The position numbers and the translations under genes are program-made. A DNA stretch of 47,395 bases from Candidatus Agathobaculum merdavium (GTDB taxonomy: Bacteria > Bacillota > Clostridia > Oscillospirales > Butyricicoccaceae), in assembly GCA_019115615.1 (NCBI GenBank), contig DXDE01000118.1:1-47395 (forward strand), in the 5' to 3' direction. Shown here in pieces: positions 1-47,395 of the stretch; within the stretch, counting starts at the first letter, position 1, and every line of letters begins with the position of its first letter. The notes beneath the pieces are model-generated. The model ran no database searches. It worked only from the letters and a program-made list of their open reading frames with translations, and had not been told where the DNA came from.

Positions 1-170
1 ACCGGATAAAGGATGCTGGTCGTTTTGATAATCAGGTCGGCCACGCCCATCTCATCCGTTGTCATCATGCCGGTATAGAACCGCAGCATGAGGATCACAA
101 GGATTTTGGAGCTGAACGTGCCGATCGCAAAGATAAAAGTGTTGCTTAGAAGGCGTTTATATTGATTCAT
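1..170 (-). CDS. Lipopolysaccharide/polysaccharide flippase-like membrane protein, N-terminus only (truncated by window edge)
   Basis: Reverse-strand reading from ATG at 170 gives MNQYKRLLSNTFIFAIGTFSSKILVILMLRFYTGMMTTDEMGVADLIIKTTSILYP, typical of the MATE/MOP-type polysaccharide exporter N-terminus; start abuts the stop/start boundary with the PAP2 gene. Confidence 0.7.
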   Translation of the reverse strand, partial: MNQYKRLLSNTFIFAIGTFSSKILVILMLRFYTGMMTTDEMGVADLIIKTTSILYP

Positions 171-743
171 TCAGGAGCCCTTTCTCAGCCGGACAGTATG
201 AAAGAGGTCATCAGCGCGGTCGGTCAGCCATGCGCCGATAAGACCGCACAGGATGCCGAGCAGCAGGCCGGCCAAAACATCGGTCGGGTAGTGCACACTG
301 GCGTAAAGACGGGAAAAGGCGATGAGAGCAGCCAGTACATAGGCCAGTGCGCCGGATTTCCGATGGAAAAACCAGAGTGCAGTCGCTGCCGCAAAAGAAG
401 AAAGGGTATGCCCGGAAGGGAAGGACCACTGGTCGCCCGGATCAAGCAGGGCAGTCAGCTCGTGATGCGTCACAAAGGGACGCGGGCGCATGATCCATTG
501 CTTGAGCCATACGTTTCCGATCAACAGGCCGATCAGCATGGCAACCAGCATAGCGGCACCCGCACGACGCGTCTTACGGAAGAAAAGCAGCACGATTGCC
601 AGAACAATCCAGACTGCGCCGGCATTGCCAATCAGCGAAAAGAATTTCCAGACGGTGTCGGACATTCCACCGCGCCAGCGCGAAGCGATTTCAAGCAGGA
701 TATCATAGTCAAAGGACCGAATAATATCAAGCAGTACCTCCAT
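171..743 (-). CDS. PAP2-family phosphatase (undecaprenyl-diphosphatase-like)
   Basis: Motifs KQWIMRPRPF, PSGHT and RLYASVHYPTDVLAG in a multi-TM protein. Confidence 0.9.
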   Translation of the reverse strand: MEVLLDIIRSFDYDILLEIASRWRGGMSDTVWKFFSLIGNAGAVWIVLAIVLLFFRKTRRAGAAMLVAMLIGLLIGNVWLKQWIMRPRPFVTHHELTALLDPGDQWSFPSGHTLSSFAAATALWFFHRKSGALAYVLAALIAFSRLYASVHYPTDVLAGLLLGILCGLIGAWLTDRADDLFHTVRLRKGS

Positions 744-770
744 CTAAGGCACCCCCTTTTCCGGCGGAAC

Positions 771-1970
771 TTAGTAAGCGTTGTTTTCGTTGCCGCTTGC
801 GCGGTCAATGCGGTCGACGATCAGTGCGATCGCCTGATCGCCGGTGACATTGGTCGCCGTACCAAAGCTGTCCTGCGAGAAGTGCAGCGCGATAATCAGC
901 TGCTGCATCGGATCGGTGAAGCCAAGCATCGAGGTGATCAGGCCGAGCGCCGCCATAACACCACCGCCGGGTACGCCCGGGGCTGCGACCATGGTCACAC
1001 CGAGCATCATAATAAAGGGGGCGAACATGGCAAGCGTGGGGGAAATACCGCTGGCGATCATAATGCCCATAGAACCAAGGACGAGGCAAATCGTATCACC
1101 GTTGAGGTTGATGGTAGCGCAAAGCGGTACGACAAAGTCGGCAACGTCCTCGTTAACGTCGTTATTATAGGCGCAGTTGAGTGCAACCGGGATTGTCGAA
1201 GCCGAAGACTGGGTGCCCAGTGCAGTAAAATAAGCGGGTACGACGTTTTTGATGCTCTTGAAGTGGTTCTTGCGGCACACAATGCTGGCCAGACCAAACT
1301 GGGAGGCAATATAAAGCAGCTGCAGCACAATGATGATGATATACAGCGAAGCAAACATCTTAATCGTTGCAAACAGACGGCCCTCGGCCGCAATATTGCA
1401 GAACAGACCGGCAATATGCACAGGGATCAGCGGGATGATAATGTGCTTGAGGACGGCCGCAACGATCTTCTGGAGATCGCGGCAGACATCCAGCAGGGAA
1501 GAGCCACGCAGGTTGGCCATACCAATGCCCAGCACAAAAGAGAGCACCAGAGCGGTCATAACGCCGAAGACGGGGGTGATCTCGATCGTGAAGAACGGTT
1601 CAAACGCATTGCTTTCCAGAACATCGCCTGTGATCGGCTGGATCAGCATGGGGAGCGCTGCACGGCCGATGAAATAGGTCAGAAAGCCGGAGACAACGGT
1701 CGTGCCATAGGCGAGCAGCAGGGTGATACCGAACAGACGGTTTGCCTTTTTGCCGAGTTCCGCCATGCCAACCGTTACAAACGACAGGATGATCAGCGGG
1801 ATCATAAAGGTCAGGAAGTTAGAAAAGAGTGATGTGAATGTCGCAAAAGCACGCACGATGGCGATAAAGCCGGTCGAATCCGCGATGCCGAACCAGCCAC
1901 CGCAAAGGCCGATCAATGTACCGGCGACGATGCCGATGATCAGACGAATCAATAATCCCAGTTGTTTCAC
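771..1970 (-). CDS. Dicarboxylate/amino acid:cation symporter (DAACS family)
   Basis: 399 aa hydrophobic protein with APGVPGGGVMAALGL and conserved C-terminal TNVTGDQAIALIVDRIDR motif. Confidence 0.88.
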   Translation of the reverse strand: MKQLGLLIRLIIGIVAGTLIGLCGGWFGIADSTGFIAIVRAFATFTSLFSNFLTFMIPLIILSFVTVGMAELGKKANRLFGITLLLAYGTTVVSGFLTYFIGRAALPMLIQPITGDVLESNAFEPFFTIEITPVFGVMTALVLSFVLGIGMANLRGSSLLDVCRDLQKIVAAVLKHIIIPLIPVHIAGLFCNIAAEGRLFATIKMFASLYIIIIVLQLLYIASQFGLASIVCRKNHFKSIKNVVPAYFTALGTQSSASTIPVALNCAYNNDVNEDVADFVVPLCATINLNGDTICLVLGSMGIMIASGISPTLAMFAPFIMMLGVTMVAAPGVPGGGVMAALGLITSMLGFTDPMQQLIIALHFSQDSFGTATNVTGDQAIALIVDRIDRASGNENNAY

Positions 1971-2066
1971 GAGTATTTTCTCCTCTTTTTACAGTATACC
2001 TATTACTATATCAGATTGCTGCTATATTCGCAAGTCAGCCGCACTGGGAAAAAATTAAAATACCCC

Positions 2067-2095
2067 TTGACAACTGCGCGGACAGCGGCTAATAT
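2067..2095 (+). promoter_or_regulatory. Sigma-A-type promoter for leu operon (TTGACA-N17-TAATAT)
   Basis: Hexamers at 2067-2072 and 2090-2095, immediately upstream of T-box leader. Confidence 0.6.
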
Positions 2096-2104
2096 AATAA
2101 CATA

Positions 2105-2377
2105 TTGCAAAAGGTGATGAACGGGTAAAGTAACCGTATCCCTGTCCGCAGAGAGCTGCCGGTTGGTGTAAGGCAGCGTCAGGAGCCGGTGAAACTCGCC
2201 CGGGAGCGGTCCGCTGAAAGCCATTCGGCCGGTAGGAGGGAACGGATGCCCACCGTTACAGGGGCGGCGCATTGTTTGATGCGCGATGAGTGGCCGTGCT
2301 TTTGCATGGCAACAAGAGTGGTACCGCGGAGTTTACGCTTCGTCTCTTAATTTTGATTAAGGGACGAAGCTTTTTTT
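2105..2377 (+). promoter_or_regulatory. T-box leader (tRNA-Leu responsive) upstream of leuACDB
   Basis: GAGAGCTG-type stem I element (~2150), candidate CTC specifier at 2195-2197 followed by G, T-box AGAGTGGTACCGCGGAG (2315-2331; UGGU fits discriminator A), then intrinsic terminator. Confidence 0.9.
2337..2377 (+). terminator. T-box regulated intrinsic terminator
   Basis: CTTCGTCTCTTAA-TTTTGA-TTAAGGGACGAAG followed by T7. Confidence 0.88.
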
Positions 2378-2419
2378 GTCCCTGTACACGCCAAATGATA
2401 AGAAAGTGAGGACAAGAAA

Positions 2420-3928
2420 ATGGCAAGAACAATTCGGATTTTTGACACGACCCTGCGCGATGGTGAGCAGTCTCCCGGCTGCAGCATGAACCTGAACGAA
2501 AAAATCGAGGTTGCAAAGCAGCTGGAAGCACTGAAAGTGGATATCATCGAGGCAGGTTTTGCCGCGTCCTCGCCCGGCGACGCAGCAGCGATTGCGGCGA
2601 TTGCAGATAATGTGCATGGTTCGACGATCTGCTCGCTGGCACGCTGCATGGAAAAGGATATTGAGGCGGCATACAATTCCATCCGCCGTGCGCAGTCTGC
2701 ACGCATCCATACCTTCCTTGCAACATCGCCGGTACATATGGAATATAAGCTCAAGATGACGCCGGATGAGGTTATCGAGTCGGTAGCACACAATGTTGCA
2801 TATGCTAAGAAGTTTTGCGAGGATGTGGAATTCTCCGCAGAGGACGCGTGCCGCTCGGATATGGATTTCCTGTGCCGTGTGTTCGAGACTGCCATCAAGG
2901 CAGGCGCTACGACGCTGAATATCCCGGACACGGTGGGCTACATGATCCCCGAAGAGTATGCCGCGCGCATCCGTTATCTGCGCGAGCATACTGAAGGCAT
3001 CGAGAACGTTGTCCTGTCCTGCCACATGCACAATGACCTCGGCATGGCGGTTGCCAACTCGCTGGCAGGCGTGGAAGCCGGCATCGACCAGATCGAATGT
3101 ACGATTAACGGCATTGGCGAGCGCGCAGGCAATGCTTCGATGGAAGAGTGTGTCATGGCGCTCAACACCCGCAAGGATCTGTTCGGTGTGCAGTGCAATA
3201 TCGATACCCATCAGATTTACCGTGCTAGCCGCATGATCCAGACGATCACCGGTGTTTCGGTCGCCCCGACCAAGCCGATCGTCGGCGCGAACGCCTTTGC
3301 ACATGAGGCGGGCATCCACCAGCATGGTGTCATGGCCAACAAGGAAACCTACGAGATCATGACGCCTGAGTCGGTCGGTATTCCGAAGAACGCCATCGTG
3401 CTGGGCAAGCACTCCGGCCGTCATGCGTTCGAAGACCGTCTGCGTGAGCTGGGCTATACGCTCGATAAGGAGAAGCTCGACAAGACCTTCGAGAAGTTCA
3501 AGGCGCTGGCTGACAAGAAAAAGGTCATCAAGGACCGCGACCTCGAAGCATTGGTCGGTGCCGTTCCGGTTTCCGGCGAGGAGCGCTACACGCTTGACCG
3601 CTTTGTCATCAACTCCGGCAACACCATCACCTCTACCGCAGTTATCCGCGTCAAGAAGGGCGACGAGATGTTCGAACGTGCTGCGGTTTCCGACGGCCCG
3701 ATCAACGCGGCATTCCGCGCGATCAACAAGATCGTCGACAAGGATGTTGTACTGGAGGATTACACGCTGCGTTCTATGACCGATGGCGAAGACGCGCAGG
3801 CAGAAGCGATCGCGAAGATCAGCATTGACGGCAGCGATATTGTCACTGGCCGTGGCGTATCGACCGACGTGATCGAGGCATCCATCAAGGCCTATATCAA
3901 CGGCATCAACAAGTATTTCATCGACTGA
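2420..3928 (+). CDS. leuA: 2-isopropylmalate synthase
   Basis: IRIFDTTLRDGEQSPGCSM, HMHNDLGMAVANSLAG, GKHSGRHAF motifs; 502 aa; followed by leuCDB. Confidence 0.95.
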   Translation: MARTIRIFDTTLRDGEQSPGCSMNLNEKIEVAKQLEALKVDIIEAGFAASSPGDAAAIAAIADNVHGSTICSLARCMEKDIEAAYNSIRRAQSARIHTFLATSPVHMEYKLKMTPDEVIESVAHNVAYAKKFCEDVEFSAEDACRSDMDFLCRVFETAIKAGATTLNIPDTVGYMIPEEYAARIRYLREHTEGIENVVLSCHMHNDLGMAVANSLAGVEAGIDQIECTINGIGERAGNASMEECVMALNTRKDLFGVQCNIDTHQIYRASRMIQTITGVSVAPTKPIVGANAFAHEAGIHQHGVMANKETYEIMTPESVGIPKNAIVLGKHSGRHAFEDRLRELGYTLDKEKLDKTFEKFKALADKKKVIKDRDLEALVGAVPVSGEERYTLDRFVINSGNTITSTAVIRVKKGDEMFERAAVSDGPINAAFRAINKIVDKDVVLEDYTLRSMTDGEDAQAEAIAKISIDGSDIVTGRGVSTDVIEASIKAYINGINKYFID

Positions 3929-3949
3929 GGGCAGGAGGAAACAACCGTT

Positions 3950-5212
3950 ATGGGCATGACAATGACGCAAAAGATCCTCGCGAAGCACGCGGGGCTGGAA
4001 AGCGTTTGCGCAGGGCAGCTGATCGAAGCGAATGTCGATCTGACGCTGGCCAACGATATCACTGGTCCGGTTGCCATCCGCGAGATGGAGAAGGCGGGCT
4101 TCGATAAGGTGTTTGACAACACCAAGATCGCGCTCGTTATGGATCATTTTGCACCGAATAAGGACATCAAATCCGCCGAGCAGTGCCTCGAATGCCGTGA
4201 ATTTTCCAAAAAGCATGGCATCGTCAACTTCTTTGACGTTGGCAGCATGGGCATCGAGCATGCGCTGCTGCCGGAAAAAGGCCTGACCGCGCCGGGCGAG
4301 CTGATTATCGGCGCGGACAGCCACACCTGCACCTACGGTGCGCTGGGTGCATTCTCGACCGGCGTTGGCTCGACCGACCTTGCTGCCGGCATGGCGACGG
4401 GCAAGGCGTGGTTCAAGGTGCCGAGTGCGATTAAGTTCGTGCTGACCGGCAAGCTGAACCCGTGGGTGTCCGGCAAGGACGTGATCCTGCACATCATCGG
4501 CAAGATCGGCGTGGATGGCGCGCTGTACAAGTCGATGGAGTTTGTCGGTGAGGGCGTTTCGTCCCTGTCGATGGACGACCGCTTTACGATTTGCAACATG
4601 GCGATCGAAGCGGGCGCAAAGAACGGCATTTTCCCGGTCGACGACAAGACCATGGATTATATCAAGGATCGCGTCCATCGCGCCGTGACCGCCTTTGAGG
4701 CAGATGCCGACGCGGAGTACGAGCAGACGATCGAGATCGACCTGTCCGCCTTGAAGCCGACGGTAGCCTGCCCGCACCTGCCGGAGAACACCAAGACGAT
4801 CGACGAGCTGGGACACATCGAGATCCAGCAGTCGGTGATCGGTTCGTGCACCAACGGCCGTATTGACGATATGCGAGTCGCGGCCGAGATCCTCAAGGGA
4901 CGCAAGGTAAATCCGAATGTGCGTACCATCATCATTCCTGCAACGCAGGAGGTTTATCTCCAGTGCATCGAGGAAGGTCTGGCCAAGATCTTCATTCAGG
5001 CGGGCGCGATCGTTTCCACCCCGACCTGTGGTCCGTGTCTGGGCGGCCATATGGGTATTCTGGCGCATGGTGAGAAGTCGATTTCGACCACCAACCGCAA
5101 TTTTGTCGGCCGCATGGGACATATTTCCTCGGAAATCTATCTGGCAAGCCCGGCAGTGGCCGCGGCGAGCGCGGTTGCGGGCTATATCTGCGCGCCGGAC
5201 GAGCTGAAGTAA
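3950..5212 (+). CDS. leuC: 3-isopropylmalate dehydratase large subunit
   Basis: [42 protein letters not shown] Fe-S cluster motifs. Confidence 0.96.
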
Positions 5213-5228
5213 GGGAGGAAACAGTACC

Positions 5229-5720
5229 ATGAACGCAAAAGGCAGAGTTTTCAAGTACGGGGATAACGTCGACACCGACGTTATCATTCCCGCACGTTAC
5301 TTAAATATTGCAGACCCTAAGGAACTGGCGACCCACGCGATGGAGGACATCGATGCGGAGTTCGTTAAAAAAATGCACCCGGGCGATATCGTCGTGGCAA
5401 CCCGCAACTTTGGCTGCGGCTCGTCGCGCGAACATGCGCCGCTTGTGCTGCGGGAGAATGGCGTATCCTGTGTCATTGCCTCATCCTTTGCGCGCATCTT
5501 CTACCGCAATGCAATCAATATCGGTCTGCCGATCCTTGAGTGTGAGGCGGCGGCGAACGCGATCGAGGATGGCGATATCGTGTCTGTCGATTTCGATACC
5601 GGTGTGATCACCAACGAGACCAAGAATGAAACCTATCAGGCGGCGGCTTTCCCGCCGTTCATCCAGAGCATCATCAAGGCGGGCGGCCTGCTGAAGTCGC
5701 TCAAGGAAAGAGGGGAATAA
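5229..5720 (+). CDS. leuD: 3-isopropylmalate dehydratase small subunit
   Basis: [24 protein letters not shown] motifs; 163 aa. Confidence 0.96.
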
Positions 5721-5723
5721 GCG

Positions 5724-6800
5724 ATGCAGTACAATATTGCGGTCGTCAAGGGCGACGGCATCGGCCCCGAGATCGTCACCGAGGCGATGAAGGTGCTCGA
5801 TAAGGTTGGCGAAAAGTTTGGCCATCAGTTTAATTATACGGAAGTGCTCGCGGGCGGCTGCTCGATCGACGTAAACGGCATCCCGCTGACCGATGAGACC
5901 ATTGAAATCTGCAAGAATGCGGATTCCGTGCTGCTCGGTGCGGTCGGCGGCCCGAAGTGGGACGATGTTCCTTCCGAAAAGCGCCCGGAGAAGGCGCTGC
6001 TCGGCCTGCGCGCAGCGCTCGGTCTGTTCGTCAACCTGCGTCCTGCGCAGATGCACAAGGCGCTGGCGGACGCCTGTCCGATCAAGCCCGAGATCATCGG
6101 GGATGGCTTTGATATCCTCGTCTGCCGCGAGCTGACCGGCGACGTATACTTCGGCAAACATTACCGCCGCGAGAGCGACAAGGGCTGGGGCGAAGTCGGC
6201 GCGGATGATATGAATTATTCGGCGTTTGAGGTTGAGCGCATCGGCCGCCGTGCTTTTGAAATGGCGATGAAGCGGAATAAGAAGGTTTGCTCGGTCGATA
6301 AGGCGAATGTGCTGGAGACCAGCCGCGTCTGGCGCGAAACCATGCACCGCATCAAGGATGAATATCCCGAGGTTGAGTACTCGGATATGTACGTCGATAA
6401 CTGCGCAATGCAGCTCGTGCGCAACCCGGGGCAGTTCGATGTGATCGTAACCGGCAACCTGTTCGGTGATATTCTTTCGGACGAGGCTTCCATGATTACC
6501 GGCTCGATCGGCATGCTGCCTTCGGCTTCGATGAATGAAACCGGAAAGGGCATGTACGAGCCGATCCACGGCTCGGCGCCCGATATTGCGGGCAAGGGGA
6601 TTGCCAATCCGATTGCGACCATCCTGTCCTGCGCGATGATGCTGCGCTATTCCTTCGGCCTGATGGCTGAGGCGGACGCGATCGAAAACGCGGTTGAAAA
6701 AGTGCTCGACGCTGGCCACCGCACGGCGGACATTGCTGCTAAGGGCGAAAAGGTGCTGTCCACCAGTGAGATGGGCGCACTGATTCTGGCCGAAATTTGA
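5724..6800 (+). CDS. leuB: 3-isopropylmalate dehydrogenase
   Basis: VVKGDGIGPEIV, NLFGDILSDEASMITGSIGMLPSAS, PIHGSAPDIAGKGIANP motifs. Confidence 0.96.
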   Translation: MQYNIAVVKGDGIGPEIVTEAMKVLDKVGEKFGHQFNYTEVLAGGCSIDVNGIPLTDETIEICKNADSVLLGAVGGPKWDDVPSEKRPEKALLGLRAALGLFVNLRPAQMHKALADACPIKPEIIGDGFDILVCRELTGDVYFGKHYRRESDKGWGEVGADDMNYSAFEVERIGRRAFEMAMKRNKKVCSVDKANVLETSRVWRETMHRIKDEYPEVEYSDMYVDNCAMQLVRNPGQFDVIVTGNLFGDILSDEASMITGSIGMLPSASMNETGKGMYEPIHGSAPDIAGKGIANPIATILSCAMMLRYSFGLMAEADAIENAVEKVLDAGHRTADIAAKGEKVLSTSEMGALILAEI

Positions 6801-6816
6801 ATAAGGCTATGTGCTG

Positions 6817-6860
6817 AAAGGAGATGCCGCAAATGCGCGGCATCTCCTTTCCCTTTCCCC
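6817..6860 (+). terminator. Intrinsic terminator of leu operon
   Basis: AAAGGAGATGCCGC-AAATGC-GCGGCATCTCCTTT, 14-bp perfect stem, pyrimidine-rich tail. Confidence 0.75.
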
Positions 6861-6891
6861 TCATATAATGAAAGGGGAGGTGAGCGCTCGC

Positions 6892-7215
6892 ATGGAGCAG
6901 ATCCTGCAATATGTTAAAACGGATTATGCGATCCTTGTGGCTGTCCTTTATTGCTTGGGACGGGTACTTAGATCGATCAATAAGTTTCCAAACCAGTTTA
7001 TCCCACTTGCCTTGACGGGATGTGGTGTCCTGCTTGCGTGCCTGTCGGCTGCTTCTCGCAGTGGGGACTATGCGAACTGGGCAGCTGCGCTGTTCGACGG
7101 CGTGGTACAGGGCATCCTCTGCACAGGGCTGTCGGTTTATCTGAATGAAATACTCTCGAATTTGGGAGGCGGAAGCTGTACATGTCGGAAAAAGGATGAC
7201 AAAACGGAAGAATGA
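6892..7215 (+). CDS. Holin-like small membrane protein (phage holin family)
   Basis: RBS AAAGGGGAGG before ATG 6892; MEQILQYVKTDYAILVAVLYCLGRVLRSINKFPNQFIPLALTGCGVLLACL resembles clostridial phage-type holins. Confidence 0.65.
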   Translation: MEQILQYVKTDYAILVAVLYCLGRVLRSINKFPNQFIPLALTGCGVLLACLSAASRSGDYANWAAALFDGVVQGILCTGLSVYLNEILSNLGGGSCTCRKKDDKTEE

Positions 7216-7247
7216 TGCAAAAGTCAGGCGAAATGCCTGACTTTTTG
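7216..7247 (+). terminator. Intrinsic terminator
   Basis: AAAAGTCAGGC-GAAAT-GCCTGACTTTTT. Confidence 0.8.
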
Positions 7248-7286
7248 CACGCATTTACCAGAAAAACAGTTTTACAGTGCATAGGG

Positions 7287-7315
7287 TTGAGATTTTACGG
7301 AGACTGCTGTATAAT
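7287..7315 (+). promoter_or_regulatory. Sigma-A-type promoter (TTGAGA-N17-TATAAT)
   Basis: Hexamers at 7287-7292 and 7310-7315 upstream of the glycosyltransferase. Confidence 0.65.
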
Positions 7316-7374
7316 AAAATAGATTTTGAGTACCCATTGCGACAGAATGTTTGAATGAATGTAGGAGAGACAAC

Positions 7375-8109
7375 ATGAAAACCGCTTCTATTTTGGGTGT
7401 GCACTTTCATGCGGTGACGATGCAGCAGGCTGTTGAAACGGCAATGAGCCGCATCCGCGCCGGACAAAAGGGATATGTAGTCACGCCCAATCCGGAGATC
7501 GTCGACCTGTGCCGCAAGGACGACGCATATATGGGCATTGTCAACCGTGCCACGTTGGTTCTGCCGGATGGCATCGGTATCATTTATGCCGCAAAAATCC
7601 TTGGCGAGGAGCTGTGCGGCAGAGTGCCCGGCGTCGAGTTCGCCGAGCAGCTGGTTGCGGCGATGGCCAAGGAGGGCATGCGGCTGTTCTTGTTGGGGGC
7701 AAAGCCGGGCATTGCCGAGCAGGCGGGTAAAAACCTTTGCGCGAAATACCCGGGTTTGGTGCTGGCCGGCACACATGACGGCTATTTTTCCGACCCGCAG
7801 ACCGCGATCGATGCAATCAACGATTGCGGCGGCGCGGATGTGGTGTTTGTATGCCTGGGTGCGCCCAAGCAGGAGAAATTCATGGCTTCGCACATGGATG
7901 ATATTCATGCGACTTTGTTCTGCGGCCTCGGCGGTTCGCTGGACGTATTTGCGGGCGTAGCAAAACGCGCGCCCAAGATCTTTATCAAGCTGGGGCTTGA
8001 ATGGTTTTACCGGCTGCTCTGTCAGCCGTCCCGTATCGGCCGTATGATGAAGCTGCCCAAGTTCCTGCTCATCGTTATCCGTGAGCGGATGTTTGGAAAG
8101 CAGAAATAA
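7375..8109 (+). CDS. WecG/TagA/CpsF-family glycosyltransferase
   Basis: TPNPEIVDLCRKD, LPDGIGIIYAAK, RVPGVEF, LGAPKQEKFM motifs; RBS GGAG before ATG at 7375. Confidence 0.9.
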   Translation: MKTASILGVHFHAVTMQQAVETAMSRIRAGQKGYVVTPNPEIVDLCRKDDAYMGIVNRATLVLPDGIGIIYAAKILGEELCGRVPGVEFAEQLVAAMAKEGMRLFLLGAKPGIAEQAGKNLCAKYPGLVLAGTHDGYFSDPQTAIDAINDCGGADVVFVCLGAPKQEKFMASHMDDIHATLFCGLGGSLDVFAGVAKRAPKIFIKLGLEWFYRLLCQPSRIGRMMKLPKFLLIVIRERMFGKQK

Positions 8110-8229
8110 CGCATGGCTTTGCGCCGAAAACCGCTGTCATCGACTGCGGACATGTTGCAGCGAAATGGAGCGGACATGCCATAACTGCAGCACGGCCGAC
8201 GGGCTGTATATTAAAAAGAAAGGATTTTT

Positions 8230-9144
8230 ATGTTAGCATTTCGAGAGATCACAATAGAAGACAAGGCGGCGGTAGAGGAATGTGGTTCACATTACCGTTA
8301 CCACCTGTGTGAGCATTGTTTTACCGATCTGTTTATGTGGCGCAGCCACTATAACACGCAGATTTGTTTTCTGGACGGCTTCCTGCTGGTCAAGATGACG
8401 CCGATGGACGGCGGACATGACTGCTATCTCGCCCCTATCGGTGAGGGTGATTTGGGAGCGGCACTGGACGCGATCGAGCAGGACGCCGCTGCGCGCGGCA
8501 TCCCGCTGACCATTGTGTCGGTCGCGGAGCCGATGATCGAGCGCATAGAAGCGGCGCGTCCGGGCAAGTTTGCCTTTACGCATGACAACGAGGACGGCGA
8601 TGACTATATCTATCTGTCGGACAAGCTGTGCACGCTGTCAGGCAAGAAGCTGCAAAGCAAGCGCAATCTGGTCAACCGGTTTCAGGCGGCATACGAAGGC
8701 CGCTGGCGGTATGAGGATATGTCCAAGGACAATGTCAAGGATGCGTTTGGTTACCATATCCGCTGGTGCAATCAGAACGGCTGCGCGCAGAATCGCGATT
8801 TTCAGGGTGAGACCTGCGCGATCGTGCAGGCGCTGCATAACTTTGACGTGCTCGATTTGCACGGCGGTTTGCTGCTGCTGGATGATGAGGTGATCGCATT
8901 CACCTTTGGCTGCAAGGCAGAGCCGGATATGTATGTCGTGCAGATTGAAAAAGCCGACCATACGATCCCTGGTGCGTACCAGATGATCAATCAGCAGTTC
9001 GTTTTGCGGAACTGTCAGGATGTGCAATACGTCAACAGGGAAGAGGACCTTGGCCTCGAGGGACTGCGTAAGGCGAAAAAGTCCTATTACCCGGCAATGC
9101 GCGGCGTGAAATACGTTGCCGTGCCCAAGGGGGATGCGCAGTGA
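8230..9144 (+). CDS. DUF2156-type (phosphatidylglycerol lysyltransferase C-terminal-like) protein
   Basis: YRYHLCEHCFTDLFMWRSHYNT, SKRNLVNRF, LHGGLLLLDDEVIAFTFG, REEDLGLEGLRKAKKSYYP pattern. Confidence 0.82.
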   Translation: MLAFREITIEDKAAVEECGSHYRYHLCEHCFTDLFMWRSHYNTQICFLDGFLLVKMTPMDGGHDCYLAPIGEGDLGAALDAIEQDAAARGIPLTIVSVAEPMIERIEAARPGKFAFTHDNEDGDDYIYLSDKLCTLSGKKLQSKRNLVNRFQAAYEGRWRYEDMSKDNVKDAFGYHIRWCNQNGCAQNRDFQGETCAIVQALHNFDVLDLHGGLLLLDDEVIAFTFGCKAEPDMYVVQIEKADHTIPGAYQMINQQFVLRNCQDVQYVNREEDLGLEGLRKAKKSYYPAMRGVKYVAVPKGDAQ

Positions 9145-9938
9145 TCCGGCGTGCACAAAAGCAGGATATGCCGCAGATCCGACAGCTGTGGGAGACCTGC
9201 TTCCCTGATGCAGAGGGCTTCAACGATTATTTTTTTGCCCATATTTTTTCGCTGGATACCGTGCTGCTCAGTGAGGAGCAGGGCATGTTGTGCGCAATGG
9301 TGCAGATGCTGCCGTACCAGCTGATGGCAGGCGGCGAAGCGGTGGATGTCACTTATATTTACGGTGCATGCACCGATCCGGCGCATCGTCGGAAGGGACA
9401 CATGGCGCGGCTGCTGGAAGCGTCGTTCGAGATCGACCGCGCGGCGGGCAAGGCGGCGTCCACGCTGATCCCGGCGGAGCCATGGCTGTTCGATTTTTAC
9501 CGTCCGTTTGGCTATGAGCCTTTTTTCGAGGTGGATCGGCGTACGATCACGCGGACGGCGGATGGGGACCGGCCGCTGCAGCTGACGGAAGCGGATTTGC
9601 CGCAGATGGCGGCATTATATGACCGCCTTGCACCTACCTGCCATATTGGCCGCGATGCGGCATACTGGCGGATGCAGCTGGCGCTGTTTGACAATATCGG
9701 TGCTGGCGTATACGGTTGGTTTACGGATGGCGTACTGGATGGCTTCGCTTTTTGTTGGGCAAACAGCGTACAGGAAGCGTTCGGGCTGACGCCTGCCCGT
9801 GAGCAAGGATTGCTGGCAGCGCTTGGGCTTCCGGCCTGTACGGTGACGGGCTGCGGTGATACAACGGTGCTCGGCTGTATCAAATGGCATGATAAACGGG
9901 AAGCTTCCCGTGGATATATGAATCTGATGCTGAACTGA
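9141..9938 (+). CDS. GNAT-family N-acetyltransferase (Eis-like)
   Basis: YIYGACTDPAHRRKGHMARLLEA acetyl-CoA binding motif; 4-nt overlap with upstream gene. Confidence 0.85.
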   Translation: MIRRAQKQDMPQIRQLWETCFPDAEGFNDYFFAHIFSLDTVLLSEEQGMLCAMVQMLPYQLMAGGEAVDVTYIYGACTDPAHRRKGHMARLLEASFEIDRAAGKAASTLIPAEPWLFDFYRPFGYEPFFEVDRRTITRTADGDRPLQLTEADLPQMAALYDRLAPTCHIGRDAAYWRMQLALFDNIGAGVYGWFTDGVLDGFAFCWANSVQEAFGLTPAREQGLLAALGLPACTVTGCGDTTVLGCIKWHDKREASRGYMNLMLN

Positions 9939-9954
9939 AAGGTGTGACAAAACG

Positions 9955-10506
9955 ATGGTATATGTACTGTTGGCAGAGGGCTTTGAGGAAACAGAAGCGA
10001 TTACGCCCGTCGATCTGCTGCGCCGTGCAGGCGTGGATGCCAAAATGGTAGGTGTGACCGGTATGCTCGTGCACGGTTCGCATGGCATTGGCATTGAGGC
10101 AGACCTGCCGATGGATCAGGTCGACTGGTCGCAGGCGGATATGATCGTGTTGCCGGGCGGTATGCCGGGTACGACCAACCTGTATGCAGATGAGTGTGTC
10201 ACGAATGCAGTGCGCGCGTGCTATGATGCGGGTAAGTATGTTGCTGCGATCTGCGCCGCGCCCTCGATTATTTTGGGCGGCATGGGGCTGCTCAAAGGCC
10301 GTAAGGCGACCTGTTATCCCGGTATGGAGGACGGCATGGTCGGTGCGACGCCGCTGGAGCGTACTTGCGTCGTAGATGGCCGCATTATTACGGCTTGCGG
10401 CGTTGGCGGCGCACTGGACTTCGGCTGCGCTCTGGTATCCGCGCTTTGCGGAGAGGAGCAGGCACGTCGTGTTGCAGCCGCGGTCGTACACCATGTCTCT
10501 CGATAA
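9955..10506 (+). CDS. DJ-1/PfpI-family protein (YajL/ThiJ-like)
   Basis: VYVLLAEGFEETEAITPVDLLRRAG, VLPGGMPGTTNL, VAAICAAPSI nucleophile elbow. Confidence 0.92.
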   Translation: MVYVLLAEGFEETEAITPVDLLRRAGVDAKMVGVTGMLVHGSHGIGIEADLPMDQVDWSQADMIVLPGGMPGTTNLYADECVTNAVRACYDAGKYVAAICAAPSIILGGMGLLKGRKATCYPGMEDGMVGATPLERTCVVDGRIITACGVGGALDFGCALVSALCGEEQARRVAAAVVHHVSR

Positions 10507-11062
10507 AGCGCAGCTTCGCCGTCGGTTCCAGACGCAGCGCGCTGCGCAGGAACTGGCGGAAAAAAAGCGTATTGATGAGGAAATCTGTACGCGGATGTTG
10601 AAAAGTGACCTTTTTCAACACGCAGGCTGTATTTTCCTCTATGTTTCGACTCCGCAGGAGATAGACACGCGTGTGCTGCTGCAAAAAGCGCTTGCAGCAG
10701 GAAAGACGGTTTGTGTGCCGCGCTGCGGTGCACCGGGCGAGATGGAGGCGCGCTGCATTGCGTCGCTGGATGATCTGCAGCCGGGCGCATACGGCATCGA
10801 TGAGCCGGCTGCGGATACACCGGTAGCGGACCTGATGCAGATCGATTTGGTCATTGCACCCGCGCTTGCCTGCGACCGGCAGGGGTTCCGTCTTGGTTAT
10901 GGCGGCGGGTACTATGACCGCTTTCTTGCCCGCACCGGGGCAGCAAGCGCTGCGCTGTGTGCGGAGGCGCGGCTGGTTGATATGTTGCCGCATGAGGAAT
11001 TTGACCGGCGTTGTGGCTGGATTTTTACGGAAAGGCAGGTGCTGCGCACGGATGAAGAATAA
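10493..11062 (+). CDS. 5-formyltetrahydrofolate cyclo-ligase
   Basis: From internal ATG 10493 (MSLDKAQLRRRFQ...), DLVIAPALACDRQGFRLGYGGGYYDRFL signature. Confidence 0.92.
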   Translation: MSLDKAQLRRRFQTQRAAQELAEKKRIDEEICTRMLKSDLFQHAGCIFLYVSTPQEIDTRVLLQKALAAGKTVCVPRCGAPGEMEARCIASLDDLQPGAYGIDEPAADTPVADLMQIDLVIAPALACDRQGFRLGYGGGYYDRFLARTGAASAALCAEARLVDMLPHEEFDRRCGWIFTERQVLRTDEE

Positions 11063-11942
11063 TAGAATAGCGCTGCTGCCTGGGCTTTCCCTGTTTTTGA
11101 GCTTCTGCCTGCTGACCGGCACCGGTAAACTGGCGCACCGCTTTGGCGGCGGTGCACTATTGGTTGCGCTGGCGGAATTTCTGTCGTTTGCGCTGCCGTT
11201 GGCACTGGTTGTGTATTCCATGCGCGATCAGAAAAAGCTGCGCCAGCGGCTTAAACTGCGCCGCATGCGCAAGGGCGTGCTTGGGTTAACGGTCAAGCTG
11301 GGCATAACAGTAGCGGTGCTCTCCTTGTTCCTTAACCTGCTGATTTATCATTTAGCGGGGCTGGTCGGCGCAGACTTGTCCGCGACGGCGTTGGATGCAC
11401 CGCAAACCGGTTTGAGCATGGCCGCCCGTTTTGTGGTCGTTGTTGTGCTTTCTGCCGTGGTCGAGGAAGTCTATTTGCGCGGCGCTTTGCTGACCGTGCA
11501 TGAAGGCATGGTAGGCACGATGCCTTGTCTGGTATTCAGCGGCTTGGCCTTCGCATTGCTCCACGGCAGTCTGCTCAATCTTGCCGGGCCGTTTCTGGCA
11601 GGTATGGTCTATGCGTATTTGACATTTATCTCGGGCAGCGTATGGCCTGCTGTGCTTGCGCATGGGGTCAATAACCTGTATTATCTGTTTGTGCTGTGGG
11701 TAACGGATACTTATGCCGCCTTTGGCATCTGGAACTATTTCGCCGCGCTGAATGCGCTGGCGCTACTGTTGTTTCTTTATCTGTCCTTGCGCTCGTTGGA
11801 AAGCCTGCTTACCCGTGGTGCGATCCCACACTTTGAAAAAAGCGCCGGACTATATGACCTGTGGCTGCTTTCACGCAACCCGGGTATACTGGCGTTTGTG
11901 CTTGCCTTTGTGGCAAAGCTGATATTCGATGTTGTTTTGTAA
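11052..11942 (+). CDS. CPBP-family intramembrane metalloprotease
   Basis: Start ATG 11052 (MKNNRIALLPG); VVEEVYLRGAL, FALLHGSLLNLAGPFLAGMVYAYLT, LAHGVNNL motifs. Confidence 0.88.
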   Translation: MKNNRIALLPGLSLFLSFCLLTGTGKLAHRFGGGALLVALAEFLSFALPLALVVYSMRDQKKLRQRLKLRRMRKGVLGLTVKLGITVAVLSLFLNLLIYHLAGLVGADLSATALDAPQTGLSMAARFVVVVVLSAVVEEVYLRGALLTVHEGMVGTMPCLVFSGLAFALLHGSLLNLAGPFLAGMVYAYLTFISGSVWPAVLAHGVNNLYYLFVLWVTDTYAAFGIWNYFAALNALALLLFLYLSLRSLESLLTRGAIPHFEKSAGLYDLWLLSRNPGILAFVLAFVAKLIFDVVL

Positions 11943-11971
11943 TGAAAAACCAATTTGATTGAGGTGAAACC

Positions 11972-13132
11972 ATGGATCAGATGGATCAGAATGTAAATCA
12001 GGAAACGCAGCGCGTGCCGCAGCCGCCGCGTCGCCGCCGCAGCCGTCGGCAGAAAAACGGGGGATGCGCTGGTACGGTGGTTTATGTGATTGCCGTACTG
12101 GGTATTTCGGTCATCCTGTCGCTGGCCGCAATTTTTGTGGCAAACGATGTGTTTGCGTTCGTAAAGGAAAACGCGGTCAAGGAAATCACGGTTTCAGAGA
12201 ATACCGACCTTCTGTCGCTGGCAAAGCAGCTGGACGATGAGGGTGTTATCAACTATGGCACGATCTTCAAGCTGTATGTCCGTGCGAAGGGGGATAATCA
12301 GGGCGTTTTGGCTGGTTCGTATTCGCTGAACCCGAATATGGACTACGGTCAGATCATTGACACGCTGGTCAACGCATCCAGCACGGAAACCATGAAGATC
12401 ACAGTGCCCGAAGGTTATTCGATCGCACAGATCCGTCAGATGTTGCTCGATGAGCATGTCTGCACCGAAGACGCCTTGGACGAGGTGCTCAACACTTATT
12501 CGTTCAAGCATGAGTTCTTGAAGGACGAGCTGCCTGCAGAGGAAGGCTGGCTCGAAGGCTATCTGTTCCCGGACACCTATGAGATCTACAAGGGCAATGC
12601 AACCGTAGTAGATACGATCAATAAGATGCTCAACAACTTTGAAAGCAAGTATGATGACGATATCAAGGCAGGCGCGGAAACCCTTGGCCGGTCGATGCAT
12701 GATATCGTTACGATCGCGTCGCTTGTTGAGCGCGAAGCGCAGGTGGACAGTGAGCGTGCCAAAATCGCAGGCGTTATTTATAACCGTCTGAACAATCCGA
12801 GCGAGTTCCCGTATCTGCAGGTGGACGCATCTGTACTGTATGGTCTGGGACGCACCAGCGGTCCGTTGAGCCAGGAGGATCTGGCGTCGGATACGCCGTA
12901 CAACCTGTACACCAAGCAGGGCCTGCCGCCCGGACCGATCTGCAACCCGGGTTATGCGTCTTTGTATGCGGCAGCGCATCCGGAGCAGCACAACTACTAT
13001 TACTATGTTGCTATGCCGGATGGTTCGCACTTGTTTGCCAATAGCTATGAAGAGCACCAGACCAATATCGCGACCTCGGATGCAGCACAGGCTGCGGCTG
13101 CTGCGGAAAACACGGAGGGTACCGGTGAATAA
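11972..13132 (+). CDS. mltG: Endolytic transglycosylase MltG
   Basis: Single TM then VPEGYSIAQI, LEGYLFPDTYEI, IVTIASLVEREAQ, YNLYTKQGLPPGPICNPG motifs. Confidence 0.94.
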   Translation: MDQMDQNVNQETQRVPQPPRRRRSRRQKNGGCAGTVVYVIAVLGISVILSLAAIFVANDVFAFVKENAVKEITVSENTDLLSLAKQLDDEGVINYGTIFKLYVRAKGDNQGVLAGSYSLNPNMDYGQIIDTLVNASSTETMKITVPEGYSIAQIRQMLLDEHVCTEDALDEVLNTYSFKHEFLKDELPAEEGWLEGYLFPDTYEIYKGNATVVDTINKMLNNFESKYDDDIKAGAETLGRSMHDIVTIASLVEREAQVDSERAKIAGVIYNRLNNPSEFPYLQVDASVLYGLGRTSGPLSQEDLASDTPYNLYTKQGLPPGPICNPGYASLYAAAHPEQHNYYYYVAMPDGSHLFANSYEEHQTNIATSDAAQAAAAAENTEGTGE

Positions 13133-14357
13133 GCTGCCTGAACTGCTTGCGCCGGCGGGCGATATGGAAAAATTGCGGTTTGCGATCGCGTACGGTGCTG
13201 ATGCGGTGTATTTTGCCGGGCAGCAGTTCGGTATGCGCGCCGCGGCCGCGAATTTTGACGATGAAGCGCTGCGCGCAGGCATTGCCTACGCGCATGCGCG
13301 CGGCGTTAAGTGCTATATCACGGTCAACATTATGCCGAGCGAGCGCGATCTGACTGCACTTCCTGCGTATCTTGAACTGCTCGCGGACGCGGGGGCGGAC
13401 GCACTGATCGTGGCAGATGTCGGCGTAATCCGGCTGGCGCAGCGCTATGCGCCCAAGGTGCCGCTGCATATCTCGACGCAGACCAGCATCCTGAACCACG
13501 AGGCGGCAAATTTCTGGGCGGATCTCGGTGCAGAGCGCATTGTGCTTGCGCGTGAGTTATCGCTTGCGGAGATTGCGGATATCCGCGCCAATACGCCGAA
13601 AACACTTGAGATTGAGGCGTTTGTGCACGGTGCAATGTGCATTTCCTATTCCGGACGTTGTCTGATTTCGCAGTATATGACCGGGCGCGACGCGAACCGC
13701 GGCGCATGCGCCCAGCCTTGCCGCTGGAATTATGCGCTGATGGAAGAAAAGCGGCCGGGTGAGTTCTTCCCGGTGGAGGAGGATGCGCGCGGCACCTATC
13801 TGTACAATTCCAAGGATTTGTGCATGATCGAACACATTCCGGAGTTGGCACAGGCGGGCGTAGACTCCCTCAAGATCGAGGGGCGTAACAAAACTGCCTA
13901 TTACGCTGCCTGTGTGACCGGTGCGTACCGTGCGGCGCTCGACGCTTATGCCGCTGATCCGGCTGGCTATGTACTGCCGCAGTTCTGCCTCGACGAGGTG
14001 AACAAGGTCAGCCACCGCGATTATTACACTGGTTTCTATTTCGGTTCTGATGAGATAGGCCAGCACTATGGCGACAGCCAGTATATCCGCGATTATGAGG
14101 TTGTCGGCATGCCGGTCGATTGCGGCGCAGATGGCCATGCGGTGTTTGCGCTCAAAAACCGCATTTTCAAAGGGGAAGAGCTGGAGCTGATCCAGCCCGG
14201 CCAGCCGCCGTACCGTTTCCATGCGGAGGGCGTGACCGATGATGAGGGCGTGCAGCGAGAGCTGTTCAATGTCCCGCAGATGCAGGTGCACTTCTCATTC
14301 CCGTTCCCGGTGAATGAATACGCAATTTTACGCAAAGAAAAAGAACGGCCTGATTAA
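13125..14357 (+). CDS. U32-family peptidase (tRNA hydroxylation protein P-like)
   Basis: GTG start at 13125 (VNKLPELLAPAGDMEKLRFAIAYGADAVYFAG); EAFVHGAMCISYSGRCLIS signature. Confidence 0.92.
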   Translation: MNKLPELLAPAGDMEKLRFAIAYGADAVYFAGQQFGMRAAAANFDDEALRAGIAYAHARGVKCYITVNIMPSERDLTALPAYLELLADAGADALIVADVGVIRLAQRYAPKVPLHISTQTSILNHEAANFWADLGAERIVLARELSLAEIADIRANTPKTLEIEAFVHGAMCISYSGRCLISQYMTGRDANRGACAQPCRWNYALMEEKRPGEFFPVEEDARGTYLYNSKDLCMIEHIPELAQAGVDSLKIEGRNKTAYYAACVTGAYRAALDAYAADPAGYVLPQFCLDEVNKVSHRDYYTGFYFGSDEIGQHYGDSQYIRDYEVVGMPVDCGADGHAVFALKNRIFKGEELELIQPGQPPYRFHAEGVTDDEGVQRELFNVPQMQVHFSFPFPVNEYAILRKEKERPD

Positions 14358-14371
14358 GGCCGTTCTTTTTT
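14338..14371. terminator. Bidirectional intrinsic terminator between U32 peptidase and glpK
   Basis: AAAAAGAACGGCC-TGATTAA-GGCCGTTCTTTTTT; U32 stop codon lies in the loop. Confidence 0.85.
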
Positions 14372-14385
14372 CGTTTATGGGGAAG

Positions 14386-15876
14386 TCAACTGTGGTCAGC
14401 CCAGTCGAGCGAGCGGCCGACGGCTTTGTCCCAGCCTGCCAGCAAGCGGCTGCGGTCGTCGTCCGCCATTTTGGGTTCGTAGTACGTGTCGCAGCGCCAG
14501 AGTTGTTTAAGCTCGTCCCGGTTTTTCCATACACCGGTTGCAAGCCCTGCAAGATAGCACGCGCCAAGCGCGGTCGTCTCGCGGATGACCGGCCGCCGGA
14601 TGATGCAATGGGAGATATCCGCCTGAAACTGCATCAGGAAGCTGTCCCGGCTGGCGCCGCCGGCAACCGACAGCGTACCCAGCGGCATGCCAGTGTCCCG
14701 TGCCATAGCAGCGAGCAGATCGTTTACCTGATAGGCGATCGATTCCTGTGCCGCACGGATAATATGCTCGCGGCGCGTGCCTCGTGTCAGTCCGACAATG
14801 CAGCCGCGCGCGTACATGTCCCAGTGCGGCGCGCCAAGGCCGGTGAACGCCGGCACAAGATACACGCCGCCAGTATCCGGCACCTTTTGCGCATAGTATT
14901 CTGCGTCGCGGCTGTCCGTAAAGAAACGCATTTCGTCGCGCAGCCATTGGATCACCGCACCGCCGACAAAAACACTGCCCTCGAGCGCATACTGTGTTTG
15001 CTTGCCGATTTGGATGCCGATGGTGGTAAGAAGGCCGTTTTTGCTTTCACATGCCTGCTCTCCAGTGTTCATCAGCAGGAAGCAGCCCGTGCCGTAGGTG
15101 TTTTTGGCGTCGCCCGGCGCAAAACAGGTCTGGCCGAACAGGGCAGCCTGCTGGTCGCCCGCGATGCCTGCAATCGGGATTTCGCCGCCGGGCAGGGCAA
15201 CATAACCATATATCTCGCTTGATGAGCACACACGGGGGAGCATGGCGCGGGGGATATCAAGCGCAGTCAGCAAGGTATCGTCCCAGTCGAGCTTGTGGAT
15301 ATCGAAAATCATGGTGCGCGCGGCGTTGGTCGCGTCGGTCACATGCACCTTTCCGCCGGTCAGCTTCCAGACAAGCCACGAATCCACCGTGCCAAACAGG
15401 ATTTCGCCTCGTGCGGCTTTTTCGCGTGCGCCTTCAACATGGTCGAGGATCCATTTGATTTTAGTGCCGGAGAAATAGGCATCAGGAACAAGGCCGGTTA
15501 TACGTTTGATATGATCGGTCAGCCCTTGTGCAACCAGATCGTCAACGATATCGGCAGTACGTCGGCACTGCCAGACGATTGCATTGTAAATCGGGCGGCC
15601 CGTATCGCGGTCCCACAGGATCGTGGTTTCGCGCTGGTTGGTGATGCCGATGCCTGCAACTTCGCAGGGGGAGACACCGGACACGGCGAGCACTTCAAGC
15701 ATGGCTGCATATTGCGTGGACCAGATCTCCATCGGGTCCTGTTCGACCCAGCCTTCATGCGGATAATGCTGTATCAGCTCGTGCTGACGGATCGCCAGAA
15801 TGTTCTGCTCGCGGTCAAACAAAATCGCACGCGAGCTTGTGGTGCCCTGATCCAGAGCAAGGATGTATGATGCCAT
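14386..15876 (-). CDS. glpK: Glycerol kinase
   Basis: [62 protein letters not shown] motifs. Confidence 0.96.
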
Positions 15877-15977
15877 GCGCTCTCGCCTCGCTTTCTTTAT
15901 GATAATCATACCGTGCGGCTGCACGGAAGTCAATATTGGCAGACGGGAAGGCAGGAAAGCGGTTTATACGATTTTTG

Positions 15978-16006
15978 TTTACATTAAGGCGCACCGATGC
16001 TATAAT
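15978..16006 (+). promoter_or_regulatory. Sigma-A-type promoter (TTTACA-N17-TATAAT) upstream of gdpP
   Basis: Hexamers at 15978-15983 and 16001-16006. Confidence 0.65.
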
Positions 16007-16042
16007 TAACATGTATTTTTGCGTCCGAAAGGGGGACGGAAT

Positions 16043-18040
16043 TTGAAAAAGCCATTTAAACAGCCGCTGCATGTGGGAAGCAGTCTTTTCCTGGTACTTT
16101 TCGCACTTTTCTCAGTGGGCTGCATACATTTTTCCGTGATTTACGGTGTGGCAGGCTTGGTTCTTTGCCTGATATGGCGCATGGCGACACTGCATGGGGA
16201 GCGGGAAAGCCGCCGTCAGGTGCAGGAGCTGATGAACAATGTCGTGATCGAGGGGGGCGAGATACGGCCTGCCGTTACGCATACCCCGTTGCCGACGGTA
16301 GTTGCCTTGGCAACAACGGGTGAGATCGTTTGGGCCAATGACAGCTTTGCAGAACTGTCCGGTCAATTTGCCGGTGCGCGCCATATGAGACTGACCGAAC
16401 TTGCACCGACTTTTGAGACCCGCTGGCTGATCGAAGGGAAAACCGAATTTCCGGGCGAACTGCGTATGGGCAAGCGCGCCTATCATGTGTATGGAAGCAT
16501 GGTGCAGAGTGGGGCGGGGCAGATGATGATGCTGCACTTCCTCGACTGCACGGATTATGTGCAGCTGCGTGACGCGGCGGAAACACGCCGGCCTGCGATT
16601 TCGATCATTGCGATCGACAATTACGAAGAGTTGACAAAGAACGCGACCGACTCTGAAAAGTCGTCGATTTTGGCGGGCATCGATAAGCGGCTGTCTGCAT
16701 GGATCAAGGACAGAAACGCAGTGCTGCGTAAATTTGACCGCGATAAGTATATTTTCCTGATCGAGAACGCCGAGCTGGAAAAACTCAGTGCGCGCAAGTT
16801 CGCTGTACTGCAGGATGTCCGTGACATCCAGAACCACGAGGGTGTTGTCGCGACACTGTCGATCGGTATCGGTAAAGACGGCGAAACGCTGGCGGAGTGC
16901 TATCAGTATGCCAGCCTTGCAATCGATATGGCGCTGTCCCGCGGCGGCGATCAGGCGGTTATCAAAAACCGCTATACGTTTGAGTTCTTTGGCGGCCTGA
17001 CCGAAGAGGTGGAAAAGCGCACCAAGGTCAAGAGCCGTGTGGTTGCCAATGCACTCACGCAGCTGATCCGCGACTCGTCGCAGGTGCTGATCATGGGGCA
17101 CAAAAACAGCGACATGGACGCCATCGGTGCTGCAGCTGGTATGGTATGTGCGGCACGCGTTAAAGGCAAGCCGGTGCATATTGTGGTCGACCAGCATCAC
17201 ACGATGGCGGGCGATCTGATCGAGCGGCTGGAAACGCTGCCCGAATATAAGGATGTATTCATCAGCGCAGAAGACGCGATGATCCTGTGCGATTACAATA
17301 CGCTGCTGATTGTAGTTGACGTCAACCGTCCGGGTTACGTCGAAAGCGAAGCGCTGCTGCAATCCATCAATAAGGTGGCGGTTATCGACCATCACCGCCG
17401 TGCGGCGGATTACATTGAAAACGCGGTTGTGTCGCTGCACGAGCCGTATGCTTCGTCCGCGTCCGAACTGGTCAGCGAGCTGTTGCAGTATCTGGTTCCG
17501 ACAACCGGCATCCTGTCTGGCGAGGCTGAGGCCATGCTCGCAGGTATCTATCTGGATACCAAGGGATTTTCGACGCGCACTGGTGTGCGTACCTTTGAAG
17601 CAGCTGCCTATCTGCGCCGTGCGGGTGCGGAAGCAGGCGACGTCAAGCGCTTGTTCCAGTCCAGCTTTACGCAGTATATGGAGCGGCAGAAACTGATTTC
17701 TTCAGCCCGTGACTGTGGGCAGGGTGTAATATTTGCGCTCACGGCGGAGGAAGTGGACCGTGTGGCAGCTGCGCAGGCAGCGGACGAGCTGCTGAGCATC
17801 ATTGGCACACGTGCCAGCGTGGTCGCGTTCCGGCGCGGCAATGATATGGCGGTTTCCGCCCGCGCGTCCGGTCAAGTCAATGTGCAGCTGCTGATGGAGC
17901 GCTTGGGCGGCGGCGGCAACCATACCGCGGCAGGCGCACAGCTGAAAAATACAACGCCTGAGGAAGCGGATCATATGATCACCGAGGCAATTCAGGGCTA
18001 TTTTGCCGACCAGCAAACCGACAAACCGGCGGAGCATTGA
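16043..18040 (+). CDS. gdpP: c-di-AMP phosphodiesterase GdpP (PAS / degenerate GGDEF / DHH-DHHA1)
   Basis: TTG start at 16043 after AAAGGGGGA; MGHKNSDMDAIGAAAGM, DHHRRAADYIENA, GGGGNHTAAGAQL motifs; next to rplI. Confidence 0.93.
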   Translation: MKKPFKQPLHVGSSLFLVLFALFSVGCIHFSVIYGVAGLVLCLIWRMATLHGERESRRQVQELMNNVVIEGGEIRPAVTHTPLPTVVALATTGEIVWANDSFAELSGQFAGARHMRLTELAPTFETRWLIEGKTEFPGELRMGKRAYHVYGSMVQSGAGQMMMLHFLDCTDYVQLRDAAETRRPAISIIAIDNYEELTKNATDSEKSSILAGIDKRLSAWIKDRNAVLRKFDRDKYIFLIENAELEKLSARKFAVLQDVRDIQNHEGVVATLSIGIGKDGETLAECYQYASLAIDMALSRGGDQAVIKNRYTFEFFGGLTEEVEKRTKVKSRVVANALTQLIRDSSQVLIMGHKNSDMDAIGAAAGMVCAARVKGKPVHIVVDQHHTMAGDLIERLETLPEYKDVFISAEDAMILCDYNTLLIVVDVNRPGYVESEALLQSINKVAVIDHHRRAADYIENAVVSLHEPYASSASELVSELLQYLVPTTGILSGEAEAMLAGIYLDTKGFSTRTGVRTFEAAAYLRRAGAEAGDVKRLFQSSFTQYMERQKLISSARDCGQGVIFALTAEEVDRVAAAQAADELLSIIGTRASVVAFRRGNDMAVSARASGQVNVQLLMERLGGGGNHTAAGAQLKNTTPEEADHMITEAIQGYFADQQTDKPAEH

Positions 18041-18091
18041 TCCGCCCGGCCATATATCACTTAGAAAGTCAGAAAAAGGAGACACAGCATC

Positions 18092-18538
18092 ATGAAAGTT
18101 ATTCTCAAAGCCGACGTTAAGGGCAAGGGCAAAAAGGGCGACCTGATCGAGGTCAGCGAGGGCTACGGCCGCAACTTCCTCATGCCGCGCGGTCTGGCCG
18201 AGCTTGCCACGGCGGATAATCTGAACGTCAAGAAGGCGCAGGACGAAGCGCATGCGCGCAAGGTTGCGCTCGAGCAGCAGGCGGCGCGTGAGGCGGCGGA
18301 AAAACTCAAGGTCAGCCCGGTTAAGGTACCGGCCAAGGGTGGCTCGGGCGGCCGTCTGTTCGGCGCGGTGACCTCCAAGGAAATCGCAGAGGAACTCAAC
18401 AAGCAGTACGGTCTGAACGTACCCAAGCAGAAGATCGTGCTTGAGGAGCCGATCAAGACCTTTGGCGTACACCGTGTCAAGGCAAAGCTGTATCAGGATA
18501 TCGCGGGCGAGATTCTGGTGCAGGTAGTGGAAGCCTGA
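18092..18538 (+). CDS. rplI: 50S ribosomal protein L9
   Basis: [36 protein letters not shown]. Confidence 0.97.
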
Positions 18539-18543
18539 CGGTT

Positions 18544-18716
18544 TCGATTGGAACGTACAGTTCCAATCGAGGGAACCTTGCCGCGCGGAGTGCGCGGACA
18601 AGGTTCACAGACTGCGAAAAGTTCCGACATGCGAAACTTTTCGCAGTCAGAAGTGTAAAAAGTCAGGTGCGTGTCCTGACTTTTTACGAACGCTTTCTGC
18701 GATGCAGCAAGCGTTC
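18544..18716 (+). other. Cluster of five consecutive hairpins in rplI-dnaB intergenic region (fourth is an intrinsic terminator)
   Basis: 18544-18570 (11 bp), 18573-18606 (8+6 bp), 18610-18648 (14 bp), 18657-18685 (AAAAAGTCAGG/CCTGACTTTTT), 18688-18716 (8+4 bp). Confidence 0.8.
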
Positions 18717-18773
18717 TGATCAATGGCCGCAGCTAATGCGGCGTGTAAATTTAAAAGGAAAGGCGGTGCGGTT

Positions 18774-20138
18774 TTGGACGAACTTCTCATGCGGCAGGTG
18801 CCGCAGGACCTGACAGCGGAGCAGTCGCTATTGGGCGCGATGCTGGTTGACCCGAACTGCATCCCCGAGGTGATCGAGCAGGTGCGCGCGGACGACTTCT
18901 ATGCCGACGAAAACAAGCGCATCTTTGAGACCATCTATTCCATGTTCAATGGCGCGCAGCGCATCGACCCGGTCACGGTGCTCGATATGCTTACGCGCAT
19001 GGGTTATTACGACGAGGCGGGCGGCCGTGCGTACCTGTTCCAGCTGATGGAGGTTACGCCGGGCGCGCGCAACGTAAATGAATACGTGCGTATTGTGCGC
19101 GATAAGAGTCTGCTGCGCCAGCTCGCGGATGCGGGCAGCGAGATCCAGCAGAACGCGCTGGAAGCGCGCGGCGAGGCATCCAGTATTGCCGAGCTTGCCG
19201 AGCAGCGCATTTACAGCATTCGGCAGGGGCGCGAGATCAAAGGCCTGTCCAAACTGAGCGAAGTCATTGCCGACCTGTATACTGAGCTGGACGAGCGCGC
19301 CAAGTCGGACAGTGAGATACCGGGCATGTCGACCGGCTTCCATGCGCTCGATACGGCACTGACCGGCCTGAATAAATCCGATCTTATTTTGATCGCGGCG
19401 CGTCCTGGTATGGGTAAAACCGCGTTTGCACTCAATATTGCGCTCAATGCGGCGAAAGCCAGTGTCAAGGATAAGCCGCGCGGCTACAAAAAGGGGACAG
19501 GCGTCTGTGTGTTCCAGCTCGAGATGGGCAAGGAACAGCTAGCCAGCCGCTTCCTGTCCAGCGAAGCGCTGATTGAATCGCAAAAGCTCAAAACCGGCAA
19601 CCTCGACGAGGATGACTGGGTCAAAATCGCCCGTGCGTCGGGCGTTCTGGCCGGGCTGAATATCTATGTCGACGATAACCCGGCAATCACGGTCGCGGAG
19701 ATCAAGGCAAAGTGCCGTCGATTAGGTGAGGAGCTTGGCCTGATCGTCATCGACTATTTGCAGCTGATGCACGTCGGCGGACGGCACATGGACAACCGTG
19801 TGCAGGAGGTCGCGGAGATTTCGCGTTCACTTAAGATCATGGCGAAAGAGCTCAACGTGCCGGTCGTATGTCTGTCGCAGTTGTCGCGTGCGTCCGAGCA
19901 GCGTTCGGATAAGCGGCCGATGCTGTCCGACCTGCGTGAATCCGGCGCGATCGAGCAGGACGCGGATATCGTTATGTTCATCTATCGTGACGATTATTAC
20001 GACGATGAGAGCGAGAACAAGAATATCGCGGAAATCATTGTCGCGAAAAACCGCCACGGCGCGACAAATACCATCGAATTGCAGTGGGTTGGTCAGTATA
20101 CAACCTTCTCCAACCCGGATCGTATCCATGGAGACTGA
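18774..20138 (+). CDS. dnaB: Replicative DNA helicase DnaB
   Basis: LDELLMRQVPQDLTAEQSLLGAMLVDP, ARPGMGKTAFALN, VIDYLQLM; start TTG 18774 is tentative. Confidence 0.95.
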   Translation: MDELLMRQVPQDLTAEQSLLGAMLVDPNCIPEVIEQVRADDFYADENKRIFETIYSMFNGAQRIDPVTVLDMLTRMGYYDEAGGRAYLFQLMEVTPGARNVNEYVRIVRDKSLLRQLADAGSEIQQNALEARGEASSIAELAEQRIYSIRQGREIKGLSKLSEVIADLYTELDERAKSDSEIPGMSTGFHALDTALTGLNKSDLILIAARPGMGKTAFALNIALNAAKASVKDKPRGYKKGTGVCVFQLEMGKEQLASRFLSSEALIESQKLKTGNLDEDDWVKIARASGVLAGLNIYVDDNPAITVAEIKAKCRRLGEELGLIVIDYLQLMHVGGRHMDNRVQEVAEISRSLKIMAKELNVPVVCLSQLSRASEQRSDKRPMLSDLRESGAIEQDADIVMFIYRDDYYDDESENKNIAEIIVAKNRHGATNTIELQWVGQYTTFSNPDRIHGD

Positions 20139-21483
20139 GGCGATGCTGGAAACGGTAAAGCGCACCATTGCGGCACATGATATGCTTGCACCAGCCGAAC
20201 CGGTGCTTGTCGCTTTGTCGGGTGGCACGGATTCGGTTGCGCTGCTGCTTGTGATGCGGGAGCTGCATTATCCTGTGCGGGCGTTCCATTTGAATCACTG
20301 TCTGCGCGGCGCGGAGGCTGACCGGGATGAGAAATTCTGTCGGTCGTTGTGCACGCGGTTAGGTATTGAGCTGACGGTGGAACGCATAGATGTGGCTGCA
20401 GCGGCACGTGCGCAGGGTAAGGGCGTGGAGGAAGCTGCGCGCCGTATCCGCTATGCACGGCTGCAAGCGGCGGCACAGGGCGCGAAAATCGCGACCGCGC
20501 ACACTGCAGACGATAATCTGGAAACCGTTCTATTCCATCTGGTGCGCGGCACAGGCCCGAAAGGGTTGTCGGGCATCCCGCCCGTGCGCGGGAAGATCAT
20601 CCGGCCGCTGCTCGATGTCGAGCGTGTGCAGATCGAGGCGTATCTGGCCGAAATCGGGCAGGATTATGTTACCGACAGTTCCAATGCGGACGAGATTTAT
20701 ACTCGCAACCGCCTTCGGCACACGGTTGTGCCCGCGCTGCGGGCGATTCAGCCCGCAGCGGCACAGTCCGCGCGGCGGCTGGGTGAGCTGCTGCGGCAGG
20801 ATGAGGACTGTTTGGACAGTTTGGCGCAGGAATGTCTTACACAGGCAGAGAGAACGGATGGGGCATGGGATATCGCGCCGCTGCAGCAGGCGCATCCTGC
20901 AGTGCGCACGCGTGCGCTGCGAAGCTGGCTTGCGCAGCAGGGCATGCCGCTGCGTGATCTGACACAGCGGCATATTCAGGCGTTGGATGCGTTGCTGGAA
21001 AACGAAAATCCATCTGCATGCTGTGATTTACCGCATGGCTTTGCGGTGCGACGGGAATACGGCGCAATCCGCCTGCTGTCCGGCGTGGAAACAAGCGTAG
21101 AACTGCCGGAAATACCATTGTCTGTGCCGTTTGAAGGCATGGTCTGGGACGGGCGCGTACGGCTGTCCCTTCGGCATTTAGAAAAAAACGAAGTTTTTTA
21201 CAAAACATTCAATACTTTTTGTGTGGATTGTGGTACAATAGATTTTGCATCATTGTGCGTGCGTACACGACGTGCAGGTGATCGCATTCGCCTGACTGCG
21301 CATGGCGGAAGCCGCACACTCAAAAAACTGCTGATCGACCGTAAGGTGCCCCGTTTCAGACGGGATTTACTTGCAGTGATCGCAGACAAATACGGTGTAA
21401 TCGCCGTGCAGGATATCGGTATGGATGATGCTCGCCTGCCGCAAGGGGGCGCGCGCATGCAAATAAAAATAGAGGGGTATTGA
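20128..21483 (+). CDS. tilS: tRNA(Ile)-lysidine synthetase
   Basis: VLVALSGGTDSVALLLVM PP-loop, HLNHCLRGAEADRDEKF, TAHTADDNLET; overlaps dnaB 3' end. Confidence 0.94.
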   Translation: METEAMLETVKRTIAAHDMLAPAEPVLVALSGGTDSVALLLVMRELHYPVRAFHLNHCLRGAEADRDEKFCRSLCTRLGIELTVERIDVAAAARAQGKGVEEAARRIRYARLQAAAQGAKIATAHTADDNLETVLFHLVRGTGPKGLSGIPPVRGKIIRPLLDVERVQIEAYLAEIGQDYVTDSSNADEIYTRNRLRHTVVPALRAIQPAAAQSARRLGELLRQDEDCLDSLAQECLTQAERTDGAWDIAPLQQAHPAVRTRALRSWLAQQGMPLRDLTQRHIQALDALLENENPSACCDLPHGFAVRREYGAIRLLSGVETSVELPEIPLSVPFEGMVWDGRVRLSLRHLEKNEVFYKTFNTFCVDCGTIDFASLCVRTRRAGDRIRLTAHGGSRTLKKLLIDRKVPRFRRDLLAVIADKYGVIAVQDIGMDDARLPQGGARMQIKIEGY

Positions 21484-21485
21484 AA

Positions 21486-22040
21486 ATGGCCTATAACATG
21501 CGGGACGATATCAAAGAAGTCTATTTTACCGAGGAGCAGCTAAAGGCAAAGGTCGCTGAGATGGGTGCACGCATCACGGAGGATTATCGGGATAAAAACC
21601 CGCTTATCGTCAGCGTGCTTAAGGGTTCGTATGTCTTTATGGCGGACCTGACCCGTAGTATTGATACGCCCTGCAACATAGATTTTATGGTTGTATCCAG
21701 CTATGGCAAGGGTACCAAAACTTCGGGTGAGGTGCAGATCATCAAGGATATCGAGCAGCCGATCGACGGGCGCGACTTGCTGATTGTTGAGGATATCCTC
21801 GACTCGGGCGTTACGCTCAGCTATCTGATGCAGGTGCTCAAAGCGCGCGGCGCAAAGTCTATCCGGCTGTGCACGCTGCTGTCCAAGCCTGCACGGCATA
21901 AGGTTGACGTGCCGATCGATTATCTGGGCTTTGAGATCCCGGACGAGTTCGTTGTCGGGTACGGTCTGGATTATGCGGAGAAATACCGCAATCTGCCGTA
22001 TATTGGCATTTTGAAGCCGAGCGTTTACGGCGGCGAGTAA
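21486..22040 (+). CDS. hpt: Hypoxanthine phosphoribosyltransferase
   Basis: VEDILDSGVTLSYL PRPP motif; canonical tilS-hpt-ftsH order. Confidence 0.96.
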   Translation: MAYNMRDDIKEVYFTEEQLKAKVAEMGARITEDYRDKNPLIVSVLKGSYVFMADLTRSIDTPCNIDFMVVSSYGKGTKTSGEVQIIKDIEQPIDGRDLLIVEDILDSGVTLSYLMQVLKARGAKSIRLCTLLSKPARHKVDVPIDYLGFEIPDEFVVGYGLDYAEKYRNLPYIGILKPSVYGGE

Positions 22041-22070
22041 ATACCCAAAAGGAAGAGGTGGCAAACCAAT

Positions 22071-24041
22071 TTGAAAGGCAAAATGAAAGGCTTTGGCCTT
22101 TATCTCATCATCTTAGTGTTCCTGCTGGCAGGCGTCAGCTATGTGATCAGCCAGACCCAGCAGACTGAACCGGTTACCTATTATGATGTGTATACCTACT
22201 TTACCGAAGGTAAGGTAGAGGAATACAAGGTGGACGATTCGGTTATTACTATGCGCCTGAAGGAAGGCAACCGCGTGGTCAGCTATGATCTGAGCGGCTC
22301 ATGGAGTATTTTCTGGGATCAGCTGGGCGATACCATCAAGGAACAGATGGATGACGGTACGCTCAAAGAGGTCGACTATGTGACGACCACGATTCCGTGG
22401 TGGGCGCAGTTCCTGCCGTATGTTATCCTGATCGTGCTGCTCGGCGCGTTCTGGTACTTTATGATGAACAAGCAGTCCGGCGGCGGTGCGGGGCCGATGC
22501 AGTTCGGCAAGGCTCGTGCACGGCTCGCGCAGGACGATAAGCGTAAGGTGACGTTCAATGACGTGGCCGGTGCGGACGAAGAAAAGGCGGAGCTGCAGGA
22601 GATCGTTGAGTTCCTGAAAAACCCGCAGAAGTTCGTGCAGATCGGTGCACGTATCCCCAAGGGCGTGCTGCTGGTTGGCCCTCCGGGCACCGGTAAAACC
22701 TTGATCGCGCGCGCGGTTGCAGGCGAGGCCGGCGTTCCGTTCCTGTCGATTTCCGGTTCGGACTTCGTCGAGCTGTATGTCGGTGTCGGTGCGTCGCGTG
22801 TGCGCGACCTGTTCGAGCAGGCCAAGAAGAACGCTCCGGCGATTGTATTTATCGATGAGATCGATGCGGTTGGCCGTCAGCGTGGCGCAGGTCTGGGTGG
22901 CGGTCACGATGAACGTGAGCAGACGCTAAACCAGCTGCTTGTCGAGATGGACGGCTTTGGTGCGAACGAGGGCGTTATCGTCATCGCGGCTACCAACCGT
23001 AAGGATATTCTGGATAACGCGCTGCTGCGTCCGGGCCGTTTTGACCGTCAGGTTTATGTCGGTGCGCCCGATGTCAAGGGCCGTGAGGCGATCCTCAAGG
23101 TGCATGCGCGCAACAAGCAGTTTGATCCGGATGTTAAATTCTCGGACATTGCCAAGACCACGGCGGGCTTTACCGGCGCGGATCTGGAGAATCTGCTCAA
23201 CGAGGCGGCACTGCTGGCAGCCCGCCGCAACAAGAAGCTGATTACGCAGGACGAGATCGAGGAATCGCTGCTCAAGGTTGTCATGGGCGTCGAAAAGAAG
23301 AGCCACATCATGACCGAGAAGGACAAGCGGCTGACGGCTTACCACGAAGCCGGTCACGCGATCTGCTTCCACGTGCTGCCGACGCAGGATCCGGTGCACC
23401 ATGTCACCGTCATCCCGCGCTCGTCCGGTGCGGGCGGCTTTACTATGCCGTTGCCGGAGGAGGATCAGGCATATCGCACCAAGAAGTATATGGAGGAATA
23501 TATCGTTGTTTGTCTGGGCGGCCGTGTGGCGGAGCAGCTGACGATGGATGATATTTCTACCGGTGCATACGGTGATATCAAGCAGGCGACGCAGATGGCC
23601 CGCGCGATGGTCACCAGCTATGGTATGAGCGATAAGATTGGCCCGATCGACTACGGTTCTGATAGCGGGGAGATTTTCCTTGGCCGCGACTTTGCTGCGG
23701 GTAAGGGCTATTCTGAGGTCAAGGCTGCTGAGATTGACGACGAGATCCATCGCATCATCGAGGAAGCGTATCGCGGCTGTAAAAAGCTGCTGACCGAGCA
23801 CATGGACGAAATGACCCGTGTGGCGGAGTACCTGATCCGCAACGAGACCATGGACGGCGAGACCTTTATCAAGGTCTTTAACGGCGAGATCGTGCCGGAC
23901 AAGGTTGTCGGTGAGGATCTGATGAGCGAACTCAAGGAAGAACTCGAAGCCAAGGTCGGCCCGGCACCTGAAAGCGCTGCCGAGGCAGAGGGCAACGATG
24001 CGGAAAAGGCTGCGTTTGTCCAGCCTGAGAATAAGGATTAA
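22071..24041 (+). CDS. ftsH: ATP-dependent zinc metalloprotease FtsH
   Basis: TTG start; [49 protein letters not shown] motifs. Confidence 0.97.
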
Positions 24042-24052
24042 TTCCTGAAATG

Positions 24053-24083
24053 AAAAATCCCACGGGTGACCGTGGGATTTTCT
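24053..24083 (+). terminator. Intrinsic terminator after ftsH
   Basis: AAAAATCCCACGG-GTGA-CCGTGGGATTTTCTTTT. Confidence 0.85.
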
Positions 24084-24106
24084 TTTCGCAGAAATGTAAA
24101 AACATC

Positions 24107-24135
24107 TTGACATTTAGCTTGGGAGACGGTATGAT
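24107..24135 (+). promoter_or_regulatory. Promoter TTGACA-N17-TATGAT of membrane protein/XRE operon
   Basis: Hexamers at 24107-24112 and 24130-24135; flanked by two AAATGT-N12-ACATTT dyads. Confidence 0.8.
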
Positions 24136-24184
24136 CAAAATGTAAAGAGAACTTAACATTTTGCCGATCGAAGGAGGGCTTTCC

Positions 24185-24649
24185 ATGGGTGCGAAAACGT
24201 ATGTTTTGATGGCGCTTCCGATTCTCGTGCTGGTAGGCATGATCGCACTATTCGTGTGTCTGGGGCGGAGCCGTTCGCCGCGTCTGGCTGCATGGGCGGA
24301 TCGGCTGGGCTTATCCCTTGGCGCGCGGCGTGCGGACGAAATGGAACGGATGATTCAGTATAAGGCTGTTTCCGCTGCGTATCTGGTCGTTATATTTGCG
24401 TTGATCGGCTGCTCGCTGTATGATTCGTTCATCCGACATGCTTCGGGGGCGCAGCCATATACATTGATTGCTTTGATGGGTGTGCTGACGCAGTCGATCG
24501 CGGTGCTGATTCTGCGCCATCGCAGCACGGCAGGGGACGACGAATATAAGCCCTATCCGCTCTGGAAAACCTTTTTGATCGTGCTTGTATTCAGCCTTAT
24601 TGTGGCCGGGCTGGGGGCAGGGCTGGCGATTGCTGTGATGGCGTGGTGA
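24185..24649 (+). CDS. Small multi-TM membrane protein of unknown function
   Basis: RBS GGAGGG; 4 predicted hydrophobic segments; cotranscribed with XRE regulator. Confidence 0.75.
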   Translation: MGAKTYVLMALPILVLVGMIALFVCLGRSRSPRLAAWADRLGLSLGARRADEMERMIQYKAVSAAYLVVIFALIGCSLYDSFIRHASGAQPYTLIALMGVLTQSIAVLILRHRSTAGDDEYKPYPLWKTFLIVLVFSLIVAGLGAGLAIAVMAW

Positions 24650-24653
24650 GCGT

Positions 24654-24863
24654 ATGCGCAACTGCATTAAAGAACTGCGCCGGGCGCGTGGCCTGCGGCA
24701 GGAGGACTTGGCACAGATGCTCGGGGTTTCCCGGCAGACAGTCGTTGCGATGGAGAATAACAAATATGACCCAACGCTTTCGCTTGCCATGCAGGTCGCG
24801 CGGCTGCTTGGGCAGCCGGTCGAAAGCATTTTCTTTCTGGACGAAAAAAAGGGAGCGGACTAA
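24654..24863 (+). CDS. XRE-family (Cro/CI) transcriptional regulator
   Basis: MRNCIKELRRARGLRQEDLAQMLGVSRQTVVAMENNKYDPTLSLAMQVARLLGQPVESIFF. Confidence 0.93.
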   Translation: MRNCIKELRRARGLRQEDLAQMLGVSRQTVVAMENNKYDPTLSLAMQVARLLGQPVESIFFLDEKKGAD

Positions 24864-24876
24864 CCGCTCCCTTTGG
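24848..24876. terminator. Bidirectional intrinsic terminator
   Basis: AAAGGGAGCGG-ACTAA-CCGCTCCCTTT; XRE stop codon in loop. Confidence 0.8.
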
Positions 24877-24887
24877 TTTGTTTGATT

Positions 24888-26213
24888 TTAACCGATGCCG
24901 CCCGGGATTACAAAGCTGCAAATCACAACGACCAGCGCCAAGAAAACATATACATACTTCGCAAGGAAGTCGTAGGCACGGCTGAGCGGCTTGTCACGCC
25001 CTTCCATCAGCTCATGCTTGATGTTCTTAACACCCAGCACCCAGTAAATCATGACTGCGCCGAGAATTGCGCCGATCGGCACAACATAAATCGTGATAAT
25101 GTCCATCCAGCGGCCCATCAAAGATTCCTGCTCGATCAGCAGACCAACAGCCAGTGTCGCTGCGCCGGCAAGCAAAACTGCTGCTTTACGGTTCAGCTTG
25201 AGACGCGTCTGCGCGGCTTCAGACACCGCTTCCAGCATATTGGCCAGCGAGGTAATACCGGCAAACAGGACGGAAATAAAGAACAGGAACGCAAACAGGC
25301 GGCCAAACGGCATCTGCTGGAATACACGCGGCAGCGTGATGAACAGCAGCTTGGGGCCGGAGGCCGGGTCAAGCCCAAAGGCGAATACCGACGGGATGAC
25401 TGCAAAGCCTGCGAGCATAGCCGCGCAGGTATCCAGCACAGCGGTCATACAGGAAGAGTGCACCACATCTTCGTCTTTGGAAAGGTATGAGCCGTAAATA
25501 ATCATACCCGAACCGGTAACCGACAGCGAGAAGAATGCCTGTCCCATCGCCATGATCCAGGTGCGCGGGTTCAGCAGTGCATCCCACTGGGGAACAAGCA
25601 GATACTTGTAGCCCTCGAGCGCGTTCGGCAGGAACAGTACGCGTACCGCGATGACCAGGAACAGCACAAAGAATGCAGGCATCATCACCTTGTTGATCTT
25701 TTCAATACCGCCCGATACGCCAAAAATCAGGATAGCAACAGTCATCACGACGACAAGCACGTGCCACGGGACACTTGACAGCGGCGTCGCGCTCATCTCG
25801 GCAAAGTAGGTTTCAGGCTCAGTCGAGATCAGCGAGCCGGTCAGCGCACCAAACACGCAGCGCAGTACCCAGCCGACAATGATAGAATAGCCGATCGCAA
25901 TACCAAGCGAGCCGAACAGCGGGATTGCGCCGAGGATCGCGCCGCCCTTCTTGCCGCGCGTTTTCATCGCATACTCGTACGAGCCAATCGGGCCGGTGCC
26001 GGTCAGGCGGCCGAAGGCGAACTCGCCGGACAGGCCAACATAGCCGAACAGTGCCACAAACAGCAGATAAGGAATGAGGAAAGCCGCACCGCCATACTGT
26101 CCGGTGCGATAGGGGAACATCCAGATGTTGCCCATGCCGACAGCCGAACCGACTGCCGCAAGCACAAAGCCGATTTTGGAAGTAAAGGTTCCGTTTATAC
26201 TTTTTTGTTGCAT
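24888..26213 (-). CDS. Sodium-dependent transporter (NSS/SNF family)
   Basis: SKIGFVLAAVGSAVGMGNIWMFPYRTGQYGGAAFLIPYLLF, GSYEYAMKTRGKKG; 441 aa. Confidence 0.94.
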   Translation of the reverse strand: MQQKSINGTFTSKIGFVLAAVGSAVGMGNIWMFPYRTGQYGGAAFLIPYLLFVALFGYVGLSGEFAFGRLTGTGPIGSYEYAMKTRGKKGGAILGAIPLFGSLGIAIGYSIIVGWVLRCVFGALTGSLISTEPETYFAEMSATPLSSVPWHVLVVVMTVAILIFGVSGGIEKINKVMMPAFFVLFLVIAVRVLFLPNALEGYKYLLVPQWDALLNPRTWIMAMGQAFFSLSVTGSGMIIYGSYLSKDEDVVHSSCMTAVLDTCAAMLAGFAVIPSVFAFGLDPASGPKLLFITLPRVFQQMPFGRLFAFLFFISVLFAGITSLANMLEAVSEAAQTRLKLNRKAAVLLAGAATLAVGLLIEQESLMGRWMDIITIYVVPIGAILGAVMIYWVLGVKNIKHELMEGRDKPLSRAYDFLAKYVYVFLALVVVICSFVIPGGIG

Positions 26214-26368
26214 GATTTCTTTCTCCGGTTTTCATTTTTCACAAGCTTATATAGTATAGCACAATATTGAACAGAAAGCCATACATGATTTGTCCAGAAA
26301 AGATAGAGGGCTTTGTCATATTCGACAAAAGCTTTCGCGGAAATTAGGGAAATTTAGCAGTTATCCCC

Positions 26369-26397
26369 TTGCACTTGCCGCTCGCTTATGGTATGAT
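26369..26397 (+). promoter_or_regulatory. Promoter TTGCAC-N17-TATGAT
   Basis: Hexamers at 26369-26374 and 26392-26397 upstream of ACT-hom-thrB-lysC. Confidence 0.6.
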
Positions 26398-26446
26398 AGG
26401 AAAGCGCGAGAAAGACACATGTCTTTTTAGGGAGGACAAACAACGC

Positions 26447-26887
26447 ATGGTGAAACCGAAGTACTTTCTGGTCGAACGCACACTGTTGCCTGAGGTGTTC
26501 CAGCGTGTGATCGAAGCAAACGAGGCGATTGCCTCGGGGCGTGCGGCGACGGCAAGCGAAGCGGCGAAAATCGCTGGATTGTCGCGCAGTGCGTATTATA
26601 AATATAAGGATGGTGTGCGGCCGTTTTTTGAGGCGACGACCGACCGGATCGTGACATTCCATTTTATGCTGCACGATCAGCCGGGCGTCCTGTCAAGTAT
26701 TCTGGGATTGATGGCACGCTCAGGTGCAAACTTGCTGACGGTCAATCAGTCGATCCCGATGCGCGGGCAGGCTTCGGTAACGATTGCTGCACGCACCGGC
26801 GAAATGAAGTTTTCCGTAGAGGATCTGATCCAGCGTGCGTCCCAGATGGATGGCGTGAGCAAGGTCGAGATTCTGGCGTCTGAATAA
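26447..26887 (+). CDS. ACT domain-containing protein (PheB/UPF0735-like)
   Basis: MVKPKYFLVERTLLPEVFQRVIEANEAI; SRSAYYKYKDGVRPF; C-terminal ACT domain. Confidence 0.9.
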   Translation: MVKPKYFLVERTLLPEVFQRVIEANEAIASGRAATASEAAKIAGLSRSAYYKYKDGVRPFFEATTDRIVTFHFMLHDQPGVLSSILGLMARSGANLLTVNQSIPMRGQASVTIAARTGEMKFSVEDLIQRASQMDGVSKVEILASE

Positions 26888-26915
26888 AAAGAACCGAAGG
26901 AAAGGAAACTGGGTT

Positions 26916-28127
26916 ATGATAAAAGCTGCAATCATGGGGCACGGCACGGTAGGTTCCGGCGTATATGAGGTGTTCGAAATGAACGCTGAAAAGATCGCGC
27001 GCGTGGTCGGCGAGCCAGTTGAGGTCAAATATGTGCTTGACCTGCGCGATTTTTCCGCGCTGCCGTATGGACATAAGTTCGTTTCAGATTTTTCTGTGAT
27101 CGAGAATGACCCTGAGGTCACGGTCGTGGCCGAGGTGATGGGCGGCGTGGGCGCTGCCTATGAATTTACGCGCCGCTGCCTGCTTGCGGGCAAGAGCGTT
27201 TGCACCTCTAATAAGGAACTGGTCGCTACCCGCGGCGAGGAACTGCTCAAAATCGCTGAGGAGAAGGGCGTCAATTACATGTTTGAAGCGTCGGTCGGCG
27301 GCGGTATCCCGATCATCCGCCCGATGCTGCAATGCCTTGCTGCCAACGAATTCAATGAGATTTGCGGCATTTTGAACGGCACGACCAACTACATCTTAAC
27401 CCAGATGATTCATAACGGCGTTACGTTTGAGGATGCGCTCAAGCAGGCGCAGCTGAACGGTTATGCGGAAAAAGACCCGACGGCTGATATCGAAGGCCAT
27501 GACGCCTGCCGTAAGATCTGTATTCTGGCTGACCTTGCCTTTGGCGATAAGTTCGACCCGGATCAGGTATCCTGCGAGGGCATCACGAAGATTACGCTCG
27601 AGGATGTTGCCAATGCGGATAAGCTGGGCTGTGTGATCAAATTGCTTGGCCGCACGGTGCGGTGCGAGGACGGCACGGCATATGCCTATGTTGCGCCGCA
27701 TCTGATCCATAAGGAAAGCCCTTTGGCTGCGGTTGAGGATGTATTCAACGCGATTATGGTCGATGGAAACGCGACAGGCGACGTGATGTTCTACGGCAAG
27801 GGCGCGGGCAAGCTCGCAACGGCTTCCGCAGTTGTCGCTGATATGCTCGACTGCATCGAGCACGCGGATCATCGCCGCCGCATCAGCTGGGGCGACGGTT
27901 CGAAGAACCTGCTCCGTCCGCTGGATACGCTGCAGAGTGCATGGTATGTACGCTTTAAGGGCGCGACAAGCGACCTCGAGGCGCTGCTGCCGGTCGAGAG
28001 CCTGACCGAGCCGGTCGACGGTGTGGTAGTCGTCAAGACCCGCAAGCTGTCCACCGCGGAAATGCAGGATAAGATCGCAAAACTGAACGCCTGTGGCGAA
28101 GTGCGCGCCGCTATGCGTATGCTGTAA
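26916..28127 (+). CDS. hom: Homoserine dehydrogenase
   Basis: GHGTVGSGVYE, TSNKELVA, GILNGTTNYIL, DPTADIEGHDA motifs. Confidence 0.95.
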   Translation: MIKAAIMGHGTVGSGVYEVFEMNAEKIARVVGEPVEVKYVLDLRDFSALPYGHKFVSDFSVIENDPEVTVVAEVMGGVGAAYEFTRRCLLAGKSVCTSNKELVATRGEELLKIAEEKGVNYMFEASVGGGIPIIRPMLQCLAANEFNEICGILNGTTNYILTQMIHNGVTFEDALKQAQLNGYAEKDPTADIEGHDACRKICILADLAFGDKFDPDQVSCEGITKITLEDVANADKLGCVIKLLGRTVRCEDGTAYAYVAPHLIHKESPLAAVEDVFNAIMVDGNATGDVMFYGKGAGKLATASAVVADMLDCIEHADHRRRISWGDGSKNLLRPLDTLQSAWYVRFKGATSDLEALLPVESLTEPVDGVVVVKTRKLSTAEMQDKIAKLNACGEVRAAMRML

Positions 28128-28144
28128 GGGGAGGGCGAAGGAAA

Positions 28145-29035
28145 ATGGTTCGTGTTACCGTCCCTGCTACGAGCGCCAATATGGGCTCGGGCTATGACAG
28201 CATCGGCATTGCGCTCGAGCTTTACAATGTAATCGATCTCGCGGAGAGCGATCGGATCGATATTTCGGATAAGAACGGCCAGTTTGTGCCCAAGGATGCG
28301 CGTAATCTGATCTATCAGTGCGCCAAGCGCGTCTATGATGAGTGCGGCAAAAAGCTTTCCGGTCTGAAAATTGTCGAGGATTGTGCCATCCCGCAGACAC
28401 GCGGCCTTGGTTCGTCCTCGGCCTGCACAGTCGCGGGTATTATGGGCGCAAACGCGCTGCTGGGCGATCCGCTCGATCGGCAGGCGGTCATTGACCTTGC
28501 CGCGACGATCGAGGGTCACCCGGATAACTCAACGCCCGCAATCCTTGGCGGCTTCTGCGTGGCGCTGCTCGAGAACGGGCATGTACATCATGTGCGCGTG
28601 CCGGTGCATGGCGCAATCGACTTTATTGTCTTTATCCCGGACTTTAAGCTGTCCACCGAGAAGGCGCGTGCGGCGCTGCCGAAGACTATCGCGCATCACG
28701 ATGCGGTGTATAATCTGGCGCGCGCGGCGCTGCTCGCCGGCAGTTTGACGACAGGCAAGCTGGAAAACCTCGATGTGGCGACAGGGGACTGCCTGCATCA
28801 GCCGTACCGCTTCGGCCTGATTGAAAACGGTGAGGATATCGTGCGCGAAGCAAAGGAACTGGGCGCGCTGGGCGCGTTCATTTCGGGTGCGGGTCCGTCC
28901 ATTGTTGCAATGGTTTACAAGGGGGATCGCGACTATCTGTCGCGCGCGCAGGCCGTATGTGCGGAGAAGTATCCGCACTGGAAGGCGGTGCAGCTGCGCT
29001 GTGATGAGGTCGGCGCGACCGTCAAACGCATGTGA
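28145..29035 (+). CDS. thrB: Homoserine kinase
   Basis: VTVPATSANMGSGYDSIGIAL; PQTRGLGSSSACTVAGI; GHPDN; FISGAGPSI. Confidence 0.95.
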   Translation: MVRVTVPATSANMGSGYDSIGIALELYNVIDLAESDRIDISDKNGQFVPKDARNLIYQCAKRVYDECGKKLSGLKIVEDCAIPQTRGLGSSSACTVAGIMGANALLGDPLDRQAVIDLAATIEGHPDNSTPAILGGFCVALLENGHVHHVRVPVHGAIDFIVFIPDFKLSTEKARAALPKTIAHHDAVYNLARAALLAGSLTTGKLENLDVATGDCLHQPYRFGLIENGEDIVREAKELGALGAFISGAGPSIVAMVYKGDRDYLSRAQAVCAEKYPHWKAVQLRCDEVGATVKRM

Positions 29036-29083
29036 GCGAGACCGCGGCTGCGGTAGGCTATATAAGGAGGAAACGAAATCAGT

Positions 29084-30292
29084 ATGAGTCTTATTGTGCA
29101 AAAGTTCGGCGGCACCTCGGTTGCCAACACCGAACGGCTGAAAAATGTTGCGGACATTGTAACCAAGACCGCGCAGGCAGGCAACAAGGTTGTTGTCGTT
29201 GTTTCTGCGCAGGGTGATACAACCGATGATCTGATCGAAAAGGCAGCGGAGATCAACGAACATCCCTCCAAGCGTGAGATGGATGTGCTGCTTAATACGG
29301 GCGAGATGATCTCCATGTCGCTGCTCGCGATGGCGATCCAGAAGCTGGGCTTCTCGGTCGTTTCGCTGACCGGCTGGCAGATCGGTCTGGAGACCAACAG
29401 CAATTATTCGGATGCGCGCATCAAGCGCATTGTGGGCGATCGCCTGCAGGCCGAACTGGATAACGGTAAGATCTGCATCGTGGCGGGTTTCCAGGGAATT
29501 AACAAGCTGGGCGATGTAACCACCCTTGGCCGTGGCGGCTCGGATACGACGGCTGTTGCGATTGCGGCAACGCTGGGCGCTGATCTGTGCCAGATCTACA
29601 CGGACGTAGACGGCGTATATACGGCTGACCCGCGCATTGTGCCCGCGGCGCGCAAGCTGGACGCCATCACCTATGACGAAATGCTCGAGCTGGCTTCGCT
29701 CGGCGCACAGGTGCTGCACAACCGTTCGGTTGAGATGGCGAAGAAGTACAATGTCGACCTTGAGGTCGTTTCGAGCTTTACCCGTAATCCGGGTACCAAA
29801 GTCAAGGAGGGTTCTCACATGGAAAAAATGAATGTATCGGGTGTTGCCCGTGATAATAATTGCGCGCGTGTCGCGATCATCAATGTAGCGGATACACCGG
29901 GCACTGCGTTTAAGGTCTTTTCGCTCATGGCCAAGCATAATGTAAATATTGACATCATCCTGCAGTCGGTTGGCCGCGACAATAAGAAGTCGATTTCTTT
30001 CACCATCCGTGAGGATGACGCGGACCGTGTTGGTCAGATCCTCGCGGACAACGCGGAGATGATTGGCTACGAGGATGTTTCCATCAACACCAAGGTCGCG
30101 AAGGTGTCGATCGTCGGCGCCGGCATGGCGTCCTCTGCGGGCGTGGCCTCCAAGATGTTTGAGGCACTGGCGATGGCTGGCATCAACATCCGCATGATTT
30201 CCACCTCGGAGATCAAGATCTCCGTTCTGATCAACGAGGAGGACAGCGAGAAGGCAGTCAAGGCGATCCACGAGGAGTTCTTCGGGGAATAA
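29084..30292 (+). CDS. lysC: Aspartate kinase
   Basis: VQKFGGTSVANTERLKNVA; GRGGSDTTAVA; two C-terminal ACT domains. Confidence 0.95.
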   Translation: MSLIVQKFGGTSVANTERLKNVADIVTKTAQAGNKVVVVVSAQGDTTDDLIEKAAEINEHPSKREMDVLLNTGEMISMSLLAMAIQKLGFSVVSLTGWQIGLETNSNYSDARIKRIVGDRLQAELDNGKICIVAGFQGINKLGDVTTLGRGGSDTTAVAIAATLGADLCQIYTDVDGVYTADPRIVPAARKLDAITYDEMLELASLGAQVLHNRSVEMAKKYNVDLEVVSSFTRNPGTKVKEGSHMEKMNVSGVARDNNCARVAIINVADTPGTAFKVFSLMAKHNVNIDIILQSVGRDNKKSISFTIREDDADRVGQILADNAEMIGYEDVSINTKVAKVSIVGAGMASSAGVASKMFEALAMAGINIRMISTSEIKISVLINEEDSEKAVKAIHEEFFGE

Positions 30293-30319
30293 GATACCCG
30301 ACATAATTTGATAAAAAAA

Positions 30320-30360
30320 TAACGAACCTAATTGACAAGCGCAGTTAGGTTCGTTATACT
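30320..30360 (+). promoter_or_regulatory. Consensus promoter TTGACA-N17-TATACT embedded in a perfect 12-bp inverted repeat
   Basis: TAACGAACCTAA (30320-30331) / TTAGGTTCGTTA (30345-30356); -35 at 30332-30337, -10 at 30355-30360. Confidence 0.8.
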
Positions 30361-30405
30361 ATTATTGTTACATGATTAACAATCAACAGGAAAGGATGTT
30401 GAGGA

Positions 30406-30594
30406 ATGAAAAAGCTCTGGTGCTTGTTCCGGCGCCGGTTTGCCACGGGCGATGATAAGATCTGCGTGGCATTCTCCGAGACCGAAGGCCGCGTGCGTGT
30501 TTGCCCCTATGCAACGGAAGAAGAGGCAAAGGCGAAGTGCCCGGAATATGCCTTCAATAACCGCCATGAGGGCGAGGACGAAGGCATCGAATAA
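30406..30594 (+). CDS. Small hypothetical protein (62 aa, four Cys)
   Basis: RBS AGGA..; own promoter and terminator; MKKLWCLFRRRFATGDDKICVAFSETEGRVRVCPYATEEEAKAKCPEY. Confidence 0.7.
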   Translation: MKKLWCLFRRRFATGDDKICVAFSETEGRVRVCPYATEEEAKAKCPEYAFNNRHEGEDEGIE

Positions 30595-30618
30595 GGCCAT
30601 ACTTACCAAATGCAGATT

Positions 30619-30650
30619 GCCCCGAAGGAGACGTCTTTCGGGGCGTTTCT
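30619..30650 (+). terminator. Intrinsic terminator
   Basis: GCCCCGAA-N10-TTCGGGGC followed by GTTTCTGT. Confidence 0.65.
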
Positions 30651-30760
30651 GTATAAAAAAGGCCGCTGCAACCGCTGGTTGACAAAAAGAAACGCCGGGT
30701 TGGTGGCGTGTGAGGGCGTTTTCAGGTATGGTGGAAGCACAGAAAGGCAGGTGGTCAGAT

Positions 30761-31918
30761 ATGACGACAGGGGAGAAGATCGCAGCGCTCCGACGTGAAA
30801 AAGGGCTGAGCCAGGAGGCGCTGGGCGAAAAACTCGGGTTGTCGCGGCAGGCGGTCAGCAAGTGGGAGGCAGACCAGGCTATGCCGACGATGGATAATCT
30901 GGTCGAGCTCAGCCGGCTGTTCGGCGTGCCAGTCGATACGCTGCTGCGGCCGGATGAACCGCTGCCGGATAAGACACAGCCGCCGGAGGGTATCAAACTA
31001 TCCGCTGAGGGACTGAAAGTCTCCTACGCACCGGTTTTGACGCGCAAGACGAAGTGGTTCATCATCATACTGGCGGTGTTGATGTGGGTAAGTGTGCTGG
31101 GCAACATCTATGCCATGGCACGTGTGCAGTCGCTGGAGGAAGAACTGCGTACTTTGCAGATGCAGGTACAGCAGCAAGGGGGAGAGAGCACCGTGCAGCA
31201 AGGCACGGTAGAGGAGGAAGCGTTATCCGATTATGATGTCGCTTATGACCTGCGGTATGACGCGAACAAGACGGTTTCGACGATGCTCATGCTTTCGCTG
31301 TCTGCGCGGCCGAAGGAACTGAACCCTGATACCGATGTCCCTAAGTTCACCATCCAGAGCGCAGGCGAGAGTTGGACATGTGCGGCGATTCTGGAACAGG
31401 ATAATTCGTATGTGGGCAGCACGGAGATTCCGATGCGCGATGCGTTTACCGTGTATCTGACGCTGACCGACCGCGAGAGCGGCACAGTGCGCAATTTGCT
31501 GCTGGGAACGCTGAGCGGGATTTCAAATGAATATCGGCTTCAATTTGATGGTCAGTGGCTGAATGAGCAAGGAGAAGCCTTGATGGATGGCAGCGCTATT
31601 ACGTCAGAAAACGGCAGCACAACGATTCGAGGGTGGCTCCAGTACCGGTTCTATAATGCATGGTCGGATCGCTTTCGTGCTTATCCGGTAAAATGCAGGT
31701 TGGTTCTGCGGGAGGGCGACACGGAACTCAAAAGCATAGAGATGAGCGCGGTGGAGTATAACGAAGAGAATGGGCAATACTACGCATATTGTCGGCCGGA
31801 TTGGACCGTGCCGAAGTCCTTTGAGGACTTGGAACTGATTGCAGAAGCCACCGACAGCTATGGACGAGTACATGAATGGCATATTTATGATTACGCAATC
31901 GAAAAAGCCGTCCCGTGA
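30761..31918 (+). CDS. XRE-type HTH protein with TM segment and large C-terminal domain
   Basis: MTTGEKIAALRREKGLSQEALGEKLGLSRQAVSKWEADQAMPTMDNLVELSRLF; TM KTKWFIIILAVLMWVSVLGNIYAM. Confidence 0.85.
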   Translation: MTTGEKIAALRREKGLSQEALGEKLGLSRQAVSKWEADQAMPTMDNLVELSRLFGVPVDTLLRPDEPLPDKTQPPEGIKLSAEGLKVSYAPVLTRKTKWFIIILAVLMWVSVLGNIYAMARVQSLEEELRTLQMQVQQQGGESTVQQGTVEEEALSDYDVAYDLRYDANKTVSTMLMLSLSARPKELNPDTDVPKFTIQSAGESWTCAAILEQDNSYVGSTEIPMRDAFTVYLTLTDRESGTVRNLLLGTLSGISNEYRLQFDGQWLNEQGEALMDGSAITSENGSTTIRGWLQYRFYNAWSDRFRAYPVKCRLVLREGDTELKSIEMSAVEYNEENGQYYAYCRPDWTVPKSFEDLELIAEATDSYGRVHEWHIYDYAIEKAVP

Positions 31919-31931
31919 GGGGCGGTTTTTC
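31902..31931 (+). terminator. Intrinsic terminator (stop codon in loop)
   Basis: AAAAAGCCGTCCC-GTGA-GGGGCGGTTTTT. Confidence 0.8.
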
Positions 31932-32581
31932 TATTTACCGAGCGTGCGCGTCGCAGCCAACACATAAATCTTCGCCGCGCCCATTTCACGCAGCAGCTTG
32001 ACCGCAGCGGCCGCCGTGGCGCCTGTGGTGATGATGTCATCGATAAATACGACCGATTTGCTATGTACGTCGGCGTTTGCCAGCGGCAGCAGCGCCCGCG
32101 TAGCGTTTTGCTGCCGTGCGGACGCATCCTTCCGGGTGGACTGCTTGGGGGTGAACGCGCGCTTGCGCAATGTGGCGATACAGGGCAGTCCGAACGGTTC
32201 CGCGACAGCCTTGGCCAGCAGTTCGGCTTGATTGTAGCCGCGTTCGCGCAGGCGGAGCAGGCCGATCGGCATATAGGTGATAAGGTCTGGCTGCCATGTG
32301 TCCAGCCGCTCGGCAAGCAGCGGCAGCATCTGCGCGGCAAACCAGTCTGCGTAATGCTGTTTGTGATGGAATTTCAGTCCCTGCATGGCATGCTGTACCT
32401 TGCCGGTGTAATACAGTGCCGCTGCGGCATTGTCCGCGCCGGTGACATATACTGGTTCGGTGCAGCGGTAAGATTGACGTACCTCGCCCGCGCAGGCAGG
32501 ACAGAGCATTGCCTTGCCCGTACCAGCGGCGGGGAGCAGCTCGCCGCAAAGGATACAGCGTTTGACAAATACAACCCCCAT
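31931..32581 (-). CDS. ComF-family protein (zinc-finger phosphoribosyltransferase-like)
   Basis: CILCGELLP...MLCPACAGEV, FIDDIITTGATAAAAVKLL PRTase motif; RBS AGGAGG before ATG at 32581. Confidence 0.9.
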   Translation of the reverse strand: MGVVFVKRCILCGELLPAAGTGKAMLCPACAGEVRQSYRCTEPVYVTGADNAAAALYYTGKVQHAMQGLKFHHKQHYADWFAAQMLPLLAERLDTWQPDLITYMPIGLLRLRERGYNQAELLAKAVAEPFGLPCIATLRKRAFTPKQSTRKDASARQQNATRALLPLANADVHSKSVVFIDDIITTGATAAAAVKLLREMGAAKIYVLAATRTLGK

Positions 32582-32604
32582 ACAGAAACCTCCTGTTTGA
32601 TACA

Positions 32605-32634
32605 AAAAGGGCTGTCCGCCGGGACAGCCCTTTT
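32605..32634 (-). terminator. Intrinsic terminator after dapL
   Basis: AAAAGGGCTGTCC-CGGC-GGACAGCCCTTTTT (minus strand reading). Confidence 0.8.
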
Positions 32635-32638
32635 GATT

Positions 32639-33817
32639 TTACTTGGAAAGCAGCTTCTTCAGGCGCTCTGCAGCTTCGAGCGTGCGCTGCTGATCACCGA
32701 AAGCAGTCAGACGGAAGAAACCGTCGCCGTTCTTGCCGAAGCCTGCGCCCGGCGTGCCAACTACGTTGGCATTTTCGAGCAGGTAGTCGAAGAACTCCCA
32801 AGAACCCATACCATTCGGGCACTGCAGCCACAGATACGGGCTGGACTTGCCGCCGGTGTACCAGATGCCGAGCGAATCAAGCGTCTCGGAGAGTACCTTG
32901 GCGTTCTGTTTGTAGTAGCCGAGGGTTTCCTTGATCTGCTTCATGCCTTCCTCGGTAAAGCAGGCCGCTGCGCCTTTCTGCACGATGTAGGGAACACCGT
33001 TGAACTTGGTGGTCTGACGGCGCAGCCACATCTTGTTCAGCTTGCCGTCCATCAGCGCCTGCGGGACAACCGTCCAGCCGCAGCGCGTGCCGGTGAAGCC
33101 TGCCATCTTGGAGAACGAGCAGAACTCGATCGCGCAGGTCTTGGCGCCTTCGATCTCGAAGATCGAACGGGGCAGGTTTTCGTCTTCGATGAAACACTCA
33201 TACGCGGCGTCATACAGGATGACAGCGTTATTCGCGTTGGCGTAGTCCACCCAAGCCTTGAGGCCAGCACGGTCGTAAGCTGCGCCGGTCGGGTTGTTGG
33301 GCGAGCACAGGTAGATGATATCGGCATGCACCGACGCGTCCGGCAGCGGCAGGAAGCCGTTCTCCGCGGTCGCGTCCATGAAGATGACCTTGCGGCCGGC
33401 CATGACGTTTGTGTCCACATACACGGGGTAAACCGGGTCGGGAATGAGCACGGTGTTGTCCGCGCCGAAGATATCGAGGATATTGCCAAGATCGCTCTTG
33501 GCACCGTCCGAGATAAAGATCTCGTTGGTGTCGAGGTCTACGCCGTGGGTCTTGTAGTAGCCGACCAGCGCTTCGTGCAGGAAGCCATAGCCCTGCTCGT
33601 CGCCGTAGCCGTGGAAGGTCTCCTGCTTGGCCTGATCCTCTACCGCTGCGTGCAGCGCGTCGATAACGGCGGGTACGAGCGGACGGGTTACGTCGCCGAT
33701 GCCCAGACGGATGATGTCCGCTTCCGGGTGTGCGGCGGAATATTCGTTTACCTTGCGGGCGATCGTGGAGAACAGGTAGCTCTGCTCCAGATCGTCATAA
33801 TGCTTATTGATCTGCAT
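32639..33817 (-). CDS. dapL: LL-diaminopimelate aminotransferase
   Basis: [56 protein letters not shown] motifs. Confidence 0.95.
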
Positions 33818-35420
33818 GTTCTTTGCTCCTTTTCAGCGATGCTGCGACAAACGCCTTGAACAGCGGATGCGCGCGGTTGGGACGGGATTTGAATTCGGGA
33901 TGGAACTGTACGCCGATGTAGAACGGGTGGTTCGGGATCTCGACGGTTTCAACCAACTCACCCGTGGGCGAAGTGCCGGTAATCATCATGCCCTTGGCCT
34001 CGATCTGCTCACGGAAGTTGTTGTTGAACTCATAGCGGTGACGGTGGCGTTCGGAGATCATTTCCGAGCCGTAAGCCGATGCCATGATGGTGTCCGGACG
34101 GATCTTGCAAGGGTAAGCGCCAAGACGCATCGTGCCACCCTTCTTGGAAACGCCCTGCTGGCTTTCCATCAGGTCGATAACCGGATGGGTGGAATCCGGA
34201 TCGAATTCGGAGGAATTGGCATCCTCAAAGCCGAGCACGTTGCGTGCGTAGCTCATGACTGCAATCTGCATGCCAAGGCAGATGCCGAAGTAGGGGATAC
34301 CCTGCGTGCGGGCATAGTTGGCTGCACAGATCATGCCCTCAATGCCGCGCGGGCCAAAGCCGCCGGGCAGGATGATACCGTCGACTTCGCCGAGCAGCTT
34401 GTCCACGGTCGAGTCGTTGATTTCTTCTGAATCAACCCAGTCGATATCAACAAAGCAGCCGGTTTCGTAACCGCCGTGCTGCAGCGCTTCTGCAACGGAC
34501 AGGTAAGCGTCGTGCAGCTTGACGTATTTGCCGACCAGCGCAATTTTGACGTGCTCCTTGCGGGAGGCGATACGCTCAAGCATGGCAATCCAGTCGCTCA
34601 TGTCGCCCTTGGGTGCGCCGATGGCGAGCTCACGGCAGACAATGTCGGACAGATGGCTCTCTTCGAGCATCATAGGTGCCTGATACAGAACCGGCAGCGT
34701 GCGGTTCTCGATAACGCAGTCCTCCTGCACGGTGCAGAACAGCGAGATCTTACGCTTGATGTCGTCGTCCAGCGGCTGGTCAACACGCGCGACAATAATG
34801 TCCGGGGAAATGCCCAGACCGCGCAGTTCCTTAACCGAGTGCTGGGTGGGCTTGGACTTGGGTTCATTCGAGCCGGAGATGAACGGTACGAGCGTTACAT
34901 GGATAAACAGGCAGTTGCGGCGGCCGACCTCGGTCGCGACCTGACGGATCGCTTCGAGGAACGGCTGGGACTCGATGTCGCCGGTCGTGCCGCCGATCTC
35001 AGTGATGACAACGTCAGCCGAGGTCTTTTTGCCGACCGAATAGATGAACGATTTGATCTCATTGGTGATGTGCGGAATAACCTGCACGGTTTCGCCCAGA
35101 TACTCGCCCGCGCGCTCCTTGTTCAGGACGTTCCAGTACACCTTGCCGGTGGTCAGATTGGAGAACTTGTTCAGGTCCTCGTCGATGAAGCGCTCGTAGT
35201 GGCCGAGGTCGAGGTCGGTTTCTGCACCATCGTCAGTGACATAAACCTCGCCGTGCTGGAACGGGCTCATCGTGCCGGGGTCAACATTGATATACGGGTC
35301 CAGCTTTTGTGCGGCAACTTTGAGGCCACGGCTTTTCAGCAGGCGGCCGAGCGAGGCGGCCGTGATGCCCTTGCCCAGACCGGAGACGACGCCGCCGGTC
35401 ACGAAGATATACTTTGTCAT
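33804..35420 (-). CDS. pyrG: CTP synthase
   Basis: [32 protein letters not shown]; class I GATase GICLGMQ; 538 aa. Confidence 0.97.
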
Positions 35421-36262
35421 AACTCGATTTCCCCCTTAAATACGGTCGTTGCCGCGCCCGTCATGAACACGGTCTGGTCGGTGTAGCGCACGGTAAGATC
35501 GCCGCCGCGCAGATGTACGGTGATATCCTCGTCCTTGCCAGCGCGTCCGGTCAGCACTGCGGCCACGCCCACCGCGCATGCGCCGGTGCCGCAGGCCCAG
35601 GTTTCGCCGGAGCCGCGCTCCCATACGCGCATTTTGAGTGTGCCATCCGGCAGGACATTGACAAACTCCGTGTTGACGCGTTCCGGAAACAGCGCATGAT
35701 GCTCAAATTTGGGACCGATCCGTTCCAGATCCAGCCCGTCGATATCCTCATCAAGGAAAATCACACAGTGCGGGTTGCCCATCGAAACGCAGGTGATATG
35801 ATAGACCTTTTCGTCTATCACCAGCGGCGCGCCGATCACGGTGTCGCCCTCGAGGTCAACCGGAATATCGGCAGGCTTGAGGATCGCCGCGCCCATATCG
35901 ACACGGGCGGACAGCATTTTGCCATCTTCGACGGTCAGTTCGAGTGTTTTTACACCCGAAAGCGTATCAATCATCACGGTTGTCCGGCCGTCGGTCATGC
36001 CGTTGTCGTACAGGTATTTGCCGACGCAGCGGATGCCGTTGCCGCACATTTTACCCTCCGACCCGTCAGCGTTGAAAATGCGCATCTGTGCATCTGCTTT
36101 ATCCGACGGGTTGATCAGGATCACGCCGTCGCCGCCGATGCCAAAGTGCGGTTCACTGAGCCGGACGGAGAGCGAAGCGGGGTCAGGCACGGTCTGATCG
36201 AAGCAGTTGAAATAGATGTAGTTGTTGCCACAGCCGTGCATCTTGGTGAAGGACAGCTTCAC
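35417..36262 (-). CDS. dapF: Diaminopimelate epimerase
   Basis: [37 protein letters not shown] motifs; GTG start. Confidence 0.95.
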
Positions 36263-36286
36263 ACGGGCTCCCTCCTTAGATCAAAC

Positions 36287-36337
36287 AAAAAATGGTATAT
36301 GAGCGGGCAGAATCAGGCCGACGCTCATACACCATTT
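36287..36337 (-). terminator. Intrinsic terminator between ANTAR gene and dapF
   Basis: Minus strand AAATGGTGTATGAGCG ... CGCTCATATACCATTTTTT, 16-bp stem, T6. Confidence 0.75.
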
Positions 36338-36442
36338 AGTATATCATAATTCGATGTGGATTTCTCTATACAAATCAAAAAAAGCGGAAAAATTTTGTCG
36401 CAGTAAGGGAGTTGGTTTTGGGCGGTATCGCACAAAAAATGC

Positions 36443-37015
36443 TCACTGCGGCATGCCGCCATGAATAATATCCTCGGCTACGATGCGTTTGGTGCAGCGG
36501 CGCTGCATTGCCTGCTGCTCAATATAGGCGTGTGCATCCGGCTCGGTCATGCCGCAGCATTCGATCAGCAGGCACTTGGCGCGGTCAACCAGACGGATGT
36601 CTTCAATACGCTGCTGCAACCGATGGTTTTCCTTGCGAAGACCGGTCAGCCGTGCACGTGCGGCGCGCGTCATGCGCAGCGCCTGCAGAAACAGGGTGCG
36701 GGACAGCGGTTTCGGAATGACGAACACACCGTCGTCCTCGACTTTGGCAGAGACTTCGTCAGCAATTTCCGCTTTGGTCAGCAGGATCACGCCGGCAGCC
36801 GTTTCACAGGCGGCCTGCGCCAGCTCGTGGCCAAATTCATCAGGCAGAGGGGAATTGATCAGGATCAGGTCAAAATCCCCATCGACCAGTATACGCCGCG
36901 CCTGCGCACCCGAGGCGGCGGGCACGGTCTGCGCCTGTACGCCGCAGGAGGCGAGGAACTGCGCGAGCATATCCTGCGACTTGGACGTAGCGGTGACAAT
37001 CAGCATGCGTTCCAA
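36443..37015 (-). CDS. ANTAR-domain antiterminator with degenerate receiver domain (NitR-like)
   Basis: C-terminal IEDIRLVDRAKCLLIECCGMTEPDAHAYIEQQAMQRRCTKRIVAEDII matches ANTAR; N-terminal REC-like fold without DD pair or acceptor Asp. Confidence 0.9.
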   Translation of the reverse strand: MERMLIVTATSKSQDMLAQFLASCGVQAQTVPAASGAQARRILVDGDFDLILINSPLPDEFGHELAQAACETAAGVILLTKAEIADEVSAKVEDDGVFVIPKPLSRTLFLQALRMTRAARARLTGLRKENHRLQQRIEDIRLVDRAKCLLIECCGMTEPDAHAYIEQQAMQRRCTKRIVAEDIIHGGMPQ

Positions 37016-37056
37016 ACGGCGTTGCCCTCCTTTCGGGTAAGAGTGGGGGCGGGGGA

Positions 37057-38376
37057 TCAGTAGCGCTCAAAGTAGAGTGCGCGTTCTGCCTCATAGCGGT
37101 CATCCGCCTGCGCGATGCGGTCATGCTCTGCCTGCTTGACCTCGAAAAATGCTTCGCGCATCTTTCGGGGCAGGCAGCTGGCAATGAAAGTGCTGTCCTG
37201 TGCGCAGCGGATCGCCTCACACAGCGTACCGGGCAACGCGTCATACTGCGCGCGCACATCGTCGGGGGCAGTGAACAGGTTGTTGTCGCAGGCAGGCGCG
37301 AGTGGCAGCCGGTGGCGGACACCGTCCAACCCCGCCTCAATCAGCAGGGCAAAGACCAGATAGGGATTGATGCACCCATCAAACGAGCGCACTTTCATAC
37401 GGTTGGCAAGTTTGCCGTTTGCCAGTGGGACGACAATCAGTGGCCCTCGATTGCGGTGCGACCATGTGATGTGCCGCGGCGCTTCAAACTCGCCCAGACG
37501 CTGGAACGAGTTGGTCAGCGGGTTGCCGAACACGGTCATTTCTGCGGCGTGCTGCAGAATGCCCGCGACAAAGCTGCGGCCATCCGCACTCTGTTCAAAG
37601 TCTGGGTGGAATAGGTTTTGTCCGTTTCGCGTGATGGAGATGGACAGATGCAGGCCGCTGCCGGGGATGCTGGGCAAGGGCTTGGGAAGGAAGGAGGCGT
37701 ACAGTCCGCTGGATGCAGCCATGGATTTAACAACCCATTTGAATGTGATAAAGTTGTCCGCGGCTTCGAGTGCTTCAGCATAGCGGAAGTCGATTTCGTG
37801 CTGGCCGGGGCCTTGTTCGTGATGCGAGGACTCCGGCTGAATGTTCATTTCCTCGAGGGTCAGGCAGATCTGGCGGCGCACGTTTTCCGCCTTGTCGAGC
37901 GGTGCAACGTCAAAATATTCGCCGTGGTCATGCGGGATGACGGTGGGGCAGCCTTTTTCGTCCTGCTCGAACAGGTAAAATTCGCTGGCGGTGCCAAAGG
38001 TGATCGCATAACCAGACTGCCGTGCACGGCGGACAGCCTCGCGCAGCAGATAGCGGCCGTCACCTTCAAAGGGTGTGCCATCCGGATAACGGATATCACA
38101 ATAGAAGCGCACGACACGGCCCTGCGACGGACGCCACGGCAATACAGATAGTGTTGCCGGGTCGGGGAACAGCAGCAGGTCGGAATCGTCGACATTCAAA
38201 AAGCCGCGCAGCGAGGAAGCATTGAAGTGGATGCCGTGTTCAAAGGCGCGCGTAAGCTCAGTCGGCATGATGGCGATGTTTTTCTGGTTGCCGAAGATAT
38301 CGCAAAAGGCCAGACGGATGAACTTAACGTCGTTTTCCTCAATAAATTGCAGCACTTCGTGCATAGTGGTGTCCAT
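37057..38376 (-). CDS. Type I glutamine synthetase-like protein (possible pseudoenzyme)
   Basis: SHHEQGPGQHEIDFRYAEAL, MPKPL-like FLPKPLPSIPGSGLH, VRSFDGCINPYL; two n2-metal Glu ligands substituted. Confidence 0.88.
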   Translation of the reverse strand: MDTTMHEVLQFIEENDVKFIRLAFCDIFGNQKNIAIMPTELTRAFEHGIHFNASSLRGFLNVDDSDLLLFPDPATLSVLPWRPSQGRVVRFYCDIRYPDGTPFEGDGRYLLREAVRRARQSGYAITFGTASEFYLFEQDEKGCPTVIPHDHGEYFDVAPLDKAENVRRQICLTLEEMNIQPESSHHEQGPGQHEIDFRYAEALEAADNFITFKWVVKSMAASSGLYASFLPKPLPSIPGSGLHLSISITRNGQNLFHPDFEQSADGRSFVAGILQHAAEMTVFGNPLTNSFQRLGEFEAPRHITWSHRNRGPLIVVPLANGKLANRMKVRSFDGCINPYLVFALLIEAGLDGVRHRLPLAPACDNNLFTAPDDVRAQYDALPGTLCEAIRCAQDSTFIASCLPRKMREAFFEVKQAEHDRIAQADDRYEAERALYFERY

Positions 38377-38429
38377 AAGAGCCGCGCTCCTCTCTAAATA
38401 AATATGATATGCGCCGCGCAACGCAAAAA

Positions 38430-39158
38430 TCAGGATTCATAGGTATAAAGCTGATGGTAACCGGCTTCGGGGTTTGGCGTAAGGACAAAATACTGTTGCG
38501 CAAGCAGCGCGGCCGCGTCACCGCCGAAGTAACGGCAGTAATCTTCCACATAGGGAGCGATGCCGTCGAGGTCGGTCCGATCTGCCGGGCTGACCAGTAC
38601 CTGTCGGGGCAGACCTGCCGGCGCCTGATCACATCTTAACACAATTTTGCCGCCGTGCATACCCGTGCCGCAGAAATTGCCAGCGGGGTAAGCGCCATTC
38701 TGTCCGCGGCCGAGCACGAGAATTAGGCCACCGGCCTGATATTCGCCGAGGAACGAGCCTGCTTTGCCGCCGATCACGATAGCAGGGAAGTGCTGCTCAT
38801 AAGCCTTCATATGAATGCCGCCGCGGTAGCCGCAGTCACCTTCGATGAAGATGCGTCCGCCGCGCATGCCGTAGCCGCAGGCGTCGCCAACATTGCCGTG
38901 AACAATGATATCGCCTTGGTTCATGGTGTCGCCGACGGCTTCCTGTGCGTTGCCGAATACTTCGATGGTCGATCCGCAGAGGTACTGGCCAAGGCCGTTG
39001 CCGGGCGTGCCGTGGATAGTGATGGTGCGGTTCGCAGAGCCGCAGCCGAGATAGCGCTGGCCGATCACGTTTTCGACCGTGATTTCGCTGTCGTCAATCG
39101 CGCGGATCTGCTCATTGAGCTGCTGATAATAGGTGAGGTTTACCTGTACAGTCGTCAT
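38430..39158 (-). CDS. Split glutamate synthase, GXGXG (GltB C-terminal) domain subunit
   Basis: GNGLGQYLCGSTIEVFGNAQEAVGDTMNQGDIIVHGNVGDACGYGMRGGRIFIEG beta-helix repeats. Confidence 0.9.
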   Translation of the reverse strand: MTTVQVNLTYYQQLNEQIRAIDDSEITVENVIGQRYLGCGSANRTITIHGTPGNGLGQYLCGSTIEVFGNAQEAVGDTMNQGDIIVHGNVGDACGYGMRGGRIFIEGDCGYRGGIHMKAYEQHFPAIVIGGKAGSFLGEYQAGGLILVLGRGQNGAYPAGNFCGTGMHGGKIVLRCDQAPAGLPRQVLVSPADRTDLDGIAPYVEDYCRYFGGDAAALLAQQYFVLTPNPEAGYHQLYTYES

Positions 39159-40396
39159 CAGTGTGCGCCTCCTAACTGTTTTGCGCGCTCAGCGCGGGAG
39201 AATGCCATCAGCTGCGGCTTTTCGCGGATGAGGTCAAAGTCGATCGTGTCAAGCGGGGTTCGCTCACGGATGAGCGAGGTGTAGATGCCCGCGCGGTCGA
39301 CATCGCCAATCAGAATAAAGCCGACCAGATGGTTGTCGCGCGTGACCAGCAGCTTGTAGTTTTCGCCGTCCTGTTCGAGATATTGTTCTCCATCGTACGA
39401 ACCGGCAGTGATCATGTGCAGCCCCAGAAAACCAGAAGCGTTCATGGGGATTGCTTTGTCGAAGGATGCTTTGCCGCCGGCCATGTTGCGGCCCGCAGTC
39501 TCGCCCTGCAGGTAGGCGTTGGGTAGGATGGCGAGGATGCGGTCGGTGTCAGCGGAAATATCGTGCGATACCGTGCAGTCGCCCGCCGCATAAATATCCG
39601 GCACGGTGGTGGCGGAGCAGTTGTTAATCAGAATACCGCGGTTTACTTCGCAGCCCGCGTCAGCGGCGAGTTCGGTATTCGGCCGTACGCCGACTGCTAC
39701 GACCAGTACGTCAAAGCCGAGTGTGGCGCCGCTTTGCAGGGTAGCGGTATTGCCATCGAAGCGGGCGACGCTGTCGCCGAGGATGAAACGCACGCCTTTG
39801 CCTTCAAGGTGCCGCTGGATAATGGCGGCAGGTACTTCGGTCAGTACATTGGGCAGGATACGCGGTGCAAGGTCAATGACGGTCAGTTCTTTCGCGCGGT
39901 GGCAGATGCCTTCGGCACATTTCAGGCCAATCAGACCTGCGCCGACGATAAGTACACGTTTGTCGCTTGTTTCACCCAGCATATTGTTCAGCCGCTTGGC
40001 ATCGTCCAGCGTCATAAAACTGGTCTTGTTCTGCACGGTGTCCAGCCCTTCCATCGGCGGCACGAACGGCCGTGAGCCGGTGCAGATACAAAGTTTATCA
40101 TAGGGAACGGTTTCGCCGCCCTCGAGCAGTACGTTTTTTGCCGCATGGTCGATTTTGGTTACTGTGCGTCCCAGCATGGTTTTGACACCGTTTTTCTCAT
40201 AAAAGTCGGCCGGACGGTAATGCAGCATCTTGTCCTCGGTCGTTTTGCCCAGCAGCAGATAGGAAATCAGCGGCCGGCCATACACGGGATAGATTTCGTC
40301 TGAAATGACGGTGATTGCGCCATCGCGGTCGACCGCGCGGATACCTTCGATTGTGCCGACAGCTGCCGTGCCGTTGCCGATAATCACGTAATTCAT
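39158..40396 (-). CDS. NAD(P)/FAD-dependent oxidoreductase (split glutamate synthase electron-donor subunit)
   Basis: MNYVIIGNGTAAVGTIEGIRAVD, VLIVGAGLIGLKCAEGI, IYAAGDCT motifs. Confidence 0.9.
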   Translation of the reverse strand: MNYVIIGNGTAAVGTIEGIRAVDRDGAITVISDEIYPVYGRPLISYLLLGKTTEDKMLHYRPADFYEKNGVKTMLGRTVTKIDHAAKNVLLEGGETVPYDKLCICTGSRPFVPPMEGLDTVQNKTSFMTLDDAKRLNNMLGETSDKRVLIVGAGLIGLKCAEGICHRAKELTVIDLAPRILPNVLTEVPAAIIQRHLEGKGVRFILGDSVARFDGNTATLQSGATLGFDVLVVAVGVRPNTELAADAGCEVNRGILINNCSATTVPDIYAAGDCTVSHDISADTDRILAILPNAYLQGETAGRNMAGGKASFDKAIPMNASGFLGLHMITAGSYDGEQYLEQDGENYKLLVTRDNHLVGFILIGDVDRAGIYTSLIRERTPLDTIDFDLIREKPQLMAFSRAERAKQLGGAH

Positions 40397-40401
40397 GCGT
40401 T

Positions 40402-40830
40402 TCACCTCTCCTCGTACACAATGGCCTTGTTCGGACAGCCCTGTACGCACATGGGCTGGCCAAACGCATTCTTGGCGCACAGCTCGCATTTCTGGATTGC
40501 GCCCTCGTTCGAGGTGGACAGCGCACCGTACGGGCAGGACAGGATGCAGGTATAGCAGCCGACGCACTTGTCCGAGTCGATCTGTACCGCGCCATCCACG
40601 ATGGACAGCGCGCCCGAAATGCAGCCCTTGACGCACAGCGGGTCGGTGCAGTGACGGCAGTTGACCGCAAAGGAAATATTGTCGCGCTCCTCGATGCGGA
40701 TACGCGGCGCGATCTTATGATCTTTCAGTGCCTTGACCATCGAGGACTTGCCCGAGTTGGCAAAGGCGCAGTAATATTCGCACAAATGGCAGCCGAGGCA
40801 CCATTTTTCGTTGACGTAGATTCGTTTCAT
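40402..40830 (-). CDS. 4Fe-4S ferredoxin-type iron-sulfur protein
   Basis: CLGCHLCEYYC, CRHCTDPLCVKGC, CVGCYTCILSC, CELC...CVQGC clusters. Confidence 0.92.
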   Translation of the reverse strand: MKRIYVNEKWCLGCHLCEYYCAFANSGKSSMVKALKDHKIAPRIRIEERDNISFAVNCRHCTDPLCVKGCISGALSIVDGAVQIDSDKCVGCYTCILSCPYGALSTSNEGAIQKCELCAKNAFGQPMCVQGCPNKAIVYEER

Positions 40831-40845
40831 GCCTGTGTTGCCTCC

Positions 40846-42351
40846 TTATTCGCCCGCATGCTTGATGCCGAGAATGTTCAGTTCCCGGTCGGTCAGGCCG
40901 ATGCCGCGCAGCATCAGACGGTTGCCGCGCAGCGCCTCGATCGAGTTGATGCCCATGCCGCCCATCATTTCCTTGAGCTCGTGATCCCATGCGGTGACCA
41001 GATTGACCAGTCGCTGCGAGCCGATATCCGGGTTCAGGCGCTTGACCAGCTCAGGGCGCTGGGTCGCAATGCCCCAGTTGCATTTGCCGGTCTGGCAGGA
41101 GCGGCACAGGTGGCAGCCGAGTGCGAGCAGGGCAGAGGTAGCGATGTAGCATGCGTCCGCGCCGAGCGCGATGGCCTTCAAGAGATCAGCCGAGTTTCGG
41201 ATCGAGCCACCGACGACCACGGATACCTGATCGCGGATGCCTTCGTCGCGTAGGCGCTGATCGACCGCTGCGAGCGCCAGCTCAATCGGGATACCGACAT
41301 TGTCACGGATGCGGGTCGGCGCTGCGCCCGTGCCGCCGCGGTAGCCGTCGATGCAGATGACGTCCGCACCCGAACGGGCAACGCCGGATGCGATCGCTGC
41401 GACGTTATGTACTGCCGCAATCTTGACCATGACCGGCTTTTTGTATTCGGTTGCCTCTTTCAGCGAGAATACCAGCTGCCGCAGATCTTCGATCGAGTAA
41501 ATGTCATGGTGCGGGGCAGGGGAGATGGCGTCCGTGCCTTCCGGGATCATGCGGGTTTTGGAGATGTCCGGGCCGACCTTGTGGCCGGGCAGGTGGCCGC
41601 CAATACCGGGCTTTGCGCCCTGACCCATCTTGATCTCGATGGCTGCGCCTGCTTCTAGATAGTCCTTATGCACACCGAAGCGGCCGGACGCGACCTGCAC
41701 GATGGTGTGTGGGCCGTACTGATAGAAGTCCTGGTGCAGGCCGCCTTCACCGGTATTGTAATAAGTGCCCAGTTCGACAGCGGCGCGTGCGAGCGATGCG
41801 TGCGCGTTATAGGAGATTGAACCGTAGCTCATGGCAGAGAACATGACCGGAACTTTCAGTTCGAGCTGCGGGGATAGATTGGGAATCAGGTTGCCGTTTT
41901 CGTCGCGCTCGATCTTGCCCGGCTTTTTGCCGAGGAAGGTGCGTGTCTCCATCGGTTCGCGCAGTGGATCGATCGAGGGGTTGGTGACCTGCGAGGCGTT
42001 GATGAGGATCTTGTCCCAGTAGATCGGATATGGCTCCGGGTTGCCCATCGAGGACAGCAGCACGCCGCCCGAGCCTGCCTGCCGGTAGACCTCGGAAATG
42101 GCCTTGCCCGTCCAGTTGGCGTTTTCCTTAAAGGTATGGTCGGTCTTGACGATCTTCAGGGCGCGCGTCGGGCAGAGCGAGACGCAGCGGTGACAGTTGA
42201 CGCACTTGGATTCATCCACCATCATCTTCTGGAATTCCGGGTCATAAAAATGTACTTCATTGGCGCACTGTCGCTCGCAGGCGCGGCAGGCGATGCAGCG
42301 GTCGTAATTGCGCACGACCTCATACTGCGGATACAGAAAATCAATCGCCAT
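40846..42351 (-). CDS. Split glutamate synthase, FMN-binding domain subunit with N-terminal 4Fe-4S domain
   Basis: CIACRACERQC, CVNCHRCVSLCP; FSAMSYGSISYNAHASLARAA, GGTGAAPTRIRDNVGIP, CHLCRSCQTGKCNWGIATQ. Confidence 0.93.
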   Translation of the reverse strand: MAIDFLYPQYEVVRNYDRCIACRACERQCANEVHFYDPEFQKMMVDESKCVNCHRCVSLCPTRALKIVKTDHTFKENANWTGKAISEVYRQAGSGGVLLSSMGNPEPYPIYWDKILINASQVTNPSIDPLREPMETRTFLGKKPGKIERDENGNLIPNLSPQLELKVPVMFSAMSYGSISYNAHASLARAAVELGTYYNTGEGGLHQDFYQYGPHTIVQVASGRFGVHKDYLEAGAAIEIKMGQGAKPGIGGHLPGHKVGPDISKTRMIPEGTDAISPAPHHDIYSIEDLRQLVFSLKEATEYKKPVMVKIAAVHNVAAIASGVARSGADVICIDGYRGGTGAAPTRIRDNVGIPIELALAAVDQRLRDEGIRDQVSVVVGGSIRNSADLLKAIALGADACYIATSALLALGCHLCRSCQTGKCNWGIATQRPELVKRLNPDIGSQRLVNLVTAWDHELKEMMGGMGINSIEALRGNRLMLRGIGLTDRELNILGIKHAGE

Positions 42352-43448
42352 TACTGGTTTCCTCCTTCATTCAGTCGTACGATGACCGGCTCGCCGCCGC
42401 GCGGCGCCCAGATGCGGTCGAGTGCAGGCTCGATCACGCGCACCGCACATTCTTCGGATGCGATATAGACCGTCTCGTCTTTTTCACCGACGACCATACT
42501 GCGCAATTTCAAGCGGTCATTGAGAGCCATCAGCCCACCTTCAAACCCGACAAGAATGGAGAATGGGCCGGTGAAAAGCAGGGAAGCGAAGGCGTTGCGC
42601 AGATAGGTCAGGCGCTCACGTTCGGCGGATTCCTGCTTTTCAATGGTCGACCAGAACGGTGCGGCAATGACGTTTGCAATTTCGGGGTAGGTCAGCCCCA
42701 GCTTTCGACCGAGATAGTCGACGATGTAGGTGATGACCTCGGTGTCAGTCAGCAAATCGCACGAATAGCCGAACATTTCAATAAAGCGGCGGTTTGCATC
42801 ATAAGAGGAAATTTCGCCATTATGTACCACCGTGGTGTCCAGCAGCGCAAACGGATGTGCGCCGCCCCACCAACCGGGGGTGTTGGTAGGATAGCGGCCA
42901 TGGCAGGTCCACGAGTAGGCCTCATAGTTTTCCAGCATATAGTACTCGCCAACGTCCTCCGGGAAACCGGAAGCCTTAAACACGCCCATGTTCTTGCCGG
43001 AAGAAAAAATGTAAGCACCGTCCAACGTGTGGTTGATGCGGATAACAAAGCGGGCGACGAACTCGCGCTCGTCGAGCTGGCTGGAGGTGAGCTTGACGTG
43101 TAGCGGGGTGACGAAATACCGCCAGATCATCGGCTCGTCAGTGATGCGGGGATGGCAGCGTGTCGGGATCTTAGAGAGGTTTACAATATCGAAATGCCGC
43201 TCAAGCTCCTTTTCACATTCCTCTTTTGCAGCCGGCGTATCATAAAATACATGGAATGCGTAGTAGTCTGCGTATTCCGGATAAATGCCGTATCCGGCGA
43301 AGCCGCCGCCTAAACCATTGGAACGGTCGTGCATGGTGCGGATCGAATCGATGATGCGCGTGCCGTTTTCCCGCGTGCCGTCCTTATGGAAGATGCCGGA
43401 GATCGCGCACCCGGCTGGGATGCGGATTTTGCCTTCCTTTTGTAACAT
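42351..43448 (-). CDS. Split glutamate synthase, class II glutamine amidotransferase subunit
   Basis: AGCAISGIF nucleophile motif, GRYPTNTPGWWGGAHPFALLDTTVVHNGEISSYD. Confidence 0.9.
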   Translation of the reverse strand: MLQKEGKIRIPAGCAISGIFHKDGTRENGTRIIDSIRTMHDRSNGLGGGFAGYGIYPEYADYYAFHVFYDTPAAKEECEKELERHFDIVNLSKIPTRCHPRITDEPMIWRYFVTPLHVKLTSSQLDEREFVARFVIRINHTLDGAYIFSSGKNMGVFKASGFPEDVGEYYMLENYEAYSWTCHGRYPTNTPGWWGGAHPFALLDTTVVHNGEISSYDANRRFIEMFGYSCDLLTDTEVITYIVDYLGRKLGLTYPEIANVIAAPFWSTIEKQESAERERLTYLRNAFASLLFTGPFSILVGFEGGLMALNDRLKLRSMVVGEKDETVYIASEECAVRVIEPALDRIWAPRGGEPVIVRLNEGGNQ

Positions 43449-43589
43449 GGTGCTTCCTCCTTATAGATACATATTTATATGCAATGCAGAGTGGTATCCG
43501 CGGTGGGTGACCCGACCGCCGGACGCCGGCGCGTCTTTCCGATGAAAACGCGCCGGCTAGGAAAGAAATAGGATTGGGTGGTATCAAAA

Positions 43590-43649
43590 AAAGGCGTCCA
43601 CCAAAGCCGGGGACCGTTTTTTCGATCCTCGGTTTTGGTGGACGCCTTT
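43590..43649 (-). terminator. Leader intrinsic terminator of split glutamate synthase operon
   Basis: Minus strand AAAGGCGTCCACCAAA...TTTGGTGGACGCCTTT (16-bp perfect outer stem) followed by T run. Confidence 0.9.
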
Positions 43650-43653
43650 GTCC
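43640..43653 (-). promoter_or_regulatory. Candidate ANTAR-type antiterminator hairpin GGAC-AAAGGC-GTCC
   Basis: Hexaloop with A1/G4; loop and 3' arm form the 5' arm of the terminator. Confidence 0.6.
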
Positions 43654-43661
43654 TTTCTCCT

Positions 43662-43691
43662 ATTCTATTACGGCTAGGGCAGCAGCGTCAA
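43662..43691 (-). promoter_or_regulatory. Promoter TTGACG-N18-TAGAAT of split glutamate synthase operon
   Basis: -35 at 43691-43686, -10 at 43667-43662 (minus). Confidence 0.6.
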
Positions 43692-43813
43692 GCGGTAAAC
43701 CGCTGGCAAAACAGATTTTTTACAGTCTGCATAGAATGAGACGCGGAAATTTGGAGGAAATTCGATATTTTGCATCAAATCTTTGAAAATCGCAAAAAGA
43801 ACGTCACCAGACC

Positions 43814-43842
43814 TTGACAAAAATGACGAGGGTAGCTATAAT
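43814..43842 (+). promoter_or_regulatory. Perfect consensus promoter TTGACA-N17-TATAAT of glnN
   Basis: Hexamers at 43814-43819 and 43837-43842. Confidence 0.85.
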
Positions 43843-43853
43843 GCAAAGTGTTA

Positions 43854-43869
43854 ACAGCAAAGGCGCTGT
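43854..43869 (+). promoter_or_regulatory. Candidate ANTAR-type antiterminator hairpin ACAGC-AAAGGC-GCTGT
   Basis: 5-bp stem with hexaloop A1/G4, overlaps leader terminator 5' arm. Confidence 0.62.
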
Positions 43870-43903
43870 GGGAACACGACCCGCAGCGCCTGTTTTGTTT
43901 TAT
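43861..43903 (+). terminator. Leader intrinsic terminator of glnN
   Basis: AGGCGCTGTGGG-AACACGA-CCCGCAGCGCCT followed by GTTTTGTTTTATT. Confidence 0.85.
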
Positions 43904-43948
43904 TCCATTCGTTGGGTAACAAAATTCACATAAAAGGAGCGAACATTC

Positions 43949-46036
43949 ATGATGACAGCAAAGAATGTCCCCGAGCTGTTCGGCAGCATGGTCTTTAATG
44001 AGACCGTCATGAAGGAGCGTCTGCCCAAGGACGTTTACCGGAAGCTGAAAAAGACCATGCGGGAAGGCACGGCAATCGACGCCGACGTTGCCGCTGTTGT
44101 GGCGACCGCCATGAAGGACTGGGCGGTTTCCAAGGGCGCGACGCACTACACCCACTGGTTCCAGCCGATGACCGGCGTAACGGCGGAAAAGCATGACTCC
44201 TTCATTTCTCCGACCGATGACGGCAGCGTAATGATGGAGTTCTCCGGCAAGGAACTGATCCGCGGCGAGCCTGATGCGTCCTCGTTCCCGTCCGGCGGCC
44301 TGCGCGCGACCTTTGAGGCGCGTGGCTACACCGCTTGGGACCCGACCAGCTACGCGTTCGTCAAGGACGGTTCGCTCTATATCCCGACGGCGTTCTGCTC
44401 TTATACGGGCGAGATCCTCGACAAGAAGACCCCGCTGCTGCGCTCGATGGAGGCAATCAGCGTGCAGGCCTGCCGCGTGCTCAAGCTGTTCGGCAAGGAT
44501 GTGCGCCATGTAACGACTACCGTCGGTCCGGAGCAGGAGTATTTCCTGATCGAGAAGAAGGATTACGCCAAGCGCAAGGATCTGATCTTCACCGGCCGCA
44601 CCCTGTTTGGCGCGAAGCCGCCCAAGGGGCAGGAGATGGAGGATCACTATTTCGGTTCGATCCGTCCGCGTGTTGCGGCGTTCATGCAGGAGCTGGACGA
44701 AGAGCTGTGGAAGCTCGGCATCTTCGCCAAGACCAAGCATAACGAGGTTGCGCCTGCGCAGCACGAGATGGCGCCGGTGTTCACCACAACGAACATTGCG
44801 TGTGACCATAACCAGCTGACCATGGAGGTCATGAAGCGCGTGGCGCAGAAGCACGGCTTTATCTGCCTGATGCACGAAAAGCCGTTTGACGGTGTCAACG
44901 GCTCCGGTAAGCACAACAACTGGTCGATTTCTACCGACGAGGGTGAGAACCTGCTTGAGCCCGGCAAGACGCCGAGCGAGAACGCGCAGTTCCTCCTGTT
45001 CCTGACTGCAGTCATCAAGGCGGTCGACGAATACCAGGATCTGCTGCGTATTTCGGTTGCTTCTGCGGGCAATGATCATCGTCTGGGTGCAAACGAAGCG
45101 CCTCCGGCGATCGTCTCCATGTTCATTGGTGACGAACTGCAGGGCATCCTCGACGCGATCGAGTCCGGTGCGGATTACACCGATATGGCCAAGACCAAGA
45201 TGGATCTGGGCGTGTCTGCGCTGCCGGATATCCCGAAGGATACGACCGACCGCAACCGTACTTCGCCCTTTGCCTTTACCGGCAACAAGTTCGAGTTCCG
45301 CATGCTGGGCTCGGCGATCAACATTGCTTGCCCGAATATTATGATTAACACTGCGGTAGCCGAGGAGTTGCGCCTGTTTGCCGACGAGCTGGAGGGCGCG
45401 GAGGACTTCGAGAGTGCATTGCTGACGCTGATCAAGCGCGAGATCAAGGCGCACAAGCGTATCATCTTCAATGGCAACGGCTATGATGATGCGTGGGTGG
45501 CGGAAGCTGAGGCGCGCGGTCTGCACAACCTCAAGTCTACGGTGGATGCGCTGCCGCACTACACGGATGAGGCGAATGTCGAGCTGTTTGCCCGCCATGG
45601 CGTTTACACCCGCGTCGAGATGGAATCCCGCTTGGAAGCGCTGCTCGAGGAATACTATAAGACCCTGCACATCGAAGCGCTGACCATGAGCGACATGGTA
45701 CGCGAGGAAATTCTGCCGGCTTGTGTGCAGTACCAGAGCGATCTGGCTAAGACCATCTGCGATAAGAAGACGGCCGGTGTGTCCGGCGGTATGGAGGCCG
45801 ACCTGCTGGGCCGCGTATCCGCGCTGACCGAGGAACTGTATCAGCAGTGCCGTGCGCTGGATGATGCAGTAGCGGGCGCACCTGCGGCCGAGGCCAAGGC
45901 GGTTGCGCACTACTATCATGACACGATCCTGCCGCTGATGGATGCGGTTCGCGCACCTGCGGATCAGCTGGAAATGCTGGTGGGTAAGAAGTACTGGCCG
46001 CTGCCGACCTACTCCGACATCCTGTTCTACGTATAA
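43949..46036 (+). CDS. glnN: Glutamine synthetase type III
   Basis: 695 aa; [61 protein letters not shown]. Confidence 0.95.
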
Positions 46037-46059
46037 AGAACGTATTATAATCATCATTG

Positions 46060-46075
46060 TACACAATGGCGTGTA
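46060..46075 (+). promoter_or_regulatory. Candidate ANTAR-type antiterminator hairpin TACAC-AATGGC-GTGTA
   Basis: 5-bp stem with hexaloop A1/G4, overlaps terminator 5' arm upstream of amtB. Confidence 0.6.
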
Positions 46076-46125
46076 TTGCCTGTCAGCCCGAAAGGGCGGC
46101 AGGGGATACACGCCATTTTTATTTT
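46065..46125 (+). terminator. Intrinsic terminator between glnN and amtB (candidate amtB leader terminator)
   Basis: AATGGCGTGTAT...CCTGTCAGCCC-GAAA-GGGCGGCAGG...ATACACGCCATTTTTATTTT. Confidence 0.88.
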
Positions 46126-46142
46126 CTCAGGGGGTTATCAAC

Positions 46143-47395
46143 ATGGACATCAATGTATTGGCATCTGCAATGGACGTTGGCTGGACGCTGATCGCTGCGG
46201 CGCTTGTATTCTTCATGCAGGCGGGCTTCGCGATGGTCGAAACCGGCTTTACCCGGGCGAAAAACGCGGGCAACATCATCATGAAGAATCTGATGGACTT
46301 CAGTCTTGGCACACCGATCTTCTGGATCGTCGGCTTCGGCATCATGTTCGGTTCGATGAATGGCTTTTTTGGCGGTTTTGACTTTTTGGCCGATGGTGTC
46401 GTTGGGGAAGGGTATGACTGGACGACGCTGATCTTCCAGACAGTGTTTTGTGCAACGGCTGCGACTATCGTGTCTGGCTCGATGGCAGAGCGCACCAAGT
46501 TCTCGGCTTACTGCATTTATTCCATGATCATTTCGGCCGTAGTTTATCCGATTTCCGGCCACTGGATCTGGGGCGGTGGCTGGCTCAGTGAGCTGGGCTT
46601 CCACGATTTTGCCGGTTCGACCGCGGTGCACATGGTTGGCGGTGTGGCGGCGTTCATTGGCGCAGCAATCCTTGGACCCCGTATCGGCAAGTACACCAAG
46701 GACGGTAAAGCACGCGCGATCCCTGGCCACTCGCTGACGCTGGGCGCGCTCGGCGTGTTCATCCTGTGGTTCTGCTGGTTCGGCTTCAACGGCGGCTCGA
46801 CGGTCGCATTGTCCGGCGGTATGGATGAAGTTGCGGCACGCGTATTTGTCACGACCAATATGGCGGCGGCAGTTGCGACGGTTACCGTTATGTGCATCAC
46901 CTGGATTCGCTATAAGAAGCCGGATGTGTCTATGACGCTTAACGGTTCGCTCGCTGGTCTGGTTGCAATTACGGCTGGCTGCGATACGGTAACGCCTTTT
47001 GGCGCGGCTGTCATTGGTATTATCGCGGGCTTCGTCGTAGTATTCGGTATTGAATTTGTTGACCAGAAGCTCAAGGTCGATGACCCGGTCGGCGCGGTTG
47101 GTGTACATGGCCTGTGCGGTGCGACCGGCACACTGATGGTCGGCCTGTTCGGATACTATGCTTATGGCAGCACGGAGGTTGCGCCGGTCGGCCTGTTCTA
47201 CGGCGGTGGCGTGCATGCGTTGGCGGTTCAGGCGCTGGGTATGGTTGCGGTCATTGCATGGGTAGCGGTCACGATGACGATTGTATTCCAGATCATCAAG
47301 CACACCATCGGCCTGCGCGTCTCGGAGGCGGAAGAACTCATGGGTCTCGACAAACCGGAGCATGGCCTGTCCTCGGCTTATGCGGATTTCATGCC
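46143..47395 (+). CDS. amtB: Ammonium transporter (3' end outside window)
   Basis: FFMQAGFAMVETGFTRAKNAGNIIMKNLMDFSLGTPIFWIVGFG, HMVGGVAAFIGA, WFGFNGGS; ORF open at window end. Confidence 0.95.
   Translation, partial: MDINVLASAMDVGWTLIAAALVFFMQAGFAMVETGFTRAKNAGNIIMKNLMDFSLGTPIFWIVGFGIMFGSMNGFFGGFDFLADGVVGEGYDWTTLIFQTVFCATAATIVSGSMAERTKFSAYCIYSMIISAVVYPISGHWIWGGGWLSELGFHDFAGSTAVHMVGGVAAFIGAAILGPRIGKYTKDGKARAIPGHSLTLGALGVFILWFCWFGFNGGSTVALSGGMDEVAARVFVTTNMAAAVATVTVMCITWIRYKKPDVSMTLNGSLAGLVAITAGCDTVTPFGAAVIGIIAGFVVVFGIEFVDQKLKVDDPVGAVGVHGLCGATGTLMVGLFGYYAYGSTEVAPVGLFYGGGVHALAVQALGMVAVIAWVAVTMTIVFQIIKHTIGLRVSEAEELMGLDKPEHGLSSAYADFM

Follow-up and report, generated by a model that had tools for sequence, protein, structure and literature searches.

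A candidate one-hexaloop ANTAR antitermination regulon of nitrogen-assimilation genes in Candidatus Agathobaculum merdavium, with a glutamine synthetase-like protein as its possible gate

The window analysed here is the whole 47,395-nucleotide stretch of contig DXDE01000118.1 from Candidatus Agathobaculum merdavium. Seven tightly packed genes were found on its minus strand. In the order of transcription they encode a class II glutamine amidotransferase (GATase) subunit (42351..43448; PF00310), the glutamate synthase core with the Glu_synthase domain (40846..42351; PF01645, E 4.5e-141), a 4Fe-4S ferredoxin subunit (40402..40830; PF13247), a pyridine-nucleotide-disulphide oxidoreductase subunit (39158..40408; PF07992), a glutamate synthase GXGXG-domain subunit (38430..39158; PF01493), a glutamine synthetase (GS)-like protein (37057..38421; Gln-synt_C, E 1.5e-94) and an ANTAR protein (36443..37015; PF03861, E 1.6e-15). 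The first five make up a split glutamate synthase. Divergent from this glt operon lies glnN, encoding a type III GS (GSIII; 43949..46036, plus strand; PF12437, E 1.4e-81), with the ammonium transporter gene amtB downstream (46143..47393, plus strand; PF00909, E 7.6e-127) and continuing past the window end. The first-pass annotation had described a seven-gene minus-strand operon diverging from glnN-amtB, and this was borne out by coordinates and domain matches. Besides the GS-like protein, glnN encodes the only GS found in the organism's own genome and is presumably its working enzyme.

All three leaders carry a short-stemmed hairpin whose hexaloop has A1 and G4, in the form AANGGC. The glt leader contains GGAC-AAAGGC-GTCC (43640..43653, minus strand; model match E 5.8e-5), the proposed ANTAR site and antiterminator, the glnN leader ACAGC-AAAGGC-GCTGT (43854..43869, plus strand; E 7.6e-7) and the amtB leader GTACAC-AATGGC-GTGTAT (46059..46076, plus strand). 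Stems of 4-5 bp had been claimed; glt (4) and glnN (5) agree with this, while the amtB stem is slightly longer, with six pairs of which the outer is G-U. In 3/3 leaders the loop and 3' arm form the start of the 5' arm of an intrinsic terminator, predicted from overlap and folding at 43584..43649 (glt, minus strand), 43859..43901 (glnN, plus strand) and 46065..46125 (amtB, plus strand). Leader minimum energies were -43.4 (glt), -27.8 (glnN) and -41.7 kcal/mol (amtB), against shuffle means of -13 to -17, and the hexaloop hairpin by itself reached about -5 to -6.5 kcal/mol in the three leaders. Since the terminator fold is far stronger than the hairpin, the two are predicted to be mutually exclusive with the terminator as default; positions and fold energies thus uphold the overlap and mutual exclusion proposed earlier. 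The amtB hairpin is probably an internal attenuator inside glnN-amtB.

The NitR-like ANTAR protein consists of a receiver-like domain, a coiled coil and a C-terminal ANTAR domain scoring 57.1 bits against a cut-off of 27.3. Its Response_reg match fell under the cut-off, and the phospho-acceptor Asp is replaced by Asn in the window protein and 58/61 orthologues, which makes the domain a pseudo-receiver. The predicted structure (AlphaFold pLDDT 94.7) matched the EutV-RNA complex 6ww6 at TM 0.79, with Rv1626 and AmiR also matching. Glu158 and Met170 align with the hexaloop-contacting E160 and M172 of EutV and are invariant in 22 orthologues. A third contact, EutV Tyr164, corresponds to His162, as in AmiR.

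We checked the GS-like protein at the type I residues D50, E129, E131, E212, E220, N264, H269, R344 and E357. Catalytic or metal-binding residues are lost through D50N, E129A, N264P, R344V and E357K. In a tree, the GS-like proteins form a separate ANTAR-linked GS clade requiring at least nine changes between intact and broken cores, with ANTAR linkage retained throughout. Loss of catalytic residues has recurred within this clade. The term pseudoenzyme, used in the first-pass annotation, fits this genus and Ruminococcus-type lineages but not the whole clade, as most members outside the genus retain E129, E131, E212, E220, H269 and E357 and, judged by these metal-binding residues, might still be enzymes. 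Their retention favours an alternative in which ANTAR acts on the leaders while its sensor lies elsewhere: the GS-like protein would be a present or former enzyme (e.g. a gamma-glutamyl ligase), and the signal would arrive via PII, glutamine itself or a non-cognate kinase. Shared operon and adjacency could likewise mean co-expression only. Against this, the GS-like gene adjoins the ANTAR gene in nearly all relative loci, and the pairing outlasts separation from the glt genes (L059, L062, L189, L195 and L212). In L225 a distinct, intact GlnA gene adjoins the pair. The retained linkage across the core changes also counts against a non-sensor, and the pseudo-receiver speaks against a kinase. We consider this alternative unlikely, though it deserves to be kept in view.

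Hexaloop-terminator overlap was found in 127 distinct leaders upstream of gltS, glnN or amtB genes, in Clostridia and one spirochaete. Their loops read AANGGY, except for one AATGGG, and overlap terminators. In an alignment of 75 promoter-proximal leaders, pairing holds in 95.5% of stem cells (pairs 1-4 being partly a selection criterion), compared with 24-52% in slid-position controls. Two-sided, compensatory stem changes were seen in 118 cells versus 40 after shuffling; the stem sequence varies among gene classes with pairing kept. The earlier reading had been made to depend beforehand on conservation of A1/G4 and of the terminator overlap; both are kept, and the stems covary. The hairpins lie about 6-25 bp 3' of conserved -10 boxes, a common place for repressor operators, and the palindromes could in principle be DNA operators of a conventional repressor or activator, with incidental terminators. 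However, the conserved AANGGC core is asymmetric and located in the loop, stems that differ between gene classes stay paired, all counted elements overlap a terminator, one element occupies the stretch between glnN and amtB, where no conserved promoter precedes it, and the distribution of the element follows that of a family of RNA-binding proteins. We rejected the operator reading as improbable, mainly on the asymmetric loop core and stem covariation.

Transcription starts were inferred from promoter consensus. The glt operon is preceded by TTGACG-N18-TAGAAT (43662..43691, minus strand; pattern match 43643-43691) and glnN by TTGACA-N17-TATAAT (43814..43842, plus strand; pattern match), both promoters being conserved in relatives. 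A good promoter was present in 40/41 distinct glt leaders, and good TTGACA-TATAAT boxes in 80/84 glnN/glt leaders. Their distance from the hairpin hardly varies: the gap from -10 box to stem is 10-12 nt for glnN and mostly 6-10 nt for glt. Most amtB leaders are without a conserved promoter. With the hairpin placed at the RNA 5' end by the conserved promoters, the P1 of a classical dual-hexaloop element would have nowhere to fit. A search of the 60 nt upstream for an A1/G4 P1 hairpin gave 0/127 leaders, not above shuffles, in agreement with the earlier observation of one hexaloop hairpin per leader. By its sequences, the class as a whole is thus marked by a single hexaloop, as its place at the start of the transcript dictates. 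Dual hairpins were described in published ANTAR target searches (PMC3369931, PMC8164766), and these leaders might be classical elements whose P1 was missed through an upstream start or degeneracy. Given the promoter boxes, their near-fixed spacing and the empty upstream search, we regard this as very improbable.

We then compared the distribution of the element with that of ANTAR proteins, which the first-pass annotation had expected to co-occur. The glnN leader carried the element in 34 of 39 cases with ANTAR and in 0 of 16 family genomes without it. As a motif-only test (CAGCAANGGYGCTG) was noisy outside AAAGGY, both AAAGGY and any AANGGY were counted. Among 243 clostridial genomes, ANTAR was found in 37/44 with CAGC-AAAGGY-GCTG and 93/199 without the motif (p 4e-6, ignoring phylogeny). 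For any AANGGY the figures were 61/75 and 69/168 (p 3e-9, again ignoring phylogeny). The elements thus track ANTAR proteins. In seven motif-bearing genomes an ANTAR protein was undetected, and a recognisable element was missing at some ANTAR-positive loci (e.g. L181, L206 and L235). Attenuators with many triggers exist, and ANTAR binding here is a prediction. Still, the idea that the terminators are constitutive or answer another leader-binding factor or riboswitch, with the hexaloop as by-product, is hardly credible: A1 and G4, on which recognition by ANTAR depends, are among the invariant loop residues, the elements co-occur with ANTAR proteins, and an Rfam search gave no match in the region (only a T-box, elsewhere).

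Our preferred reading, to which we assign a probability of roughly 0.7, is one-hexaloop ANTAR antitermination of three nitrogen units, gated by the GS-like protein. The first-pass annotation had proposed such a mechanism, and all of its points open to a check by sequence were upheld. At the glt and glnN promoters RNA polymerase would start a few bases ahead of the AANGGC hairpin, while the amtB spacer would be reached by readthrough from glnN. By default the terminator would capture the loop and 3' arm and transcription would stop. Free, active ANTAR protein, probably a dimer under nitrogen limitation, would hold the hairpin and deprive the terminator of its 5'-arm base, allowing transcription of glt, glnN and amtB. 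As the pseudo-receiver is without the phospho-Asp, the co-transcribed GS-like protein probably signals to ANTAR by protein contact. With plentiful nitrogen, the GS-like protein would be occupied by glutamine or another GS ligand and would sequester ANTAR. We infer RNA binding, antitermination, induction by nitrogen limitation, GS-like/ANTAR contact, ligand and direction of control. What the sequences themselves show is the layout of the leaders with one hexaloop each, its place at the 5' end, its conservation and stem covariation, the co-occurrence with ANTAR, the losses of catalytic and phosphorylation residues and the conserved pairing of the two genes. We take the system to be a new variation on the antitermination known from NitR and EutV, in which a protein derived from GS would gate ANTAR in the way AmiC controls AmiR. 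Antitermination of eutP by EutV required P1, P2 and their spacing (PMC3369931), suggesting that a lone P2 is kinetically harder to catch.

In Clostridium saccharobutylicum the GS adjoining NitR is reportedly a working GlnA, whereas the neighbour here belongs to a separate degenerate clade and the RNA element is a single 5'-end hexaloop. The layout otherwise follows the NitR type, with an ANTAR gene beside a GS-type gene and elements at GS/GOGAT leaders. NitR is described as inducing GS/GOGAT genes through antitermination when nitrogen is limiting (PMC6316151), and the mechanism proposed here is alike. The system resembles EutV of Enterococcus faecalis in protein fold, A1/G4 hexaloop, overlap of antiterminator with terminator 5' arm and multi-leader regulon (PMC3369931, PMC8934654), and EutV contacts a single hexaloop (PMC8934654). 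It differs in that EutV needs phosphorylation and P1/P2, while we find a pseudo-receiver and one hairpin.

AmiC, a co-transcribed ligand-binding partner, holds AmiR, a receiver-like ANTAR protein. In NasS-NasT an ANTAR protein is similarly held by a ligand-binding partner (PMC3795266). The present pair shares with both a receiver-like ANTAR protein and co-transcribed partner, but the proposed partner derives from GS. The amiE leader bears dual hairpins (PMC3369936), unlike the single ones here. A nitrogen-assimilation regulon of several transcription units is also known from Desulfotomaculum, with ANTAR elements ahead of glutamate synthase and other nitrogen genes (PMC3369931). The dual-hairpin model used there would, however, exclude the single-hexaloop class. 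In Bacillus subtilis, feedback-inhibited, glutamine-bound GS holds TnrA, and GS likewise acts with GlnR. We likewise propose that a regulator is held by a nitrogen-sensing GS protein, but with a degenerate GS and an RNA-binding antiterminator instead of active GS and DNA-binding regulators.

ANTAR target searches in two published studies demanded two hairpins (PMC3369931, PMC8164766). In 2022 the authors of the EutV-RNA structure made the case for one hexaloop as the minimal site and called for genomic examples (PMC8934654). About 130 leaders with a single hexaloop as sole option make the question directly testable. We lean, somewhat beyond even odds, towards a widespread, so far unsearched 5'-end one-hexaloop class, present in Clostridia and also in at least one spirochaete, with an ANTAR protein gated by a GS homologue turned sensor independently in several lineages. 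Should the sensor role of the GS-like protein hold, this would be a clear example, from bacteria, of a central metabolic enzyme that repeatedly loses catalysis and is kept as an RNA-binding antiterminator's signalling partner, and nitrogen sensing in many gut Clostridia would be explained.

Regulon scans were carried out with patterns and a covariance model. The loose pattern RWWGGCG was uninformative, with 83 matches in the window versus 84 expected. With the promoter-plus-hairpin model, only glnN (7.6e-7) and glt (5.8e-5) stood above noise in the organism's own 2.24 Mb genome; matches ranked below these two look like noise. In 1.08 Mb, comprising the window and 60 relative loci from genus to order relatives, strict matches numbered 92 in glt, glnN, amtB or GS-like leaders, 0 within those genes and 7 elsewhere. 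At least three of these seven resemble the same element ahead of an undetected or distant start.

We checked the gene content of the window and found the coordinates and gene readings of the first-pass annotation to be correct. Seven minus-strand genes (36443-43448; the glt operon) encode a glutamate synthase split in five pieces, a glutamine synthetase (GS)-like protein (37057-38421) and an ANTAR protein (36443-37015). The operon diverges from glnN, a type III GS gene (43949-46036, plus strand), which is followed by amtB (from 46143, plus strand). A single hairpin was found in each of the three leaders, with loops AAAGGC, AAAGGC and AATGGC; as had been claimed, each leader also encodes a strong terminator whose 5' arm begins with the hexaloop and 3' arm. 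Folding gave -27.8 to -43.4 kcal/mol for the terminator form, where shuffled leaders averaged -13 to -17; the hexaloop hairpin on its own reached -4.8 to -6.5 kcal/mol. Folding and the shared sequence both indicate that hairpin and terminator are mutually exclusive, as proposed, and termination is the predicted default state of the leaders.

Orthologous loci were then taken from 60 related genomes at genus, family and order level (1.08 Mb). Of the strict hexaloop-terminator overlaps, 92 preceded the first glt gene, glnN, amtB or an operon led by the GS-like gene, none lay within these genes and 7 fell elsewhere; the overlap seen in the window recurs upstream of glt, glnN and amtB in related genomes. 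By a looser per-gene count, the element was present in 32/36 glt leaders, 34/39 glnN leaders and 21/25 amtB entries (the amtB of one genome being entered twice). A genome-collection search covered 80 named relatives, from Agathobaculum and Butyricicoccus to Ruminococcus, Clostridium, Romboutsia, Anaerotruncus, Defluviitalea and spirochaetes; many of them had the same elements, including one Spirochaetales glt leader (L220). The loops of 127 distinct leaders were AAAGGC (74), AATGGC (21), AAAGGT (15), AACGGC (9), AAGGGC (7) and AATGGG (1). When 75 of these leaders were aligned, 95.5% of stem cells were paired, stem pairs 1-4 being part of the leader selection rule; 118 cells differed on both sides vs 40 in shuffles, and pairing fell to 24-52% in slid controls. 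With leaders anchored on promoter and loop, and pairing not demanded, at least four pairs formed in 47/49 glt and 45/54 glnN leaders. Leader anatomy and conservation are shown by the sequences themselves.

Good -35/-10 promoters were detected in 40/43 glnN and 40/41 glt leaders, compared with 3/127 shuffled controls. The -10 box lies 10-12 nt from the stem in all 40 promoter-bearing glnN leaders and, with one exception, 6-10 nt in promoter-bearing glt leaders. Since transcription usually starts about 6-8 nt past the -10 box, the RNA would begin at the hairpin or a few bases before it, leaving no space for P1 of the classical dual-hexaloop (P1/P2, EutV-type) ANTAR element. Consistent with the lone hairpin noted at first pass, no A1/G4 hairpin was found in the 60 nt upstream of the element in any of the 127 leaders. 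In amtB leaders the element, mostly without a promoter, lies in the glnN-amtB spacer and is probably an internal attenuator. Complete hexaloop-terminator modules stand in tandem, 63-74 nt apart, in two distant glnN leaders, L085 (2978-3128) and L086 (12858-13024), and one Agathobaculum (L289, G014:C202) has the whole promoter-hairpin-terminator module duplicated in tandem upstream of glnN. Both arrangements repeat the single module and do not constitute a P1/P2 pair.

The element also co-occurs with ANTAR proteins. It preceded glnN in none of the 16 family genomes having glnN without an ANTAR domain, one of which (G061) has a glnN 74% identical to that of the window, yet lacks the element. Among 243 clostridial genomes, an ANTAR protein was present in 37/44 with the CAGC-AAAGGY-GCTG motif vs 93/199 without it (p 4e-6, kinship ignored). 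A promoter-plus-hairpin model recovered glnN and glt in the own genome before reaching noise level. In sister Agathobaculum species the model matched two further genes. One encodes a PLP-dependent aminotransferase (L278, L282) and probably belongs to the regulon as well; the other, for an Lrp/AsnC-type regulator (L279, L281, L288), is preceded by a related element with AAAGGA or AACGGA loops. Both were named by inspection of the sequence and are plausibly nitrogen or amino-acid genes.

The ANTAR protein, the only one above the family cut-off in its genome (a draft, about 86% complete), consists of a receiver-like domain, a long coiled coil and an ANTAR domain. Its AlphaFold model is confident (pLDDT 94.7), and the nearest full-length solved structures are Rv1626, EutV (RNA-bound, TM 0.79) and AmiR. 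The receiver phospho-Asp is Asn in 58/61 orthologues. Glu and Met positions important in EutV-RNA contact are invariant. Elsewhere, some proteins of about 250 residues carry two ANTAR domains in tandem (G025:C71, L155 and L159; also G268 and G284).

The GS-like protein is a clear GS homologue, and this genome holds only one other, glnN. It carries D50N, E129A, N264P, R344V and E357K (Salmonella numbering, positions assigned by motif) and, judged by its residues, is not a GS. All Agathobaculum orthologues of the window type share this five-site loss; the exception in the genus is L086 (G022:C26), a distant-type ANTAR/GS-like/glt/glnN locus whose ANTAR protein is about 40% identical. A different contig of G022 bears a glnN leader of the Agathobaculum type, and L086 reflects either horizontal transfer or contamination. 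In a quick tree, ANTAR-linked GS proteins formed one clade apart from canonical GlnA (99% SH-aLRT). Nearly the whole clade has lost N264 and the Bacillus R62 position. On the tree, cores must have switched between intact and broken at least nine times, including a Ruminococcus-type loss of E129, E212 and H269. The pair with ANTAR is kept together even where glt genes sit elsewhere, and in a Clostridiaceae genome (L225) an intact GlnA directly adjoins it. This pattern suggests a retained partner rather than a retained enzyme; the earlier term pseudoenzyme suits the window protein, with its five lost catalytic sites, but many clade members might still be active. Outside Clostridia, spirochaete assemblies including Treponema (L212, L213, L214, L220) also have the pair.

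By analogy with EutV, AmiR/AmiC, NasS/NasT, NitR and Bacillus GS-TnrA, we infer RNA binding, antitermination, the ligand and the direction of control. Attenuation would be the default, the ANTAR protein would antiterminate through one hexaloop, and the GS-like protein would hold it when glutamine is plentiful. The EutV target eutP requires both hairpins for antitermination (PMC3369931), whereas the window leaders have one. Timely capture of a lone hairpin might be aided by its 5'-end placement, by abundant ANTAR protein made from the same operon, or by an ANTAR dimer that spans both divergent transcripts, glt and glnN.

In outline, ANTAR antitermination of nitrogen genes in Clostridia is already known: NitR is covered in a review (PMC6316151), such control was suggested for C. 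thermocellum (PMC4676874), and ANTAR regulons have been described (PMC3369931). A literature search, mainly of open-access papers, found no description of single-hexaloop 5'-end elements or of an ANTAR-linked degenerate GS clade. New here are a defined class of single-hexaloop elements at the transcript 5' end, which any search built on two hairpins necessarily misses and for which PMC8934654 had called, and a degenerate GS clade fixed beside ANTAR. Separately, the window contains a T-box leader at 2108-2350 (plus strand; 124.8 bits), with a TTGACA-type promoter of its own immediately upstream.
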